From positions 1 through 64,000 of the forward strand of contig JBCCHV010000023.1 of NCBI GenBank assembly GCA_039028635.1: a stretch of 64,000 nucleotides of DNA, in the 5' to 3' direction. Both the position numbers and the translations under genes were made by a program. Numbering within the stretch: position 1 is the stretch's first letter; every line of letters starts with the position of its first letter. Under the pieces are notes generated by a model. It did not search any database. It was given only the letters and a program-made list of their open reading frames with translations, and had not been told where the DNA came from. The DNA comes from Acidobacteriota bacterium (GTDB lineage Bacteria; Acidobacteriota; Thermoanaerobaculia; Multivoradales; JBCCEF01). Below, one piece after another: positions 1 to 64,000 of this stretch.

Positions 1-121
1 CGACGGGAGAGGAGGCCCAAGAACCGCGCTTCTTGGGCCGGAGAGGGGCGCGCAGCCCCTCTCGGAAAAAACAGCTAGCAGCGCTGGAAAAGTCGCGAAG
101 CGGACTTTTTCAGCAGCCTGC
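1..121. repeat. Partial copy of a dispersed hairpin-rich repeat (MITE-like)
   Basis: This stretch matches 46412-46560 base for base, except that the other copy carries 28 extra bases inside one hairpin. It contains a perfect 10-bp stem (14-23 with 30-39), a perfect 9-bp stem (41-49 with 55-63), and near its right end a 7-bp AAAAGTC/GACTTTT stem. It ends in GCAGCCTGC followed by TA at 122-123. The left part lies outside the window. Non-coding; a non-autonomous element is inferred from the complete copy. Confidence 0.75.
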
Positions 122-282
122 TAGCACACGGCTGCTTGCTGGTGAGAGCCGAGGAATCTGACCCTCACCGACGGCCAGGTACCTCGATCCAGGACGGATC
201 CGTCCTAAGCGGCTTTCTGTCGCCTGCACGGCCGAATCGATCGCACTGTCGAGCGCTTCACCTTTCGCCCGAACTGACCTGA

Positions 283-984
283 TCAGCCGAGCAAGGCCTC
301 GAGCTCGGCTAAGGCTTGGCCGGGGTCCGGGGCCGCGGTCAGGGGGCGGCCGATGACCAGCAGGTCGGCGCCGCGGTCGAGGGCTTGTCGCGGTCCCGCC
401 ACCCGCCGCTGGTCTCCGGCGTCGGTTCCCTGCCAACGAATGCCCGGGGTCACCAGCTCGAAGGGCGCAGGCAGGTGGCGGCGCAGGGTTTCGACTTCGA
501 GGGCCGACGAAACCACCCCGGCGGCCCCCGCCTGCTGCGCCAGAACGGCCCAGCGCCGAGCCCTTTCGGAGCTGGTGCCGGGCAGATCGAGGGCTTCGAG
601 GGACGGTTCGTCGAGGTGGGTCAGGACAGTGACCGCCAGCAGCCGGAGCTCAGGCCCGGCGGCCTGCTTCGCCTGTCGCATCATCTCGAAACCGCCGCCG
701 GCGTGAATCGTCAGGTAGTGGACGCCGAGGTCGGAGGCCGCGGCCACGGCACCGGCGACGGTGTTCGGAATATCGTGCAGCTTGAGGTCGAGAAAGACTC
801 GCCGACCGTGGGTCAGGGCGGTTTCGACCGCCGGCCGGCCCCAGCGCACGAAGGCCTCGAGCCCCACCTTGAGCACCCCCACCCGCGGACCGAACAGACG
901 GCACCATTCTTCGAACCGGGACCAATCCGGCGTGTCGAGGGCGACGGCAATGGGTTCGAGGTTTCCGCTAGCTCTGGTCATCAT
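283..984 (-). CDS. pyrF: Orotidine 5'-phosphate decarboxylase
   Basis: Decarboxylates OMP to UMP, the last step of de novo pyrimidine synthesis, in the cytoplasm. The protein is about 233 residues, normal for the bacterial PyrF family. It carries the diagnostic active-site stretch FLDLKLHDIPNT (catalytic Asp-Lys-Asp), an N-terminal AVALDTPDW strand and a C-terminal LVIGRPLT phosphate-binding segment, as expected of the TIM barrel. The reading frame is open further upstream, but the protein similarity begins at the double ATG at 984/981. No strong ribosome binding site is seen. The phosphodiesterase gene at 1063 diverges from it. Its 3' side faces the repeat at 1-121, with a 14-bp perfect palindrome at 192-205 between them. 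Confidence 0.93.
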   Translation of the reverse strand: MMTRASGNLEPIAVALDTPDWSRFEEWCRLFGPRVGVLKVGLEAFVRWGRPAVETALTHGRRVFLDLKLHDIPNTVAGAVAAASDLGVHYLTIHAGGGFEMMRQAKQAAGPELRLLAVTVLTHLDEPSLEALDLPGTSSERARRWAVLAQQAGAAGVVSSALEVETLRRHLPAPFELVTPGIRWQGTDAGDQRRVAGPRQALDRGADLLVIGRPLTAAPDPGQALAELEALLG

Positions 985-1062
985 CTCGCGCCACCGGCCG
1001 GCGACTCGCGGTGGCGGGCCCTGGCCTTCGTCGGCCCGGGACTTTACCATGGCCCCGGCACC

Positions 1063-2826
1063 ATGAAATCGCGTCCCTCCGCTCCCCTGATTCCGCCCTG
1101 GCTCGACCTCCTGGCGCTGGGCTTCGTGCCCGGAGTCCTCGCCGGAACCCAGATCGCCGGACTGATCTTCTTCCTCAATCCGGAGCTCCCCTTCGGCCCG
1201 TCGTCGGTGAGCCGCGGCATCTTCCTCTATGGGGCGCTGATCGGGGTCGCCAGCCTGCTGGTGACGGTGCCGATCCTCTGGCGGCGGCGCCACCGGGCTC
1301 GTCGAGCGCTGCCCTGGGCGATCACCGGTGCGCTGGCTTTTTCGGCCGTGCTGAGCTGGGTCAACGCCTCCCAGTACGCCTTTTTCCTGCCGCCGGGGAT
1401 CAACGTTCGGCTGATCAAGGCCGCGGCCCTGCTCTCCCTCTCCGCCTTGATCGCCTTCTACACCGCCCTGATTCACTCCTGGAAGAACCGCCCCTATGGC
1501 ATTCGGAGCCGCCTCGGCTATGTGGTTCTGGCCTTGGCCTCGGTGTACTTCATCGTCGAACGACGAGAGGCCTTTCGTCCGAGCCCGCCGCCGACGCCGC
1601 GGCCCTCGGTGGTCGCCGACACCCTGCGGCCGCGATTGCTGGTGGTGGGACTCGACGGCGCCACCCTCGACGCCGTCCTGCCCTCCGCCGGCCAAGGCAA
1701 GCTACCCTTCTTCGAGCAAGCCCTGCGCGACGGCGCCTATGGCCGGCTGACCTCACTCACTCCCAACCAACGCCTGCCGCTGTGGTCGACGCTGGCGACG
1801 GGCAAGTACCCCTACCGCCACGGCCTGGTCTCGCCGTGGCTCTACGAAGCACCACAGATCGCGGCCGGAGCGCACATCGGCATCCTGCCGTCGGCGCTCG
1901 GCTTTCGCCACTGGGGCACCCTCGGTCAACCACGGCGGGCCGCTGACGGCCGCGACCGCCAGGTGCTGGCTCTGTGGGAGATCCTGCCGCGGCTGGGAAT
2001 CTCGAGCGCCGTCATCGCTTGGCCCGCGAGCGCTCCGGTGAGTGAGGACGCCCAGCTCGTGCTGTCCGATCGCTTCTTCACCCACCCCCGCGAGGAAGAA
2101 GCGACGACCCGGCCACCGGAGCTGGCGGAACGGGGGCGGATCTTCCGGCTGCGCGAGGACGAGATCGACCCGGTCCTGGCGGCACGCTTCGGGCCGGTGG
2201 CTCAGGAGCGGGTGCTGAGCTCGCTGGCGAGCGACATCTGGCGAGAATCCCTCGGCGCCTTCGTCCTCGACGACGAACCGGCTCCCCAGGCCATGATCCT
2301 CACCCTCGACGGCTTGGCCGAGGTCTCGGAGCTGTTCTTCGGTGGCTATGCCGCCGCTCGGCTCGAAGGTCTGCAGGATCCCGCCTACGAAGAGGCTGCG
2401 CTTCAGTTGGAAAATTATTACAGCTACACGGACGAGGTGATCGCCAAACTGTGGGAGAAAATACCTTCTCCGAAAATTCTCGCGGTGATTTCGGCCTACG
2501 GTTCCGGCTCCCCATCGGGCTGGGGGCGAGCTTGGCGGGAGCTCGGCCGGGAGCCCCTGGTGGCGGGCAGCTTCAACGGCTCACCGGATGGCGTCCTGCT
2601 GCTCTATGGAGAGGGCATTCGCGGCGGTTCCTTGCTGACCGGCGCAGATCTGGTGGATGTCGTGCCGACGCTGATCTACGCCCTCGGCCTGCCGGTGGCC
2701 CGCGACCTCGATGGACAAGTCCTGACGGACGCCTTCGATCGCTCGTCTTTTCTGGCGCGCAACCCGTTGACCTTCGTCCCTTCCTACCAGACCTTGGTCG
2801 CTCCTTCGGGAAGCCTTCCTCGCTGA
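1063..2826 (+). CDS. Membrane-anchored alkaline-phosphatase-superfamily (type I phosphodiesterase-like) protein
   Basis: About 587 residues. The first ~180 residues hold roughly five hydrophobic segments (for example LLALGFVPGVLAGTQIAGLI and AAALLSLSALIAFYTALI). A soluble domain then starts with LLVVGLDGATLDAVLP and continues with PLWSTLATGKYPYRHGL. These match the metal-binding Asp and the nucleophile region of type I phosphodiesterases/nucleotide pyrophosphatases. A late GVLLLYGEGIRGG segment probably carries further metal-site positions. The substrate is unknown; members of the superfamily hydrolyse or transfer phosphate or sulfate esters, often on envelope glycans or lipids. ATG 1063 was chosen because upstream codons overlap pyrF antisense and show no membrane features. 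It is convergent with the bactofilin operon. Confidence 0.75.
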   Translation: MKSRPSAPLIPPWLDLLALGFVPGVLAGTQIAGLIFFLNPELPFGPSSVSRGIFLYGALIGVASLLVTVPILWRRRHRARRALPWAITGALAFSAVLSWVNASQYAFFLPPGINVRLIKAAALLSLSALIAFYTALIHSWKNRPYGIRSRLGYVVLALASVYFIVERREAFRPSPPPTPRPSVVADTLRPRLLVVGLDGATLDAVLPSAGQGKLPFFEQALRDGAYGRLTSLTPNQRLPLWSTLATGKYPYRHGLVSPWLYEAPQIAAGAHIGILPSALGFRHWGTLGQPRRAADGRDRQVLALWEILPRLGISSAVIAWPASAPVSEDAQLVLSDRFFTHPREEEATTRPPELAERGRIFRLREDEIDPVLAARFGPVAQERVLSSLASDIWRESLGAFVLDDEPAPQAMILTLDGLAEVSELFFGGYAAARLEGLQDPAYEEAALQLENYYSYTDEVIAKLWEKIPSPKILAVISAYGSGSPSGWGRAWRELGREPLVAGSFNGSPDGVLLLYGEGIRGGSLLTGADLVDVVPTLIYALGLPVARDLDGQVLTDAFDRSSFLARNPLTFVPSYQTLVAPSGSLPR

Positions 2827-2830
2827 CGTG

Positions 2831-2850
2831 AAAGACGAATCAAAGTCTTT
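2831..2850. terminator. Possible weak bidirectional terminator
   Basis: AAAGAC and GTCTTT form a 6-bp stem around an 8-nt loop between the convergent ends of the phosphodiesterase and bactofilin genes, followed by an AT-rich stretch. The stem is short and A/T-rich, so termination is only a suggestion. Confidence 0.3.
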
Positions 2851-2869
2851 AGAATCAAAACTTTATAAT

Positions 2870-3280
2870 CTATCCGGCGGCCTTGCTGACCAGCTTCGGG
2901 CCAGCATCCTGCTTCTCGCCCGGATCCTTCTTCGGCGACCGCTCCATGGAACAGCGGCCTTCGAAGATGGCGCCCTCTTCGATGATCAGGGCTGGCGTGT
3001 CGAGATCAGCGTAGACCCGACCGCCCGGGGCAATATGAATTCGGGTCCGCGCCTTGACCGCCCCTCGCAGCACTCCGGAGACGAAAACCTGGTCGACTTC
3101 GGTCTTGCCATCGACTTCGCCAGAATCGCCGACCACCAGCGTGCCTCCGGAGCTCACCGTTCCGGTGACCTTGCCATCGACCCGGAAAGAAGCTTCGAAG
3201 CGCAGCTCACCGTCGATATGGCTGCCGCGATCGAGAAAGCCATTGAGATCGCTCGCAGAGCTGTCGTTCTTGAAGATCAT
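2870..3280 (-). CDS. Bactofilin family cytoskeletal protein
   Basis: A 136-residue protein with the polymer-forming bactofilin (DUF583) core. Short right-handed beta-helix turns run from about residue 20 to 105 (DGELRFEASFRVDGKVTG, GGTLVVGDSGEVDGK, VFVSGVLRGAVKA, RIHIAPGGRVYADL), with a disordered charged tail (SPKKDPGEKQ). Bactofilins form filaments under the membrane and act as scaffolds. Its ATG overlaps the last 4 bases of parB, so translation is probably coupled. In Myxococcus, bactofilins scaffold ParABS, which makes a chromosome-organising role plausible here; that link is inference from gene order. Confidence 0.88.
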   Translation of the reverse strand: MIFKNDSSASDLNGFLDRGSHIDGELRFEASFRVDGKVTGTVSSGGTLVVGDSGEVDGKTEVDQVFVSGVLRGAVKARTRIHIAPGGRVYADLDTPALIIEEGAIFEGRCSMERSPKKDPGEKQDAGPKLVSKAAG

Positions 3281-4140
3281 TCGCCTTCTCCCTTCGAGAT
3301 CAGCAGGTCATAGAGCCGCATCAGCTCCTCTTCCGTGTGGAAGTGAAGACGCAGCGTTCCCCCTTTGCCTCGCCGGTGAATCTCGACCCGGGTCTGCAGG
3401 CGCTGGGTAAGCGTCTCTTCGGCGGCGGCGGTGTGGACTTCCACCTCACGGCCCCGCTTCGCCTGGCGGGGGCTCGACGGCGATCGTACCAGCCGCTCGA
3501 GGTCGCGCGCCGTCAGTCCATCGGCGACCGCCCGCTGGGCCAGCCGCTGCTGCTCGTCCGCATCCTCGAGGCGCAGCAACGGACGGGCCTGGCCGGCGGA
3601 GAGGCTGCCGTCGCGCAGCAGGTCGGTGACGGCGTCCGGTAGGCGCAGCAGACGCAGGCTGTTGGTGATCGTGGTTCGAGCCTTGCCAACCCGCGAGGCC
3701 AGGGCTTCTTGCGAGAGCGAGAACTTGTCCTGCAAGGTGCGGTAGGCCTCGGCCTCTTCGACCGGGTTGAGGTCCGAGCGCTGAATGTTCTCCACCAGGG
3801 CGACTTCGAGAAGCTCTTGATCGCCGGAGATCTCCCGCACCACCGTCGGCACGACATCGAGGCCGGCGCGCTGCGCCGCGCGCCAGCGACGTTCGCCGGC
3901 GACGATGGTGTACTCGCCCTCCGCCCGGGCGGTGACGATGATCGGCTGAATCAGGCCTTGGGATCGGATCGACTCGGCGAGCTCTTCGAGACCGGACTCG
4001 TCGAACTGCGTGCGCGGCTGATGACGGTTGGGATGCAGCATCCCGACCGGGAGCTTACGGACTCCCGTTTCGGCCGGCGGAGCGCTTTGGATCAACGAGT
4101 CGAGACCACGCCCGAGACCTTTCTTGCGTGCCGCGCTCAT
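3277..4140 (-). CDS. parB: Chromosome-partitioning protein ParB (CTPase, parS-binding)
   Basis: 287 residues. Begins with the ParA-stimulating basic N-terminus (KKGLGRGLDSLI). The ParB/Srx CTPase domain follows with HPNRHQPRTQFDE, IRSQGLIQPIIV and the GERRWRAAQRAG box. Next come ALVENIQRSDLNPVEEA and a helix-turn-helix (SQEALASRVGKARTTITNSL), and the protein ends in a dimerisation domain. ParB loads on parS and slides as a CTP clamp to segregate origins. Two perfect parS sites lie 1.4 kb upstream in the same operon (5547-5590). The ATG overlaps the parA stop (ATGA) and the stop overlaps the bactofilin start, so parA-parB-bactofilin is one coupled unit. Confidence 0.97.
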   Translation of the reverse strand: MSAARKKGLGRGLDSLIQSAPPAETGVRKLPVGMLHPNRHQPRTQFDESGLEELAESIRSQGLIQPIIVTARAEGEYTIVAGERRWRAAQRAGLDVVPTVVREISGDQELLEVALVENIQRSDLNPVEEAEAYRTLQDKFSLSQEALASRVGKARTTITNSLRLLRLPDAVTDLLRDGSLSAGQARPLLRLEDADEQQRLAQRAVADGLTARDLERLVRSPSSPRQAKRGREVEVHTAAAEETLTQRLQTRVEIHRRGKGGTLRLHFHTEEELMRLYDLLISKGEGE

Positions 4141-4895
4141 GCCACCCGCCGGAGAAATTCTCGCGCCACGGCGAGGTAGGCCTCGGCGCCACGACAGCGG
4201 ATGTCGTACTGGAAGATCGGCACACCGTGGCTTGGAGCCTCGGCCAGACGGATGTTGCGCGGCACCACGGAGTCGAAGACGGCCTGCGGAAAGTGACGTC
4301 GAATCTCGTCGGCGACGTCACGGGAAAGGTTGGTTCGATCGTCGTACATGGTGAGCAGGACTCCATCGATCTTGAGCCCGGGATTCAGTCCTCCACCGAT
4401 CCGCTGCACCGTCGAGACCAGCTCGCTGACCCCTTCGAGGGCGAAGTACTCGCACTGTAGAGGCACCAAGACCTGGTCTGCTGCGGCGAGGGCGCTGACC
4501 GTGAGGTGACCAAGGGACGGCGGGCAGTCGAGGAAAACCATGTGGTACCGGTCCGCGATCGGAGCCAAAGCGTCCCTGAGACGGCCCTGCCAGCCTTCCT
4601 CGTCGACGAACTCGACCTCGACCCCCACCAAATCCCGGTCGGTCGGCACGAGGTCGAGATTCGGAAACCCCGAAGGACGAATCACGTCGGCCATCGACGC
4701 CTCGCCGGACAGAGCATGGTAAAGGTGCGGTGGCGTGGCGTCGGCGCCGAGACCGCGGGTGGCGTTGCCCTGAGGGTCGCAGTCGACCAGGAGGATCTTC
4801 TTCTCGAGTGCCCCGAGGGCCGCGCTGAGGTTGATCGCGGTGGTGGTCTTACCGACCCCGCCCTTCTGATTGGCGATAGCCAGAATCCTGCTCAT
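4137..4895 (-). CDS. parA: Chromosome-partitioning ATPase ParA (Soj)
   Basis: About 252 residues of the deviant Walker-A ATPase family. It starts MSRILAIANQKGGVGKTTT, where the signature lysine of KGGVGKTT is present; ILLVDCDPQGNATRG is the A' motif and VFLDCPPSLG is Walker B. It uses ATP-dependent, DNA-bound dimers to move ParB-parS complexes. The frame is open upstream as far as 5162, but homology starts at ATG 4895. That makes parA overlap the 3' end of rsmG by 47 bases, more than a simple coupling overlap. Confidence 0.96.
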   Translation of the reverse strand: MSRILAIANQKGGVGKTTTAINLSAALGALEKKILLVDCDPQGNATRGLGADATPPHLYHALSGEASMADVIRPSGFPNLDLVPTDRDLVGVEVEFVDEEGWQGRLRDALAPIADRYHMVFLDCPPSLGHLTVSALAAADQVLVPLQCEYFALEGVSELVSTVQRIGGGLNPGLKIDGVLLTMYDDRTNLSRDVADEIRRHFPQAVFDSVVPRNIRLAEAPSHGVPIFQYDIRCRGAEAYLAVAREFLRRVA

Positions 4896-5547
4896 CCCTT
4901 TGAAGATCTCCGTTCGCTGGTGGCGCTTCGACTTCGAGAACCCGCCGATGCTTACTACCCGGGATCGGCACCTGCCGTCGAACCCGAAACCCCACCGGCA
5001 GCTCGGGATCCTCGGCTCCGGCCCAGAACAAGAAACGTCCTTCGTCTCGCAGGCGGTGGGCCATGGCGGAGAGGGTTTTGGGGGGCAACCGCAGCGCCCG
5101 CACCGAATAGTAGGCCACCCTCTCCGGAACTCCCTCGGGCAGCGGGTCGCCGACTCTAGCATTGAGGCATTGACAGGGCAAAGCGGCCCGACGGGCGGCG
5201 GCCTGCAAGAATGCGCACTTTCGACCGCGGGCTTCGATCAGCGTCAAACGCAGGTCGGAGCGGACGCAGGCGAGCACGAAGCCGGGAAAACCGGCACCGC
5301 TGCCGACATCCACCAAGACACCCCCGGACGTGATCAGAGGCAAAGCGGCGAGCGCCTCGCCGTAGTGCCGGGCAAGGATTTCATGTCGGGTGCCGGGGCC
5401 GATCAAGGCCAGGCGCGGACTCCAGCGACGAAGCTCCTGATAGTGGCCATGGAGACGATCGAGAGCATCGTCCGACAGAGGGTCCGCCAGCAAGGTGTCG
5501 AGGCCCCGACGGATTTCCTGTCGACTGATCTCTGGAAGCTGGGTCAT
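4849..5547 (-). CDS. rsmG: 16S rRNA (guanine527-N7)-methyltransferase RsmG
   Basis: About 232 residues. SAM-dependent methyltransferase that modifies G527 in 16S rRNA. The SAM-binding loop VLVDVGSGAGFPG and following LTLIEARGRKCAFLQ are textbook RsmG, preceded by HGHYQELRRWSPRLALIG. The last ~20 residues (NGDLQRDEQDSGYRQ) go beyond the usual family end and are read from bases that also encode the parA start. The ATG at 5547 shares a base with the first parS site, so ParB bound there could cover the start region and probably the promoter. Bacteria often place rsmG upstream of parAB near the origin. Confidence 0.94.
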   Translation of the reverse strand: MTQLPEISRQEIRRGLDTLLADPLSDDALDRLHGHYQELRRWSPRLALIGPGTRHEILARHYGEALAALPLITSGGVLVDVGSGAGFPGFVLACVRSDLRLTLIEARGRKCAFLQAAARRAALPCQCLNARVGDPLPEGVPERVAYYSVRALRLPPKTLSAMAHRLRDEGRFLFWAGAEDPELPVGFRVRRQVPIPGSKHRRVLEVEAPPANGDLQRDEQDSGYRQSEGRGR

Positions 5548-5562
5548 GTTTCACGTGAAACA
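5547..5562. promoter_or_regulatory. parS centromere site 1
   Basis: TGTTTCACGTGAAACA, a perfect 16-bp match to the universal bacterial parS palindrome. It touches the rsmG start codon on the minus strand. It is the nucleation site for ParB clamps. Confidence 0.97.
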
Positions 5563-5574
5563 ACAAAGGCGAGA

Positions 5575-5590
5575 TGTTTCACGTGAAACA
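5575..5590. promoter_or_regulatory. parS centromere site 2
   Basis: A second perfect TGTTTCACGTGAAACA palindrome, 28 bp centre to centre from site 1, in the jag-rsmG intergenic region. Two close sites imply a strong ParB loading centre about 12 kb from dnaA. Confidence 0.97.
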
Positions 5591-5646
5591 CCTCGCCCTG
5601 GAAGATTCGTCGCGCCCGGCTGGGCGGGCGCCTCATCGGGTCGACC

Positions 5647-6558
5647 TCAGGCCGGTCGGATCTTCACTTTCTTGTGGAACCCCGACCCTTCGCTGGCCGT
5701 CGAGACATCTTCGTCGTCGACCACGGCCAGGTGAACGACTCGACGGTCGCCCGGGCCCAGCGGGGGCGTACTGCGGGGCCGCCCCGACTCTCGGACCTCA
5801 TCGGCCAGGCGCAACGCCATCGACCGGAGCTCGTCCTCGCGAGCGCTGTGGAAGTTGGCACAATCCACCCGCACCGCGGTCGTTTCTCCCGCCACGCCGC
5901 GAATCACCCGCGGCAGCAGGTGCTCGATCGACAGGAGGAGCTCGCCCTTCTCGGCCAGAAGAAGATCTTCATCGCGACCCGAGAGGTCGATCTCGAGCCG
6001 GTCTCGCTCCTGGAAGATGGCGATCTCGACCTCCAGACCCGCCACGTCCAGAATCGGGGTCAAGGCATGGTCAGCGGCCTTCGCCAGCCTTCCCGAGGCC
6101 TCTTCTCCTTCCTCGTCGGCGGCAGGGGGTTCGGGATCGGCTGGGGCGGCGCTCGCCTGCGACGTCGCAGGCTCCTCGGCGGCGGGCGGAGCCGCGGCCG
6201 GGGTTTCCTCGGCAACCGTCATCGGTTCTTCTGTCGCGGCCGCTTCGGCGGTAGCTTCCGGAGCCACCTCGACCGCGGCCGGCTCTTCTGGAGCGACCTC
6301 GGCTTCCGCCGGGACGACAGCTTCGGCGATCGGCTCCGCGGCCGGCGGAGCATCTGGCTCCGCAGCCGCGGCCTCCACTCCGCTTACGGGGTTGTCGCCG
6401 TCGACCACGATCACCACCCGCCGGCGTCCCTTGAGTTTGCCGCCCTTCTTCTCGACCTCTTCGAAGGCCAACTGATCCGCGTCGACGTCGAGTTGCGCCG
6501 CCGCGGCCAGGACCGCCTGCCGCAGGTTGTTACCGGAAAAGTACTGTTTCTGGCCCAT
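5647..6558 (-). CDS. jag: RNA-binding protein Jag/KhpB (KH-R3H)
   Basis: 303 residues. The N-terminal Jag_N domain starts MGQKQYFSGNNLRQAVLAAA. A long Ala/Pro/Glu-rich linker runs from roughly residue 60 to 155. A KH domain follows (ILDVAGLEVEIAIF, GELLLSIEHLLPRVI), then a C-terminal R3H region (DRRVVHLAVVDDEDVSTASE). KhpB proteins bind RNA and are linked to cell division and membrane-protein biogenesis. It lies 12 bases after yidC in the conserved yidC-jag order. The linker is unusually long and low in complexity; otherwise it is a standard member. Confidence 0.92.
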   Translation of the reverse strand: MGQKQYFSGNNLRQAVLAAAAQLDVDADQLAFEEVEKKGGKLKGRRRVVIVVDGDNPVSGVEAAAAEPDAPPAAEPIAEAVVPAEAEVAPEEPAAVEVAPEATAEAAATEEPMTVAEETPAAAPPAAEEPATSQASAAPADPEPPAADEEGEEASGRLAKAADHALTPILDVAGLEVEIAIFQERDRLEIDLSGRDEDLLLAEKGELLLSIEHLLPRVIRGVAGETTAVRVDCANFHSAREDELRSMALRLADEVRESGRPRSTPPLGPGDRRVVHLAVVDDEDVSTASEGSGFHKKVKIRPA

Positions 6559-6570
6559 AGTGACGAAACC

Positions 6571-8307
6571 TCATCCTTTCTTGGCGGCCTTGGCCTTGTC
6601 CGTTCCGCGCTCTTTGAACCAATTGTATGCCCCTTGCTGCGCGATCGTCAGCACGTTGTTGGTCAACCAGTAGAGGACCAGACCGCTGGGGAAATTGAGG
6701 AACAGGAAGGTCATGAACACCGGCATCAGCTGGAAGATTCGACGCTGCATGGGGTCGCCACCCATCGGCGTCATGCGCTGCTGAAGGAACTGCGTTCCTC
6801 CCATGATCAAGGGCAACGCATAGTAGGGGTCGGCCACCGAGAGATCCTTGATCCAGCCCAGCCAGGGCGCATTGCGCAACTCCACCGCCGCTCCGAGGAG
6901 GCGGTAGAAGGCGAACAACACCGGAAGCTGCAACAGCATCGGCAGACAACCGCCGGCCGGATTCACGCCCTCGCTCTTGTAGAGGGCCATGATCTCCTCG
7001 TTCATCTTGCGCTGGGCCTCCATGTTGGGGCGGCCCTGCTTGTCCTTCAGCTTGGGGCGATAGCGCGACCGGATCGCCTGCATCTTCGGCGACAGCTCCT
7101 GCATGCGACGCGCCGACTTGTAGCTCTTGTGGGTCAGCGGCGCCAACACGATCTTGATCGCCGTGGTCAGCAGAACGATCGACCAACCGTAGTTGGGCAC
7201 CACGTTCTCGTAAATCCACATCAAGCCCGCGAACAGCAAGCGGGCGAAGAACCCGAAAATCCCCAAGGTGATGGTCTCGTCGAGACCGTAGGGCAGCTTG
7301 CTGAGGCGGCGAATATCCTTGGCGCCCCAGTAGTTCTCGAGCTCGATCCGATCCGAGGTCGGCTGCAGCAGGAGCGCGTAGTCGGTTTGCAGGTCCTTCT
7401 GTTCCTTGGTCAGCGCATCCTTCGGCGGTACCGCCTCGAAGCTCCATCGACCATCCGCACCGGGCAACACGAACAGCGGCTCGAAGACGACTCCGCGCAG
7501 CGGCGTCGCCGGCGACGGAATCGACGCGGTCAAGAAGTAGTGGTCCTCGAGACCCACCCAGGTCATGCCGGTGCCCGGCAGGACCTCCGGCTCGAAGCCC
7601 TTCTTGGCCTCCACCCGCTCCATGTCGCCGCCCAGGCGATAAACCCCGCCACGCTCCTGGCCGAAGCGATTGTCGAGCTCGTCGAGGGTCGGGTTGCGCA
7701 AGCCGGGACCAAGCCAGAGGTTCCAGTCCTGCGGCCGCTCGACCTCGATCTTGGTCTCGAGGAAACCGTCGCGGCGGAAGTGGAAGCTCTTCTCCGCCGC
7801 CCCGAGGGGGCCGCGATAGCGAAAGACGACCTGCCGCTCGCCCTCGCCGTCCAGGTCTTCGACCTCGAACAGAGCCCGGTTGAGCTCGAGCGGACTGGCG
7901 CTACCTCCGGCCACCAGCGCGAAGGGCTGGAGGCCACCCTGGCGGAAGCGCACCAGGTCGACGTCGTCCCCTTCGGCGGTGCGGTGGTTCTTGAGGCGGA
8001 ACGACAGCAGCACGGCTCCGCGGTTGCTGAGCTCGGCTCGGAAGCGTTCCGTGTCGACCACCACGCGCTCCTCGGCGGTCGCGCCCAGGCGCGCCTCTTC
8101 CTCGGACTCGGTCGCCGCACCCTCCGCCACCTCCGGGACCTCGGACTCGTCCAGCGCCGCTTCCACCGGCAATGCCTCTTCGACCGCTGGCACGGGCTGG
8201 ATCTCGTCGCCGGGAGGCCGCACGGGCTGAACCGGGAAGAAGTAATTCCAGGTAAGCAAAATCCCCAACGACAACACGAAGGCGAGTAACAGTCGCCGGA
8301 TATCCAA
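6571..8307 (-). CDS. yidC: Membrane protein insertase YidC
   Basis: 578 residues, the long Gram-negative form. TM1 near the N-terminus (RRLLLAFVLSLGILLTW) is followed by an acidic linker, a large periplasmic beta domain, and the conserved insertase core with five TM segments. Core motifs include YGWSIVLLTTAIKIVLAPLT, KSYKSARRMQELSPKM, GCLPMLLQLPVLFAFYRLL and FPSGLVLYWLTNN. It inserts membrane proteins with or without SecYEG. The start codon is TTG at 8307. It is transcribed with the rnpA-yidD genes upstream and jag downstream. The periplasmic domain supports a two-membrane envelope. Confidence 0.96.
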   Translation of the reverse strand: MDIRRLLLAFVLSLGILLTWNYFFPVQPVRPPGDEIQPVPAVEEALPVEAALDESEVPEVAEGAATESEEEARLGATAEERVVVDTERFRAELSNRGAVLLSFRLKNHRTAEGDDVDLVRFRQGGLQPFALVAGGSASPLELNRALFEVEDLDGEGERQVVFRYRGPLGAAEKSFHFRRDGFLETKIEVERPQDWNLWLGPGLRNPTLDELDNRFGQERGGVYRLGGDMERVEAKKGFEPEVLPGTGMTWVGLEDHYFLTASIPSPATPLRGVVFEPLFVLPGADGRWSFEAVPPKDALTKEQKDLQTDYALLLQPTSDRIELENYWGAKDIRRLSKLPYGLDETITLGIFGFFARLLFAGLMWIYENVVPNYGWSIVLLTTAIKIVLAPLTHKSYKSARRMQELSPKMQAIRSRYRPKLKDKQGRPNMEAQRKMNEEIMALYKSEGVNPAGGCLPMLLQLPVLFAFYRLLGAAVELRNAPWLGWIKDLSVADPYYALPLIMGGTQFLQQRMTPMGGDPMQRRIFQLMPVFMTFLFLNFPSGLVLYWLTNNVLTIAQQGAYNWFKERGTDKAKAAKKG

Positions 8308-8471
8308 GGCTCTTTCTGTCCTTTCTGAATCGTCTCGCGGCCACTCTGCCGAGAGCTACGGCGGCGCTGCGAGCGCCATTCCCGCAAATCACGGGGAGTC
8401 TCTCGGCTCCTTCGCATTGGAACCGCCAGGTGCTGCAGCTCGTCATGCTGGAAGGCTGGTCGGATTTCTGG

Positions 8472-8669
8472 CTACGGCAGGTCGATACCCCCGGGATGGA
8501 AGGGATTACAGCGCATTACCCGCGCCACGGTTCTCCAGCTTCCGCCCAAGAAGCCATGGTCGATGAAGGCCAGCCGAGCGTATTCCGAACAGGTCGGCGA
8601 AAACCGACAAGCCCTCGGCAGGAGCGGAGACAGCCATCGTTTGTAGGAGTCGAGGAAGAAGACCGTCAC
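8472..8669 (-). CDS. yidD: Membrane protein insertion efficiency factor YidD
   Basis: About 65 residues if started at GTG 8669, whose GTGA overlaps the rnpA stop and gives the usual family length; a longer upstream reading has a low-complexity N-terminus with no homology. The family motifs CRFSPTCSEYA and RCNPFHPGGIDLP are present, as is the amphipathic LDSYKRWLSPLLP start. YidD is a small inner-face protein that assists YidC. A gap of about 160 bp separates it from yidC. Confidence 0.9.
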   Translation of the reverse strand: MTVFFLDSYKRWLSPLLPRACRFSPTCSEYARLAFIDHGFLGGSWRTVARVMRCNPFHPGGIDLP

Positions 8670-9067
8670 GCGGACGAGGGGGGAGGTTTTCGAATCACCC
8701 GACGCATCAGTCCCTGGAGCTCTCCCCGCAGGCGATGAAACTCCACCGGACCGACGCCCGCCTTGAGGTGAACCACCAGGTCCACCGCCGGAAGGCTGCT
8801 GCGCCGATGCCATCGCCGATAGATCTCCCGAATACGTCGCTTGATCCGCTGCCGTACAACCGCTTTGCCCACCTTGCGGCTGGCGGTGATGCCGAGCCTC
8901 GGGTGACCGAGGTCATTGGAAACCGCATAGAGAATCGCCTGGTCTCCGTGAAAGCGGCGACCTCGGCGGTAGCAGCGCAGAAAATCCGGCCGACGCTTCA
9001 GGCGCTCGGCGGCCGGCAACGCCTCGGCTGGCCGCACCCCGACCGGCCGCACCTCAGCCGGCCGCAC
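8666..9067 (-). CDS. rnpA: Ribonuclease P protein component
   Basis: 133 residues. Contains LKRRPDFLRCYRRGRRFHG, RLGITASRKVGKAVVR and the RNR-type box QRIKRRIREIYRR typical of the RNase P protein, which helps the catalytic RNA mature tRNA 5' ends. The N-terminus (RPAEVRPVGVRPAEALPA) is a repeated extension not found in most homologues, so translation could begin slightly later. It lies 29 bp after rpmH, in the universal rpmH-rnpA-yidD-yidC order. Confidence 0.95.
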   Translation of the reverse strand: MRPAEVRPVGVRPAEALPAAERLKRRPDFLRCYRRGRRFHGDQAILYAVSNDLGHPRLGITASRKVGKAVVRQRIKRRIREIYRRWHRRSSLPAVDLVVHLKAGVGPVEFHRLRGELQGLMRRVIRKPPPSSA

Positions 9068-9096
9068 CTCTCCCCGCTGGCCGCTCTTGGACAGGC

Positions 9097-9231
9097 TCAG
9101 GCGGAGAGACGCTTGCGGCCCTTGCGGCGCCGGTTCGAGATGATCGCTCGGCCGTTCCGGGTCCGCATGCGGAGCCGGAAACCATGGCGCCGCTTACGGC
9201 GCAGGTTGTTCGGTTGAAAAGTTCTCTTCAC
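9097..9231 (-). CDS. rpmH: 50S ribosomal protein L34
   Basis: A 44-residue basic protein, from a GTG start: [20 protein letters not shown], then [20 protein letters not shown] and LSA. This is a full-length L34. A GAAGGGA purine stretch sits about 7 bases before the GTG. Confidence 0.97.
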
Positions 9232-9367
9232 GGTTCCCTTCCTCTTCTCTTCTCGCCCGTCGGCGGTCTGCACCGTCGAACGGACGCTTTCAATTCAAAG
9301 CGGGCCGGCGTCGCTCCCGATGGGGTTCGATTCGGCCCGACGATCTCGCAGTCGACTTCGTCGGGGA

Positions 9368-9457
9368 TGGCGGAGAGGGTGGGATTCGAACCCACGGACC
9401 GGTTGCCCGGTCAACGGTTTTCGAGACCGCCCCATTCGACCACTCTGGCACCTCTCC
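9368..9457 (-). tRNA. tRNA-Ser (anticodon CGA)
   Basis: Acceptor GGAGAGG pairs with CCTCTCC, followed by discriminator G and an encoded CCA. The T arm has GTGGGTTCGAATCCCAC. The anticodon loop CTCGAAA reads UCG. The long variable arm with a GACCGGG-type stem is the class II form typical of serine tRNA. Confidence 0.96.
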
Positions 9458-9478
9458 TCGGAAAAGCACCGACGAAGT

Positions 9479-9569
<91 letters not shown>

Positions 9570-9585
9570 CCTGTCCTTCAAAGAA

Positions 9586-10059
9586 CTAACGCCGCAACGC
9601 GGCAAAGAAGCTCTTGAGCTCCTTCGAGCATTCCTCTGCGAGGACTCCCGCGGTCACCTCCAGGCGATGATTGAGGCGCGGATCCCGCACCAGATCGCCC
9701 AAGCTTCCACACCAGCCCGCCTTGGGATCGGATGCCCCGAAGACCAGGCGGTCCAACCGAGCGTTGACCAGAGCACCAGCGCACATGGCGCAGGGCTCGA
9801 GGGTGACGAACAACTCGCAACCCACCAGGCGCCAACCCTCGATCTGCGACGCCGCCTGCCGAATCGCCAAAATCTCGGCGTGAGCCAATGGATCGCCGTC
9901 GGTCTCGCGCCGGTTGTGGGCCCGCGCCAAGACCTCGCCGTTCCTCACGATCACCGCGCCGACGGGGACTTCCCCGACTTGCGCTCCGCGGCGGGCCTCG
10001 GCCAGAGCTTCGGCCATCCAGCGGAGATCGTCGGTCATCATGTCGCTCGCACGAGACAC
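9586..10059 (-). CDS. tadA: tRNA-specific adenosine-34 deaminase TadA
   Basis: Up to 157 residues. A zinc deaminase with the HAE catalytic motif (DPLAHAEILAIRQA) and the PCxxC zinc ligands (TLEPCAMCAGALVNA). It converts A34 to inosine in the tRNA-Arg anticodon. The start is either GTG 10059, which has a GGGGGA stretch about 6 bases upstream, or the ATG pair at 10041/10038. It sits next to tRNA-Ser genes and opposite ffs-dnaX, an arrangement also known from Bacillus. Confidence 0.94.
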   Translation of the reverse strand: MSRASDMMTDDLRWMAEALAEARRGAQVGEVPVGAVIVRNGEVLARAHNRRETDGDPLAHAEILAIRQAASQIEGWRLVGCELFVTLEPCAMCAGALVNARLDRLVFGASDPKAGWCGSLGDLVRDPRLNHRLEVTAGVLAEECSKELKSFFAALRR

Positions 10060-10185
10060 ACTTCCCCCGGCGATACGCAGGGCCGCCTATCATACACAGA
10101 GCCCCGCGAGCGGTAAACACCCATGTCCAACGGCTTCGCACCTTTACTTCGCCGGCGGCTGGCCTTACCATGAGGTTTCCGGCGC

Positions 10186-10308
10186 CGGCCGACGAAGGGT
10201 TCGGGTCCTGTGCATCGGCCAGCTCCGAACCTCGTCAGGCCCGGAAGGGAGCAGCGATAAGGGGACCCGGTCGAGTGCCGCAGATTCGCCGGAACCCTTC
10301 GTCGGCCG
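10186..10308 (+). ncRNA. ffs: Signal recognition particle RNA (small bacterial 4.5S type)
   Basis: The conserved apical domain GTCAGGCCCGGAAGGGAGCA is present around 10234-10253. The ends (CGGCCGACGAAGGGTTC and GAACCCTTCGTCGGCCG) pair perfectly over 17 bp, giving the single long hairpin expected of 4.5S RNA. It lies about 35 bp before dnaX, the same order as in Bacillus (scr-dnaX). The exact ends are estimated from the stem. Confidence 0.93.
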
Positions 10309-10341
10309 ACGCCGACCCAACCACCGAAACCCCAAAGGCCC

Positions 10342-12183
10342 ATGACCTATCAGGTCCTCGCTCGCAAGTGGCGCCCGCAACGGTTCTCTGAGCTCATCGG
10401 GCAAGGACCGATCGTCCAGGCGCTCCAGAACGGTCTAACCGACGGACGTATCGCCCAGGCCTATCTCTTTTCGGGGATTCGCGGCGTCGGCAAGACCACC
10501 GCGGCGCGCCTCCTCGCCAAGGCCCTCAACTGCGAGCAAGGCCCGACGGCGGAGCCCTGCAACGAGTGCTCCATCTGTCAGGAGATCACTTCCGGCGCCG
10601 ACCTCGACGTCATCGAGGTCGATGCCGCCACCTACTCCAAGGTCGAGCAGGTGCGCGATCTCACCGAGAGCCTCAAGTACGCCCCGGCAAGGGATCGCTA
10701 CAAGGTCGCCGTCCTCGACGAGATCCACCGCCTGTCCCGGCAAGCCTTCGACGCCCTCCTCAAGATCGTCGAAGAGCCGCCGGCCCACCTGGTCTTCGTC
10801 TTCGCCACCACCGAAGTCGACGCCGTGCCCGCGACCATCCTGTCGCGTTGTCAGGAGTACCGCTTCCGACGCGTACCCATCGGCGAGCTGGCGGATCACC
10901 TGGCCAATATCTGCCAAGCGGAAGAGATCACCGCCAGTCCGACGGCTCTCCGACTGATCGCCCGAGCCGGCGAAGGCAGCGTGCGCGATTCCGTCGCCCT
11001 GCTCGATCAAATGGCGACCTTCGGCTCGGGAGCGATCGACGACGACGAAGCGGCACGGCTGATCGGGGGCCTCGACTCACCGCTCCAGGAAGAGCTGCTG
11101 CGCGCCATCGCTCATGGCGACGGCAACCAGATCCGTCAGGCCGTGGAGCGCCTGGAAGAGGACGGCTGGGATCCGCGCCACGCCTTCGCCCAGTTCCTCG
11201 CCTTCTGTCGCGACGCGCTCCATTTGGCGATGAAGGGCAAGGTCGACCGCACCGCCGACGAGATCGAGCGCATCGGGAGCCTGGCCCAGGAAATCGGTTA
11301 CGAGAACCTGCTACGCCTGATTCACCACCTGCTGGCGAGTGAGACCGTGCTGCGCCGCAGCGAGGTGCCCTTCCTGGCCCTCGAGATCGCCTGGCTGCGG
11401 GCCGCCGAGCTGCCCAAGCTGATGCTTCTCGAGGATCTCATCGCCGGCCGGCCGGTGGCCGAGACCGCGGCGCCGGCAGGAGCAGCGACCGCGACCGCCC
11501 CAACGCCAGCACGGCGTGAACCAACGCGGCGCGAGCCAACCCGCTCGAGAGAAAAGTCTCCTGAAAAGCCGTCCGCCACCAGAAAGGCACAGAGACCCCC
11601 TGCTCGACAGCCCGAGCCGCCTCCCGAACCGCCGCCGCCGCACGGCGACGAGGAAGCGCCGCCAGAGCTGAGCAGCGGACCGCCACCGGAGTCCTTGCCC
11701 GATCCGGCGGCCGCGGCCAGAGCACCGAAGGCCCCGCCAACGGCGCCATCGAAGGATGAGCCGGCGCCGGATCCGACACCTTCGTCGAGCGCCGGCAATC
11801 TGACGGCTTTGCTCGAAGCCGTCGGGGCGCGTCGTCAGCCGCTGGCGGCCCACCTCTCGGAAGCTCAGAAGCTGGCAGTGGAAGACGACGTTCTCGTCAT
11901 CTACTCGCCACCTGGTGATCCCTTCCTCACCAAGACCCTCGAGCGACCGGGCAATCGCAAGATCCTGGAAGAATCCATCGCCGCCGCCTGGGGCGTAGCC
12001 ATGCCGTGGAGGCTGGCCGAGGGCGACGCCGTCGAGACGCCGCCGGAAGAGGTGGCGAAAGCGACCGCCGAGGCCCAAGACGAGGTCGAAGCCAACCCCG
12101 CCGTCCAGATCGTCCTCGACCTGTTTCAAGGTAAAGTGGAAGAGGTCGAAGAGCTCGAGAATCGGCCCAGGGAGGAGTCATGA
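10342..12183 (+). CDS. dnaX: DNA polymerase III subunit tau/gamma
   Basis: 613 residues. The clamp-loader AAA+ ATPase has MTYQVLARKWRPQRFSELIG at its N-terminus, Walker A GIRGVGKTTAARLLAKALNC, zinc-site cysteines in CNECSIC, and a VLDEIHRLS Walker B. LVFVFATTEVDAVPATILSR is the sensor/arginine-finger region. The middle (about 390-485) is a Pro/Ala/Glu linker, followed by a C-terminal tau domain. I see no convincing slippery heptamer, so only full-length tau is predicted. It heads a dnaX-ybaB-recR operon. Confidence 0.96.
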   Translation: MTYQVLARKWRPQRFSELIGQGPIVQALQNGLTDGRIAQAYLFSGIRGVGKTTAARLLAKALNCEQGPTAEPCNECSICQEITSGADLDVIEVDAATYSKVEQVRDLTESLKYAPARDRYKVAVLDEIHRLSRQAFDALLKIVEEPPAHLVFVFATTEVDAVPATILSRCQEYRFRRVPIGELADHLANICQAEEITASPTALRLIARAGEGSVRDSVALLDQMATFGSGAIDDDEAARLIGGLDSPLQEELLRAIAHGDGNQIRQAVERLEEDGWDPRHAFAQFLAFCRDALHLAMKGKVDRTADEIERIGSLAQEIGYENLLRLIHHLLASETVLRRSEVPFLALEIAWLRAAELPKLMLLEDLIAGRPVAETAAPAGAATATAPTPARREPTRREPTRSREKSPEKPSATRKAQRPPARQPEPPPEPPPPHGDEEAPPELSSGPPPESLPDPAAAARAPKAPPTAPSKDEPAPDPTPSSSAGNLTALLEAVGARRQPLAAHLSEAQKLAVEDDVLVIYSPPGDPFLTKTLERPGNRKILEESIAAAWGVAMPWRLAEGDAVETPPEEVAKATAEAQDEVEANPAVQIVLDLFQGKVEEVEELENRPREES

Positions 12184-12476
12184 GCAGCATTCGGCAGTTG
12201 ATGAAGCAGGCCCAGCAGATGCAGGAGAAGCTCCAGCGAGAGCTCGCCGAAACGGTGGTCGAGGCGAGCGTTGGAGGCGGTATGGTGACCGTCGAGATGA
12301 ACGGTCACAAGCTCCTGGTGTCGGTGAAGATCGATGCTGAAGTGGTCGATCCCGAAGACGTCGGCATGCTCGAAGACCTGATCAAAGCCGCCGTCAACGA
12401 GGCCGCCCGCAAGGTCGACGAGACCATGCAGGGCAAGATGGGCTCGATGGCCGCCAGCCTGCCAGGAATTTTCTAG
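12180..12476 (+). CDS. ybaB: Nucleoid-associated protein, YbaB/EbfC family
   Basis: 98 residues. It has the family pattern of an N-terminal helix (RQLMKQAQQMQEKLQREL), then VEASVGGGMVTVEMNGHKLL and a C-terminal helix with EDLIKAAVNEAARKV. These proteins bind DNA as dimers. The ATG overlaps the dnaX stop (ATGA), consistent with the conserved dnaX-ybaB-recR operon. Confidence 0.95.
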   Translation: MSSIRQLMKQAQQMQEKLQRELAETVVEASVGGGMVTVEMNGHKLLVSVKIDAEVVDPEDVGMLEDLIKAAVNEAARKVDETMQGKMGSMAASLPGIF

Positions 12477-12653
12477 CCCTACCGTCTCACCAGACCTCCG
12501 CTGCAAGGCCGTATGTCCTCGAATCTGCTGCGTTATCCGTCGTCTCCGCTTCTCGCAGTACGGCGAGTACGGCAGCGGCGCTGCGCCGTCGGATGCCTTG
12601 CATTTTCAATCACCTACCGCCTTTCGCCTGAAGATCTGGTGAGAAGGTAGGGC
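12476..12653. repeat. 178-bp palindrome-ended intergenic element between ybaB and recR
   Basis: The ends GCCCTACCGTCTCACCAGA (12476-12494) and TCTGGTGAGAAGGTAGGGC (12635-12653) are inverted repeats with one mismatch over 19 bases. A nested pair, TGCAAGGC / GCCTTGCA, lies inside, and the centre is GC-rich. The left end begins at the last base of the ybaB stop codon. The shape suggests a non-autonomous mobile element or a REP-like block; no second copy is in this window. It splits an otherwise compact operon. Confidence 0.6.
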
Positions 12654-12662
12654 CGGCCCACC

Positions 12663-13253
12663 TTGGCCAAGCCGGACCCGCTGGCTCGTCTGGTCAACGA
12701 GCTTTCCCGCCTGCCGAGCATCGGCTCGAAAACCGCCACCCGCATCGCCCATCACCTCCTTCGCGCCCCCGAAGGCGACGCGCGGGCCTTGGCCGCGGCG
12801 GTGGTCGACGTCAAGGAAAAGCTCTTCCACTGCTCCACCTGCCACGCCATCACCGCTGTCGATCCTTGCACCCGCTGCGCTGATCCGGGCCGCGACCGGC
12901 AGCGCCTCTGCGTCGTCGAAGAGCCTTTCAACATCGAGCCCATCGAGCGCACCGGAGAGTTCGCCGGTCACTACCATGTGCTGCTTGGAGCGCTGCGCCC
13001 CCATCGCGGCATCGGACCCGACCAGCTCACCATCGGCGATCTTCTCGAGCGGCTCGAGGGGGTGGAAGAGGTGATCCTGGCGACCAATCCCAACGTCGAA
13101 GGCGAAGCCACCGCCCTCTACCTCGCCCGCCTGCTCAAGGCGCGCGGCGTGCAGGTGACCCGCCTGGCCTTCGGCATGCCCGTCGGAGGCGACATCGAGT
13201 ACACCGACCAGGTGACCCTCGCCCGCTCCCTGGCGGGCCGTCGCGAGCTTTGA
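12663..13253 (+). CDS. recR: Recombination mediator RecR
   Basis: 196 residues from TTG 12663, the length and register of other RecR proteins. It has the helix-hairpin-helix (LSRLPSIGSKTATRIAHHLL), the four-cysteine zinc motif (CSTCHAITAVDPCTRC), and a Toprim domain with LCVVEE and ATNPNVEGEATALYLARLL. It loads RecA with RecF/RecO at gaps. No upstream ATG in frame fits, so TTG is the start. The preceding palindromic element supplies its 5' region. Confidence 0.95.
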   Translation: MAKPDPLARLVNELSRLPSIGSKTATRIAHHLLRAPEGDARALAAAVVDVKEKLFHCSTCHAITAVDPCTRCADPGRDRQRLCVVEEPFNIEPIERTGEFAGHYHVLLGALRPHRGIGPDQLTIGDLLERLEGVEEVILATNPNVEGEATALYLARLLKARGVQVTRLAFGMPVGGDIEYTDQVTLARSLAGRREL

Positions 13254-14542
13254 GCCAGCTCCCCCCCGGCGATGCGCTGCCGGAGATCGTCACGCCGCCG
13301 CCGGGGCCGCGGGCCCGGCAGCTCTGTCGCCGGCTGGCGACCTACGAAGCTCCCGGCATCAATACCGTTGGGGCGGACGGTGAAACCATCCTGTGGGAAG
13401 AGGCGCGCGGCTCGAACGTTCTCGACGTCGACGGCAACCGTTATCTCGACTTGACCTCCGGCTTCGGCGTCGCCGCCGTCGGGCATCGCCATCCGAAGGT
13501 CGAACAAGCACTGCTGAACCAGAGCGGCAAGCTGATTCACGGCCTGGGCGACGTCCACGCCCACCGGCCGCGGGTTCGGCTGGCCGAAGCGCTGGCTCGC
13601 CGCGCTCCGGTTCATGGCGACGGCGAGGCCGCGGTCCATTTCGCGATCTCCGGCTCCGACGCCGTCGAGATCGGCCTCAAGACCGCCTACCTCGCCACCG
13701 GCCGACCCGGCATCATCGCCTTCGACCCGGCTTACCACGGCCTCACCCTGGGAGCTCTCGTCACCACCTCCCGAGCGGCCTTTCGCGAGCCCTTCACGCC
13801 CTACTTGCACTCCCACGTTCACCGCCTACCCTTCGCGGCGTCACCGGCCGAGATCGCCCGCTTGCTCGACCGGCGACCGGATATCGGCAGCCTGCTGTTC
13901 GAGCCCATCGCCGGCCGTGAGGGCATTCTGCTGCCGCCGACGGGCTGGATCGCCGAAGTGGTCGAGCTCTGCCGCCAGCGCGACGTGCTCACCATCGCCG
14001 ACGAGATCTTCACCGGTTGCGGTCGCACCGGCCGCTGGTTCGCCGTCGAGCACGACGACGCGCGGCCGGACCTGCTGGTCTGCGGCAAAGCCCTCGGAGG
14101 CGGCTTGCCGATGGCGGCGGTGGTCGCTGATCGTGAGCTTCTGCGGGTTTGGTCGACGCCCGGCGAAGCCCTGCAGACGGCGACCTTCGTCGCTCACCCC
14201 CTGGCTTGCGCCGCCGCTCTCGCCAGTCTCGAGGTGATCGAGCAGGAAGACCTTCTGGGACGGGCCCGGGAGATCGCTGCCGCCATCGCTTCTCGCGAGG
14301 CGGAATGGCAGGCCCTCGGCGTCGTCGAGGTGCGCGGCCGCGGCGCCGTCTGGGGCGCCGAAGTCGAGAGCTCCGAGGTCGCCTACGGCTGGGCCGAACG
14401 GGCCCGGGCTCGCGGTTTGCTGGTGCTCGCCGGCGGCGCCAACGGCCGGGTGGTGCAGGTCACTCCACCGCTGGTGATCACCCCACGACAGCTCGCGACA
14501 GCCCTCGATCTGCTCACCGAAAGTCTCGCCAGGGCGCGCTAA
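13250..14542 (+). CDS. Class III PLP-dependent aminotransferase
   Basis: 430 residues. The PLP lysine sits in LLVCGKALGGGLPMAAV, with IADEIFTGCGRTGRWFA carrying the cofactor Asp, and substrate-loop features such as LDLTSGFGVAAVGHRHP. The family includes 4-aminobutyrate, acetylornithine and ornithine aminotransferases; the amino donor cannot be assigned here. Translation starts at TTG 13250, overlapping the recR stop (TTGA), which indicates coupling into the dnaX operon. Confidence 0.85.
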   Translation: MSQLPPGDALPEIVTPPPGPRARQLCRRLATYEAPGINTVGADGETILWEEARGSNVLDVDGNRYLDLTSGFGVAAVGHRHPKVEQALLNQSGKLIHGLGDVHAHRPRVRLAEALARRAPVHGDGEAAVHFAISGSDAVEIGLKTAYLATGRPGIIAFDPAYHGLTLGALVTTSRAAFREPFTPYLHSHVHRLPFAASPAEIARLLDRRPDIGSLLFEPIAGREGILLPPTGWIAEVVELCRQRDVLTIADEIFTGCGRTGRWFAVEHDDARPDLLVCGKALGGGLPMAAVVADRELLRVWSTPGEALQTATFVAHPLACAAALASLEVIEQEDLLGRAREIAAAIASREAEWQALGVVEVRGRGAVWGAEVESSEVAYGWAERARARGLLVLAGGANGRVVQVTPPLVITPRQLATALDLLTESLARAR

Positions 14543-14551
14543 GATCTCGCC

Positions 14552-15121
14552 ATGGACGACTCCCAGCGCTTCAAGATCGCCTTCATCGGGAGTCACGGCG
14601 TCGGCAAGACCACCCTCTGTTATGGCCTCGCCGCCCGCCTCAAGGCGCGCGACCTTTCTCTCGAGGTGGTCCACGAAGTCGCTCGCCGCTGCCCCATGCC
14701 GATCAACGAGGAGACCTCGCTGGCTTCGGAAGCCTGGATTCTGCACACCCAGATCGCCGAAGAGATCGCCGCCGCCTACCGCTATCCGGTGGTGATCTGC
14801 GACCGCAGCGTGCTCGACAACTACGTCTACCTCGACCTCGCCGCCGGACGCCGCGAAGGTCTCGACCAACTGGTCGACTCCTGGATCTCGACCTACGAGC
14901 TGCTGGTTCACGTTCCGATCCTCGAAGAGCCCAGCCCGGACGGTATTCGATCCTCGGACCCCTCGTTCCAGCGCGCCATCGAGCAGCGCCTCGATCAGGT
15001 ACTGGCCGAAGCCGATCTCCAGCCCCTACGGCTCGATCCGACGAACCGGGATGCCTGGCTCGATGACGTCGAGGCGGCAGTCGTCGAACGACTCCGGCCG
15101 CCGCAACTGCGCTTGCTGTAA
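14552..15121 (+). CDS. P-loop ATPase/kinase-like protein (AAA_28/NadR-like)
   Basis: 189 residues. Walker A is GSHGVGKTTL, just after the start, followed by VVHEVARRCPMPI and VVICDRSVLDNYVYLDL, a layout like NadR-type and AAA_28 nucleoside kinases. C-terminal LDPTNRDAWLDDVEAAV resembles the closing helices of P-loop kinases. The substrate is unknown. It starts 9 bases after the aminotransferase stop, so it probably belongs to the same transcript. Confidence 0.7.
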   Translation: MDDSQRFKIAFIGSHGVGKTTLCYGLAARLKARDLSLEVVHEVARRCPMPINEETSLASEAWILHTQIAEEIAAAYRYPVVICDRSVLDNYVYLDLAAGRREGLDQLVDSWISTYELLVHVPILEEPSPDGIRSSDPSFQRAIEQRLDQVLAEADLQPLRLDPTNRDAWLDDVEAAVVERLRPPQLRLL

Positions 15122-15197
15122 GCTCGGCGGGGCGCCGTCACGCCGATGCTGTTTCGCAGGTCGTTCGATTGTTGACGAAGAGGAATATGGGGTCATC

Positions 15198-16187
15198 TTG
15201 AGCATCGACGAGCTCCTCAGCGACTGGGATCTGTTCTCCCACTTCACCGAGGCTCAGCGCAATCAGCTTGCGCCGTGCATTTCGCGCAGCGAGTTCGCTG
15301 CCGACTCGTCGATCGTCATTCAGGGAGATTCGAGCGCCGAGTCGTTCATCATCGAAAGCGGTACGGTGAACATTCAGCGGTCCACGCCCTACGGCGTGTT
15401 CTCCTTCGCCAAGCTCTACCCCGGAGACCTCTTCGGGGAGTCCGCCTTCGTCGATCAGCAGCCGCGTTCGAGCGACGCCATCACCACCACCGAAGCGAGT
15501 ATCCTGATCCTCAATCCTTCAGCCCTCAACTGGCTGCTGGAAAGAGACCAACGCTTCAGCGTCGCCCTCTACTGGACCTTCTGGAAGAGCCTCTCGGGAA
15601 AACTGCGCGACACCAACGAGATCCTGACCCGCTTCTTCTCGGAGAGCGGCAAGCCCCCTTCCACCAACGATCCCCTGCGCGATCCTGCCGCCTCCGACTT
15701 TCGCCTCGACCTCGGCGACAAGCGCAAGGTGTTCGAAGAGCAGAAGCTCTCGAACCTCGAGATCAACTTCCTGGCGCCGCTCTCCAAGGAGATCAAGCTG
15801 GCCCCCGGTGAGCAGATCTTCCGTGAGGGCGAGCCCGGCGACATCGCCTACGTGGTGCTCGACGGACGGGTGATGATCAGCAAGTACATCCCCGGCGCCG
15901 GTGAAGAGGCCCTCGCCTTTCTCGAGCGCGGTGATTACTTCGGTGAAATGGCGCTGATCGACAAGATGCCGCGCTCCGCCGACGCCAAGGCCCATGCCGG
16001 TGGAGCCGTCATCCTGGCGATTCCGGCCGACGTCCTCGAGGGCATCCTCGACATCCAGAAGGTGTCCTCCCTGCGGCTGCTGCGAATTCTCTGCACCATG
16101 GTGGCGCAGCGTCTGCGGGAGCTCGACGACAAGATCGCCGGTTGGTTCGTCCTCGCCGGCGGCCGCACCGTCGACGACGAGGACTGA
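15198..16187 (+). CDS. Protein with two cyclic-nucleotide-binding domains
   Basis: About 329 residues with two CNB folds. The first (about 15-130) has IVIQGDSSAESFIIESGTV and PGDLFGESAFVDQQPRSSDA. The second (about 190-310) has QIFREGEPGDIAYVVLDGRV and RGDYFGEMALIDKMPRSADA. The phosphate-binding-cassette pattern GE-A-(x)n-PRS-A is present in both, so each may bind cNMP. There is no DNA-binding domain or kinase attached, so this is a stand-alone sensor or adaptor. TTG 15198 is the best start I can find; upstream codons are open but lack homology. It follows the P-loop gene by 76 bp. Confidence 0.78.
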   Translation: MSIDELLSDWDLFSHFTEAQRNQLAPCISRSEFAADSSIVIQGDSSAESFIIESGTVNIQRSTPYGVFSFAKLYPGDLFGESAFVDQQPRSSDAITTTEASILILNPSALNWLLERDQRFSVALYWTFWKSLSGKLRDTNEILTRFFSESGKPPSTNDPLRDPAASDFRLDLGDKRKVFEEQKLSNLEINFLAPLSKEIKLAPGEQIFREGEPGDIAYVVLDGRVMISKYIPGAGEEALAFLERGDYFGEMALIDKMPRSADAKAHAGGAVILAIPADVLEGILDIQKVSSLRLLRILCTMVAQRLRELDDKIAGWFVLAGGRTVDDED

Positions 16188-16209
16188 CCCGGCCCGGCCC
16201 AGGGCGACC

Positions 16210-17256
16210 CTAAGCGGCCTTGCGCAGGGCCTTTTCGACCAGCGCCGACAGGGCCAGCCGGCGACGTGCGCTGTCATCGAACCAACCGGCTTCGACCGTC
16301 GACTCGGCAACTTCGACCCCACCTTCCAGGGCGCCTTCGAAGACCTCGACCGTCAGGGAGCGGTAGGTGATGCCGTGCCGAACCGTCCCCAAGCGGTCTC
16401 CGATGCGCCATTCGCCGCCATAACGGCGCTGCAGAATCCGCTTCGCCGCCGGCGCTGCGAAGGCCTTGCCCTCGATCTCGAACCAGGGTAGCTCCCAGGT
16501 GCCAGCCAACAGACCGTCGTCGTCCGAACGCCGAAACAGCAGCACCGCATCGCGCCGTCGGAAGACCACGGTTCCCCAGCGGATCTTCTCCGTCGCCCGT
16601 CGCTTGCGCACCGGCGGATAGTCCTCGGGCCGACCTTCCAGCCGCGCCGTGCAGCTTTCGCGGAAGGAGCACAGCAAACACTTCGGGTTGACCGGGGTAC
16701 AGACCATCGCCCCGAGCTCCATCAACGCCTGGTTGCTGTCCCCGGGACGTTGCGGGTCGAGCAGATCGGCGGCCGCCGCGAGCAATGCCCGACGCGGCGC
16801 CGCCTTTTTGGGATCGCCTTCCAAGGCGAGCTTCCGGGCCAACACCCGCTCGACGTTTCCATCCATCACCGGTTCGACCACATCGAAGGCGATACTGGCG
16901 ACCGCTGCAGCGGTGTAGGCACCGATCCCCGGCAGCTCGCGAAGCCCCGCGACGGTTTCGGGAAAAGCCCCCAGCTCGGCGATGCGGCAAGCTGCCGCGT
17001 GAAGCTGGCGCGCTCGACGGTAATAGCCCAAGCCGGACCACAGAGCCAGAACCTCGTCGATCTCGGCCGCCGCCAGCGCCTCGACCGACGGGAAGGTCGC
17101 GAGAAAGCGCTGGTAGTAAGGGATGACCGTCGCCACCTGGGTTTGCTGCAGCATGATCTCCGACACCCAGACGCGGTAGGGGTCCTGATTCTCACGCCAG
17201 GGCAAATCCCGACGGTGAGCGTCGAACCAGTCGAGCAGGCGCTGGGCTTCGTCCAT
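16210..17256 (-). CDS. mutY: Adenine DNA glycosylase MutY
   Basis: 348 residues. Catalytic Glu in SEIMLQQTQV; helix-hairpin-helix LPGIGAYTAAAVASIAF with DGNVERVLAR; 4Fe-4S ligands in CTPVNPKCLLCSFRESC; and a C-terminal NUDIX-like domain (WGTVVFRRRDAVLLF..) that recognises 8-oxoG. It removes A mispaired with 8-oxoG. It is the only minus-strand protein gene between tadA and the TonB receptor gene at 38.5 kb, and it borders the origin-like region. Confidence 0.95.
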   Translation of the reverse strand: MDEAQRLLDWFDAHRRDLPWRENQDPYRVWVSEIMLQQTQVATVIPYYQRFLATFPSVEALAAAEIDEVLALWSGLGYYRRARQLHAAACRIAELGAFPETVAGLRELPGIGAYTAAAVASIAFDVVEPVMDGNVERVLARKLALEGDPKKAAPRRALLAAAADLLDPQRPGDSNQALMELGAMVCTPVNPKCLLCSFRESCTARLEGRPEDYPPVRKRRATEKIRWGTVVFRRRDAVLLFRRSDDDGLLAGTWELPWFEIEGKAFAAPAAKRILQRRYGGEWRIGDRLGTVRHGITYRSLTVEVFEGALEGGVEVAESTVEAGWFDDSARRRLALSALVEKALRKAA

Positions 17257-17927
17257 GGCTTCGGCAGTCTACAAAGAGCGCCAGTTTACAAGCGCCCTGG
17301 GGGATCGAGCGCGCACGCCAAGAGATCATGGCCGAGCGCCACAATGGCGCACCGCGGCATGTTCCACATCGGAACAGTTTTGGAATTCAGATCGAGCTGG
17401 GAGACCGGCGGAGGGAGATGGGGGAGGTTCCGCTGGTTGGTAGGTCTTGAGGATTATCCCTGTAGTGAATAGGGGTTGTGGGTTAGATCGTTTGGAAGGG
17501 GAGACCCTGGTGGGTCTCTTCTTCTGGTTGGATGAAATTGGTGGGTGGAACCTCCCCGTTGGTTTCCTTTTCCATCTCTGCCCCACAAATAAGCAAAGCG
17601 GATGCCAACATCCTCAAGAGCGATACTTCAGGCTTTTTCAGACGACGGCACCATCCTTTCGCCTACCGGCCATGGGAGATTCCCCCAGACCAAGGAATTT
17701 TTACTCATCTCTTGCATTCAAAATGTCGGAATCTGCGATCCCGAGAGACGCTCCCGAAGATCCTCCAGAGACACCCTCCGGGGAGCCATTTCGAGTCTCC
17801 GGAGACCTTGTCAACGGCCTGCCTTGTGGTAATATCCGCCTCACGTCTTCGGGAAACCAAATTCGGGGTTCCCCCCCAAACAAACGCTTGACAAGTTTCC
17901 ACAGATTGTGGAAATGGTGTGGAATTC
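17257..17927. other. Origin-like intergenic region upstream of dnaA
   Basis: About 670 bp without convincing coding potential, lower in G+C than its surroundings (for example around 17440-17730, with GGAATTTTTACTCATC near 17695). It contains an inverted repeat TGTTCC/GGAACA (about 17359-17375) and ends in a cluster of DnaA-box-like motifs. Together with flanking dnaA, nearby parS and rnpA-rpmH, this is the best candidate for oriC or at least the dnaA control region. The 245-bp dnaA-dnaN gap is the alternative. Confidence 0.6.
17894..17925. promoter_or_regulatory. DnaA-box-like cluster at the dnaA start
   Basis: GTTTCCACA, the inverted TGTGGAAAT and the inverted TGTGGAATT occur within about 30 bp directly before the dnaA ATG. 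The first two match the TTWTNCACA box at 8 of 9 positions, the third at 7. TTGACA at 17888-17893 could be a -35 element, but no good -10 follows at the usual distance. The cluster suggests autoregulation or origin binding. Confidence 0.55.
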
Positions 17928-19223
17928 ATGACTCCATCGGTGTGGGCGCGACTCCGGAAACAGCTTGAGAAGCAGCTCGATCCCGATGAGTTCGCCACCT
18001 GGTTCCGGCCCCTCAAGGTCAGCTCCGAAAGCAACGACAAGCTCGTCCTCGTAGCCCCCAACGCCGGTTTTCTCCACACCCTCGAAGAGAGCTATCGCCC
18101 CGCCGTCGACCGCGCCATCGCCGGTCTCGATGGCTCGACCTTCGAAGTCCTCTTCTCCCTCGAAAATTCCAGTCAGGACCCGGACGAAACCGGCTCCTCG
18201 CGGGCCCGCGAGCAGTTCAACTCGAAGTACATCTTCGAGACCTTCGTCGTCGGCAACTCGAACCAGTTCGCCCACGCCGCCGCTCGCGCCGTCGCCGAGA
18301 GCCCGTCCCACTCCTACAACCCGCTGTTCCTCTATGGCGGCGTCGGCCTCGGCAAGACCCACTTGCTGCACGCCATCGCCCACGAGATTCTCGACAAGCG
18401 CCCCCAGTTGCGGGTCATGTACCTGGCCGCCGAGCAGTTCGTCAACGAGCTGATCAACTCGATCCGCTTCGACCGCATGCCGGCTTTTCGCGAGCGCTAC
18501 CGCACCATCGACGTGCTGCTGATCGACGACATCCAGTTCCTGGCCAACAAAGAGCGCACCCAGGAAGAGTTTTTCCACACCTTCAACACGCTCTACACCA
18601 GCCAGAAGCAGATCATCCTGTCGTCGGACTCGTCGCCGCGCCAGATCCCGACCCTCGAAGAACGCCTGCGCAGCCGGTTCGAGTGGGGCCTGATCGCCGA
18701 TATCCAGCCCCCGGACCTCGAGACCAAGATCGCCATCCTGCGGCGCAAGGCGGAAACCGAGGACATCGATCTGCCGGACGAGGTGGCGCACTTCATCGCC
18801 CACCAGGTGCGCAGCAACGTGCGCGAGCTCGAAGGTCTGCTCAATCGCGTCATCGCCTTCTCCATGTTGACCGCCAAGCCGATGTCCCTCGATCTCGCCC
18901 GCGAAACCCTCAAGGACATCCTGCCGGAAGACCGCCGACGCTCCGGCGGTGCCGACATCGTCAAGCTGGTGGCGCGCCACTACGGCCTCAAGGTCGGCGA
19001 GATCAAGAGCCGCAGCAACGCCCGCCAGATCGCCTTCCCGCGACAGGTCGCGATGTACCTCTGCAAGCAGCTCACCGAGCTCTCCTTCCCGGAGATCGGC
19101 AAGCTGTTCAACAACAAACATCACTCCACGGTGATGTACTCGGTCGAGAAGATCGACAAGAAGCGCACCGACGACGCCGACCTCGACCGCACCCTGGAAT
19201 CGCTCGAAAACCAGCTGCGGTAA
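17928..19223 (+). CDS. dnaA: Chromosomal replication initiator DnaA
   Basis: About 431 residues. Domain I: WARLRKQLEKQLDPDEFATW. Domain III: Walker A in LFLYGGVGLGKTHLLHAIAH, Walker B in VLLIDDIQFLANK, and the RSRFEWGL arginine box. Domain IV: the DNA-binding signature KHHSTVMYSVEKID with LTELSFPEIGKLF. It opens the origin in the ATP form. ATG 17928 is preferred; an in-frame GTG at 17919 is possible. The linker (domain II) is short. Confidence 0.97.
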   Translation: MTPSVWARLRKQLEKQLDPDEFATWFRPLKVSSESNDKLVLVAPNAGFLHTLEESYRPAVDRAIAGLDGSTFEVLFSLENSSQDPDETGSSRAREQFNSKYIFETFVVGNSNQFAHAAARAVAESPSHSYNPLFLYGGVGLGKTHLLHAIAHEILDKRPQLRVMYLAAEQFVNELINSIRFDRMPAFRERYRTIDVLLIDDIQFLANKERTQEEFFHTFNTLYTSQKQIILSSDSSPRQIPTLEERLRSRFEWGLIADIQPPDLETKIAILRRKAETEDIDLPDEVAHFIAHQVRSNVRELEGLLNRVIAFSMLTAKPMSLDLARETLKDILPEDRRRSGGADIVKLVARHYGLKVGEIKSRSNARQIAFPRQVAMYLCKQLTELSFPEIGKLFNNKHHSTVMYSVEKIDKKRTDDADLDRTLESLENQLR

Positions 19224-19468
19224 GTCCGCTTGCGGAAGACCGCCGGAAATCTCTGCGGACCGATCTGCGGAGGTTCTGCGGAAAGTCGCCGCCGGGCGAA
19301 TTCTCCGCTGTTCATCCACAGCTCCTCAACAGCCGAAATCCGCCATGAGTGGATTCGCCAAAGCACTCAGAGAGCGTCTGTTCGAGGGATTTCCGAAGCT
19401 TCCTCAGGGCCTTCTACGATGGACTACTATGAGATATATTCGAGGTCTCTTCAGGGAGAGTAGAGCCT
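19224..19468. other. dnaA-dnaN intergenic region with reiterated TGCGG motif
   Basis: Between 19216 and 19282 the motif TGCGG(A) recurs five times (19216, 19231, 19254, 19266, 19277), the last three at 11-12 bp spacing. A TCATCCACA DnaA-box-like 9-mer follows at 19312-19320, then an AT-richer stretch (ACTACTATGAGATATATTC) just before dnaN. This is a second candidate for origin function or dnaN control. Confidence 0.45.
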
Positions 19469-20569
19469 ATGGAAATTCGTCTCAATCGCAGTGACTTCGT
19501 CCACGAGCTGGCACCCATGCAGGGCATCGTCGAGCGCAAGACCACGATTCCGGTCTTGTCCCACGTGCTGCTCTCGGCGCGTCAGGAGAAGCTCCATCTG
19601 GCGGCGACGGATCTCGATGTCTCCCTGACCTCCTCTTGCCCGGCGGATGTCGTGCAGGAGGGAGCGATCGCCGTGCCGGCGAAGAAGTTCATGGAGATCG
19701 TGCGCTCGATGGTGGGGGACGAGGTGCTGTTGCGCCAGGAAGAGCCCGGCTGGCTGTCGATACAGGGAGGGCGCTCGCGGTTCAAGATCCACAGTCTGCC
19801 GGCGGACGACTTCCCGACCCTGCCGGAGGTCGGTAGCGGTTCCCAGATCGAGCTGCCCTTCGTCATCTTTCAGTCGATGATCGGCCGCATTCTGTTCGCC
19901 ATCTCCGCCGAAGAGTCGCGCTTTCAGCTCAACGGTGCCCTCGTCCGGATCAAGGAGGGCATGGTGGAGATGGTGGCCACCGATGGCCGCCGCCTCGCTT
20001 TGGTCGAGGAACCCATCGAAGGGGCCAGCGGCGACGATTCCGTCCTCATTCCCCGCAAGGCCCTCCACGAGCTGCGCCGTTTCGAGGGCGGTGAGACCCT
20101 CGCCTTCCACCGCGGCGAGCACCATGTCTCTTTCCGGCTCGGTCGTCGCGAGCTCATCTGTCGCATCCTGGAAGGCAACTTCCCGGACTACGAGCGGGTG
20201 ATCGCCAAGGACAACGACAAGCACATCGTCTTTCCGGCCAAGGAGCTCTCGGAGGCGATCCATCGGGTCGCTCTGGTCACCGGCGATCGGGCACGGGCGG
20301 TGCAGCTCAGCTTCGGCGATGACGAGCTGATCGTCCAGACCCAGAACCCGGACCTCGGCGATGCCCTCGAGGTGCTGCCCTGCGAGTATCAGGACACCGC
20401 CTTCAAGATCGGTATCAACCCCGACTATCTGCGCGAGTTCCTCGGCGTCCTCGGTGCCGAGCAGGTGCGCCTCGAGCTCAAGGACGAGAACACCCAGTGC
20501 GTCGGCTACCCGGTCACCGAGACGGAGGACAGCCGTTATCTGTGCGTGATCATGCCGATGCGCCTGTAG
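19469..20569 (+). CDS. dnaN: DNA polymerase III beta subunit (sliding clamp)
   Basis: 366 residues with the three-domain clamp pattern: MEIRLNRSDFVHELAPMQGI, VPAKKFMEIVRSM, FQLNGALVRIKEGMVEMVAT (domain 2), VLIPRKALHELRRF, and a typical C-terminal end YLCVIMPMRL that forms the hydrophobic peptide-binding cleft. It confers processivity on polymerase III. Canonical dnaA-dnaN-recF order. Confidence 0.97.
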   Translation: MEIRLNRSDFVHELAPMQGIVERKTTIPVLSHVLLSARQEKLHLAATDLDVSLTSSCPADVVQEGAIAVPAKKFMEIVRSMVGDEVLLRQEEPGWLSIQGGRSRFKIHSLPADDFPTLPEVGSGSQIELPFVIFQSMIGRILFAISAEESRFQLNGALVRIKEGMVEMVATDGRRLALVEEPIEGASGDDSVLIPRKALHELRRFEGGETLAFHRGEHHVSFRLGRRELICRILEGNFPDYERVIAKDNDKHIVFPAKELSEAIHRVALVTGDRARAVQLSFGDDELIVQTQNPDLGDALEVLPCEYQDTAFKIGINPDYLREFLGVLGAEQVRLELKDENTQCVGYPVTETEDSRYLCVIMPMRL

Positions 20570-20634
20570 GCGGCTGATTCCCGTCGGATCGGGTCCGCCG
20601 GCTCTGGATCCCCTTCTCGCCGCTGCCCCGAGCT

Positions 20635-21726
20635 TTGCTCACCTCCCTCAAGCTGCGTCACTTCCGCAACCTTGCTCCCTTCGAGCGCCGGATGGATGGC
20701 GGTCGGCATCTCCTGTTCGGTGGCAACGGCGCCGGCAAGACCAGCGTGCTCGAAGCCATCTACCTGCTGGCGACCACCAAGAGCTTCCGCTCGAATCGCC
20801 TCAGCGAGTGCATTCAGCGTGGGCGCCAGGGATTCGAACTCGCCGCCGAGGTCGACACCGGAGTTCGCCAGAGCCTGGCGCTGGAGGTCGTTGCGGCGGG
20901 AGACAAACGGCGTTTGTTGAACGGCAAGGCGGCACCCCTGGCGCGTCACCTGGCGGCTCTGCCGGTGGTTTCTTGGACAGCGGCCGACGCCGACCTCTTC
21001 ACCGGGCCACCGAAGGACCGCCGCCGCTTCCTCGATCGCGGCGTGATCGGGCTGCAGGCGACGTCCGTGGCGGTGATGTCGCGCTACCGAGAAGCTCTGC
21101 GACAGAAGCGCCGCCTGCTCGCGGCCGGCGGACGTCAGAGAAGCGATTTGCTGGCCCCCTGGAACGATTTGCTGGCGGCCGCCGGTGCCGAGATCGTGCG
21201 TCGTCGTCAGCGCTTCGTGGCGCGCCTCGGGGCTGAGCTGGCGACGGATCTCGAACGCATCGGCCTGTCCCTGCCGGCTATCGCCCTCGACTATCGCCCG
21301 TCACCGCCCGATGGCGCGGACGAAAACGCCTTGAGAGCCCGCCTGGATGCCGTCGAGGGCAGTGAATGGGATCGTCGAATGTCCCTCCTTGGCCCTCATC
21401 GCGACGATCTGGTGCTGCGCTGGGATGGCTATCCTCTGCGCGGCAGCGTCTCGGCCGGCGAGCGCAAGCTCCTCGGCTTGCTGATCGTTGCCGCCCAAGG
21501 GCGGGTGATGACCCGCGAAGGGCCGGAGCCGGTCTACCTGCTCGATGATCTCGATGCCGAGCTGGCGCCCTCGACGTTGGCCGCCTTCTGGACTCTCCTG
21601 GCGCCCGTCGGGCAGCTCTTCGCGAGCTCCAACCGCCCCGAGGTATGGACCTCGCTGGAGCTCGACTCGACCCTCCGCGTGGAGGCCGGCAGGGTCGCTC
21701 CAGGGAGCCTTGCGGAAAGAACGTAA
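20635..21726 (+). CDS. recF: DNA replication/repair protein RecF
   Basis: 363 residues, SMC-like ATPase: start LTSLKLRHFRNLAPFE, Walker A LFGGNGAGKTSVLEAIYLLA, signature SAGERKLLGLLIVAA, and Walker B with PVYLLDDLDAEL. It helps RecR/RecO load RecA at gaps. The start is TTG 20635, which gives the family N-terminus exactly. Confidence 0.95.
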   Translation: MLTSLKLRHFRNLAPFERRMDGGRHLLFGGNGAGKTSVLEAIYLLATTKSFRSNRLSECIQRGRQGFELAAEVDTGVRQSLALEVVAAGDKRRLLNGKAAPLARHLAALPVVSWTAADADLFTGPPKDRRRFLDRGVIGLQATSVAVMSRYREALRQKRRLLAAGGRQRSDLLAPWNDLLAAAGAEIVRRRQRFVARLGAELATDLERIGLSLPAIALDYRPSPPDGADENALRARLDAVEGSEWDRRMSLLGPHRDDLVLRWDGYPLRGSVSAGERKLLGLLIVAAQGRVMTREGPEPVYLLDDLDAELAPSTLAAFWTLLAPVGQLFASSNRPEVWTSLELDSTLRVEAGRVAPGSLAERT

Positions 21727-21748
21727 GGTACTGATCGCAAAAGGCTAA

Positions 21749-24274
<2,526 letters not shown>

Positions 24275-24331
24275 CCCGATCGCCGCTGGCGTTTCCAGGC
24301 TCCACCCGAAGACCGTTCGGAAACAGAGACG

Positions 24332-26872
<2,541 letters not shown>

Positions 26873-26909
26873 TGGCCGGACCCCTCTCCGCCTCCTTCAC
26901 GAAGAACCT

Positions 26910-27488
26910 TTGAGCCTTCCGGGCGAGGAGGTTCCTGCGCCGGAACCGGGTCGCCTCTACCGCCTCGCCTGGTGGTTCTATCTCGTCCTGGCCTTGGTCG
27001 CCCTGCTCTGGATCGGCCTGCGTGACGACACTATTTCGGTGGCCCTGTTCTGGAATGCCGAAAGTTGGTGGATCGACCTCCTGGTCGGAATCTCCGGCGG
27101 CGGCCTCCTCTTGGGCCTCTGGCATCTAGCGGCTCGCTTCTCCCGTCTGGCGCGCGACCTCGAGCTTCAGCTCGGTCGCCTTCTCGGTCGCCTCGAGGCC
27201 CCGGAGGCGGTCGCCCTGGCGGTGGTCTCGGGAATCGGCGAGGAGCTGTTCTTTCGCGGCGCTCTCCAGGGCTCTGTCGGCTGGTTCTGGGCCACCTTGG
27301 TCTTCGCCCTGGTTCACACCGGTCCGGGATCGGCGTTGCGTCTGTGGGGAATCTTCGCGGCTCTCGCCGGTGGCCTCTTCGGTGCTCTTTTGATCTGGCG
27401 TGGAAACCTTTTGGCCCCGGTGGTCGCCCATTTCCTCGTCAATGCGGTCAATTTGCTCCGAATCGCTCGCCGGAACCCTGCAGTCTGA
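26910..27488 (+). CDS. CPBP family intramembrane glutamic protease
   Basis: About 192 residues with several TM segments. The CPBP motifs are intact: EELFFRG (EExxxR), FALVHTG (histidine motif) and HFLVNAVN (H..N). Relatives process prenylated proteins or bacteriocin-related peptides, but the substrate here is unknown. The start TTG 26910 is tentative (weak binding site); it lies 37 bp after gyrA. Confidence 0.8.
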   Translation: MSLPGEEVPAPEPGRLYRLAWWFYLVLALVALLWIGLRDDTISVALFWNAESWWIDLLVGISGGGLLLGLWHLAARFSRLARDLELQLGRLLGRLEAPEAVALAVVSGIGEELFFRGALQGSVGWFWATLVFALVHTGPGSALRLWGIFAALAGGLFGALLIWRGNLLAPVVAHFLVNAVNLLRIARRNPAV

Positions 27489-27558
27489 GGCCGGAAGCTC
27501 TCTGCTAGACTCCCCGTCCCTTGTCTTGACCGTCCGAGGACCGACCGAGGAATCAGCC

Positions 27559-28947
27559 ATGGCGACGCAATCGCAAGACGTACTCGACCGCGTCGAGAAC
27601 AACCGCGAACAGTACCTGGAAGAGCTCAAGGACTACCTGCGCATTCCCTCCGTTTCGACCGATCCCGAGTTCAAACCGGAGGTCTTGCGCTGCGCCCGAT
27701 TCCTGCTCGACAAGATGAAGTCTGCAGGCCTCGACGGCGAGCTCATCGAGACCGAGGGCAACCCCTTGGTCTACGCCGAGTGGAACGGCGCACCGGGTAA
27801 GCCGACGATTCTCTTCTACGGCCACTATGACGTTCAGCCCGTCGATCCGATCGAGGAGTGGCGCAACCCACCCTTCGAGCCGACCCTCGAGGGCGACAAG
27901 CTGGTGGCGCGCGGCGCCACCGACGACAAAGGCCAATCCTACTGTCATCTCAAGGCTGTCGAAGCGATGCTCTCGGAGCGCGGCGAGCTGCCGGTCAACG
28001 TCAAGTTCATCGTCGAAGGGGAGGAGGAGTCCGGCGGCGAGGCGATCGACGCCTACGTCAAGGCCGATGCCGGCCAGCGCCTGGCGGCGGACTGCGTGAT
28101 CATCTCCGACAGCTCGATGTACTCTCCCGGCCAGCCGTCGATCATCTACGGCCTCAAAGGCCTGGCCTACATGGAGATCAAGGTCACGGGACCCAACCGT
28201 GATCTGCACTCGGGGACCTTCGGCGGCGCCGTCGACAATCCCCTCAACGTGCTCTCGACGATGGTTGCCAGCCTGCGGGATCCCAAGACCGGCCGCATTC
28301 TGATTCCGGGTTTCTACGATGATGTGGTCGAGCTCGCCGAGTGGGAGCGTCGCGAGTCGGCCGCTCTGCCCTTCGACGAAGACGAGTACCGTCAAGAGCT
28401 TGGTGTCGAAGCGCTGTTTGGTGAAGAGGGCTACACCACCCGCGAGCGCGCCTGGGGTCGACCCACCTGCGACGTCAACGGCATCTTCGGTGGCTACCAA
28501 GGAAAAGGTGCCAAGACCGTGCTGCCGTCCTGGGGCGGTGCCAAGGTTTCGATGCGGTTGGTGCCGAATCAGGATCCGGACAAGATCGCGCGTCTCTTCG
28601 AAGAACACCTGCGCGCCATCGCGCCGCCCAGCGTCGATCTCGAGGTGACCTATCTTCACGGTGGCGAGGCGGTGGTCGTCGATGCTGAAGGGCCGATCGC
28701 CGAAGCCGCCATGGACGCCCTCGAGGCGACCTGGGGCAAGCGGCCCGTGCGAGTGCGAGAAGGCGGCTCGATTCCGATCGTCTCGACCTTCGCGCAGGTG
28801 CTCGAGATCCCGGTTCTGCTGATGGGTTTCGGCCTCGAGGATGACCGCCTGCACTCGCCGAACGAGAAGTTCAATCTGGAGAACTACTATGCCGGCATTC
28901 GCTCCATCGTCCATTTGATGGACAAACTCGGAGCGCTGTCGGCCTGA
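27559..28947 (+). CDS. M20 family dipeptidase
   Basis: 462 residues. Two-zinc peptidase motifs: YGHYDVQPVDP (His and Asp), ARGATDDKGQ (bridging Asp), VEGEEESGG (catalytic and metal Glu), DLHSGTFGG in the lid domain, and HSPNEKF near the C-terminus. This pattern is that of M20 carnosine dipeptidase-like/CNDP enzymes. The start ATG has a GAGG stretch 8-9 bases upstream. Probably cytoplasmic, as no signal peptide is seen. Confidence 0.88.
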   Translation: MATQSQDVLDRVENNREQYLEELKDYLRIPSVSTDPEFKPEVLRCARFLLDKMKSAGLDGELIETEGNPLVYAEWNGAPGKPTILFYGHYDVQPVDPIEEWRNPPFEPTLEGDKLVARGATDDKGQSYCHLKAVEAMLSERGELPVNVKFIVEGEEESGGEAIDAYVKADAGQRLAADCVIISDSSMYSPGQPSIIYGLKGLAYMEIKVTGPNRDLHSGTFGGAVDNPLNVLSTMVASLRDPKTGRILIPGFYDDVVELAEWERRESAALPFDEDEYRQELGVEALFGEEGYTTRERAWGRPTCDVNGIFGGYQGKGAKTVLPSWGGAKVSMRLVPNQDPDKIARLFEEHLRAIAPPSVDLEVTYLHGGEAVVVDAEGPIAEAAMDALEATWGKRPVRVREGGSIPIVSTFAQVLEIPVLLMGFGLEDDRLHSPNEKFNLENYYAGIRSIVHLMDKLGALSA

Positions 28948-29056
28948 GCACCGGAATTCCCCGGAGCGCTGACCACGAGGACCCCCTGGCCATGATTTCC
29001 GAGCCTGACGAACCTTCATCCACGACGCTCCCGCGAAGGGTGAAAGGGGTCTTCCG

Positions 29057-29617
29057 ATGAGTGACAGCACGGGCATTGAACGCGAGCTCAAGTTCCGCGC
29101 CGTCGGCCTCGACGAGCTGCGCGACCGCCTGCTCGAGCTCGATGCCGAACGCATGGGACCGGGAGCCCTCGAGGACAACCTGATCTTCGATCAGGAAGGT
29201 CGCCTCGAAACCGCCGGCTGCGTGCTGCGGCTGCGGCGCGACGGCAAGGGTGCCTATCTCACCTACAAGGGTCCGGCGACCTTCGAGGGGCGGACCAAGA
29301 TCCGCGAGGAGCACGAGACCACCCTCGGCGATCCCGATGCCGTTCACAAGCTCTTCGAGAGCCTCGGCTTCGAAATCGTCAAGCGCTACCAAAAGATGCG
29401 CGAGACCTGGCAGCTCGGTGGCGTGACCATCGCCCTCGATCACACCCCGATCGGCGATTTCGCGGAGTTCGAGGGGGAAGGTGCCGAGACCGTCGCCCGG
29501 CGCTGCAACCTCGATCCCGAGAGCGCCGAGCGGCGCTCCTACCTGCGGCTCTATGCCGATCACCTCAAGGAGAACCCGGACGCTCCGCCGGACATGGTGT
29601 TCAGCGATCGCGGCTGA
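29057..29617 (+). CDS. CYTH domain protein (class IV adenylate cyclase-like / triphosphate tunnel enzyme)
   Basis: 186 residues. N-terminal ExExK signature ERELKFR, then VLRLRRDGKGAYLTYKGP and IREEHETTL supply the tunnel acidic and basic residues; ETWQLGGVTIALDHTPIG and FAEFEGEG complete the barrel. Members include CyaB adenylate cyclase, thiamine triphosphatase and inorganic triphosphatases; which one cannot be decided from sequence alone. It is interesting next to a cNMP-binding protein elsewhere in the window, but no direct link is shown. Confidence 0.82.
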   Translation: MSDSTGIERELKFRAVGLDELRDRLLELDAERMGPGALEDNLIFDQEGRLETAGCVLRLRRDGKGAYLTYKGPATFEGRTKIREEHETTLGDPDAVHKLFESLGFEIVKRYQKMRETWQLGGVTIALDHTPIGDFAEFEGEGAETVARRCNLDPESAERRSYLRLYADHLKENPDAPPDMVFSDRG

Positions 29618-29662
29618 CCGGAGCCGACGCGCCGACCGCGACGCTGCTACTCCACCCAAACC

Positions 29663-30709
29663 TTGACCCGGATTCGCGCTCTCGTCCTGACCGCCGGCCG
29701 CGGCGTTCGCCTGCGGCCGTTGACGGACACCATGCCGAAGCCGCTTCTGCCGGTGGCGGGCATGCCCATCGCCGGCTACACCCTGGCGCGCCTGGCGCGG
29801 GCCGGCGTCGAGGCGGCGGCCCTCAATCTGCATCATCTCGGCGATCAAATTCGCCACCACTTCGGCGAGGCCTTCGCCGGCATGCCCCTGACCTACTCCG
29901 AAGAACCGGAGCTGCTCGGCACGCTGGGGGCCCTCCACCCGCTGCGGGATTTCCTCTCGCAGGCCGAGCTGGTGGTGGTGATCAACGGTGACAGTCTGTG
30001 CCGGTGGCCCCTCAAGCAGCTCATCCGGCGCCATCGCGCGAGCGGGGCGGTGGCCACCCTGATGCTGGCACGGGAACCCGATGCGGACACCTACGGGGGT
30101 GGCGTGGCGATCGACAAAAAGGGGCGAATCCTGGGTTTTCGCGGCGCCGGTGCGGAGCGTGGCGAGGTCGCCCACCGACTGGTTTTCGCCGGCGCCCAGA
30201 TTCTCTCGCCGCGCCTGCTGCGCCATGTCGACGTCGGTCCCGGCGACACCGTCGGCGATCTCCTCATGCCCCTGCTCGAGAAGGACGCCCATTTCCACGC
30301 CGTGCCATCCCGCCGTCGCTGGCACGACCTCGGCACTCCCCAGCGCTATCTCACCGGCGCCCTCGACTGGTGCCGCGGTACCGGACCGGAACGCCTCTGG
30401 CGGCGCTCCTGGGTTTCGAGCGAAGCCGCCGTCGACCGCTCATCGCGCCTGCGGCGTGCTTCGGTGGAGGTTGGAGCGCGGGTCGAGGGTGGCGCCGTCC
30501 TCGAACGTACCCTGGTGCTGCCCGGCGGGCAGGTGCGAGGCGGTAGCCGGGTGCGCGACGTCATCCTGGCGCCGGACACCGAGCTGCCGGCCGCCAGCCG
30601 AGTCGACCGACGACTGGTCAGTCCGGCCCGCGAGGGTGTTCCGCCGGCGCCGCAGGACTCCCGGGTCGGCAATCTCCTCTACACCCCGATCCTGGCGGAG
30701 AACCCGTGA
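29663..30709 (+). CDS. Sugar-phosphate nucleotidyltransferase (MurU/mannose-1-phosphate guanylyltransferase-like)
   Basis: 348 residues. The signature LTAGRGVRLRPLTD and MPKPLLPVAGMPI is that of NTP-transferases; VVVINGDSLCRWPL is the metal-binding Asp strand; ADTYGGGVAIDKKG and RWHDLGTP complete the pocket. The C-terminal part has short hexapeptide-like beta-helix turns. The sugar is unassigned. The start is TTG 29663. The following HAD gene overlaps its stop by 4 bases. Confidence 0.83.
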   Translation: MTRIRALVLTAGRGVRLRPLTDTMPKPLLPVAGMPIAGYTLARLARAGVEAAALNLHHLGDQIRHHFGEAFAGMPLTYSEEPELLGTLGALHPLRDFLSQAELVVVINGDSLCRWPLKQLIRRHRASGAVATLMLAREPDADTYGGGVAIDKKGRILGFRGAGAERGEVAHRLVFAGAQILSPRLLRHVDVGPGDTVGDLLMPLLEKDAHFHAVPSRRRWHDLGTPQRYLTGALDWCRGTGPERLWRRSWVSSEAAVDRSSRLRRASVEVGARVEGGAVLERTLVLPGGQVRGGSRVRDVILAPDTELPAASRVDRRLVSPAREGVPPAPQDSRVGNLLYTPILAENP

Positions 30710-31362
30710 CCTACCGCCTGCTGGTGTTCGATTGGGACGGTACCGTGATGGACTCCGTCGGCACCATCGTGACCTGCGCCGAGGCGACCCTCGAAACCCT
30801 CGGCCTCGAGTCGCCGCCGGAGGACCATCTGCGCGGCGCCATCGGGCTCGGACTGCGCGAGACTGTCGAGCACCTCCAGCCGGGCTGCGACGAGGCCACC
30901 GCCGAGCGCATCGTCGAGACCTATCGCGAGCTCTGGCTGTCGACCTACCGCTTCCACCCCAGTCCCTTTCCCGCCGCCGAAGCCGTCCTGACGGAGCTGG
31001 CGGAACGCGACTACCTGCTCGCCGTCGCCACCGGCAAGAGCCGCCGCGGCCTCGATCGAGATCTCGCCGCCACCGGCTTCGAGCGCTTCTTCCACGCCAG
31101 CCGCACGCCCGACGAAAGTCACACCAAACCGCATCCCCACATGCTTCTGGAACTGCTCGACGAGCTCGGCGCGACCGCCGGCGAAACCCTGATGATCGGC
31201 GACAGTCGGTGGGATCTCGAGATGGCGCGCAGCGCCGGCACCGAAGCCCTCGGAGTGACCAGCGGTAGTGAGCCCGAGGCGAGTTTGAAACGCTTCGCTC
31301 CGGTGGCCTGCCTGGCCGGCATCGGCGACCTGCCGGAGTGGCTCTCGGAGGTCTCCCGGTGA
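30706..31362 (+). CDS. HAD superfamily phosphatase (phosphoglycolate phosphatase-like)
   Basis: 218 residues. HAD motif I FDWDGTVMDS, motif II within VATGKSRRGLDR, motif III lysine in SHTKPHPHM, and motif IV MIGDSRWDLEMARSAG. The cap-1 helical insertion is of the Gph/PGP type. Likely acts on a small phosphate ester. GTG start overlaps the nucleotidyltransferase stop (GTGA), suggesting coupled expression and possibly a shared sugar-phosphate pathway (inference). Confidence 0.85.
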   Translation: MTYRLLVFDWDGTVMDSVGTIVTCAEATLETLGLESPPEDHLRGAIGLGLRETVEHLQPGCDEATAERIVETYRELWLSTYRFHPSPFPAAEAVLTELAERDYLLAVATGKSRRGLDRDLAATGFERFFHASRTPDESHTKPHPHMLLELLDELGATAGETLMIGDSRWDLEMARSAGTEALGVTSGSEPEASLKRFAPVACLAGIGDLPEWLSEVSR

Positions 31363-31405
31363 GGTACGATTCGGCCGTGTTCGCCGCTTCTGGGAGCCCC
31401 CGCCA

Positions 31406-32728
31406 TTGAGCCACCAAAACAAAGTCTTCGTTCTCGATACCTCGGTCATCCTCTACGACCACAACGCCCTCGACAGCTTCGAAGAGCATGACGTCGCCAT
31501 ACCCCTGACGGTGCTCGAGGAGCTCGATCGCTTCAAGAAGGGCAGCAGCGTGCTGAACCGCAACGCCCGCGAGTTCATTCGCCGGCTGGACGAGTTCGCC
31601 GGCGACAATCTGCTGCGCGAGTGGATTCCCCTCAACGGCGCCAGCCGCGGCAGTGTCAAGGTGATCGTGCCGCAGAAGGACGACGAGACGGCCCGCCGCC
31701 TGTTCGGCGCCGACAACGACCACCGCATCCTCGATGCCGCCCTCGGACTCAAGTCCCAGGTCGGTGAGCGGCGCGTCGTGCTGGTTTCCAAGGACATCAA
31801 CTTGCGCCTCAAGGCGCGCGCCCTGGAGCTGCCGGCGGAGGACTACAAGCACATCAAGATCGAGGACCTCGAGAACCTCTATCGCGGTCGCAGCGAGGTC
31901 GCCCTGGCCGACCCCGACGCCATGGGGCGGCTGCACAGCGAGGGCTTCTTGCCCTGGGAAGAGGTCAGCGAGGAACAGCCCCAGGCCAACCACTTCTACA
32001 TTTTGAGCTGCCAGCAGAGCTCGGCCCTGGCGCGCTACAACGCCCGGCGCGGAGGTCTCGAGCGCATCGTCAAGGAGCCGGCCTACGGGGTGACGCCGCG
32101 CAACGCCGAGCAGACCTTCGCCCTCCATGCTCTGCGCTCCGAGGACATTCCGCTGGTCACCCTCACCGGCCCCGCCGGCACCGGCAAGACCCTGATCGCC
32201 CTCGCCGGGGCGCTCGAGCAGAGCCGCTCCTTCCGGCAGATCTTCCTCGCTCGGCCGATCGTGCCGTTGTCGAACAAGGACCTCGGCTATCTCCCCGGTG
32301 ACGTGCAGTCGAAGATCACGCCGTACATGCAGCCGCTGTGGGACAACCTGCGCTTCATCAAGAACCAGTTCGACGCCGCCAGCCGGGCATTCAAGCGCCT
32401 CGACGAGATGATCGAGAAGGAGAAGATCGAGGTCATTCCCCTGGCCTACATCCGGGGGCGCAGCTTTTCGCGCTGCCTGTTCATCGTCGACGAAGCCCAG
32501 AACCTCACGCCGCACGAGATCAAGACCATCATCACCCGCGCCGGCGAAGGCACCAAGATCGTGCTCACCGGCGACATCTTCCAGATCGATACGCCCTACC
32601 TCGACACGCGCAGCAACGGGCTGTCGTACTTGATCGACCGCCTGAAGGGCAATCCCCTCTACGCTCACGTCAATCTCGAGAAGGGCGAGCGCTCGGACCT
32701 CGCCAACCTGGCGAGCGAGCTGCTGTAG
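31406..32728 (+). CDS. PIN-PhoH family ATPase/ribonuclease
   Basis: 440 residues. An N-terminal PIN domain (VFVLDTSVILYDHNAL, acidic nuclease residues) is followed by a PhoH-type P-loop domain: TLTGPAGTGKTLIALAGALE, ARPIVPLSNKDLGYLPGD, FIVDEAQNLTPHEIKT and TKIVLTGDIFQID. Such PIN-PhoH fusions are RNA helicase/ribonucleases in actinobacteria; that activity is assumed for this one. TTG 31406 start. Probably ends the run of overlapping genes, as hairpins follow. Confidence 0.9.
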   Translation: MSHQNKVFVLDTSVILYDHNALDSFEEHDVAIPLTVLEELDRFKKGSSVLNRNAREFIRRLDEFAGDNLLREWIPLNGASRGSVKVIVPQKDDETARRLFGADNDHRILDAALGLKSQVGERRVVLVSKDINLRLKARALELPAEDYKHIKIEDLENLYRGRSEVALADPDAMGRLHSEGFLPWEEVSEEQPQANHFYILSCQQSSALARYNARRGGLERIVKEPAYGVTPRNAEQTFALHALRSEDIPLVTLTGPAGTGKTLIALAGALEQSRSFRQIFLARPIVPLSNKDLGYLPGDVQSKITPYMQPLWDNLRFIKNQFDAASRAFKRLDEMIEKEKIEVIPLAYIRGRSFSRCLFIVDEAQNLTPHEIKTIITRAGEGTKIVLTGDIFQIDTPYLDTRSNGLSYLIDRLKGNPLYAHVNLEKGERSDLANLASELL

Positions 32729-33094
32729 ACGTCTGTTTCAGGGGGGCTGGGCGCCCCCCTCAAGCCAACGCACATGTCGTTGGCTTTCACCCCTGGCCGG
32801 GCGCCCCCGTCCTCGGCGCCCTCTGGGCGCCGCCTCGCGCTTTTCGCGCTCGGAGTCAGATGCTTTGTAGCATCTTGACTTCTTGTTGCAGAGGGTAGGG
32901 GCGCTTCTAGGTGTTCTTCAGCGCTGTGGGCCTGGTCGGCTCCACCTCGGCGTTCGCCGTCTCGCGCTTTGCGCTCGGAGTTCTCACGGAATGTTCACTT
33001 TTGGCCCTTGGGTCGAGCGGCAGGGGCCCGTCTCGGGGGGTGGCTCGTATGATTTGGCGACGGGGCGTTTTCGCCTGGTCTGAAAGGAGCGATC
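32729..33094. other. Intergenic region with clustered hairpins and a short direct repeat
   Basis: No gene is seen. Hairpins: GGGGGGC/GCCCCCC (32741-32759), a perfect 9-bp AAGCCAACG/CGTTGGCTT (32762-32786) followed by T's, which may terminate phoH transcription, and GATGC/GCATC near 32858-32875. The motif CGCGCTTT(T)(C)GCGCTCGGAGT appears twice, about 126 bp apart (near 32836 and 32962). AAAGGAG sits near 33081 as the binding site for the next gene. Confidence 0.6.
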
Positions 33095-33607
33095 ATGGAG
33101 CGTCGATGGGTGAAGGTTGTTCTGCTGTCTGCCGCGATTCTCATCGCCGGGTTTGCCTTCGGTGAGGAGGAGGTCGCGACGGCGACTTTCTCGATGTATT
33201 GCTACTGGACCGGCGAGGCGACGCTCGGCCGGGTCGATGGGGTGGTGGCGTCGCGCATCGGCCACTGGGGGGGAGCCGAGATCGTGCAGGTCGACTATGA
33301 CCCGCAGAGGACCGATGTTCCCGAGCTGGTCGCGGCGCTGCGGACGCAGCGCTCGTTCGACAGCGTGATGCTGCCGGCCGGCACGGAGGTATCGGGATTG
33401 AGTGAGTCGACGCCGCGACGGGAGGTCACCGGCGAGCCGCATTTCATTCCTTCGAAGCACTCGCTGCGGACCCGCTACCCTCGCCTTTGGCAGATCGGGC
33501 TGAGCGAAGCCCAGGCCATCGCCCTCAATAGCTGGAGCTATTTCGGGGGTGCCATGCCGGCGGTGTTGACGGCCGAGCAGCAGCGTCGCCTGGCCGATGG
33601 CCGCTAG
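33095..33607 (+). CDS. Exported MsrA-like (degenerate peptide-methionine sulfoxide reductase fold) protein
   Basis: 170 residues with an N-terminal signal-type hydrophobic stretch (VVLLSAAILIAGFAFG). Residues 28-75 follow the MsrA active-site plan: ATFSMYCYWTGEATLGRVDG matches the MsrA GCFWxxE pattern with Cys36, then VVASRIGHWGG and AEIVQVDYDP. The segment MsrA normally has between GYxGG and the (A)EVVxVxYDP strand is missing here, and the catalytic context C-F-W is C-Y-W. Related exported MsrA-like proteins of unknown function exist; activity here is unproven. It has a good AAAGGAG site and lies 18 bp before the phosphatase gene. Confidence 0.6.
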   Translation: MERRWVKVVLLSAAILIAGFAFGEEEVATATFSMYCYWTGEATLGRVDGVVASRIGHWGGAEIVQVDYDPQRTDVPELVAALRTQRSFDSVMLPAGTEVSGLSESTPRREVTGEPHFIPSKHSLRTRYPRLWQIGLSEAQAIALNSWSYFGGAMPAVLTAEQQRRLADGR

Positions 33608-33625
33608 GCGCGGTAGAAGAGAGCC

Positions 33626-35095
33626 ATGACGACTGCCGCGCCGCCGCCCACTCCGCCGGGGCGCCGTCTGCCGATTCCGGCGCTGCTCACCTTCGGGGCG
33701 GTGTTCCTCTCGATCTTGTGCGTCGGCAGCCTGGTGGCGCCATCGATTCTGGGCTTCGCGGAGCGGATCTATCTCGAGCTCCTCGACGACTCGAACCAAC
33801 GCCAGGCGCGGGCGATGATTCAGTTCCTCGATCGGCGCCTGGCCTCGGGCCTGAGCCGCGACCAGGTCGCCGCCGAGTTCCAGAGCGCCATCGCCGGCAC
33901 CGAGACGGACCGCGGCTATGTCTGTCTCATCGAGCAGGGCGAGGTGCGCTACGTCAGCCATCCGAACCAGGAGCAGCTCGGCATGCGGGTCAAGCCCGAG
34001 GCCCTGTTCGACCCCGGCATCGCGACCACCGCCCAGACGCCCTGGGACGCCTACCTTCGCGACGGCGCCACCGCGGCGGGACACCTGTCCTACGGTCCCG
34101 GCATGACCCAGGAGATGGTCTATTTCACCCAGGTGCCGGGCACCTCGTGGACCCTTTCGACGCACGAGAACCTGGCCCGGGTCGAAGACGAGCTGAGTGC
34201 TCTGCGCCGCAACCTGTTGCGCGGCTCGATGCTGATCGGCCTGCTCCTCGCCATTCCGGCCTCGGCCGCGGCGCGCATCGTCAGCCGCCGCAACGAGCGC
34301 CAGATCGAGCTGCGGGGAGAGCTCGAGCGACGCCTCCTTGAAGAAGAGGATCGCCGCAAGTCGGCAGAGCTCGAAGAGGCGCGTCAGCTCCAGCTCTCCC
34401 TTCTGCCGCGCCAGCTTCCGGAGCTGCCGGGGGTCGAGCTGGCAGCCCGAATGGAAACGGCCACCGAGGTCGGCGGCGACTATTACGACTTTTTGGTCGA
34501 GAACGACGACGAGCTGCTACTGGCGATCGGCGATGCCACCGGCCATGGCCTGCAAGCCGGCATGATGGCCACCGCCGTCAAGAGCCTGTTCGCCCTCTGT
34601 GCCCGGCAAAGGGATCTGGTGTCCGCCCTCGAGAGCATGGCCGAGGGGCTGCGTCGCATGCGTCTTGGGCGGCGCAACATGGCCTTCGCCCTGGCGCGCC
34701 TGAGCGATCGCCGCCTCGAGCTCGTCGGGGCCGGTATGCCGCCGGCGCTGGTCTATCGCGCCAGCGATGATCGCCTCGAGCGAATCTCTCTCGATGGCCT
34801 GCCCCTTGGCAGCCCGCTGCCCTTCCCCTATCAGCGACAGCAGGTCGATCTCACCGCCGGCGACCTGGTGTTGCTGAGCAGCGATGGCCTGCCCGAGGCC
34901 GGGGGAGCCGACCCTCTCGGCTACGAGGGTTGCGAACGGGCTTTCCTCGCCGCGGCGCGTCGGGACTCGCAGCCGGCGGCGGTGATCGCGACCATCCTCG
35001 ATTCGCTGCGCGGCGAACCATCGCCGGCGTCCCGCGAGGCCCTGCCGGAGGCGCTGGAGGACGACGTCACGCTGCTGGTTCTGCGGGCCCGCTGA
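33626..35095 (+). CDS. Membrane sensor with SpoIIE-type PP2C phosphatase domain
   Basis: 489 residues. TM1 (LLTFGAVFLSILCVGSLVAP) and TM2 (near 205-225) frame an extracytoplasmic Cache-like sensor of about 150 residues. A coiled-coil helix follows, then a SpoIIE phosphatase domain: EVGGDYYDFL, IGDATGHGLQAG, LLSSDGLPEA and EDDVTLLVLR supply the metal-binding aspartates. Usually such enzymes dephosphorylate anti-anti-sigma factors in partner-switching systems; no partner is adjacent. The MsrA-like gene 18 bp upstream may share the transcript. Confidence 0.88.
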   Translation: MTTAAPPPTPPGRRLPIPALLTFGAVFLSILCVGSLVAPSILGFAERIYLELLDDSNQRQARAMIQFLDRRLASGLSRDQVAAEFQSAIAGTETDRGYVCLIEQGEVRYVSHPNQEQLGMRVKPEALFDPGIATTAQTPWDAYLRDGATAAGHLSYGPGMTQEMVYFTQVPGTSWTLSTHENLARVEDELSALRRNLLRGSMLIGLLLAIPASAAARIVSRRNERQIELRGELERRLLEEEDRRKSAELEEARQLQLSLLPRQLPELPGVELAARMETATEVGGDYYDFLVENDDELLLAIGDATGHGLQAGMMATAVKSLFALCARQRDLVSALESMAEGLRRMRLGRRNMAFALARLSDRRLELVGAGMPPALVYRASDDRLERISLDGLPLGSPLPFPYQRQQVDLTAGDLVLLSSDGLPEAGGADPLGYEGCERAFLAAARRDSQPAAVIATILDSLRGEPSPASREALPEALEDDVTLLVLRAR

Positions 35096-35163
35096 GTCGC
35101 CGTTCGGCGCCTTCAAGGGATAGACTCGGCACTCCACCGACGTCGTCATCCCTGGAGGAAATC

Positions 35164-38100
35164 ATGGCTCGATCTGTGCTCGTTCTCGCCCTGGTGCTGT
35201 GCTCTCCCATCCTGCTGCAGGCCTCCGAGTGGCAGGTCGATCCCGATTTCTTCGCCTCTATGGAAGCGCGCTCCATCGGTCCCGCGACGATGAGCGGTCG
35301 GGTGGCGGCGGTCGACGCCACCGCCGGCGGCGCGACCATCTTCGTCGGTGCCGCCACCGGCGGTGTCTGGCGGTCCCGCGATCACGGTCTGACCTGGGAG
35401 CCGGTGTTCGACGATCAGCCGGTGGCATCGATCGGCGCTGTCGCCATCGACCCATCGAGCCCGGAGCGCATTTGGGTCGGCACCGGCGAGGGAAATCCGC
35501 GCAACAGCACCTCCGTCGGCGCCGGCCTCTTTCGCTCCGACGATGGCGGTGAGACCTGGCGCTCCGTCGGCCTCGAGGCCAGCGAGCGAATCCACCGGGT
35601 GATCGTCGATCCGACCGATCCCGACACCGCCTGGGTGGCGGCCCTCGGCCAGGCCTGGGGCGAGAATCCGGAGCGCGGCGTCTTCAAGACCACCGATGGC
35701 GGCGAGACCTGGCGCAAGGTGCTCTACGTCGACGAGCGCACCGGCTGCGCCGATCTGGTGATCGATCCCAACAACCCCCGCAAGCTGTTGGCGGCGATGT
35801 GGGATTACCGGCGCTGGCCCTGGTCGTTCCGCTCCGGCGGTCCCGGTTCCGGTCTCTACCTGAGCCGCGACGGCGGCGAGAGCTGGCAGGAGCTGACCCC
35901 CGAGGACGGCCTGCCGAAGGGCGACCTCGGGCGCATCGGCCTGGCGATCTCCGCCTCCCACCCGGAGATCGTCTACGCCTTGATCGAGAACGAGGGCGAC
36001 CTCGCCCTCTACCGCTCCGACGACGGCGGCTCGAGCTGGGCCGAGCGCAGCACCCACAGCCTGGTGGGCAACCGCCCCTTCTACTACGCCGATATCCGCG
36101 TCGATCCGCAGGATCCGGACCGGGTCTACAGTCTGTGGTCGGCGGTGTCGGTTTCGAACGACGGCGGCAAGGAATTCGAGATCCTGGTGCCCTTCCGCGC
36201 CGTCCATCCCGACCACCACGCCCTCTGGATCGACGCCGCCAATCCCGATCTCTTGATCAACGGCAACGATGGCGGCATCGCGATCAGCCGCGACCGCGGT
36301 GCCACCTGGCGCTACGTCGCCAACCTGCCGCTGGCGCAGTTCTACCACCTGCGGGTGGACCAAGAGCGGCCCTACAACGTCTATGGCGGCATGCAGGACA
36401 ACGGTTCCTGGCGCGGCCCGAGCGAGGTGTGGGAGAACGGCGGCATCCGCAACCACCACTGGCAGGAGGTGGCCTTTGGCGACGGCTTCGACACGGTGCC
36501 GATGGCCGACGATCCGGAGCGCGGCTACGCGATGAGCCAGGAGGGCTTTCTGCGCCGTTGGGATGTCGCCAGCGGGGCGCGCCAGGACATCCGGCCAGCG
36601 CCGACCCCGGAGGGGGCCGATCTGCGCTTCAACTGGAGCGCCGCCATCGCCCTCGATCCCTTCGATCCGGCGGTGGTCTATTACGGCAGCCAGTTTGTTC
36701 ACAAGTCCACCGACCGCGGCGATAGCTGGACGGTGATCAGCGACGATCTGACCAGCAATCGCCCCGAGTGGCAGCGCCAGGCGGAGGCCGGTGGTCTCAC
36801 CCTCGACGTCACCGGAGCCGAGAACTTCACCTCTCTGGTGGCCCTCGCCCCGAGCCCGCTCGAGCGCGGCGTGCTGTGGGCCGGCAGCGATGATGGCCGG
36901 GTGCACGTCACCCGCGACGGCGGCGCCACCTGGACTTCCGTCGAGGACAACCTGCGTGGCGTACCGGCCAACACCTGGGTGCCGCATATCGCGCCCTCGC
37001 CCCATGCCGCCGATACCGCCTTCGTCGTCTTCGACGATCATCGGCGCTCGAACTGGACCCCCTACGCCTTCCGGGTGAGCGACTACGGCCAGCGTTGGCA
37101 GCGCCTAGCCACCGACGGCGTCGAGGGCTATGCGCTGGTCATCGAGCAGGATCCGGTCGACCCCGACCTGCTCTTCCTGGGCACCGAGTTCGGCCTCTGG
37201 TTCTCCCTCGATGGTGGTGAATCCTGGCTGCGCTGGACCCATGGCCTGCCGACGGTGTCGGTGATGGACCTGGTGATCCATCCGCGGGACCACGATCTGA
37301 TCCTCGGCACCCACGGTCGGGCGGCCTACATCATCGACGACCTTCGCCCGCTGCGCGGCCTGACCCGCGAGGTGCTGGAGAGTCCCCTCCATCTGTTTGC
37401 GATCGCGCCGGCGCAGCAGCATGTCATCTCCCAGACCGGCTCGTCGCGCTTCGCCGGCGACGGTGAGTTCCGCGGCCAGAACCCGCCCTACGGGGCGTTG
37501 ATCAACTTCTCCCTCACCGGTGAAGATCTGCCCTACCCGGACGAAGAGCGCGACAAGGAGCGCCGGCGCCAGAAGCGTGAGGAGGAGGAGTCTCGCCAGG
37601 CGAAGGCGGAGGAAGCGGCGAGCGACGACGAACAGTCGGAGGACGACGAGGCTGGCTCGAAAGGTGAGCCGAAAGCCGAGATTCGCGTCTACGACAGCTC
37701 CGGCGAGCGTTTGCGGACTTTCGAGGTAGCGGTGCACCGCGGCCTCAACCGCGCCGTCTGGAACCTCCGGCGAGACGCTTTCGAGTCGCCGCCGAGGGGC
37801 GACGGTCCGAGCTGGGGCGACTCCTCCGGTCCGGAAGTGTTGCCAGGGTCCTATCGCGTCGTGGTGACCCACGGAGAGCAGCGCGCCGAAGGCACGGTCG
37901 AGGTGCTGGCCGACCCGCGGCACCGGATCTCGGACCAGGATCGCCGCCTCAAAGAGGCCGCCGTCCAGCGTGCCGGCGCTCTCCAGGAGCGCCTGACCAA
38001 GGCCATCGTCGGCCTGCGCGAGGTACGCCAGACGGCCCGGGACATCGCCTCCGAGATGGGCGAGAAGGTCAAGAAGGAGGAACATCGTGGCGACGGCCAC

Positions 38101-38451
38101 CGCGGCGACGGCTCGCAGGAGGATTCACCCGAGAAGGCCCTCGCCAAGCAGGCCCGCAAGCTGGCGAGCGCTATCGACGAGCTCGAGGAAACCCTCTGGC
38201 AACCGCCGGAGGCCAAGGGCATTCATCCCGGCAATACGCCCTGGAGCCGGGTGAGCGAGGCCTCATGGCTACTCGGGGCTTCGAAGGAGAAGCCGACGGC
38301 CGCGCAGCAGGCCTACCTCGAGCGGGCAGCGGCCCAGGTCGACGAGAGCCTGGCCGGGGTGGCGACCTTCATTGCCGACCAGGTCGAGCCTTTCCGCGAG
38401 GCGGTCCGCGCCCTCGGGCTCGAGCGCGTGCCGGCGATCGAGACCGACTAG
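35164..38451 (+). CDS. Large exported BNR/Asp-box (sortilin/VPS10-like) beta-propeller protein
   Basis: About 1095 residues from ATG 35164, with a signal peptide (SVLVLALVLCSPILLQA). About ten Asp-box motifs of the SxDxGxTW type recur (SRDHGLTW, SDDGGETW, TTDGGETW, SRDGGESW, SDDGGSSW, SRDRGATW, STDRGDSW, TRDGGATW, SLDGGESW), typical of WD40/YVTN/BNR glycosyl-hydrolase-like propellers. A highly charged linker (KERRRQKREEEESRQ) precedes a C-terminal region with a FlgD/Ig-like part and helices. The function is unknown; homologues are common in Acidobacteriota and are thought to be extracellular. Confidence 0.85.
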   Translation: MARSVLVLALVLCSPILLQASEWQVDPDFFASMEARSIGPATMSGRVAAVDATAGGATIFVGAATGGVWRSRDHGLTWEPVFDDQPVASIGAVAIDPSSPERIWVGTGEGNPRNSTSVGAGLFRSDDGGETWRSVGLEASERIHRVIVDPTDPDTAWVAALGQAWGENPERGVFKTTDGGETWRKVLYVDERTGCADLVIDPNNPRKLLAAMWDYRRWPWSFRSGGPGSGLYLSRDGGESWQELTPEDGLPKGDLGRIGLAISASHPEIVYALIENEGDLALYRSDDGGSSWAERSTHSLVGNRPFYYADIRVDPQDPDRVYSLWSAVSVSNDGGKEFEILVPFRAVHPDHHALWIDAANPDLLINGNDGGIAISRDRGATWRYVANLPLAQFYHLRVDQERPYNVYGGMQDNGSWRGPSEVWENGGIRNHHWQEVAFGDGFDTVPMADDPERGYAMSQEGFLRRWDVASGARQDIRPAPTPEGADLRFNWSAAIALDPFDPAVVYYGSQFVHKSTDRGDSWTVISDDLTSNRPEWQRQAEAGGLTLDVTGAENFTSLVALAPSPLERGVLWAGSDDGRVHVTRDGGATWTSVEDNLRGVPANTWVPHIAPSPHAADTAFVVFDDHRRSNWTPYAFRVSDYGQRWQRLATDGVEGYALVIEQDPVDPDLLFLGTEFGLWFSLDGGESWLRWTHGLPTVSVMDLVIHPRDHDLILGTHGRAAYIIDDLRPLRGLTREVLESPLHLFAIAPAQQHVISQTGSSRFAGDGEFRGQNPPYGALINFSLTGEDLPYPDEERDKERRRQKREEEESRQAKAEEAASDDEQSEDDEAGSKGEPKAEIRVYDSSGERLRTFEVAVHRGLNRAVWNLRRDAFESPPRGDGPSWGDSSGPEVLPGSYRVVVTHGEQRAEGTVEVLADPRHRISDQDRRLKEAAVQRAGALQERLTKAIVGLREVRQTARDIASEMGEKVKKEEHRGDGHRGDGSQEDSPEKALAKQARKLASAIDELEETLWQPPEAKGIHPGNTPWSRVSEASWLLGASKEKPTAAQQAYLERAAAQVDESLAGVATFIADQVEPFREAVRALGLERVPAIETD

Positions 38452-38454
38452 CGT

Positions 38455-40554
38455 CTAAGGCGTTGAGGCGGAGCTGGGGGACCAGCGCAGAGCCAGCGAG
38501 ACGCCGCGCCCTTCCGCCAGCGGGGCGCGGTCGTCGGCCGATCGGAAGTAGGTGCGATCGAGAAGATTGGTGCCTGAAAGGGTGACCTGAAGGCTGTCGC
38601 GCAAACGCACACCGACGGCCGCCGTCAACAGCTCTGCCGAGGGAATGGCGCGTTCGCCGGGACCTGGCTCGTCGACCGCCTCGCGATGCTCCCAGCGCAG
38701 TGAGCTGTGCCAGCGGCCGCGCTGCCAGCGGCCCTCGAGGCGCAGCCGATCCGGCGGCACGTCGGCGAGCGGTCCCCCGTCGTCGGAGCTGCTGTCGAAG
38801 CGGTGCCCGCCCCAGCTGATCAGCCAGGCCTCGGCCGGCTGGAAGAAGCCCTCGATCTCGAGGCCCTCGACGCGGCCGGCGGTGAGATTGCGGAAGGTGC
38901 GGGTGTCGTCGTCGATGCGGATGCGCTCGACCAGGTCATCGATCTGATTACGGAACAGATGCACGGCGGCGAAGGTGCGGCTGCCGTACCAGCGCAGGCC
39001 GGCTTCGGCGCTGGTCGAGCGCTCGGGCTCGAGGTCGGGATTGCCGATCACCCGGCCGCGGCCGGTGGTGCCGGTGAAGAAGCGCTCCGTCAGGCTGGGG
39101 AAGCGCAATCCGGTGCCGACATTGGCGGTGATCTCGAAGCCGCTCGGCAACGGCAGGGAGAGGCCGACGAAGCCGTTCAAGGCTTCGTCCCGGCGGGATT
39201 CGGCGCCGCCGTTGCCCTGGCGGAAGGCGGTCGCCCGGCCGCCGGCCTCGAACACCCAGGGCCCGACCCCGGTGCGCGCCGAGCCGAAAAGCGACAGCTC
39301 TTCCTGATCGGCGTCGTCGAGGGTGCGCTGGCCGGCTTCTTCGGCGGTCACCCCTTGGCGGCCGGTCCAGTCGACGCCCCAGCGCCAGGTACCGCGTTCG
39401 CCGCTCGCCTCCTTGACCAGCGAGGCGCCGTAGTCGAGGGCCTGGTTCTCGACCACCGAGAGCTCGCCGTCGTCGACGCTGTCGGTGCGCAGGTCGTTGG
39501 GGTGGGCGTAAAGGCTCCAGCTCCAGCCGGCCTGGTCGCGCGCCGTCAGCCGCGCCAGCAGGTGGCGCTCTTCGGGATAGATGGTGGTGCGCTGCGGGAA
39601 GTCCGAGCTCGCCTTTCCGATGTCGCGGCCGAGGGTTGGGATGAGGCGTAGCTGCCACTGCCGGCGCTCCGTCTGCCAACGCTTCGCCAGGCTGGCGGAC
39701 CAGCTCTCGAAGCGATCGAAGATTTGCTCGCCATCGGGCGTCTCGTGGTCGTTCGACCGCCGCTGCGCCAAACCCACCGACCAGCCGTCGGGGCCGGCGG
39801 TGCCGTAGCCCAAGACGAGATAGTGGGCGTCGCCGGCGGTGCCGTAGCCGGCCTCGAGGGCGAGCGCTTCGTCGCTGCGCGGGAACACCTGCACGATCCC
39901 TCCGAGGGCGCCCGAGCCGTAGCTGCTCGACGCCGGCCCCCGCACCACCTCGACGCTCGCCATCAGGGCGGGATCGAGGAAGGACGCGGAAACGCCGGCC
40001 CGGCGCTCGCCGACGATCGGCACGCCATCGATCAGGGTCAGGACCCGCTGGCGCGAGATGCCGCGAATCGAGTAGGTCTGGAAGATGCCGCCCTGGCCGT
40101 TCTCGGAAACCCCGGGGGTGCCCTCGATCAGCTCCGTCAGGGTGGCGCTGGGTGCCGGCTCATCGGCCGGCGCGATCCGGGTGGTGGCGGAGCTGGAGAT
40201 CTCGATCGCGTTGCTGGCGTCGCGATTGGCGGTGATCACGATCTCTTCGAAGACCGCTTGTTTGGGGCTCAGAACGATGCGCCAGGAAGCGTCGGTCGGG
40301 GTGGGGACCGGTGCCGTGACCTCGGCGAATCGCGGGTGTCGAAACTTCGCTTCGCCGCCCTCGGCGGAGGCGTCGAGGCGGAACTCGCCGCGGCGGTCCG
40401 TTTGCTCCGCGATGGCGGTGTCGAGCACCTCGACGCGCACCCCTTCGATCGGAACACCGTCCTCCGTTTCCACTCGACCTTCAATGGTCGCAGCGGCGGA
40501 GGAGGCGACGAGGGCCCAGGGCAGGAACGAGGCGAGAAGTCGAATCACGGGCAC
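38455..40554 (-). CDS. TonB-dependent outer-membrane receptor with carboxypeptidase-like N-domain
   Basis: About 699 residues. A signal-like start (VIRLLASFLPWALVASSAAA) leads into a CarboxypepD_reg-like domain (TIEGRVETEDGVPIEGVRVE). The plug follows: SATLTELIEGTPGVSENGQ, TYSIRGISRQRVLTLIDGVP, VEVVRGPASSSYGSGALGG. A beta-barrel runs to the C-terminus; the usual terminal aromatic is followed by SPSSASTP. The substrate is unknown. The start is GTG 40554 or 40548; the frame is open further upstream. It is divergent from the ABC gene at 40703. Confidence 0.9.
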   Translation of the reverse strand: MPVIRLLASFLPWALVASSAAATIEGRVETEDGVPIEGVRVEVLDTAIAEQTDRRGEFRLDASAEGGEAKFRHPRFAEVTAPVPTPTDASWRIVLSPKQAVFEEIVITANRDASNAIEISSSATTRIAPADEPAPSATLTELIEGTPGVSENGQGGIFQTYSIRGISRQRVLTLIDGVPIVGERRAGVSASFLDPALMASVEVVRGPASSSYGSGALGGIVQVFPRSDEALALEAGYGTAGDAHYLVLGYGTAGPDGWSVGLAQRRSNDHETPDGEQIFDRFESWSASLAKRWQTERRQWQLRLIPTLGRDIGKASSDFPQRTTIYPEERHLLARLTARDQAGWSWSLYAHPNDLRTDSVDDGELSVVENQALDYGASLVKEASGERGTWRWGVDWTGRQGVTAEEAGQRTLDDADQEELSLFGSARTGVGPWVFEAGGRATAFRQGNGGAESRRDEALNGFVGLSLPLPSGFEITANVGTGLRFPSLTERFFTGTTGRGRVIGNPDLEPERSTSAEAGLRWYGSRTFAAVHLFRNQIDDLVERIRIDDDTRTFRNLTAGRVEGLEIEGFFQPAEAWLISWGGHRFDSSSDDGGPLADVPPDRLRLEGRWQRGRWHSSLRWEHREAVDEPGPGERAIPSAELLTAAVGVRLRDSLQVTLSGTNLLDRTYFRSADDRAPLAEGRGVSLALRWSPSSASTP

Positions 40555-40702
40555 ATGGCGGATACGAACCGGACAGCGCCTAAGGTTTACCACATAGGCC
40601 CCGCGGGAGACGGAATCCTTCTCTCCCGAGGCTCGTATAGAGTGCCCAGGGGGGCAAGGCGCCGCCCTCTCCCGAATTCCCACCAATGACCTGGAGAGCT
40701 CG

Positions 40703-41605
40703 ATGACTCCGACGTTGGAGCTGCGCCAGCTGCGCAAGACTTACCGCGACGTGGTCGCGGTGGACTCGGTTTCGCTCGCGGTGCCGGCGGGGACCATCTT
40801 TGGTCTCCTCGGGCCGAACGGAGCCGGCAAGACCACCACCATTCGCATGATCATGGACATCATCGCGCCGGACCGGGGCGAGATCTTGCTCGAGGGCCGA
40901 GCCCGCGGTCGAACCGATCTCAACCGGATCGGTTACCTGCCGGAGGAGCGCGGCCTCTATCGCAAGATGACGGTGCTCGATCACCTCGCCTTCCTCGGCG
41001 AGCTCAACGGGCTGCGGCGCGCCGACGGGCTGAAGCGCGGTGAGATCTGGCTCGAGCGTCTCGAGCTCGCCGAGTGGGGCAAGAAGAAGGTCGAAGAGCT
41101 TTCCAAGGGCATGCAGCAAAAAGTGCAGATCGCCGGCACGCTGCTCCACGAGCCCGCATTGGTGATTCTCGACGAGCCCTTCTCCGGCCTCGATCCGATC
41201 AACCAGGAGTTGTTCAAGGATCTGCTGGCAGAGTACAAGACCGAGGGCCGCACCATCGTTTTCTCGACCCACGTCATGGAACAGGCCGAGAAGCTCTGCG
41301 ATCACATCTGCCTGATCTCGCACGGCCGGGCGGTGCTCAGCGGCGAGCTGGCGACCCTCAAGCGGGAGCGCGGCGGCAATGCCTATCGCCTGCGGGCCGA
41401 TGGCGATCTGGCGCGCATCTCCGATCTCCCGGAGGTCGTGACCTCGGTGGTGGTGGCCGGCGAGGCGCGGATGCTGCTGGCAGCGGAGGCCCGGGGCTCC
41501 GACGTCCTGCCGCGACTGATGGAGTTCCTCACGGTTCACGAGTTCCGCAGTGAAGAGCCGGAGCTGGCGGACATCTTCGTCCAGGCGGTGCGCGATGCGG
41601 CGTGA
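40703..41605 (+). CDS. ABC exporter ATPase (NatA-like)
   Basis: 300 residues. Walker A GPNGAGKTTTIRM, signature LSKGMQQKVQIAGTLLH (a variant of LSGGQ), Walker B LVILDEPFSGLDP, and H-loop STHVMEQAEKL. The C-terminal DUF4162-like extension (about 225-300) is typical of NatA/CcmA-type ATPases that pair with two-domain permeases. Overlaps the permease gene by 11 bp. Confidence 0.9.
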   Translation: MTPTLELRQLRKTYRDVVAVDSVSLAVPAGTIFGLLGPNGAGKTTTIRMIMDIIAPDRGEILLEGRARGRTDLNRIGYLPEERGLYRKMTVLDHLAFLGELNGLRRADGLKRGEIWLERLELAEWGKKKVEELSKGMQQKVQIAGTLLHEPALVILDEPFSGLDPINQELFKDLLAEYKTEGRTIVFSTHVMEQAEKLCDHICLISHGRAVLSGELATLKRERGGNAYRLRADGDLARISDLPEVVTSVVVAGEARMLLAAEARGSDVLPRLMEFLTVHEFRSEEPELADIFVQAVRDAA

Positions 41606-42890
41606 TCGGGGGCCGAGCAAGGTCTGGGTGCTCGCCAAGCGGGAGTACCTGTCGCGCGTCAAATCGAAGGGCTTCTGGATCGGCACCTTGATCCTGCCGG
41701 TCTTCATGGCCGCCATGTTCGTCATTCCGGGCCTCATCCTGTCGCGCACCACCAGCGGTCAGCAGGTGGTGATGGTGGACGAGACCGGACGTATCGCCGA
41801 CTCGGTGGTCGACTACCTGAGCCGGCGGGCCGATCGCCGCGGCGATGAGCAGGCCGAGATCTCGCTCACCACCGAAGCGATCGCCGCCGATCGCGACGGC
41901 CAGCGTGCCGACCTCGACCGCCGGGTGCTGGCGGAGGAGATCGACGCCTGGGTGTGGGTGAGCGAGGAGAGCCTCGCCGACGATGCCGTCGAGTACCACG
42001 CCGAGAGTGTCTCCAACCTGCTCACCCAAGGGGTGATCGAAAACGCCATCGAGAGCGCCGTGCGCGAGATGCGCCTGGCCGATGCCGGCCTCGATCCCAA
42101 CCAGGTCGGCGACCTGATCCGCGGCGTCGAGCTCCAGACCCTGCGGGTCACCGAAGAGGGCAGCCGCGAAGAGGCCGGGGAGTCCGGATTCTTCCTCGCC
42201 TACGGCATGTTCTTCCTGCTCTACATCATCTTCCTGCTGTGGGGCCAACAGGTGCTGACCGGGGTGCTCGAGGAGAAGAGCTCGCGGATCGTCGAGGTGA
42301 TCGTTTCGACGGCCCGGCCACAGCAGCTCATGATGGGCAAGCTGGTCGGTATCGCCCTCGCCGGCCTGACTCAGCTGAGCGTCTGGCTGGGCACCATGAT
42401 GGTCGCCACGGCGCCGGGCATCGTCGCCTCCCTCGCCTTCCTGCCGGAAGACTTCTCGATCCCGGTGCTGACGCCGGCGGTGGCGCTCTACTTCGTGCTC
42501 TTCTTCATCCTCGGCTTCTTCGTCTATTCGTCCCTTTATGCCGCCGTCGGCTCGGCTTTCAACAACCTGCAGGAGGCCCAGCACCTGGCGGCGGTGCCGA
42601 TGATGTTCATCATCATGCCCTTCCTGGTCATCTTTCCGGTGATCAACGACCCCGACGGAGCCCTGGCGGTGGTGAGCTCTCTGATCCCGGTGTTTTCACC
42701 GCTTCTCATGCCGGTGCGGATCGCGGTCAAGATGCCGCCCTTCTGGCAGGTCGGACTGTCGCTGGTGTTGACCACCGCCTTCGTCGTCTTCATGACCTGG
42801 CTGTGCGGGCGGATCTATCGCGTCGGCATCCTGATGCACGGCAAGAAGCCCACCCTCGCCGAGATCTGGCGCTGGGTGCGCTACGCCTGA
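41595..42890 (+). CDS. ABC exporter permease (NatB-like, ABC-2 type)
   Basis: 431 residues. TM1 (GFWIGTLILPVFMAAMFVIP), then a ~145-residue extracytoplasmic loop with acidic helices, then about five TM segments (YGMFFLLYIIFLLWG, MMVATAPGIVASLAFLPE, VALYFVLFFILGFFVYS and others). VTEEGSREEAGESGFF and EEKSSRIVEVIVSTARPQQL match the NatB/YhaP-type permease. It exports an unknown substrate (ions, lipids or peptides). ATG 41595 gives an 11-bp overlap with the ATPase gene. Confidence 0.88.
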   Translation: MRRDRGPSKVWVLAKREYLSRVKSKGFWIGTLILPVFMAAMFVIPGLILSRTTSGQQVVMVDETGRIADSVVDYLSRRADRRGDEQAEISLTTEAIAADRDGQRADLDRRVLAEEIDAWVWVSEESLADDAVEYHAESVSNLLTQGVIENAIESAVREMRLADAGLDPNQVGDLIRGVELQTLRVTEEGSREEAGESGFFLAYGMFFLLYIIFLLWGQQVLTGVLEEKSSRIVEVIVSTARPQQLMMGKLVGIALAGLTQLSVWLGTMMVATAPGIVASLAFLPEDFSIPVLTPAVALYFVLFFILGFFVYSSLYAAVGSAFNNLQEAQHLAAVPMMFIIMPFLVIFPVINDPDGALAVVSSLIPVFSPLLMPVRIAVKMPPFWQVGLSLVLTTAFVVFMTWLCGRIYRVGILMHGKKPTLAEIWRWVRYA

Positions 42891-42898
42891 TGTCACCG

Positions 42899-42926
42899 GC
42901 CCGCCTCCGAGACGGAGGCGGGCTTT
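42899..42926 (+). terminator. Rho-independent terminator after the ABC permease
   Basis: GCCCGCCTCCG pairs with CGGAGGCGGGC around an AGA loop (11-bp stem, 42899-42923), followed by TTT. It lies 9 bp after the permease stop. Confidence 0.8.
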
Positions 42927-42993
42927 CGATCTCTGCTGATAGCCTCTCCTTTTATCCGGAATTAAGACCGGACTCCTTTGGATTTGGAGGGGC

Positions 42994-43554
42994 ATGAGCC
43001 TCGATCGCCGTCAAGTCGTTCGTCTCCTGGAGGATCCGGAGACCTCGCTCGAGGTCTTGGACGAAGCTTTACCCAAGGTCTACGACGAGATGCGCCGGCT
43101 GGCGTCATTCCTGCTACGCGGTGAGCGCTCCCATCACACCCTGAAAACGACGGAGCTGGTTCACGAGGCCTACCTGCGTCTGTTCGGCTGGAACCAGGAA
43201 ACCCTCAGCGATCGGCGGAAATTGTTCTCGACCGCCGCCATCGCCATGCGCCGAGTGCTGGTGGAGCACGCTCGCCGCCGCTCGGCCCAGAAGCGGATTC
43301 CCCCGGACCTGCAGGTGAACCTCGAGTCGGCCCGCCAGGTGGCGACCTCGACGGCCTCGGAGATGCTCGCCCTCGATCGTGCCCTCGATGCCCTGGCGAA
43401 GCTCAATGAGCGTCAAGCCCGCATCGTCGAGCTCAAGTACTTCGCCGGCCTGACCGAGCCCGAGGTGGCCAAAGTGCTCGAGCTGTCGCGCGCCACCGTG
43501 GCCCGCGACATGCGGGCCGCCAAGCTCTGGCTGCGGCGTGAGATGCGCTCTTGA
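42994..43554 (+). CDS. ECF-type RNA polymerase sigma factor
   Basis: 186 residues. Sigma region 2 (VYDEMRRLASFLLR, ELVHEAYLRLFG) and region 4 (LDALAKLNERQARIVELKYF, TEPEVAKVLELSRATVARDM) match the ECF subfamily (TIGR02999-like) common in Acidobacteriota and Planctomycetes, which is often coupled to serine/threonine kinases. GGAGG lies 5 bases before the ATG. The next gene, a kinase, starts in its stop codon. Confidence 0.9.
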   Translation: MSLDRRQVVRLLEDPETSLEVLDEALPKVYDEMRRLASFLLRGERSHHTLKTTELVHEAYLRLFGWNQETLSDRRKLFSTAAIAMRRVLVEHARRRSAQKRIPPDLQVNLESARQVATSTASEMLALDRALDALAKLNERQARIVELKYFAGLTEPEVAKVLELSRATVARDMRAAKLWLRREMRS

Positions 43555-46352
43555 CGGACGCCGCCGAACGGCATCAACAGATCTGTGACCTGGTCGAAGA
43601 GGTTCTCGCCCTCGAGTCCGCGGACCGCGAGACCTTTCTGCTCGCGCGCTGCGCCGGAGACCCGGAGCTGGCGGCCGAGGTGCGCTCGCTGCTGGCCGAG
43701 GAAGAGGCCCTTGTGGACGGGTTCCTCGAAGAGACCATCTTCGAGGGCGGAGCGATCCGCCGCCAGTCGCCGCAGGAGAAGCTGCGCCGGGGCCTCACCG
43801 AGCGCATCGGTCCTTTCCGCATTCTGCGCCTGTTGGGGGAAGGTGGCATGGGAACGGTGCTGCTGGCGGAGCAGGACGAGCCCTATCGGCGCCGTCTCGC
43901 CCTCAAGGTCGTCCACGGTCTGCGCACCGAGGGTCGCCGCAAGCGCTTCGTCGCCGAATGCCAGGCCCTGGCGCGCTTGAGCCACCCCAACATTGCCGCC
44001 CTCTACGAAGCCGGTACCCTCGACGATCCCCAGATGGGTCGCGTGCCCTATGTCGCCATGGAGTGGATCGACGGCGAGCCGATCACCGCCTGGTGCGACC
44101 GCCATCGGCTGCCCGTCGAAGCTCGGTTGCGGCTCTTCCAGGGAGCCTGCGCCGGCGTTCGTCACGCCCACGAGAAGGGCGTCCTGCACTGCGATCTCAA
44201 GCCCGCCAACATGCTGGTGACGGAGGTCGATGGTGAGCCCGTCGCCAAGATCATCGACTTCGGCATCGCCCGTGCCTTCGACGAGCCTCTGCTCGACGAG
44301 ACCCGCTTCACCCAGCTCGGCCTCGCCGGCTCGCCGGCCTTCATGAGCCCGGAGGCCCTCACCATCGAAGCCGGCGGCGATCTCGATACGCGCAGTGACG
44401 TCTACTCTCTGGGGCTGGTTCTCTACCGCCTGGTGTCCGGTTTTCTGCCCTTCGATCTGGCCCAGAAAACCCTCTGGACCTACGTCGAGCACCTGCGCGA
44501 CAACGATCCCCCGACCCTGCTGCGACGCTTCGAGCGGCTGTCCTCGGAAGAGCAAGAGGAGGTGGTCCGGCAGCGCCGTAGCTCGCGATCGATGCTGCGG
44601 CGCCAGCTCGGCGGCGATCTCAACGCGATCATTCTCAAGGCCATCGAGCGCAACCCCGGTCGCCGCTACGGCTCGCCGGCGGATTTCGCGGCGGACCTCG
44701 GCCGCTTTCTGCGGCGCGAGCCGGTGGAGGCGCGCGCGCCGTCCCTGCCCTATGTCACCTTGCGCTTCCTGCGGCGGCGCTGGAAGGGGGCCCTGGCGGT
44801 CACCCTCCTGGCCCTTGCTCTGGTGGTGGGTTTCGTCGCTCGAACCTTCGAGGCTCGGCGGGCCAACGCCGAGGCGGCGCGAGCGCAGCAGGAGGCGGCG
44901 CGCGCCCAAGCGGCGCTGCAAGACGCCGAAGAGCTGAGCGACTTTCTGGTCAACCTGTTCCGTATCGCCGATCCGGAACAGCGCGGCTCGGCGGCGACGG
45001 TGCTGGACCTTCTCGAGCAAGGAGTCGAGACCCTGCGGGTCGACCTTGCCACTCAGCCCGTCACGCGGGCGCGGTTTCTCCGCCGCATCGGCCAGATCTA
45101 CACCTCTCTGGCCCTTCTCGACCGAGCCGAAGCCTGCTTGCGCGAAGGCCTCGAGCTGCTGCCGGGAGACTCCGAGCAAGAGATCCAGGAGCGTGCCCGG
45201 GTGATGAGCGCCCTCGGCGTGGTGTTGCGCCGAACCGGGAGTACCGAGGAAGCGGAGGAGGTTCTCCGTCAGTCCCTCGAGCAGTGGGAGTCCCTCGATT
45301 CACCGCCGATCCTGGAGCTCGCCCAGGCCCTCAGCCATCTCGGCAACCTCTATTGGGCGACCAACCGGTCTGCCGAGGCCGAGGCGGCCCACCGCCGCGC
45401 GCTGGATCTTCGCACTCGCGAACCGTTCGATCCCAGCTCCCTCGGGGAATCCCACAACAACCTCGGCGTCATGTTGCGTACTGCCGGACGTTGGGAGGAA
45501 GCTCGCGAGCATCTGATCGAGGCCCAGCGGATTTACACCGAACTGCATGGTGGCGACCATCCGCAGACGATCGCCAGCCGCTACAACCGAGCCTTCGTCG
45601 AGCAACGTCTGGGGGGGTGGTCCGAAGCCCAGCAACTTTTGGAAAGCTCCTTCGAGCGGTGGAAGCAGCACTATGGCCTCCTCCATCCGCGGACGCTGAG
45701 TGCCTTTCGCTCTCTGATGATGTTCTACCGCGTCAGCGATCGTCAGAATCACGCCATTCGATTCGCCGAGGCACAGTTGGCCGAACTGCAGCTGGCCGAG
45801 GCGACCCCGAGGCAACGCAGCATCCTCTTGTTGTCCTATGCCATTGCGCGAACGGAAGCCGGCGATGTCGCGGCGGCGGGGCCGATCTTCGAGGAGTTGC
45901 TGGCGTCGAGCCGAGAGGAGCTGGGGCCCGAGAACAGAACCACCCTTCGGGACGAGAGCAACTTCGCTTGGTGGAAATGGCGCAACGGCGAGTACGCCGA
46001 GGCCGAGAGGATCTGGCGGTCGGTGATCGAGCGCCGCCGGGCGATCGGTGAGGATGACACGGTCGGCCGAGTGCTTTCCTATCTCGGAATCATGGCCAGG
46101 GAACAGGGGCGGCTCGCCGAGGCCGAGGAGCTCTTGCGAAGCTCCCTGGTGCTCTTGGATGCGGCTCCTGCGAGCGTTGCGAACGCCGACGCTGTCTTTG
46201 CCCTGGGCGAGCTCTTGGCCGTGAGCCGGCCTGCCGATGCGGAGTCGCTCCTGCGCCAGGCGGTCGAGCTGCGAACCGTTCTGCTGCCGCCGGGGCATCG
46301 AGACCTGCAGGAGGCGGAGGCGTCCCTGGCGCGACTCTCGGGAGCGCCCTAG
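43551..46352 (+). CDS. Serine/threonine protein kinase with C-terminal TPR repeats
   Basis: 933 residues from TTG 43551, which overlaps the ECF sigma stop (TTGA). Kinase domain: glycine loop LLGEGGMGTVLLAEQ, Lys in RRLALKVVHGL, catalytic loop HCDLKPANML (Cys214 replaces the usual Arg of HRD), DFG in IIDFGIARAF, and GSPAFMSPEAL. A TM segment near 417-437 (GALAVTLLALALVVGFVA) is followed by a coiled coil and about ten TPR-type repeats to the C-terminus, presumably outside the membrane. The sigma/kinase pair suggests phospho-control of transcription. Its stop codon uses TA of the repeat's target site and the first base of the element. Confidence 0.92.
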   Translation: MTDAAERHQQICDLVEEVLALESADRETFLLARCAGDPELAAEVRSLLAEEEALVDGFLEETIFEGGAIRRQSPQEKLRRGLTERIGPFRILRLLGEGGMGTVLLAEQDEPYRRRLALKVVHGLRTEGRRKRFVAECQALARLSHPNIAALYEAGTLDDPQMGRVPYVAMEWIDGEPITAWCDRHRLPVEARLRLFQGACAGVRHAHEKGVLHCDLKPANMLVTEVDGEPVAKIIDFGIARAFDEPLLDETRFTQLGLAGSPAFMSPEALTIEAGGDLDTRSDVYSLGLVLYRLVSGFLPFDLAQKTLWTYVEHLRDNDPPTLLRRFERLSSEEQEEVVRQRRSSRSMLRRQLGGDLNAIILKAIERNPGRRYGSPADFAADLGRFLRREPVEARAPSLPYVTLRFLRRRWKGALAVTLLALALVVGFVARTFEARRANAEAARAQQEAARAQAALQDAEELSDFLVNLFRIADPEQRGSAATVLDLLEQGVETLRVDLATQPVTRARFLRRIGQIYTSLALLDRAEACLREGLELLPGDSEQEIQERARVMSALGVVLRRTGSTEEAEEVLRQSLEQWESLDSPPILELAQALSHLGNLYWATNRSAEAEAAHRRALDLRTREPFDPSSLGESHNNLGVMLRTAGRWEEAREHLIEAQRIYTELHGGDHPQTIASRYNRAFVEQRLGGWSEAQQLLESSFERWKQHYGLLHPRTLSAFRSLMMFYRVSDRQNHAIRFAEAQLAELQLAEATPRQRSILLLSYAIARTEAGDVAAAGPIFEELLASSREELGPENRTTLRDESNFAWWKWRNGEYAEAERIWRSVIERRRAIGEDDTVGRVLSYLGIMAREQGRLAEAEELLRSSLVLLDAAPASVANADAVFALGELLAVSRPADAESLLRQAVELRTVLLPPGHRDLQEAEASLARLSGAP

Positions 46353-46560
46353 CAGGTTGCTGAAAAACTCATCGGCAACCTGCGACCGAGCCCAGAAGGG
46401 CTCAGCCGCCGCGACGGGAGAGGAGGCCCAAGAACCGCGCTTCTTGGGCCGGAGAGGGGCGCTCAGCCCGGGACGCGTAGTCAGGGGCGCGCAGCCCCTC
46501 TCGGAAAAAACAGCTAGCAGCGCTGGAAAAGTCGCGAAGCGGACTTTTTCAGCAGCCTGC
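46352..46560. mobile_element. Complete MITE-like element with TA flanks, five hairpins
   Basis: 209 bp with imperfect terminal inverted repeats: GCAGGTTGCTGAAAAACTC at the left and its partner GACTTTTTCAGCAGCCTGC at the right (2 mismatches). TA lies on both sides (46350-46351 and 46561-46562), as for Tc1/mariner-IS630-type insertion. Internal hairpins: GCAGGTTGC/GCAACCTGC, GAGCCC/GGGCTC, GGCCCAAGAA/TTCTTGGGCC, GAGAGGGGC/GCCCCTCTC interrupted by a 28-base insert, and AAAAGTC/GACTTTT. The right 149 bases match 1-121 except for the insert. No transposase is present. Confidence 0.8.
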
Positions 46561-47255
46561 TAACAGTCGCAGGCACAGTCGCGCCGCAAGAAATCGACGG
46601 CGCGACCATCGGGACCGAGCTCGACCTCACAACAGGCCTCGAGGGCGCCGGCGAGCATCGTCCGGGCGCGCTGGACGCGGGACTTGGCCCCCGACAAGGA
46701 AAGGCCCAGCCGGGTGGCGACTTCGCGTTGCTTGAGGCCTTCGAAATCGGCCAGGATCAGCGCCTGGCGATACTTCTCGGGCAGCTCCTCGGCCATCGGC
46801 CGCAACCAGCTCAGCACCTCCTCGTGGACGCTGTGGTCTCCCGGGAAGGTGGCGAAGGATCCCGGCTCGTCCGGCAGGCTCGCTGCGAGCTGATCGACCT
46901 CCTCCTCGCTCGTCGGTCGGCGGGCGCGGTAGAAGTCGGCGATGGTGCGTCGCGCGATGGTGAAGACCCAGGCCTCGGCGCGCTTTGCGTCGCGCAGGCC
47001 GGCGGCTCCCTGATGCAGGCGCAGCAGAACCTCCTGCACCACGTCGTCGGCGTCCTGCTCAGGCACTCGACGCGCCACGAAAGCCCGAAGCCCCTTCAGG
47101 AAGCGGTGCCAGCTCGGGTGATCGGGATCGGCGCTCATGGCGACAGGGTGTGGCTTCTTGGTGGGACTCGGCGGCCCGTTCGGTGGCGTCCGTCTGGGCT
47201 CGTCGGGACTCCGGTGGTCGAGAGGAATGCTATAGCGGGTCGAAGCGATGGCCAT
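46560..47255 (-). CDS. SigZ-like ECF sigma factor with cysteine-rich tail
   Basis: About 231 residues from ATG 47255, which has GAAGGAG just upstream; an internal ATG at 47138 has no binding site, so the longer form with a ~40-residue basic/proline-rich N-terminus is chosen. Region 2 reads RVPEQDADDVVQEVLLRLHQ; region 4 reads LPEKYRQALILADFEGLKQREVAT (split here at 20: LPEKYRQALILADFEGLKQR) with RLGLSLSGAKSRVQRAR. The end has five cysteines (EACCEVEL and RRDCACDC), as in SigZ-type factors, which could bind metal or act in redox sensing. Convergent with the kinase across the repeat, whose right end supplies its TAG. Confidence 0.85.
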   Translation of the reverse strand: MAIASTRYSIPLDHRSPDEPRRTPPNGPPSPTKKPHPVAMSADPDHPSWHRFLKGLRAFVARRVPEQDADDVVQEVLLRLHQGAAGLRDAKRAEAWVFTIARRTIADFYRARRPTSEEEVDQLAASLPDEPGSFATFPGDHSVHEEVLSWLRPMAEELPEKYRQALILADFEGLKQREVATRLGLSLSGAKSRVQRARTMLAGALEACCEVELGPDGRAVDFLRRDCACDC

Positions 47256-47510
47256 GGTTTCTCCTTCGTGAATGGCTTCCCTCTGGTAGTCGGAAGTGGC
47301 CGAAAAAGGACGCAAACCATCGCCCCGGGGGGACCGGAGCCGTGGGGTAGACTCCAGGAAGAGTCGCAACACTTCGAAATTTCAGCGGTTCTCACCGCGT
47401 TTGGTTGGTTGTCTTGGGGAGGCCTCTCGGGCACGCCGCTGTTTGGCGTCGAGATCCATCCACACCCTAGTCACTCCCCCGGGTTGATCGCCTCGAGATA
47501 GGAGGTTTCT

Positions 47511-48770
47511 ATGCCTGAGTGGTTGGCTTCTCCCTTGATCCAAGGCTTGGCAACGGTGGTTGCCGCTCTGATTGGCGCCGCCAGCGTCAAGTTTGGCTCG
47601 AGAGCCGACAGCCTTTCGCGCCGCCGACGTCTTTGGCCGTGGATCGTCGCGATCGTGCTGCTCGCTTTTGGAGCTGGGATCTTTTTCGATTGGTCCGTGG
47701 AATTTTGGAAGGACCGCTGGCTCGCCGAGCAAACCGCCGGTCAGCCAGGCGGGCTCCAGCTAATCAAAGATTATCCGGTCAGCAGTGTTTCGGGCTCCGG
47801 AGTCGTGGACCCCTGGCTGCCGAGGAACCAGCTCGAGGATCTCTTGATCGACGTTCCGGAGGGGAGCCTCGGGGGCAAGAGCCGTCCGGGAGAGGACGGT
47901 TCCCTGGAGATGTTCTTGCGACTCGAGAACTGGAGCGGTGATGCCTCCGAGCAGCCGCCCTACCAGGGCATTCGACATCCCAGTCCACCCGGCGATGCGC
48001 GTATCGTGACGGTGAGCGTGGGCATGCCGAGGACCCGCGGGAACCGAGGGGCCACGCTCAAAGTCTTCCTCGAGGGAATTCTGCGGGACAAGTACGGCAA
48101 GGAGTTGCGGGTGGCCAGCGAGCACGTTGCCCTCGAGGCGGATCGTTGGACCCCTCTCCGACTGACTCTGCCATCGGCCTTTGAGTGGACCGGTGTCTGC
48201 TCCGAGGAAGAGCTCGAGCTGATCGAGGTTTCGATCCTTGCCTGGAGCGAGGGAAAGGCCTTTGCCGGGCCGGTCTACGCCGACGATCTCCGCTTTTACG
48301 GGTTCGTCCCGGACAGTGCCCCTCGGCAGGTGCCGATGTTTCTCTGCCACGGAGTTCAACGTGATCTCAACGGTGTCGGCGCCTCACGGCGGGTCGCTGG
48401 GGACACGGTCGCGGCGCGCTATCGAGTGGCGCTCGAGGTGCTCCCGGTGACCGCTCCTGGAGTGCGGCCTGAGTGGTCGGTTCCTGGTGAGGTCGAGGAA
48501 GGGGCGATCTTCACCCTGCACGACGCCGAGCAGGACATCGCCCTCGGTCTCAAGCCCCGCGTCGAAGCGACGACCACGGAGGCCGGGGAGATCCGAGTGA
48601 CCTTCGAAGTCTTGACCATCCACCATCCTGAGAACGACGCCATCCGTCGTGTCATCAAGGCCGGCAAGACCACCGCTGTCGGCGACCGTCCGGCTTCCTT
48701 TCGGGCCCCCGATGGCGATGGCCAGTTACAGGTCAAGGTAACCTCCGTCACTCCCGTCATCGATCCGTGA
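47511..48770 (+). CDS. Hypothetical membrane-anchored protein
   Basis: 419 residues, not assigned to a family. The N-terminus has two hydrophobic segments (LIQGLATVVAALIGAASV; LWPWIVAIVLLAFGAGIFF) followed by a large domain, presumably extracytoplasmic. Around 100-260 there is a beta-rich stretch (GSLEMFLRLENWSG, KVFLEGILRDKYG, YADDLRFYGFVP) that resembles a carbohydrate-binding or jelly-roll fold by composition only. The C-terminal part (GDTVAARYRVALEVLPV, EIRVTFEVLTIHHPENDA) is also beta-rich. A perfect GATAGGAGG site lies 5 bases before the ATG. 255 bp separate it from the divergent sigma gene. Confidence 0.6.
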   Translation: MPEWLASPLIQGLATVVAALIGAASVKFGSRADSLSRRRRLWPWIVAIVLLAFGAGIFFDWSVEFWKDRWLAEQTAGQPGGLQLIKDYPVSSVSGSGVVDPWLPRNQLEDLLIDVPEGSLGGKSRPGEDGSLEMFLRLENWSGDASEQPPYQGIRHPSPPGDARIVTVSVGMPRTRGNRGATLKVFLEGILRDKYGKELRVASEHVALEADRWTPLRLTLPSAFEWTGVCSEEELELIEVSILAWSEGKAFAGPVYADDLRFYGFVPDSAPRQVPMFLCHGVQRDLNGVGASRRVAGDTVAARYRVALEVLPVTAPGVRPEWSVPGEVEEGAIFTLHDAEQDIALGLKPRVEATTTEAGEIRVTFEVLTIHHPENDAIRRVIKAGKTTAVGDRPASFRAPDGDGQLQVKVTSVTPVIDP

Positions 48771-48860
48771 TCGAAAGCCAACCGATCGGTCGGAACCCGC
48801 AGATCCTCGTTGCACCCCGCGTGCTTCCGGAGTGTTGCTTTGTCGAAAGGTCTTGTAAGC

Positions 48861-48889
48861 TTGACAGCTTAGGCTTTGGTTACTAAAAT
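48861..48889 (+). promoter_or_regulatory. Sigma70-type promoter upstream of the cysteine-rich exported protein
   Basis: TTGACA (48861-48866), a 17-bp spacer, then TAAAAT (48884-48889): -35 is perfect and -10 is 5 of 6. Transcription would start near 48896 and leave a ~160-nt leader before the ATG at 49058. The surrounding DNA (48771-49057) is AT-richer and has no gene. Confidence 0.7.
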
Positions 48890-49057
48890 TTCGGCGTTTT
48901 TGTGGTCTTAGCTGTTACGCCCATAGCGGAAGCGGCACCAATCAGGTACCAAGCTTCACGGGGGCGTCCTCGCCGGCGTCTCTTGCTGTGACTTTTTCTC
49001 GGTGCAGAAATTTGTACCCTCTTTGGGCGGGGAGCATGACGAAGAGAGGGAAGTTCT

Positions 49058-49570
49058 ATGAAGCACTATGCTCTGGCCTTGGCCATTGCGGGGGTCGCTC
49101 TGGTCGGCTCGCCGATGGCGGCCGAGGTCGCCCATGAGACTCATCAACAAGCCGAGCTCCGGCTCAGTGTTGGCGGAGAGCGCGGACTGGAAGAGTTCGT
49201 GGTGCGTGTGCCGGTGGGTTCACCGGCTCGCTATGAGCGCTATGGCGGTCCAACCCTCGAGCTGGTGCCCACCCTGCTTCGAGCATCTCCCGACAGCAAG
49301 CCCGTCATGAACGTCGAGGTCTACGAGGTTCTCGAGCTGGCCGGCTCACGCCAGCCCAACCTCCTCGGCGTGGTGTCGGCACAGCCCGGAAAGTCCCAAG
49401 CCATCCCAGGTGCTGGCGGTCTGATCGCCCTCGAGGGGGCTCGGCTGGTTGCAGTTCCCGGACCTGATGATTCTGATTTTCGCCCTCGGAATTGCTGTAT
49501 TTCTTGTGGCGATAATATGTTGTGTGGAGGATCCGTCGATACGTCGTGCGGTTCCTGCGACGTTCGGTGA
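49058..49570 (+). CDS. Exported protein with C-terminal cysteine-rich tail
   Basis: 170 residues. Signal peptide (ALALAIAGVALVGSPMAAEV), a central beta-rich region with no family I recognise, and a C-terminal stretch from residue 145 with six cysteines (NCCISCGDNMLCGG and TSCGSCDVR). The tail pattern CCxxC(x)5CGG(x)5CGSC could bind a metal, form disulfides, or be a processing/maturation region as in ribosomal peptides; nothing proves any of these. AGGGAAG precedes the ATG. Not on a transcript with the peptide exporter as far as seen. Confidence 0.65.
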   Translation: MKHYALALAIAGVALVGSPMAAEVAHETHQQAELRLSVGGERGLEEFVVRVPVGSPARYERYGGPTLELVPTLLRASPDSKPVMNVEVYEVLELAGSRQPNLLGVVSAQPGKSQAIPGAGGLIALEGARLVAVPGPDDSDFRPRNCCISCGDNMLCGGSVDTSCGSCDVR

Positions 49571-49584
49571 GGAGATCCCGTCCC

Positions 49585-50028
49585 ATGCAGACCAAGTCCC
49601 TTTCGCTCGTCTTTGTTCTCCTCGTGGTCGCAGTTGCCTCTTTGACGGTGTCGGCCGGCAGCGAATCGGCGACCCACGACATCATCGACAAGGCGGCGCT
49701 CGATGAGGTGACCCTCGAGGTGGTCATCGACGGCGACATGGTCGGCTACGTCACCGTCGACGAAGAGCGCATGGGCTCTGCCTACATCCATGGCACCGAG
49801 GGCGCGGTGGGCTTCAAGCCGGAGAACATCAGCCTGCGCGGCGACGCCATCCGCCTTGCTCTCTATTCCCTCGACGATCCGCGCGACGCCAACCGGGTGC
49901 CCGGCAAGTGGATCGAGGATCTCGAGCTCGCCAAGGGCGATGCCGCCCTCATGCCCCCGAAGCTGTCCGAAAAGATGGGGCCCCGGCTCACCTTCCGCCT
50001 CGTCGACGTCAAGCTCGCCAACCGCTAG
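49585..50028 (+). CDS. Hypothetical exported protein
   Basis: 147 residues with a signal peptide (LSLVFVLLVVAVASLTVSAG) and a small acidic/beta-rich domain (VTLEVVIDGDMVGYVTVDEE, LTFRLVDVKLANR). No family recognised. It starts 14 bases after the cysteine-rich gene, so both probably share the promoter at 48861. The opposite-strand SRPBCC gene is convergent with it. Confidence 0.6.
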   Translation: MQTKSLSLVFVLLVVAVASLTVSAGSESATHDIIDKAALDEVTLEVVIDGDMVGYVTVDEERMGSAYIHGTEGAVGFKPENISLRGDAIRLALYSLDDPRDANRVPGKWIEDLELAKGDAALMPPKLSEKMGPRLTFRLVDVKLANR

Positions 50029-50043
50029 CTCTGCCGGTTCGGC

Positions 50044-50502
50044 TCAGTCCACGCTGGCCGAGCCCAGGTAGCGGCGGATCCCTTCAAAGGTTTCGCTCCA
50101 ACCCCGCTCGCAGGCGGCGAAGTACTCGTCCGCCTCGGGGCCAGCCGGAAAGCCCTCTTGGGTGACCGTCAGACGGGCGCCGTCCGCCTCGGGCTCGACT
50201 TCGAAGCGAGTGATGAACTCCGCCTCGAACGGCAGGTTCCCTTCCTTGGCGCGATAACGGTAGTTCTCCAGCTCCATGCGGCGGGGAGGCTCGAAGACTC
50301 GAATGTCGGCGGCCGTGGTGTAGTCCGGCTTGTCCTGGGATGCGCCCCAAATCGCGACCCACAGGCCCTCCGTTTCAGGCATGACGATCGCTTGCGCTGC
50401 GCCCCACCATTCGCAGATGGCGCTCGGAGTGTGCAAGAGCTGGAACAGCTTCTTGGGGGAGGTCGCGAAACTCTCAGAGTGGCAATGCTCTCGGGTCTTC
50501 AT
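50044..50502 (-). CDS. SRPBCC (AHSA1/START-like) domain protein
   Basis: About 152 residues from ATG 50502. The AHSA1-type fold is shown by ESFATSPKKLFQLLHTPSAI, WVAIWGASQDKPDYTT, RFEVEPEADGARLTVTQ and the C-terminal helix FAACERGWSETFEGIRRYL. These small hydrophobic-ligand or activator proteins have varied roles; none can be assigned. The frame is open about 75 bp further upstream. Confidence 0.8.
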   Translation of the reverse strand: MKTREHCHSESFATSPKKLFQLLHTPSAICEWWGAAQAIVMPETEGLWVAIWGASQDKPDYTTAADIRVFEPPRRMELENYRYRAKEGNLPFEAEFITRFEVEPEADGARLTVTQEGFPAGPEADEYFAACERGWSETFEGIRRYLGSASVD

Positions 50503-50676
50503 GGGGTCCCTCGGAAGTTGGTTCGATGCATCGGGCGGAAGCCCAGCAGGGTCGGCCACGCAAGAGCGAGAACCCACTAGGTGCTGCGCGAGAATTGTTG
50601 AGGTGACAGCTTAGAACAGCCGGCTCGCCGTTCGACGAACCGACCGCTCAGCGATTCGCGGGCCCGCCGGATCGAT

Positions 50677-51462
50677 TCATGGCACGTTGGAGGATGTCGG
50701 CTCGCGCACCCACATCCATCCCTCCTTCTGCGCCTGGGGAAGGTTCTCCGGAGGCGAGCAGAGGCCGGCCAGGAAGTCGTGGCCGGCGAGCAGGCAGATC
50801 AGAGCATCGAGCCGATGATCGCTCGCCAGCGCTTCCTGGCGTAGCGCCTCGGGCACGTCGACCCCCGCGCCGGTCATGCAGGCGAGGATTTCCCGTCGTT
50901 TGCTCCGGCCGACTTCAGAAGCTCCCTTGTAGCCGGCGTTCGGAAAGCTCCAAGCCCGCAGCGTTGCGGCGGGATAGACCTCGATACTGCCGCCGGTCGA
51001 GAGCGCCTCGGGGCTCCAGATCATAGGCAGGGCTTCGTCCGCTTCTTGCCGCAGGGCGGTCAGCAGCTCGAGGGAGGCATGGGCCGTGCGGGCGATGCGA
51101 TCGGCCCCGACGTCCAGCGATTGCTTGCCGATCCGGGCCCTCACCCAGCGATCCGTCTCGCGTCGGAACAGCAGGTTGCGCTCCCCCGGCAACTCCTCGC
51201 CGGCCGAGTGCGACGCCAGCGAGGCGCCGAGGTCTTCCGGCCAGCCCAGGGGAGCGTCGAGGGCGACCAGCACCGGTCGGCCCGCGGCGCGCTGCTCACG
51301 CAGCCACGCCGCCATCGCCGACGGCACCGGCTCGACGAAACCCGAGCACCGCAGCCGTCCCTGGGTGAACACGCCCACCGCCGCGCCGAGATTGGTGCGG
51401 CTGACGGCACAGTCGATTCCCAACAGCGCCACCGGGCCGGTGTGTGATCGCATCGAGCTCAT
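50677..51462 (-). CDS. DUF429 family predicted nuclease
   Basis: 261 residues. LLGIDCAVSRTNLGAAVG at the start and ALDAPLGWP give the RNase H-like DUF429 pattern, with DRWVRARIGKQSLDVGADRI and SIEVYPAATLRAW and a C-terminal SDHRLDALICLLAGHDFLAG. The family is predicted to be a nuclease; no function is established. AAGGAG precedes the ATG. It is divergent from the peptide-export locus. Confidence 0.85.
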   Translation of the reverse strand: MSSMRSHTGPVALLGIDCAVSRTNLGAAVGVFTQGRLRCSGFVEPVPSAMAAWLREQRAAGRPVLVALDAPLGWPEDLGASLASHSAGEELPGERNLLFRRETDRWVRARIGKQSLDVGADRIARTAHASLELLTALRQEADEALPMIWSPEALSTGGSIEVYPAATLRAWSFPNAGYKGASEVGRSKRREILACMTGAGVDVPEALRQEALASDHRLDALICLLAGHDFLAGLCSPPENLPQAQKEGWMWVREPTSSNVP

Positions 51463-51568
51463 TCGGTCTCCTTCGGGGCAGGATCCTATCGGTCCTCGGT
51501 GGCACCGTTGCTTCGAGCCGCTGGCCGCTGCTGCCGCCGGGCGGAACCGGCCGGCCGGGGCTGCTTCC

Positions 51569-51597
51569 TTGACCTACCGATCGAACGGGCGTAGCCT
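51569..51597 (+). promoter_or_regulatory. Candidate promoter of the peptide-export locus
   Basis: TTGACC (51569-51574), a 17-bp spacer and TAGCCT (51592-51597). It matches -35 at 5 of 6 and -10 at 3-4 of 6. It would start transcription near 51604, just before a palindromic operator-like site and the 35-residue peptide gene. Confidence 0.5.
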
Positions 51598-51622
51598 TAA
51601 GTGCTCGTTTTTTCAGATTTTC

Positions 51623-51641
51623 GATCACACCGATTGTGATC
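51623..51641. promoter_or_regulatory. Palindromic operator-like site before the peptide gene
   Basis: GATCACA-CCGAT-TGTGATC: 7-bp perfect inverted arms around 5 bases. The arms contain TCACA/TGTGA, the half-sites used by CRP/FNR-type regulators but in the everted order. It lies between the candidate transcription start and the peptide ATG (51690), where bound protein would block transcription; it could also form a leader hairpin. Confidence 0.5.
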
Positions 51642-51689
51642 ACCGCCGGACCGGGGTCCATTGGCGTCCGGCCGGAAAGGAGGACACTC

Positions 51690-51797
51690 ATGAAGGTGAA
51701 GACCAACGTCAAGGCGGGTCTCGCTCCGACCTGCGGTTGCGGCGCAACCGGTAGGAAGGGCCACAAGACCAGCTATCAGGGCCGTCACACCGGCTAA
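51690..51797 (+). CDS. Small 35-residue peptide with CGCG motif, putative export substrate
   Basis: Reads MKVKTNVKAGLAPT, then CGCGATG, then RKGHKTSYQGRHTG, with stop TAA. AAAGGAGG, a near-perfect ribosome binding site, is 6 bases upstream. Two cysteines (15, 17) and a very basic, Gly/Lys/His-rich end are notable. The candidate promoter and palindrome lie upstream, and an HlyD-type adaptor and two exporter ABC genes follow within about 100 bp. It has no clear double-glycine leader (KAG and GA are weak possibilities) and no nearby modification enzyme. Function is unknown; export by the adjacent system is inference from position and size. Confidence 0.7.
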   Translation: MKVKTNVKAGLAPTCGCGATGRKGHKTSYQGRHTG

Positions 51798-51900
51798 ACC
51801 CGGCTGGCTGAGCTCGCGGCGCGCTGTGGTGCCGGCGGCTGGTCGCAGCCGGCGCCGGGCCGCCACCTGGAAGACCTGTTCCCGGAACGGGTGAGTCGTC

Positions 51901-53085
51901 GTGTCCTTACCCGACCCCAAATCCTTCCCTTTTTCCAGATCCACCTCCTTGATCGCCGGTGACGATCTCCGGCGCTGGCTGCCGCGTCTCGGAATCGTCA
52001 CCTTCTTCCTGCTCGCCTGGGGCGGCTGGTTCGCCTGCGGCGAGATCCGGGTGTACGAGGTCGCCACCGAAGCTCGCCTCGAGAGCGCCGCCGAAGTCCA
52101 TCCCGTCGACGCTCCCCTCGGTGGCCGGATCGTGGCGGTCCACGCTCGTCTCGGTGAGGCGGTTGCCGCCGGCGACCCGCTGTTCGATCTCGAAGCGGAA
52201 GACGCCGAGTTCGAGCTCACCGAGGCCAAGACCCGTCTCGAGGCGCTCGAGCGCCAGCTCGCCTCGATCGCGGAGGAGTCCGATCTGGTGGCGAGACTCT
52301 TGGATCTCGAGCGCGCCGCCGGTCAAGAACGGCTGCGGGCCGCGGGCTTGCAGCAAGAGGTCGAAACGATCGTCGGGCGGGTGGCGGAATCGGAGCATCA
52401 GCGGGCTCGACGGCTGCACGAAGAGGGCCTGTTGTCCGACCTCGATCGGCAGCGCTACCGCGGCGAGGTCGAGAAGAGCCGCGCTCGCTCCGAAGCCGAA
52501 AGCGCCGATCTCGAAGCCCTCCAGACCTCGATCCGCGGCCAGCAGACGGAGCTCGAAGCCCGTGCCGCCCACCTCGAGCATGAGCGGGTCACGGTGCAGG
52601 GGGAGGCCGCGGAGCTGGCTGCCCACCTCGAGCATTTGCAGCATGAGATCGCCGAGCGGAGAGTGGTGGCTCCCGTCGCTGGGCGAGTGGCGCGCCTTGC
52701 CGAGGTGCAGGTCGGAGCGGTGGTGGCGACCGGCGAGCGGCTGGCCGACGTGCTGCCCGACGGAGCGATCCGCGCCGTCGCCTGGTTTCCGCCCTCAGCG
52801 CTCGGTCGGCTCGCTCCGGGGCAGTCCGCCTGGCTGCGCCTCGACGCCTATCCCTGGACCGACTTCGGTGCCGTCGAAGCCACCGTCGAGCGGGTTGCCG
52901 ACGAGCCGAACGATGGCCGACTGCGCGCCGAGCTGGCTCTCGCGCCGTCGCCCCCCCGTGGCGTTTCGCCGCGACACGGTCTGACCGCGACGGCCGAGGT
53001 CGCCGTCGAGACGGTGACTCCGGCGCGCTGGGTGCTGCGCGCCGCCGGCGGAACCCTCGACCGGCCGGTGCCCAGCGGCGGCTGA
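51901..53085 (+). CDS. HlyD-like membrane fusion (periplasmic adaptor) protein
   Basis: 394 residues from GTG 51901. One TM (RLGIVTFFLLAWGGWFA, about 30-47), then the first lipoyl half (PVDAPLGGRIVAVHARLGEA), a long charged coiled-coil hairpin (about 105-240), the second lipoyl half (APVAGRVARLAEVQVGAVVA) and a beta-barrel. It would link the ABC exporters to an outer-membrane channel not encoded here. Its size and place match NHLM-type secretion proteins. 103 bp after the small peptide. Confidence 0.85.
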   Translation: MSLPDPKSFPFSRSTSLIAGDDLRRWLPRLGIVTFFLLAWGGWFACGEIRVYEVATEARLESAAEVHPVDAPLGGRIVAVHARLGEAVAAGDPLFDLEAEDAEFELTEAKTRLEALERQLASIAEESDLVARLLDLERAAGQERLRAAGLQQEVETIVGRVAESEHQRARRLHEEGLLSDLDRQRYRGEVEKSRARSEAESADLEALQTSIRGQQTELEARAAHLEHERVTVQGEAAELAAHLEHLQHEIAERRVVAPVAGRVARLAEVQVGAVVATGERLADVLPDGAIRAVAWFPPSALGRLAPGQSAWLRLDAYPWTDFGAVEATVERVADEPNDGRLRAELALAPSPPRGVSPRHGLTATAEVAVETVTPARWVLRAAGGTLDRPVPSGG

Positions 53086-53110
53086 AGCGGGAGCTCCTCG
53101 GGGCCGCGGG

Positions 53111-55801
53111 ATGACGAGAACGATGAATGCGCCGAAGCGTCGTTTTCTGATTCCGGAAACGGTGCAGTCTTCGGCGATGGACTGCGGTCCCGCGGTTCTC
53201 TGCTCGCTGCTTGCCGGCTTCGGAATCGAGGCCGCCTACGGGCGCCTGCGGGAGGCCTGTCAGACCGGCATCGACGGCACTTCCATCGCGGCCATCGAAG
53301 AGCTTGCGACGGCCTCCGGACTGGAGGCGGAGCAGGTCATGGTGCCGGCCGAAGACCTGCTGATCCCTTCGGCCCAGGCCCTACCGGCGGTGGTGGTCGT
53401 GCTCGCCGGAGGAGTCACTCACTTCGTCGTCCTTTGGCGGCGCCACGGCTCGCGCCTCCAAGTGATGGACCCAGCGACCGGCCGCCGCTGGCCGTCGGCC
53501 CGCCGTTTTCTCGACGACGTCTACGTTCACCAGCACGAAGTGGCGGCGGCCGACTGGCGGCAGTGGTCGGAAGGGCCCGAGGCGACGGCGATCGTGCGCT
53601 CACGGTTGAGCCGCCTGGGCGCGGAAGCCGCCGCCGACAGGATTCAAGAGTCGGCTCGGGCGGTTCCGGGCTGGCTCGGCCTGGCGGCCCTGGATGCGGC
53701 GACTCGCCTGTGCGACAGCCTGAGCTCGGCCGGCGCCATCCGGCGCGGCCCGGAGGCGACCCGTCTGGTGGAACGCCTGGCGGTCGAGGCGGCCGCCGCC
53801 GACCGGCCGGAGAAGATCGTTCCTGCGCGCTTTTGGTCGGTCCGGCCGGCGACAGTGACCGAATCGCCGGCGTCCGCGACCGCTCTGACGCTGCGCGGTG
53901 CCGTCCTGGTGCGGGCTCTCGGCCGGAGGCAGACGGCCGACTCGCCGACGATTCCTTCACTACCCGGAGTCGGTCCTCGGCTCGGCGACTCGGTGGCGCC
54001 AAGAAGCGAGCCGGGGCCGATGCGGCGGCTGCTCGGATTCCTGCGCCAGGGCGGACGACGCAGCCTGATGGCGCTGGGTGCGGCCGCGGCGGTGGCTTCC
54101 CTCCTCGCCGCCTGCGAGGCTCTGCTGCTCAACGGCCTGCTCCGCATCGCAGATCAGCTCGGCGGAACCGGCCAGCTGCCGGGGGCGCTGGCTGTCTTGC
54201 TCGCCTTCGCCGCCGCGCTGGCGCTTCTCGAGCTCACCGTCGCCCTTGGTGCCCGCGATCTCGGTCGCGGCCTCGAAGCGCGCCTGCGAGTGGCCTTTCT
54301 GGAGAAGATTCCACGCCTCGGCGAGCGCTGGTTTCGCAGCCGGTTGCCGTCCGATCTCGCCGAACGGGCCCACAGCGCCGTGTGGTTGCGCACGTTCCCT
54401 GCGGCCGTTCTGGGCATTCTCGGCGCCGGCTGCGAGCTGGCCGTCACCGCCCTCGCCCTCGGTTGGCTGTTCCCCGGAACCGCTCCCCTGGCGGTCCTCG
54501 CCGCCGTCCTCGCCGTTGCCGTGCCCCTGGCGCTCCAGCCCTTCCTCGGCGAGCGCGAGCTGCGCATGCGACATCACGGCGCGGCCCTGGCTCGCCTCCA
54601 GCTCGATGCACTGCTCGGTCTGCTGGCGGTTCGCTCCCATGGCGCCGAGCCGCTGGTGCGGCGCCAGCACGACGAGATTCTGGAGCATTGGCAGGAAGCC
54701 GGAACCAGCCAGCTTCGCGGTGCCCTGGCGGCGATGGTGGTGCAGTCGTTGGTGGGTTACGGGATGGCGGCGGCGCTGGTCGGGCTGCACGTCGCGGACC
54801 ACGGAATCGGGGGAGGTGCCCTCTTGCTCGCCTACTGGGCGCTCAAGCTTCCCGAGCTCGGCGGCGAGATCGCCGCCGGCCTCGAGCAGATTCCGTCCCA
54901 TCGCAGCGTGGCGGTGCGAATGCTGGAGCCCCTCGGAGCGCCGGACTACGAGTCCGAGACCGGGGCCGAGGTCCACGCCGTCTCACGAGGATCCCAAGGC
55001 GTTGCCATCTCGCTGCACGGCGTATCCGTGACGGGGGCGGGTGGTCCCGTTCTCGAAGGTCTCGACCTCGAGATCGGAGCCGGTCGCCGGGTGGCGGTTC
55101 TGGGTCCGTCGGGCGCTGGAAAATCGACCCTGCTCGGGCTTCTCCTGGGTTTGCAAACGCCCGCCGAAGGCGAAACTCGAATCGACGGCGAGCTTCTCGA
55201 TGCCGTGGTTCTGGCGCGCCTACGGGCCGCCACCGCCTGGGTCGACCCGGGGGTGCGGTTGTGGAATCGTCCGCTGCTCGACAACTTGCGCTACGGCGCA
55301 GAATCGCGGGCGGCGCCGCTGGCTGACCTGCTCTCCGCCGCCGAGTTGGTGGGAGTCCTCGAAGAGCTGCCCGAAGGCCTCGCCACGCGCCTCGGGGAGG
55401 GCGGCGGCTTGGTCTCCGGCGGTGAAGGGCAGCGGGTGCGCTTTGGTCGCGCCCTCGGACGGCCGGCGGCCCGTCTGGTGCTGCTCGACGAGCCCTTTCG
55501 CGGTCTCGACCGCGCGCAGCGCACCCGCCTACTCCAGAACGCTCGCGAATGGTGGCCCCGCGCCACCTTGATCTGCGCCACCCACGATGCCGCTTCGGTG
55601 CGGGACTTCGACCAGATGGTGATTCTCGACGGCGGCCGCATTGTCGAAGCCGGCGAGCCGGCCAAGCTGGCGGTCGATTCCGGCTCCCGCTACGGACGCC
55701 TGCTCGAGAAAGAAGCCGCTGCCTGGGCCGATCCGGATTGGCGACGACTGCATCTCGTCGACGGATGTATTTCCGCAAGCCCAGTGGAGGCGGAGCGATG
55801 A
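53111..55801 (+). CDS. Peptidase C39-domain ABC exporter
   Basis: 896 residues. The N-terminal C39 cysteine peptidase has an intact triad: Gln19 and Cys25 in QSSAMDCGPA, His104 in GGVTHFVVLWR, Asp120 in QVMDPATGR. A ~150-residue linker leads to a TMD (about 310-600) and an NBD with Walker A GPSGAGKSTLLG (from Gly665), signature VSGGEGQRVRFGRAL and Walker B LVLLDEP. The peptidase would cleave leader peptides during export. The long linker is unusual for simple bacteriocin exporters. It overlaps the next gene by 4 bp (ATGA). Confidence 0.9.
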   Translation: MTRTMNAPKRRFLIPETVQSSAMDCGPAVLCSLLAGFGIEAAYGRLREACQTGIDGTSIAAIEELATASGLEAEQVMVPAEDLLIPSAQALPAVVVVLAGGVTHFVVLWRRHGSRLQVMDPATGRRWPSARRFLDDVYVHQHEVAAADWRQWSEGPEATAIVRSRLSRLGAEAAADRIQESARAVPGWLGLAALDAATRLCDSLSSAGAIRRGPEATRLVERLAVEAAAADRPEKIVPARFWSVRPATVTESPASATALTLRGAVLVRALGRRQTADSPTIPSLPGVGPRLGDSVAPRSEPGPMRRLLGFLRQGGRRSLMALGAAAAVASLLAACEALLLNGLLRIADQLGGTGQLPGALAVLLAFAAALALLELTVALGARDLGRGLEARLRVAFLEKIPRLGERWFRSRLPSDLAERAHSAVWLRTFPAAVLGILGAGCELAVTALALGWLFPGTAPLAVLAAVLAVAVPLALQPFLGERELRMRHHGAALARLQLDALLGLLAVRSHGAEPLVRRQHDEILEHWQEAGTSQLRGALAAMVVQSLVGYGMAAALVGLHVADHGIGGGALLLAYWALKLPELGGEIAAGLEQIPSHRSVAVRMLEPLGAPDYESETGAEVHAVSRGSQGVAISLHGVSVTGAGGPVLEGLDLEIGAGRRVAVLGPSGAGKSTLLGLLLGLQTPAEGETRIDGELLDAVVLARLRAATAWVDPGVRLWNRPLLDNLRYGAESRAAPLADLLSAAELVGVLEELPEGLATRLGEGGGLVSGGEGQRVRFGRALGRPAARLVLLDEPFRGLDRAQRTRLLQNAREWWPRATLICATHDAASVRDFDQMVILDGGRIVEAGEPAKLAVDSGSRYGRLLEKEAAAWADPDWRRLHLVDGCISASPVEAER

Positions 55802-57918
55802 CGCTCGAGGGCGCCCTGGCCTGGCCGGAGGAACGCTTGACCGCGGCGATTCCGGCCCTCGCCCGCGCCGCCGGTTTGGCCGGCGACCGCTCGGCCCACG
55901 GCGAGGGTGGAGGGGAGGCGGAAGGGAACACCGAGACCAACCCCGCGGCCATCGCCGCCTCGGCCCAGCGGGCGGGAGTCGAGGCCTGGCCGGTTTCGGC
56001 TTCCTATCGGGATGTCGACCATCTGCTGTCCGGCGTCGAGCCGTTGCTACTTCGGTCGACCGGGAACGACCGCTGGCTGGCGATACTCGGGGGCGGGGCG
56101 CGAGTCCGTCTGGTCAGCGCCGACGGCTCGATCGTCCGACTGCCGGCGCGGCGCTTGGCCGCCGTCTTGCGCGCTCCCCTCGAAGACGAGGGCGCTCACG
56201 AGGTCGAGGCTCTTCTCGAACGCGCCGGAGTTCCGGCCCGACGCCGGCCTCGCGCCGGCCGCGCCCTGCTCAGCGAGCGCCTCCGCGGTGAGCCTTGTGT
56301 CGAGGGCTGGTCGCTGCGCTTGCCGCCTGGGGCCCGCACCTCGAGTCAGCTTCGCCGCGCCGGCTTGTTCGGCCGCCTCGGTCGCCTGGCCATTGCCCAC
56401 GCCGCCTCCTGGGTCTTGTTGATCACTTCCTGGGCTGTGCTCGGTCGCGGCGTTCTCGAGGGCCGTCTCGATCCCGGTTGGCTGGTTGCCTGGGCCCTTC
56501 TTCTCGTCACCTTGATTCCTCTGCAGGCGGTGGCTTTGTGGTCCGAGGGGACGGCGGCCCTCGGCGCCGGTGCTCTGCTCAAACATCGTCTGCTGGCGGG
56601 CTCCCTGCGGCTCGACCCGGAAGAGATCCGCGACCAAGGTGCCGGCGAGCTGCTCGGGAAGGTGATGGAGGCCGAGCGGGTCGAAGATCTGGCCCTTGGT
56701 GGCGGCTTCACCGCGATGCTGGCCATCGTCGAGATCGCTCTCGCCGCCGGCGTGCTCGCCCTGGGGGCCGGCGGTGCATTGCATGCCCTATTGCTCGTCG
56801 GCTGGCTCTTCGCCCTCGGCGTGGCCGGCTGGCGGCTCTACCTCGAACGGCGGGGCTGGGCCGAAGAGAGGGTCGGCATGACCGACCATCTGGTCGAACG
56901 CCTGCTCGGCCAGCGGACCCGACTGGTCCAGGAGTCCCGAGAGCACTGGCACGACGCCGAGGACGCCGAGCTGGAGAGCTATCTGCAGCGCTCGCGGCGC
57001 CTCGACAGACTGATGCCGCGCATCCAGATCTTCGCCACCCGCGGCTGGCTCCTCGCCGCCTTGCTCGCCCTGGCACCGGCGCTCCTCTCCGGTGGCACCT
57101 CGGCCGCCTCCGTGGCGATCGCCTTGGGAGGAATCCTGCTCGCCGCGCGCGGACTTCAGGGCGTGGCCGGTGGCCTTTCGAGCCTGACCGCGGCCGCCGT
57201 CGCATGGCGTCAGGTGGCGAGCCTCTACGGCGCCGCGACGCGCCGAGAACCGGAGGGTTCCCCCGAGATCGACTCCGTTGCCGAAGCCGAAACCCGAGAT
57301 GCCGACGCCGTGGTGCTGACCGCCCAGGGCATCGACTTTCGCTACCCCGGCCGTGGTCGCCGAACCCTCGACGCCTGCGGCCTCGAGCTCCGGTCCGGCG
57401 ATCGCGTTCTCCTCTCCGGCGACTCCGGCAGCGGCAAGTCCACCCTGATCTCCCTGCTGGCGGCCCTGCGGCGGCCGCAGGCGGGGGTCATGCTGCTGCG
57501 CGGCGCCGATCTGCACGCTTGGGGCGCCATCGCTTGGCACCGCCGAGTGGCGGCGGCACCGCAATTCCACGACAATCATCTCTTCGCCGCCCCGCTGGCT
57601 TTCAACCTCCTCCTCGGGCGCAACTGGCCGCCGAGCCCAGAGGATCTCGCCGTCGCCGGCGAGATCTGCGACGAGCTCGGCCTCGGTGAGCTCATCACCC
57701 GCATGCCCGCCGGCCTCATGCAGCCCATCGGCGAGAGCGGCTGGCGCCTCTCCCACGGCGAAGCCAGCCGCGTCTACCTCGCCCGGGTGCTGCTCCAAGA
57801 GCCCGACATCGTCCTCCTCGACGAGAGCTTCGCCGCCCTCGACCCCGCCAGCCTAGAAACCGCCCTCGGCTGCGCCCGCCGCCGAGCCAACACCCTTCTC
57901 ATCGCCACCCACGATTGA
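55798..57918 (+). CDS. Second ABC exporter with degenerate N-terminal domain
   Basis: 706 residues. The N-terminal ~180 residues keep beta-strands like a C39 domain (DRWLAILGGGARVRLVSADG, IVRLPARRLAAVL) but lack the catalytic Cys and His. A TMD (about 200-470) follows, then an NBD with Walker A GDSGSGKSTLISLL (Gly541 on), signature LSHGEASRVYLARVL (LSGGQ variant), Walker B IVLLDES and H-loop LLIATHD. It probably forms a heterodimer or partner with the C39 exporter upstream, as in NHLM systems. It is translationally coupled (ATGA). Confidence 0.88.
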   Translation: MTLEGALAWPEERLTAAIPALARAAGLAGDRSAHGEGGGEAEGNTETNPAAIAASAQRAGVEAWPVSASYRDVDHLLSGVEPLLLRSTGNDRWLAILGGGARVRLVSADGSIVRLPARRLAAVLRAPLEDEGAHEVEALLERAGVPARRRPRAGRALLSERLRGEPCVEGWSLRLPPGARTSSQLRRAGLFGRLGRLAIAHAASWVLLITSWAVLGRGVLEGRLDPGWLVAWALLLVTLIPLQAVALWSEGTAALGAGALLKHRLLAGSLRLDPEEIRDQGAGELLGKVMEAERVEDLALGGGFTAMLAIVEIALAAGVLALGAGGALHALLLVGWLFALGVAGWRLYLERRGWAEERVGMTDHLVERLLGQRTRLVQESREHWHDAEDAELESYLQRSRRLDRLMPRIQIFATRGWLLAALLALAPALLSGGTSAASVAIALGGILLAARGLQGVAGGLSSLTAAAVAWRQVASLYGAATRREPEGSPEIDSVAEAETRDADAVVLTAQGIDFRYPGRGRRTLDACGLELRSGDRVLLSGDSGSGKSTLISLLAALRRPQAGVMLLRGADLHAWGAIAWHRRVAAAPQFHDNHLFAAPLAFNLLLGRNWPPSPEDLAVAGEICDELGLGELITRMPAGLMQPIGESGWRLSHGEASRVYLARVLLQEPDIVLLDESFAALDPASLETALGCARRRANTLLIATHD

Positions 57919-57998
57919 ACAGGGCTGCCCGAGGGGCGGCGGGCTCGACGATTGCGACTCTGGTCGTCCCCACCAACCTTCCTGAAAGACCAGAACGG

Positions 57999-58048
57999 TT
58001 GTCAGGGAGCTCGCTGGTGGTTACCATTTATTCGAACATTGCAATGTT
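57999..58048 (+). promoter_or_regulatory. Promoter with overlapping palindrome upstream of a small membrane protein
   Basis: TTGTCA (57999-58004), 17-bp spacer, TACCAT (58022-58027); then a 14-bp perfect palindrome AACATTGCAATGTT (58035-58048) at the likely transcription start. A repressor bound there would block the promoter. TTGCAAT also occurs just before the ATG at 59275. Confidence 0.55.
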
Positions 58049-58061
58049 ATTTCGAAAGACC

Positions 58062-58358
58062 ATGAAAAGCCCTGCCCTGCGTCCGCCGCTGCCGCCCGTG
58101 CTACGGCCCTGGGTTGCGGTGGTCGCTGTGCTGTTCTTGCTCGGCTCTCAAGGGATCCTCATGGTCGAGCATCAGCACGAGGATGGTGTCGACCAGGACT
58201 GCGCGCCTTGCCACGTCGCTCACGTTCAAGGGACCGTGCCGCAGACGCCGATCGCGGCGCCGAGCTTGCGCGAGGTGGGCGATTCTGTTCCCTGTCCGGT
58301 CCGCTCCGCTGTCCTGGCGGCTCGCACTCTCCTCCCCTGCCGCGGTCCGCCTGCCTGA
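58062..58358 (+). CDS. Small membrane protein with HxH/CxxC (DUF2946-like)
   Basis: 98 residues from ATG 58062. One TM segment (WVAVVAVLFLLGSQGIL) precedes EHQHEDGVDQDCAPCHVAH, then a proline-rich stretch and an end of LLPCRGPPA. The H-x-H...C-x-x-C plan with an RGPP end resembles DUF2946-type proteins, thought to bind metal ions in the periplasm. Its partner at 59275 has the same plan. The upstream palindrome suggests regulated expression. A longer upstream start exists but has no promoter. Confidence 0.65.
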   Translation: MKSPALRPPLPPVLRPWVAVVAVLFLLGSQGILMVEHQHEDGVDQDCAPCHVAHVQGTVPQTPIAAPSLREVGDSVPCPVRSAVLAARTLLPCRGPPA

Positions 58359-58510
58359 GTCGTCTTTCCGTTGGTAGCGGCTGACGACGTCGTCCGTCGC
58401 TCGTGGTGCCGGCGCGGCAGCGCTCGGCACTGTCGGTGCTTTGCCTGGCTGCTGCTGGCGGCGCCGTCCTTGGTGGGCCAACGAAAACCTCGAGGAGGAG
58501 GGCACTACTC

Positions 58511-59200
58511 ATGAAAGAAACCCGGGACTGGCGACCATTACTCTCGCTGCTCGATTACTCGATCCTCCGCTATATCGCCCTTCCGACGCTGGCGGCAGGT
58601 GGCCTGGGGTGGGTGACGAGAAGCTGGAGCGACACCGCCTTCTTCTTGCTCATCATCGCGGGTGAGATCCTCACCAGAGGAGCCACCGCCGGCTACAAGC
58701 AAGTGGGTGAGATGTCGCTGGAGGACAACTTCAGGGCGCTGACGCGGGTGCTGATCGTGTTGATTGCGGTGATCGATCGGACCTCCGGTCCGGCGGCCGA
58801 CTACCCCGCCTACATCAGCGTCCTCGGCATCGCTCTCGCGGTCGGTGGAATTCTGATCCAACGCCAAGCCGCCGCCGCTTTCCGGCGGGTCGACACGCCG
58901 ATGTTCGTCACCGCCGCGCCAACGGTTCTGGTTCGTGACGGAATCTTCCGCTACCTGCGACACCCGGGGTACGTCGGTCTCGTGATGGTGACCGTCGGGG
59001 CCGTCTTGATTCTGCGCAGCCTGGTGGCCGCCGGCATCGCGTTGGTCGTCTACGGCATCTGGCTCGGGATTCGAATCCGTCGGGAAGAAGCCTGGCTGCG
59101 CGAGATTTTCGGCGCCGAGTACGACGCTTACGCGGCTCAGACTCGCCGCTTTATCCCGTTCATCTTGACACTCCTGATCGTGGTCGGAATCCCACGGTAA
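58511..59200 (+). CDS. Isoprenylcysteine carboxyl methyltransferase-like (ICMT/PEMT family) membrane protein
   Basis: 229 residues from ATG 58511, with a strong GAGGAGGAGG site 8 bases upstream. Several TM segments are followed by the family signature IFRYLRHPGYVGLVMVTVGA and RREEAWLREIFGAEYDAYA, with RRFIPF near the end. Members methylate carboxyl or lipid groups with SAM, but the substrate in bacteria is unclear. It lies between two related small HxH/CxxC proteins, so a joint role is plausible but unproven. Confidence 0.85.
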   Translation: MKETRDWRPLLSLLDYSILRYIALPTLAAGGLGWVTRSWSDTAFFLLIIAGEILTRGATAGYKQVGEMSLEDNFRALTRVLIVLIAVIDRTSGPAADYPAYISVLGIALAVGGILIQRQAAAAFRRVDTPMFVTAAPTVLVRDGIFRYLRHPGYVGLVMVTVGAVLILRSLVAAGIALVVYGIWLGIRIRREEAWLREIFGAEYDAYAAQTRRFIPFILTLLIVVGIPR

Positions 59201-59274
59201 AACCGCCTACGCCGAAGGCGCTTTGAAAAGGAATTTTCTGGACAACCCTCTAATCTATTGATAAAGTTGCAATC

Positions 59275-59556
59275 ATGCAGATAACTCTCAGAGGTCGAGA
59301 AAGCCGGCTGGTCGCCTTCGCGGCGATCGCCCTGCTCGCTTTCTCCCTCTGGGTGGGACTCCACGGCCACGAGCATCTAACGGAGTTCGAGGCCGAGTGT
59401 GCTCCTTGTCAGCTTCTGCTGTCGGAGGCCATCAGCACGGTTCCGCTGACCGCGATTTCTTTGGTGGTGGCCGCGCAGTCCGTGGAAGCTCTGCCGAGCA
59501 TTCCCCTGCTCGAGACGACCCTCGACCTCGGCTCTCCCCGCGGTCCCCCTTCCTGA
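59275..59556 (+). CDS. Small membrane protein with HxH/CxxC (DUF2946-like), paralogue of 58062-58358
   Basis: 93 residues. One TM segment (LVAFAAIALLAFSLWVGL), then HGHEHLTEFEAECAPCQLLL and an end of SPRGPPS. The same TM - HxH - acidic - CAPC - RGPP plan as the protein at 58062 marks the two as related, though the middle diverges. A weak TGGACA-17-TAAAGT promoter (59239-59267) would start almost at the ATG (leaderless). Metal binding is inference. Confidence 0.65.
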   Translation: MQITLRGRESRLVAFAAIALLAFSLWVGLHGHEHLTEFEAECAPCQLLLSEAISTVPLTAISLVVAAQSVEALPSIPLLETTLDLGSPRGPPS

Positions 59557-59941
59557 GTCGTACCACCCTCCGACGACTCGAGTTCCCCCGACGATCGGGG
59601 TTCTCGACGATCGGTCCCACGACGCCTTCTGAACAGATCGCCGTGAGCTTCGCCTAGCTCGCCTCGCCACCGTTGCCGGTGGCGCGGTTCGAGACTGGGC
59701 GTGTTGTCGCTGGCATCCGAGACGAAGGCCCTTCGGCCGCCTGCTTCGCCTACCGCGTAGGTGTCGCGGGTGGTGATCCATCGTCCCGTCGGTGATTCAC
59801 CGGTAGATCGCCGGTTTATCCGATGGGTGAGGTCCAGAAGCGCAGCGGCTCCCCGAAGCTCCCTTCGGCGGGTCGAGGTTCCGAAGCATTCGGTGTGTCC
59901 TTCAGGACGCCGTTGCTTCGGTCTGGGGGATCTAGGACGTG
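59557..59941. other. Intergenic region before the NRPS gene
   Basis: 385 bp with no convincing gene on the plus strand. A GC hairpin CCCCGA-CGA-TCGGGG (59586-59600) could terminate the small-protein transcript, and GACGATCGG is repeated 16 bp apart (59590 and 59606). No clear promoter was recognised. AGGA precedes the NRPS ATG. Confidence 0.5.
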
Positions 59942-62900
59942 ATGGCTTTTCAACGAGCCGCCCGTGCGAAGGTGGAATCCTTCGACCAGATCGTTCGGCG
60001 CCGGGCCGGCGACCATCCCGAGCGCACCGCCTTCCGCTTTCTGGCGCGAGGCGAGGAGCTCGTCGCCGAGCTCAGCTATGGCGATCTCGATCGCCGAGCG
60101 CGGGTGTTGGCGGCGCGCCTTCAGGGCGTCGGCGAGCCCGGTGATCGAGCGCTGCTGGTCTTGCCGCCTGGGCTCGACTTCGTGGTGGCTTTTGTCGCCT
60201 GCCTGTACTCCGGCCGAATCGCGGTGCCGGTGTCGCCGCCGCGCCCTGGTCGGCCGTCGCCGGCGCTCGAAGCCGTCCTCGCCGATGCTCGCCCGCGGTG
60301 GCTGCTCGAGGGTGGCGGTGCCGGCGACCGTGCCGGGCGGCTCTATCCCGAGTTGAAGGCGCTGACGGCGGTCGCCGTCGACGATCTCGTCACCTCGGGA
60401 GAAACCCGGGATCTCGGCGCTTCGTGGCGGCCGCTTGCCGCCGATCCGGACGCCATTGCCCTGATTCAATACACCTCGGGCTCGACCCGCCGGCCACGGG
60501 GGGTCGTCGTCCGTCACCGCAATCTGCTCCACAACCAGGAGCAGATCCGCGACGCCTTCGATCAGTCTGAGCATTCGGTGGTGGTGAGTTGGCTGCCGCT
60601 CTACCACGACATGGGGCTTCTCGGAGCGGTTCTGCAGCCGCTCTATTGCGGCGCGACCTGTGTGCTGATGCCGTCGGCGTCCTTCGTGCAGCGGCCGCGC
60701 CGCTGGCTCGAGGCGATCGACCGCTACCGCGGTACGACCGCCGGTGGTCCCGACTTCGGTTACGCCCACTGCGTGCGGCGAATCCCTCCCGAGGAACGCG
60801 CCGGCCTCGACCTGTCGTCGTGGCGAGTCGCCTTCAATGGCGCCGAGCCGGTGCGTGCCGACACCCTGGATGCCTTTGCCGAGGCCTTCGCTCCCGTCGG
60901 CTTCGACCGTTCTGCGTTCTTCCCCTGCTACGGGCTGGCGGAGTCGACGCTGTTCGTTTCCGGCGGTCGGGCAGGTTCCGGAGCCCGGGTCGCGAGCTTC
61001 GATCCAGCGGCCTTGGAAGGGCACCACGCCGAGCCTGCGGAGGCCGCCGCGGGACGACGGCTGGTGGCCTGTGGCGGGCCGCGCGGCGATCAGCGGATCG
61101 CGGTGGTCGATCCACAGCGTCGGCGGGCCCTTGCGACCGGCCGGATCGGCGAGATCTGGGTCCATGGCGACAGTGTGGCGGCCGGCTATTGGGGACGACC
61201 GGAGGAGACGGCGAGCGTCTTCGGCGCCGCCCTCGCCGAGAAAGAAGGGGCTTCCGATCCCCGCTTCCTTCGAACCGGTGATCTCGGTTTCGTCGACGCC
61301 GCCGGCGATCTCTTCGTCACCGGCCGACTCAGCGACCTGATGGTGCTGCGCGGCCGCAACCTCCATCCCCATGATCTCGAAGCGGTCGCCTCGGCCTGCG
61401 CGGGCATTGCTGGCGCGGCGGCCTTCGAGGCCGAGGTGGCGGGGGAGCGGCGGGCGGTGGTCGTGGTCGAGGTCGGCCGCCGACCCCGACCGGACGCCGT
61501 GGCCCGAGCCGCGGCGGCGGTGAGGGCGGCCGCGGCCTCCGAGATGGAGGTCGCCGCGACCGTGGTTCCAGTGACAGCCGGCGCGATTCCGCGAACCACC
61601 TCGGGCAAGGTGCGGCGCGCGGCATGTCGAGCGGCCTGGTTGGCCGGGGATCTGCCGGTCGTCGAAACGCCCGCCGAAGAGCTCGCCGCCGTCGAGGCGC
61701 CCGCTGCCGAGCCGACTTCGTCTGCGGCTCCCTCCGAGCCGGGTCCGGCGTCGCTCCATGACGGCGGCGCGATGGCGGGGCGTCGAGCGGTCCTCGATTG
61801 GCTCGAAACCGTCGCCGAGGAGTGCCTCGAAGGCCCCGTCGCCCGCCAGCGGCCGCTGGTGGAGCAAGGCCTCGACTCCCTCGCCGCCACCGAGCTGGCA
61901 CATCGCATCGAGCGCACCCTCGGGAGCGGGTTGAGCGCGGCCGACCTGCTCGGCGGCGCCTCCTTGTCGGTGCTCGCCGCAAGGCTGTCGACCGGTGGCG
62001 ACGCCTTGCAGCCGGGGCCGCTGAAGCCACCGGAGCCGCCCGGGCCGCCGGGCCGCTTTCCGCTGTCGCCGGCGCAGCTCGGTCTGTGGATCGAGTGGCG
62101 CCGAAATCCCGACTCGGCCGCACTCCACATCGCCGGTGCCGCGGAGCTCGAGGGCGAAACCGATGTCCTTCGGCTGGGTACTGCCATCGCCTCCTTGAGC
62201 GCGCGCCACGCCGCCCTGCGGACCCGCTTCCCGGCGGCCGGTGCCAGCGCCGTGCAGGAAGTGCTGGCCGAGGTGGCGCCGGACTGGCAGGTGATCGACG
62301 CGACGGGCTGGAGTCGTTCCCGACTCGAGCAGGCGGCGTCTGCCGAGGCCTATCGGCCCTTCGATCTGCAGGCGGCTCCGGCGGTGCGCTTTCGCCTCTA
62401 CCGCCGGTCCAGCAGGCGCGATGTCCTGGTCGTTTCGGTACATCACCTGGTCGCGGACCTCGGCTCCTTCGCCGTGCTGGTAGCCGAGCTCGGCGCCCTG
62501 GCGTCGGCTCCTGACTCGCCGTTGCCGCCGGTGGCGACGGATTCGCCGGCGGTCGATCGCTGGCGCCAGAGTCGGCTCGAAGGCGAGCGGGGCGACCAGA
62601 TTCGCAGTCGCTGGCGGGAGGTTCTCGACCCCCTCCCGGAGGATCTCGATCTGACCCCGGACCGCCCCCGGCGAGCGCGCTTCCGGGGGCGTGCCGGCAG
62701 CGTGCAGCGCACCCCCGAGGGATTGCGGTCGGACCTCGAAGGAATCGCCGCGGCGGTCGCCGTGACGCCCTTCGCGGTGCTCCTCGCCGGCTGGCGCGCA
62801 CTTCTGCTTCGCCATGGCGGGGGCGGCGACTTCGTCGTTGCGACGCCATCGGCCGGGCGTGATCATCCGTTGCTTGCTCGCGTGATCGGGTACCTGGTCG

Positions 62901-64000
62901 AACGGACTCTGGTGCGCAATCCGGTCACGGCCGCGAGCTCCTTCGCGGAGATCGCCGCCGCCGAAGGAAAGGCCCTGCGGGACGCCCTGGAGCGTGCCGA
63001 GGTGCCGCTGGCAGAGCTCGTCGGCGAGCTGCTTGGCGACCGCGATCCCTCGCGACCGCCGCTGGCTCAGACCGTCGTCAACTGGCAGTCGGTCCACCGT
63101 GAGGCGGAAGGAGCGTCACGGCCGGGTCGATCGGCGTCCTCGCGAGGCGGCGTCCTCGCCGGCTTCGCGTTCGGCGTTCCCGAGCTCGAGGTCCTCGCTG
63201 GCGACCTGAAGCTGGTGTCGTTCCCGCTGCAACGGCCTGCTTGCCAGGTCGAGCTCGAGCTGACTGCGGCGGCAGCGCCGGGGGGCGGTCTGATTCTCGA
63301 TCTGCTGTTCGACCGCGACCTCCATGACCCGACGACCGCTGAGCGCCTCCTCGATCACCTCGTCGCCCTGATCTCGGCCGCGGCCGCCGATCCTGATCGG
63401 CCGCTATCGCACCTGCCTCTGCTCTTGCCGACCGAGCAGCGCGAGCTCGAGTTGTGGAATCACACCGGTCCGGGAACGGTCGGCGGAGCGCTGCTTCCGG
63501 AGCGGATCGTCGCCACCGCCCAGCGTCATCCGACCACGGCGGCCCTGATCGGCGAGGCGGAAGAGGTGCTTTACCCGGACCTCGTCGCCCGCGCCCAAGC
63601 CGTGGCGGTGCGGCTCCAGGCCCTCGGCGCCGGTCCAGAGACGGTCGTCGCCGTCGCCGGCGAGCGTTCTCCCGAGCGTCTCGTCGGGTTCCTCGGCGTT
63701 CTCCTCGGCGGAGCTGCCTACCTACCGCTGCCGGCCGGCGAGCCCTCCGCCCGGGTGGCGACGATGCTGGCGGCGGCGCGGCCGGTGGCGATTCTCGCCA
63801 TCGGAGACGGCGAGGCGCTCTTGGCCCACGGCTTGCCGGTGCTGCGCCTCGTCGACGTGGCGGCACGGGATTCCGCCTGGCGCCCGCCGGCCGTCGAGCC
63901 CGCCCATCCGGCGTACGTGCTCTTCACTTCCGGCTCGACCGGCCAGCCGAAGGGCGTCGTCGTTCCCCACGGCGCGCTGCTCAACCGTCTGGTCTGGATG
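59942..64000 (+). CDS. FAAL-ACP-C-A nonribosomal lipopeptide synthetase (3' end outside window)
   Basis: Open for 1353 codons to the window edge. Residues ~1-585 are a fatty-acyl-AMP ligase (IQYTSGSTRRPRGVVV, LPLYHDMGLLGAVLQPL, YGLAESTLFVSGG, RGRNLHPHDLE). A carrier domain has its phosphopantetheine serine at Ser646 (GLDSLAATEL). A condensation domain (about 700-1140) has HHLVADLGSF (His834, His835), a variant seen in lipid-loading C domains. The A domain begins near 1165 and shows LFTSGSTGQPKGVV (1327 on) before the sequence ends. It would load a fatty acid and condense it with an amino acid to start a lipopeptide. Downstream domains and product are not visible. Confidence 0.93.
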   Translation, partial: MAFQRAARAKVESFDQIVRRRAGDHPERTAFRFLARGEELVAELSYGDLDRRARVLAARLQGVGEPGDRALLVLPPGLDFVVAFVACLYSGRIAVPVSPPRPGRPSPALEAVLADARPRWLLEGGGAGDRAGRLYPELKALTAVAVDDLVTSGETRDLGASWRPLAADPDAIALIQYTSGSTRRPRGVVVRHRNLLHNQEQIRDAFDQSEHSVVVSWLPLYHDMGLLGAVLQPLYCGATCVLMPSASFVQRPRRWLEAIDRYRGTTAGGPDFGYAHCVRRIPPEERAGLDLSSWRVAFNGAEPVRADTLDAFAEAFAPVGFDRSAFFPCYGLAESTLFVSGGRAGSGARVASFDPAALEGHHAEPAEAAAGRRLVACGGPRGDQRIAVVDPQRRRALATGRIGEIWVHGDSVAAGYWGRPEETASVFGAALAEKEGASDPRFLRTGDLGFVDAAGDLFVTGRLSDLMVLRGRNLHPHDLEAVASACAGIAGAAAFEAEVAGERRAVVVVEVGRRPRPDAVARAAAAVRAAAASEMEVAATVVPVTAGAIPRTTSGKVRRAACRAAWLAGDLPVVETPAEELAAVEAPAAEPTSSAAPSEPGPASLHDGGAMAGRRAVLDWLETVAEECLEGPVARQRPLVEQGLDSLAATELAHRIERTLGSGLSAADLLGGASLSVLAARLSTGGDALQPGPLKPPEPPGPPGRFPLSPAQLGLWIEWRRNPDSAALHIAGAAELEGETDVLRLGTAIASLSARHAALRTRFPAAGASAVQEVLAEVAPDWQVIDATGWSRSRLEQAASAEAYRPFDLQAAPAVRFRLYRRSSRRDVLVVSVHHLVADLGSFAVLVAELGALASAPDSPLPPVATDSPAVDRWRQSRLEGERGDQIRSRWREVLDPLPEDLDLTPDRPRRARFRGRAGSVQRTPEGLRSDLEGIAAAVAVTPFAVLLAGWRALLLRHGGGGDFVVATPSAGRDHPLLARVIGYLVERTLVRNPVTAASSFAEIAAAEGKALRDALERAEVPLAELVGELLGDRDPSRPPLAQTVVNWQSVHREAEGASRPGRSASSRGGVLAGFAFGVPELEVLAGDLKLVSFPLQRPACQVELELTAAAAPGGGLILDLLFDRDLHDPTTAERLLDHLVALISAAAADPDRPLSHLPLLLPTEQRELELWNHTGPGTVGGALLPERIVATAQRHPTTAALIGEAEEVLYPDLVARAQAVAVRLQALGAGPETVVAVAGERSPERLVGFLGVLLGGAAYLPLPAGEPSARVATMLAAARPVAILAIGDGEALLAHGLPVLRLVDVAARDSAWRPPAVEPAHPAYVLFTSGSTGQPKGVVVPHGALLNRLVWM

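Follow-up and report, generated by a model that had tools for sequence, protein, structure and literature searches.

The locus at positions 51690-57918 of the window (the whole 64,000-nucleotide stretch of DNA analysed here) raises the question of what its peptide exporter carries, and of how this cargo is recognised. Substrates of C39 peptidase exporters are usually found via their double-glycine leaders. A gene for a 35-residue peptide lies directly upstream of the exporter genes, and the answer developed here begins with it.

Gene content of the locus

All genes of the locus are on the forward strand. The precursor peptide ORF (51690-51797; 35 aa, MKVKTNVKAGLAPTCGCGATGRKGHKTSYQGRHTG) is preceded by the ribosome-binding site (RBS) AAAGGAGG (51676-51683), with a 6 nt spacer to the ATG, and is followed by genes encoding (i) an HlyD-type membrane fusion protein (51901-53085, GTG start; PF13437, 68.5 bits, cut-off 22.2), (ii) a peptidase-containing ABC transporter, C39-ABC (53111-55801; PF03412, 63.5 bits, cut-off 22), and (iii) a second ABC exporter (55798-57918; PF00005, 73.4 bits), which overlaps the stop codon of the C39 gene (ATGA). 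The start of this last gene is most likely the ATG at 55798, and not position 55549. The earlier note had described the same arrangement, i.e. a tiny ORF with a strong RBS followed by HlyD, C39-ABC and a second ABC exporter, and all of its elements were confirmed; its statement that no modifying enzyme lies nearby also held, as none was recognised (Pfam) among the window neighbours tested.

The sole congener in our set (G001) carries the ORF MKVKTKVKAGLAPTCGCGARGKGDHKPSYLGRHTR ahead of the same HlyD/C39/ABC set. The two peptide ORFs share 79% identity, 17 of their 28 nucleotide differences fall at third codon positions, and the codon changes comprise 12 synonymous and 8 non-synonymous ones. 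The G001 counterpart, together with this third-position bias, identifies the 35-aa ORF as a real gene and not a chance ORF.

Upstream of the peptide gene there is a perfect inverted repeat (GATCACA-CCGAT-TGTGATC, 51623-51641), a candidate operator that was not seen upstream of the peptide gene in G001. No promoter or terminator consensus was found around the gene, and a hairpin 3' of it was no better than those of shuffled sequences. A plasmid search gave only weak, unrelated matches. Two small ORFs (57915-58358 and 59275-59556), neither of which belongs to a Pfam family, have a hydrophobic N-terminal stretch, then a His-rich stretch followed by CxxC, and terminate in a conserved RGPP(A/S); the former has a 44% identical relative directly downstream of the exporter in G001. 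On the other side of the locus, ORF 49058-49570 encodes a protein that probably has a signal peptide, is Cys-rich at its end (NCCISCGDNMLCGGSVDTSCGSCDVR) and gave no Pfam match, while positions 59939-64000 hold the start of a large NRPS-like gene (acyl-AMP ligase, condensation and adenylation-like regions) that runs off the window.

Exporter proteins

The C39-ABC protein is homologous to the ComA, PCAT1 and LahT chains. Its catalytic C39 domain (encoded at about 53111-53560) is fused to the TMD and NBD of an ABC transporter, which is the architecture of a PCAT; PF03412 and PF00005 score above cut-off, and PF00664 (TMD) reaches 24.3 bits, under its cut-off of 28. Residues Q19, C25, H104 and D120 are invariant in all 43 C39 domains compared, which bears out the intact Cys25/His104/Asp120 reported previously and adds Gln19 to them. 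An AlphaFold model of the domain (8 sequences) had a pLDDT of 44 and was set aside. At its N-terminus the second exporter has a C39-like domain that is degenerate, lacks the Cys region and could be aligned with C39 (hhalign, prob 94.8, E 5.4e-8). The same genome also encodes a second, different C39 domain protein (L001, G000:C41:52272-52658; 119 bits to PF03412).

A family of very short peptides with a common N-terminal tag

Scanning of 84,980 species genomes with a DNA pattern that encodes K(V/I)KT(N/K)(V/I)KAG yielded 56 loci. About twenty of these were judged to be chance matches, with the motif inside unrelated ORFs; the remainder are tiny ORFs starting at the block or shortly before it. 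Pooling of the scan with later finds gave about 97 distinct tag ORFs, a few of which are internal starts within multi-repeat forms. Most encode 15-35 aa (a few multi-repeat forms reach up to 159 aa), and they occur in at least seven phyla: Acidobacteriota, Planctomycetota, Chloroflexota, Myxococcota, Gemmatimonadota, "Deltaproteobacteria" and Gammaproteobacteria. Since the patterns favour AAR/AGR lysine/arginine codons and near-exact cores, these counts are lower bounds; most of the matches are MAGs.

Residues 2-10 are KVKTNVKAG-like across the 97 ORFs, a similarity that is partly built into the search pattern. The block ends in Ala-Gly in 96 of the 97 compiled members and in Val-Gly in one. 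Conservation ends at Gly10, and from residue 11 onwards the tail, mostly of 5-25 residues, is hypervariable. An RBS-like motif precedes 93 of the 97 family ORFs, as against 17% of control ATGs (22 of the loci). This excess, the congener ORF and the third-position bias together rule out a chance-ORF reading of the 35-aa gene.

The earlier note had taken CGCG and the basic tail for the characteristic part of the peptide and had proposed conservation as the check. The ORF itself is conserved in G001; CGCG and the basic tail are kept only between these two congeners, and in the family compilation the window core resembles the congener core alone. CGCG, found in this genus only, was therefore rejected as a family signature, which is the N-terminal MK(V/I)KTx(V/I)KAG.

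The number and arrangement of the precursor genes vary considerably. One exporter is accompanied by one to 13 precursor genes per relative, with different cores. In L046/L140 a tandem array of 13 precursors follows a single exporter; the arrays of L062, L079 and L095 have 7, 6 and 5 precursors, respectively, and L096 carries 3 identical copies of an SVNWG precursor. Dispersed copies are represented by six pattern matches in G033 and five in G044. In L185 the tag stands behind N-terminal extensions, immediately ahead of a short tail. In multi-repeat precursors (L074:7450-7950, L089, L121:11700-11910) the block is repeated before each unit in a polyprotein-like manner, with units such as KVKTNVKAGGHQxNHNQT... 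and KVRTGVKAGGPFLQHNK...; the latter repeat form is carried by G017. The carriers include a named, non-MAG strain, Methyloglobulus morosus KoM1 (L049), which has both a tag precursor and the exporter in its genome, and whose predicted exported peptide is RRGRRGHRRNPAEHGPNHT.

Apart from the microviridin-type members described below, no model in Pfam, NCBIfam or PHROGs covers the family, in agreement with the earlier suggestion of a short peptide of an undescribed class. No relevant paper was found for the tag strings in the open PMC literature searched, although absence from all literature is unproven. With their common predicted export tag and a dedicated protease-transporter, the tag peptides form an uncatalogued bacterial family of wide distribution and very small size, which points to many secreted peptides still hidden in seven phyla or more.

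Co-occurrence of the tag and the exporter

Presence of the exporter in 59 relatives was scored by C39 domain type. A relaxed tag match was obtained in 9 of 15 exporter-positive and in none of 44 exporter-negative relatives (p=4e-7). Looser searches, run on the exporter-positives, added G002 (MKIRTGIKAGCPRNDDDGGGE) and G330, the latter with two tandem ORFs that have N-terminal extensions and end in LKINTNVKAGGVLISD and LKINTNVKAGGVVISD; no tag peptide was detected in four of the 15 (G022, G025, G027, G038). In an even sample of the phylum (297 genomes) the tag was matched in 4 of 7 carriers versus 3 of 290 non-carriers (p=3.8e-6, or p=0.0023 without the window's genus). Two of the three non-carrier matches have no RBS and look like chance, and the third is MKFRTALRAG... 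in G194.

Among the 24 genomes reached via the peptide pattern, 17 contain a C39 domain 51-66% identical to that of the window, whereas the other C39 domains found in these genomes are only 32-35% identical to it. Such a domain was not seen in 7 of the 24 tag-bearing genomes, most of which are draft MAGs. At many loci no more than a few hundred bases separate the peptide genes from the exporter, which they may precede or follow; other peptide genes are located elsewhere in the genome. The tag family co-occurs with this exporter and is often adjacent to it; linkage to, or co-inheritance with, a C39 exporter, as expected of double-glycine peptides, is thus found for the tag peptides. The possibility raised earlier that the precursors lie elsewhere in the genome applies to many relatives, with dispersed genes and one exporter, but not to the window, where the precursor is directly upstream.

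The tag as a probable C39 leader

Locus L084 of a Planctomycetota MAG contains two tandem precursors, MKKPNKTENRPFFARFLEGQEYPKVKTNVKAGATKPAFDTDHTLKYPSDSDEV and MKSPQQSEKRHFFARFLEGQEFPKVKTNVKGGVTTRISDTAHTLKYPSDDDEGGPTA (7256-7415 and 7660-7845), after the same exporter type. Both pass microviridin models (NF033738, 51.6 and 47.5 bits, cut-off 26; PF12559), and KVKTNVKAG or KVKTNVKGG stands in them between the PFFARFL recognition motif (ATP-grasp) and the TLKYPSD core. In these sequences the tag is located where C39 cleavage would be expected. A PFFARYL...KVKTNVKAG precursor was also found in L070/L139/L215, followed by an MvdD-like ATP-grasp gene (386 bits, under the equivalog cut-off of 475). 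In microviridin classes II and III, double-glycine motifs go together with C39 transporters, and cleavage after GG was demonstrated for the C39 domain of one graspetide system (PMC13039773). The tag suggests how some Planctomycetota microviridins may lose their leader.

In the window, the pattern scan and the family compilation delimit a predicted leader or export tag, MKVKTNVKAG (51690-51719), with putative cleavage after Gly10. The predicted exported core, LAPTCGCGATGRKGHKTSYQGRHTG (25 aa, 51720-51794), is placed by its position after the tag, in the part that is hypervariable across the family. Because the N-terminal block reads as a very short C39 leader, the cargo is probably this 25-residue tail, and not the 35-mer.

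Known C39 leaders end in GG, GA or GS and are hydrophobic at positions -4, -7, -12 and -15 (PMC7018657). The tag ends in Ala-Gly (one microviridin-type member has GG), and only its position -4 (V/I/L/M) is hydrophobic; -7 is K/Q/R/N/E, while -12 and -15 do not exist in a ten-residue leader. The window leader has Lys at -3, -7 and -9. If the model is right, leader recognition must differ from that of known leaders, because the hydrophobic positions and the acidic character are absent.

We consider it quite probable that a PCAT subfamily recognises a leader that is both basic and very short, cleaves it behind Ala-Gly and carries the tail out of the cell. At the window locus the 35-residue precursor would comprise the ten-residue leader MKVKTNVKAG and the 25-residue core. 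Two genes downstream lies the gene for the transporter whose N-terminal C39 cysteine peptidase would recognise this leader and cut after Ala9-Gly10; release of the core from the cell would fall to the HlyD adaptor together with the pair of ABC exporters, of which one has a catalytic C39 domain and the other a degenerate one. Since no modifying enzyme was recognised nearby, the core would probably be exported unmodified, perhaps with a CGC disulfide. A broader proposal, to which we give somewhat less than an even chance, is that this portable, Lys-rich and probably extended ten-residue tag defines a distinct C39 substrate class without the hydrophobic positions, in which one exporter per genome would serve scattered micro-genes for unmodified signalling peptides of 5-25 residues in Acidobacteriota as well as in six or more further phyla.

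Possible functions of the exported peptides

We put the chance that the secreted peptides act as signals at about even. Signalling is favoured by the combination of one exporter with many diverse cores, by cores as small as five residues, by the absence of any immunity-like or modifying gene that recurs near the exporters, and by the ECF sigma genes beside six loci. In L046, L042, L060, L070, L082 and L196 a Sigma70_ECF (PF07638) gene is found at most about 300 bp from a tag gene, in four cases divergent from it, which may reflect regulation. ECF sigma factors were the only recurring neighbour family recognised apart from the exporters, and the six adjacencies compare with a rough, post hoc expectation of 0.4-0.9 over about 39 sites. 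As a pointer to a pheromone role this adjacency is only suggestive.

Of the other readings, that of small bacteriocins or microcins used in competition has perhaps one chance in a few of being correct. C39 exporters frequently carry bacteriocins, multi-copy arrays and hypervariable cores are typical of competition arms, and the window core is cationic (pI 9.8). However, many cores are of 5-7 residues, below the size for known bacteriocin mechanisms, some are acidic (ADAWD, pI 4.1), and no recurring candidate immunity gene was found near the exporters; one to 13 precursors with different cores per exporter fit a diversifying peptide signal better than a bacteriocin. Somewhat less probable is an unlinked RiPP, i.e. 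a core modified by enzymes encoded elsewhere, with a larger leader system of which the tag would be the half used for export. The same tag does occur inside the Planctomycetota microviridin-type precursors, one of which adjoins the MvdD-like ATP-grasp gene, but a ten-residue leader has little room for an enzyme recognition site, many cores (SVNWG, ADAWD, PDISN) have few modifiable residues, and neither the neighbours recurring beside the exporters (ECF sigma factors only) nor the window neighbours tested include a modification family.

A metal-binding product, based on CGCG and the His residues, is an unlikely explanation even for the window's genus. It would agree with the retention of CGC and the His/Lys tail in G001, and with the small HxH...CxxC protein encoded after the exporter in both genomes, but no metal-related Pfam match was obtained. 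Metal binding, as raised in the earlier note, does not extend to the family and cannot be its function, because most family cores lack Cys. It is very improbable that the tag stays uncleaved and that the peptide serves the exporter as a small regulatory subunit: the single precursor immediately upstream of the exporter in the window would fit, but arrays of up to 13 precursors whose tails differ, gene copies dispersed at a distance from the exporter and internal tags in longer precursors do not. Least probable of all, and negligible in our estimate, is an NHLM-type bacteriocin export locus whose true precursors lie elsewhere. The window has the same HlyD / C39-ABC / ABC trio (PMC2887384), and the earlier view of a compact export locus stands; its assignment to NHLM does not, as the trio scored 46.6 bits (the HlyD protein, TIGR03794, cut-off 156.2), 163.9 bits (TIGR03796, cut-off 853.3) and 87.2 bits (TIGR03797, cut-off 709.4). 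NHLM membership was thus rejected by all three curated cut-offs, and the linked peptide has no NHLP leader.

Comparison with known systems

The short-leader export system proposed here resembles NHLM/NHLP loci in its three-gene set (HlyD, C39-ABC and a peptidase-less ABC exporter) and in the shared phylogenetic profile of exporter and precursor families. The second transporter of the NHLM trio also has no peptidase (PMC2887384) and is comparable to the second exporter of the window. In contrast, the 35-aa window peptide has no long nitrile-hydratase or Nif11 leader and no such NCBIfam match, and its partner proteins fall under the cut-offs. Leaders in the NHLP and Gram-positive bacteriocin logos are acidic, whereas that of the window is Lys-rich (PMC2887384).

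The window exporter has in common with ComA, BlpA, RtgA, LahT and PCAT1 the fusion of a catalytically intact C39 peptidase to an ABC exporter. Its predicted substrate resembles theirs as a short precursor whose N-terminal leader is conserved while the cargo varies, with a hydrophobic residue at -4 and Gly at -1. It differs from double-glycine peptides in that the leader is of ten residues, has Lys at -7, lacks -12 and -15, and ends in Ala-Gly. The likeness to microviridins and graspetides (PF12559, NF033738, MvdC/MvdD) lies in the Planctomycetota precursors, which bear the same tag beside the same exporter type (leader and core in L084, the ATP-grasp gene at L215); the window peptide itself has neither PFFARFL nor a TxKYPSD core, and no ATP-grasp ligase gene was found among the neighbours tested.

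HetC of Nostoc is likewise a PCAT outside Gram-positives, but it possesses a cNMP domain and lacks a neighbouring membrane-fusion gene; double-glycine searching found no substrate for it (PMC10986499). Some exporters outside Gram-positives, such as HetC, are without a known substrate (PMC10986499), and the tag addresses one such subfamily. Being searchable, the ten-residue tag provides candidate substrates for this exporter subfamily in poorly cultivated phyla, and it predicts mature peptides (SVNWG, ADAWD, GGGNYTG and others) that are open to synthesis and testing.
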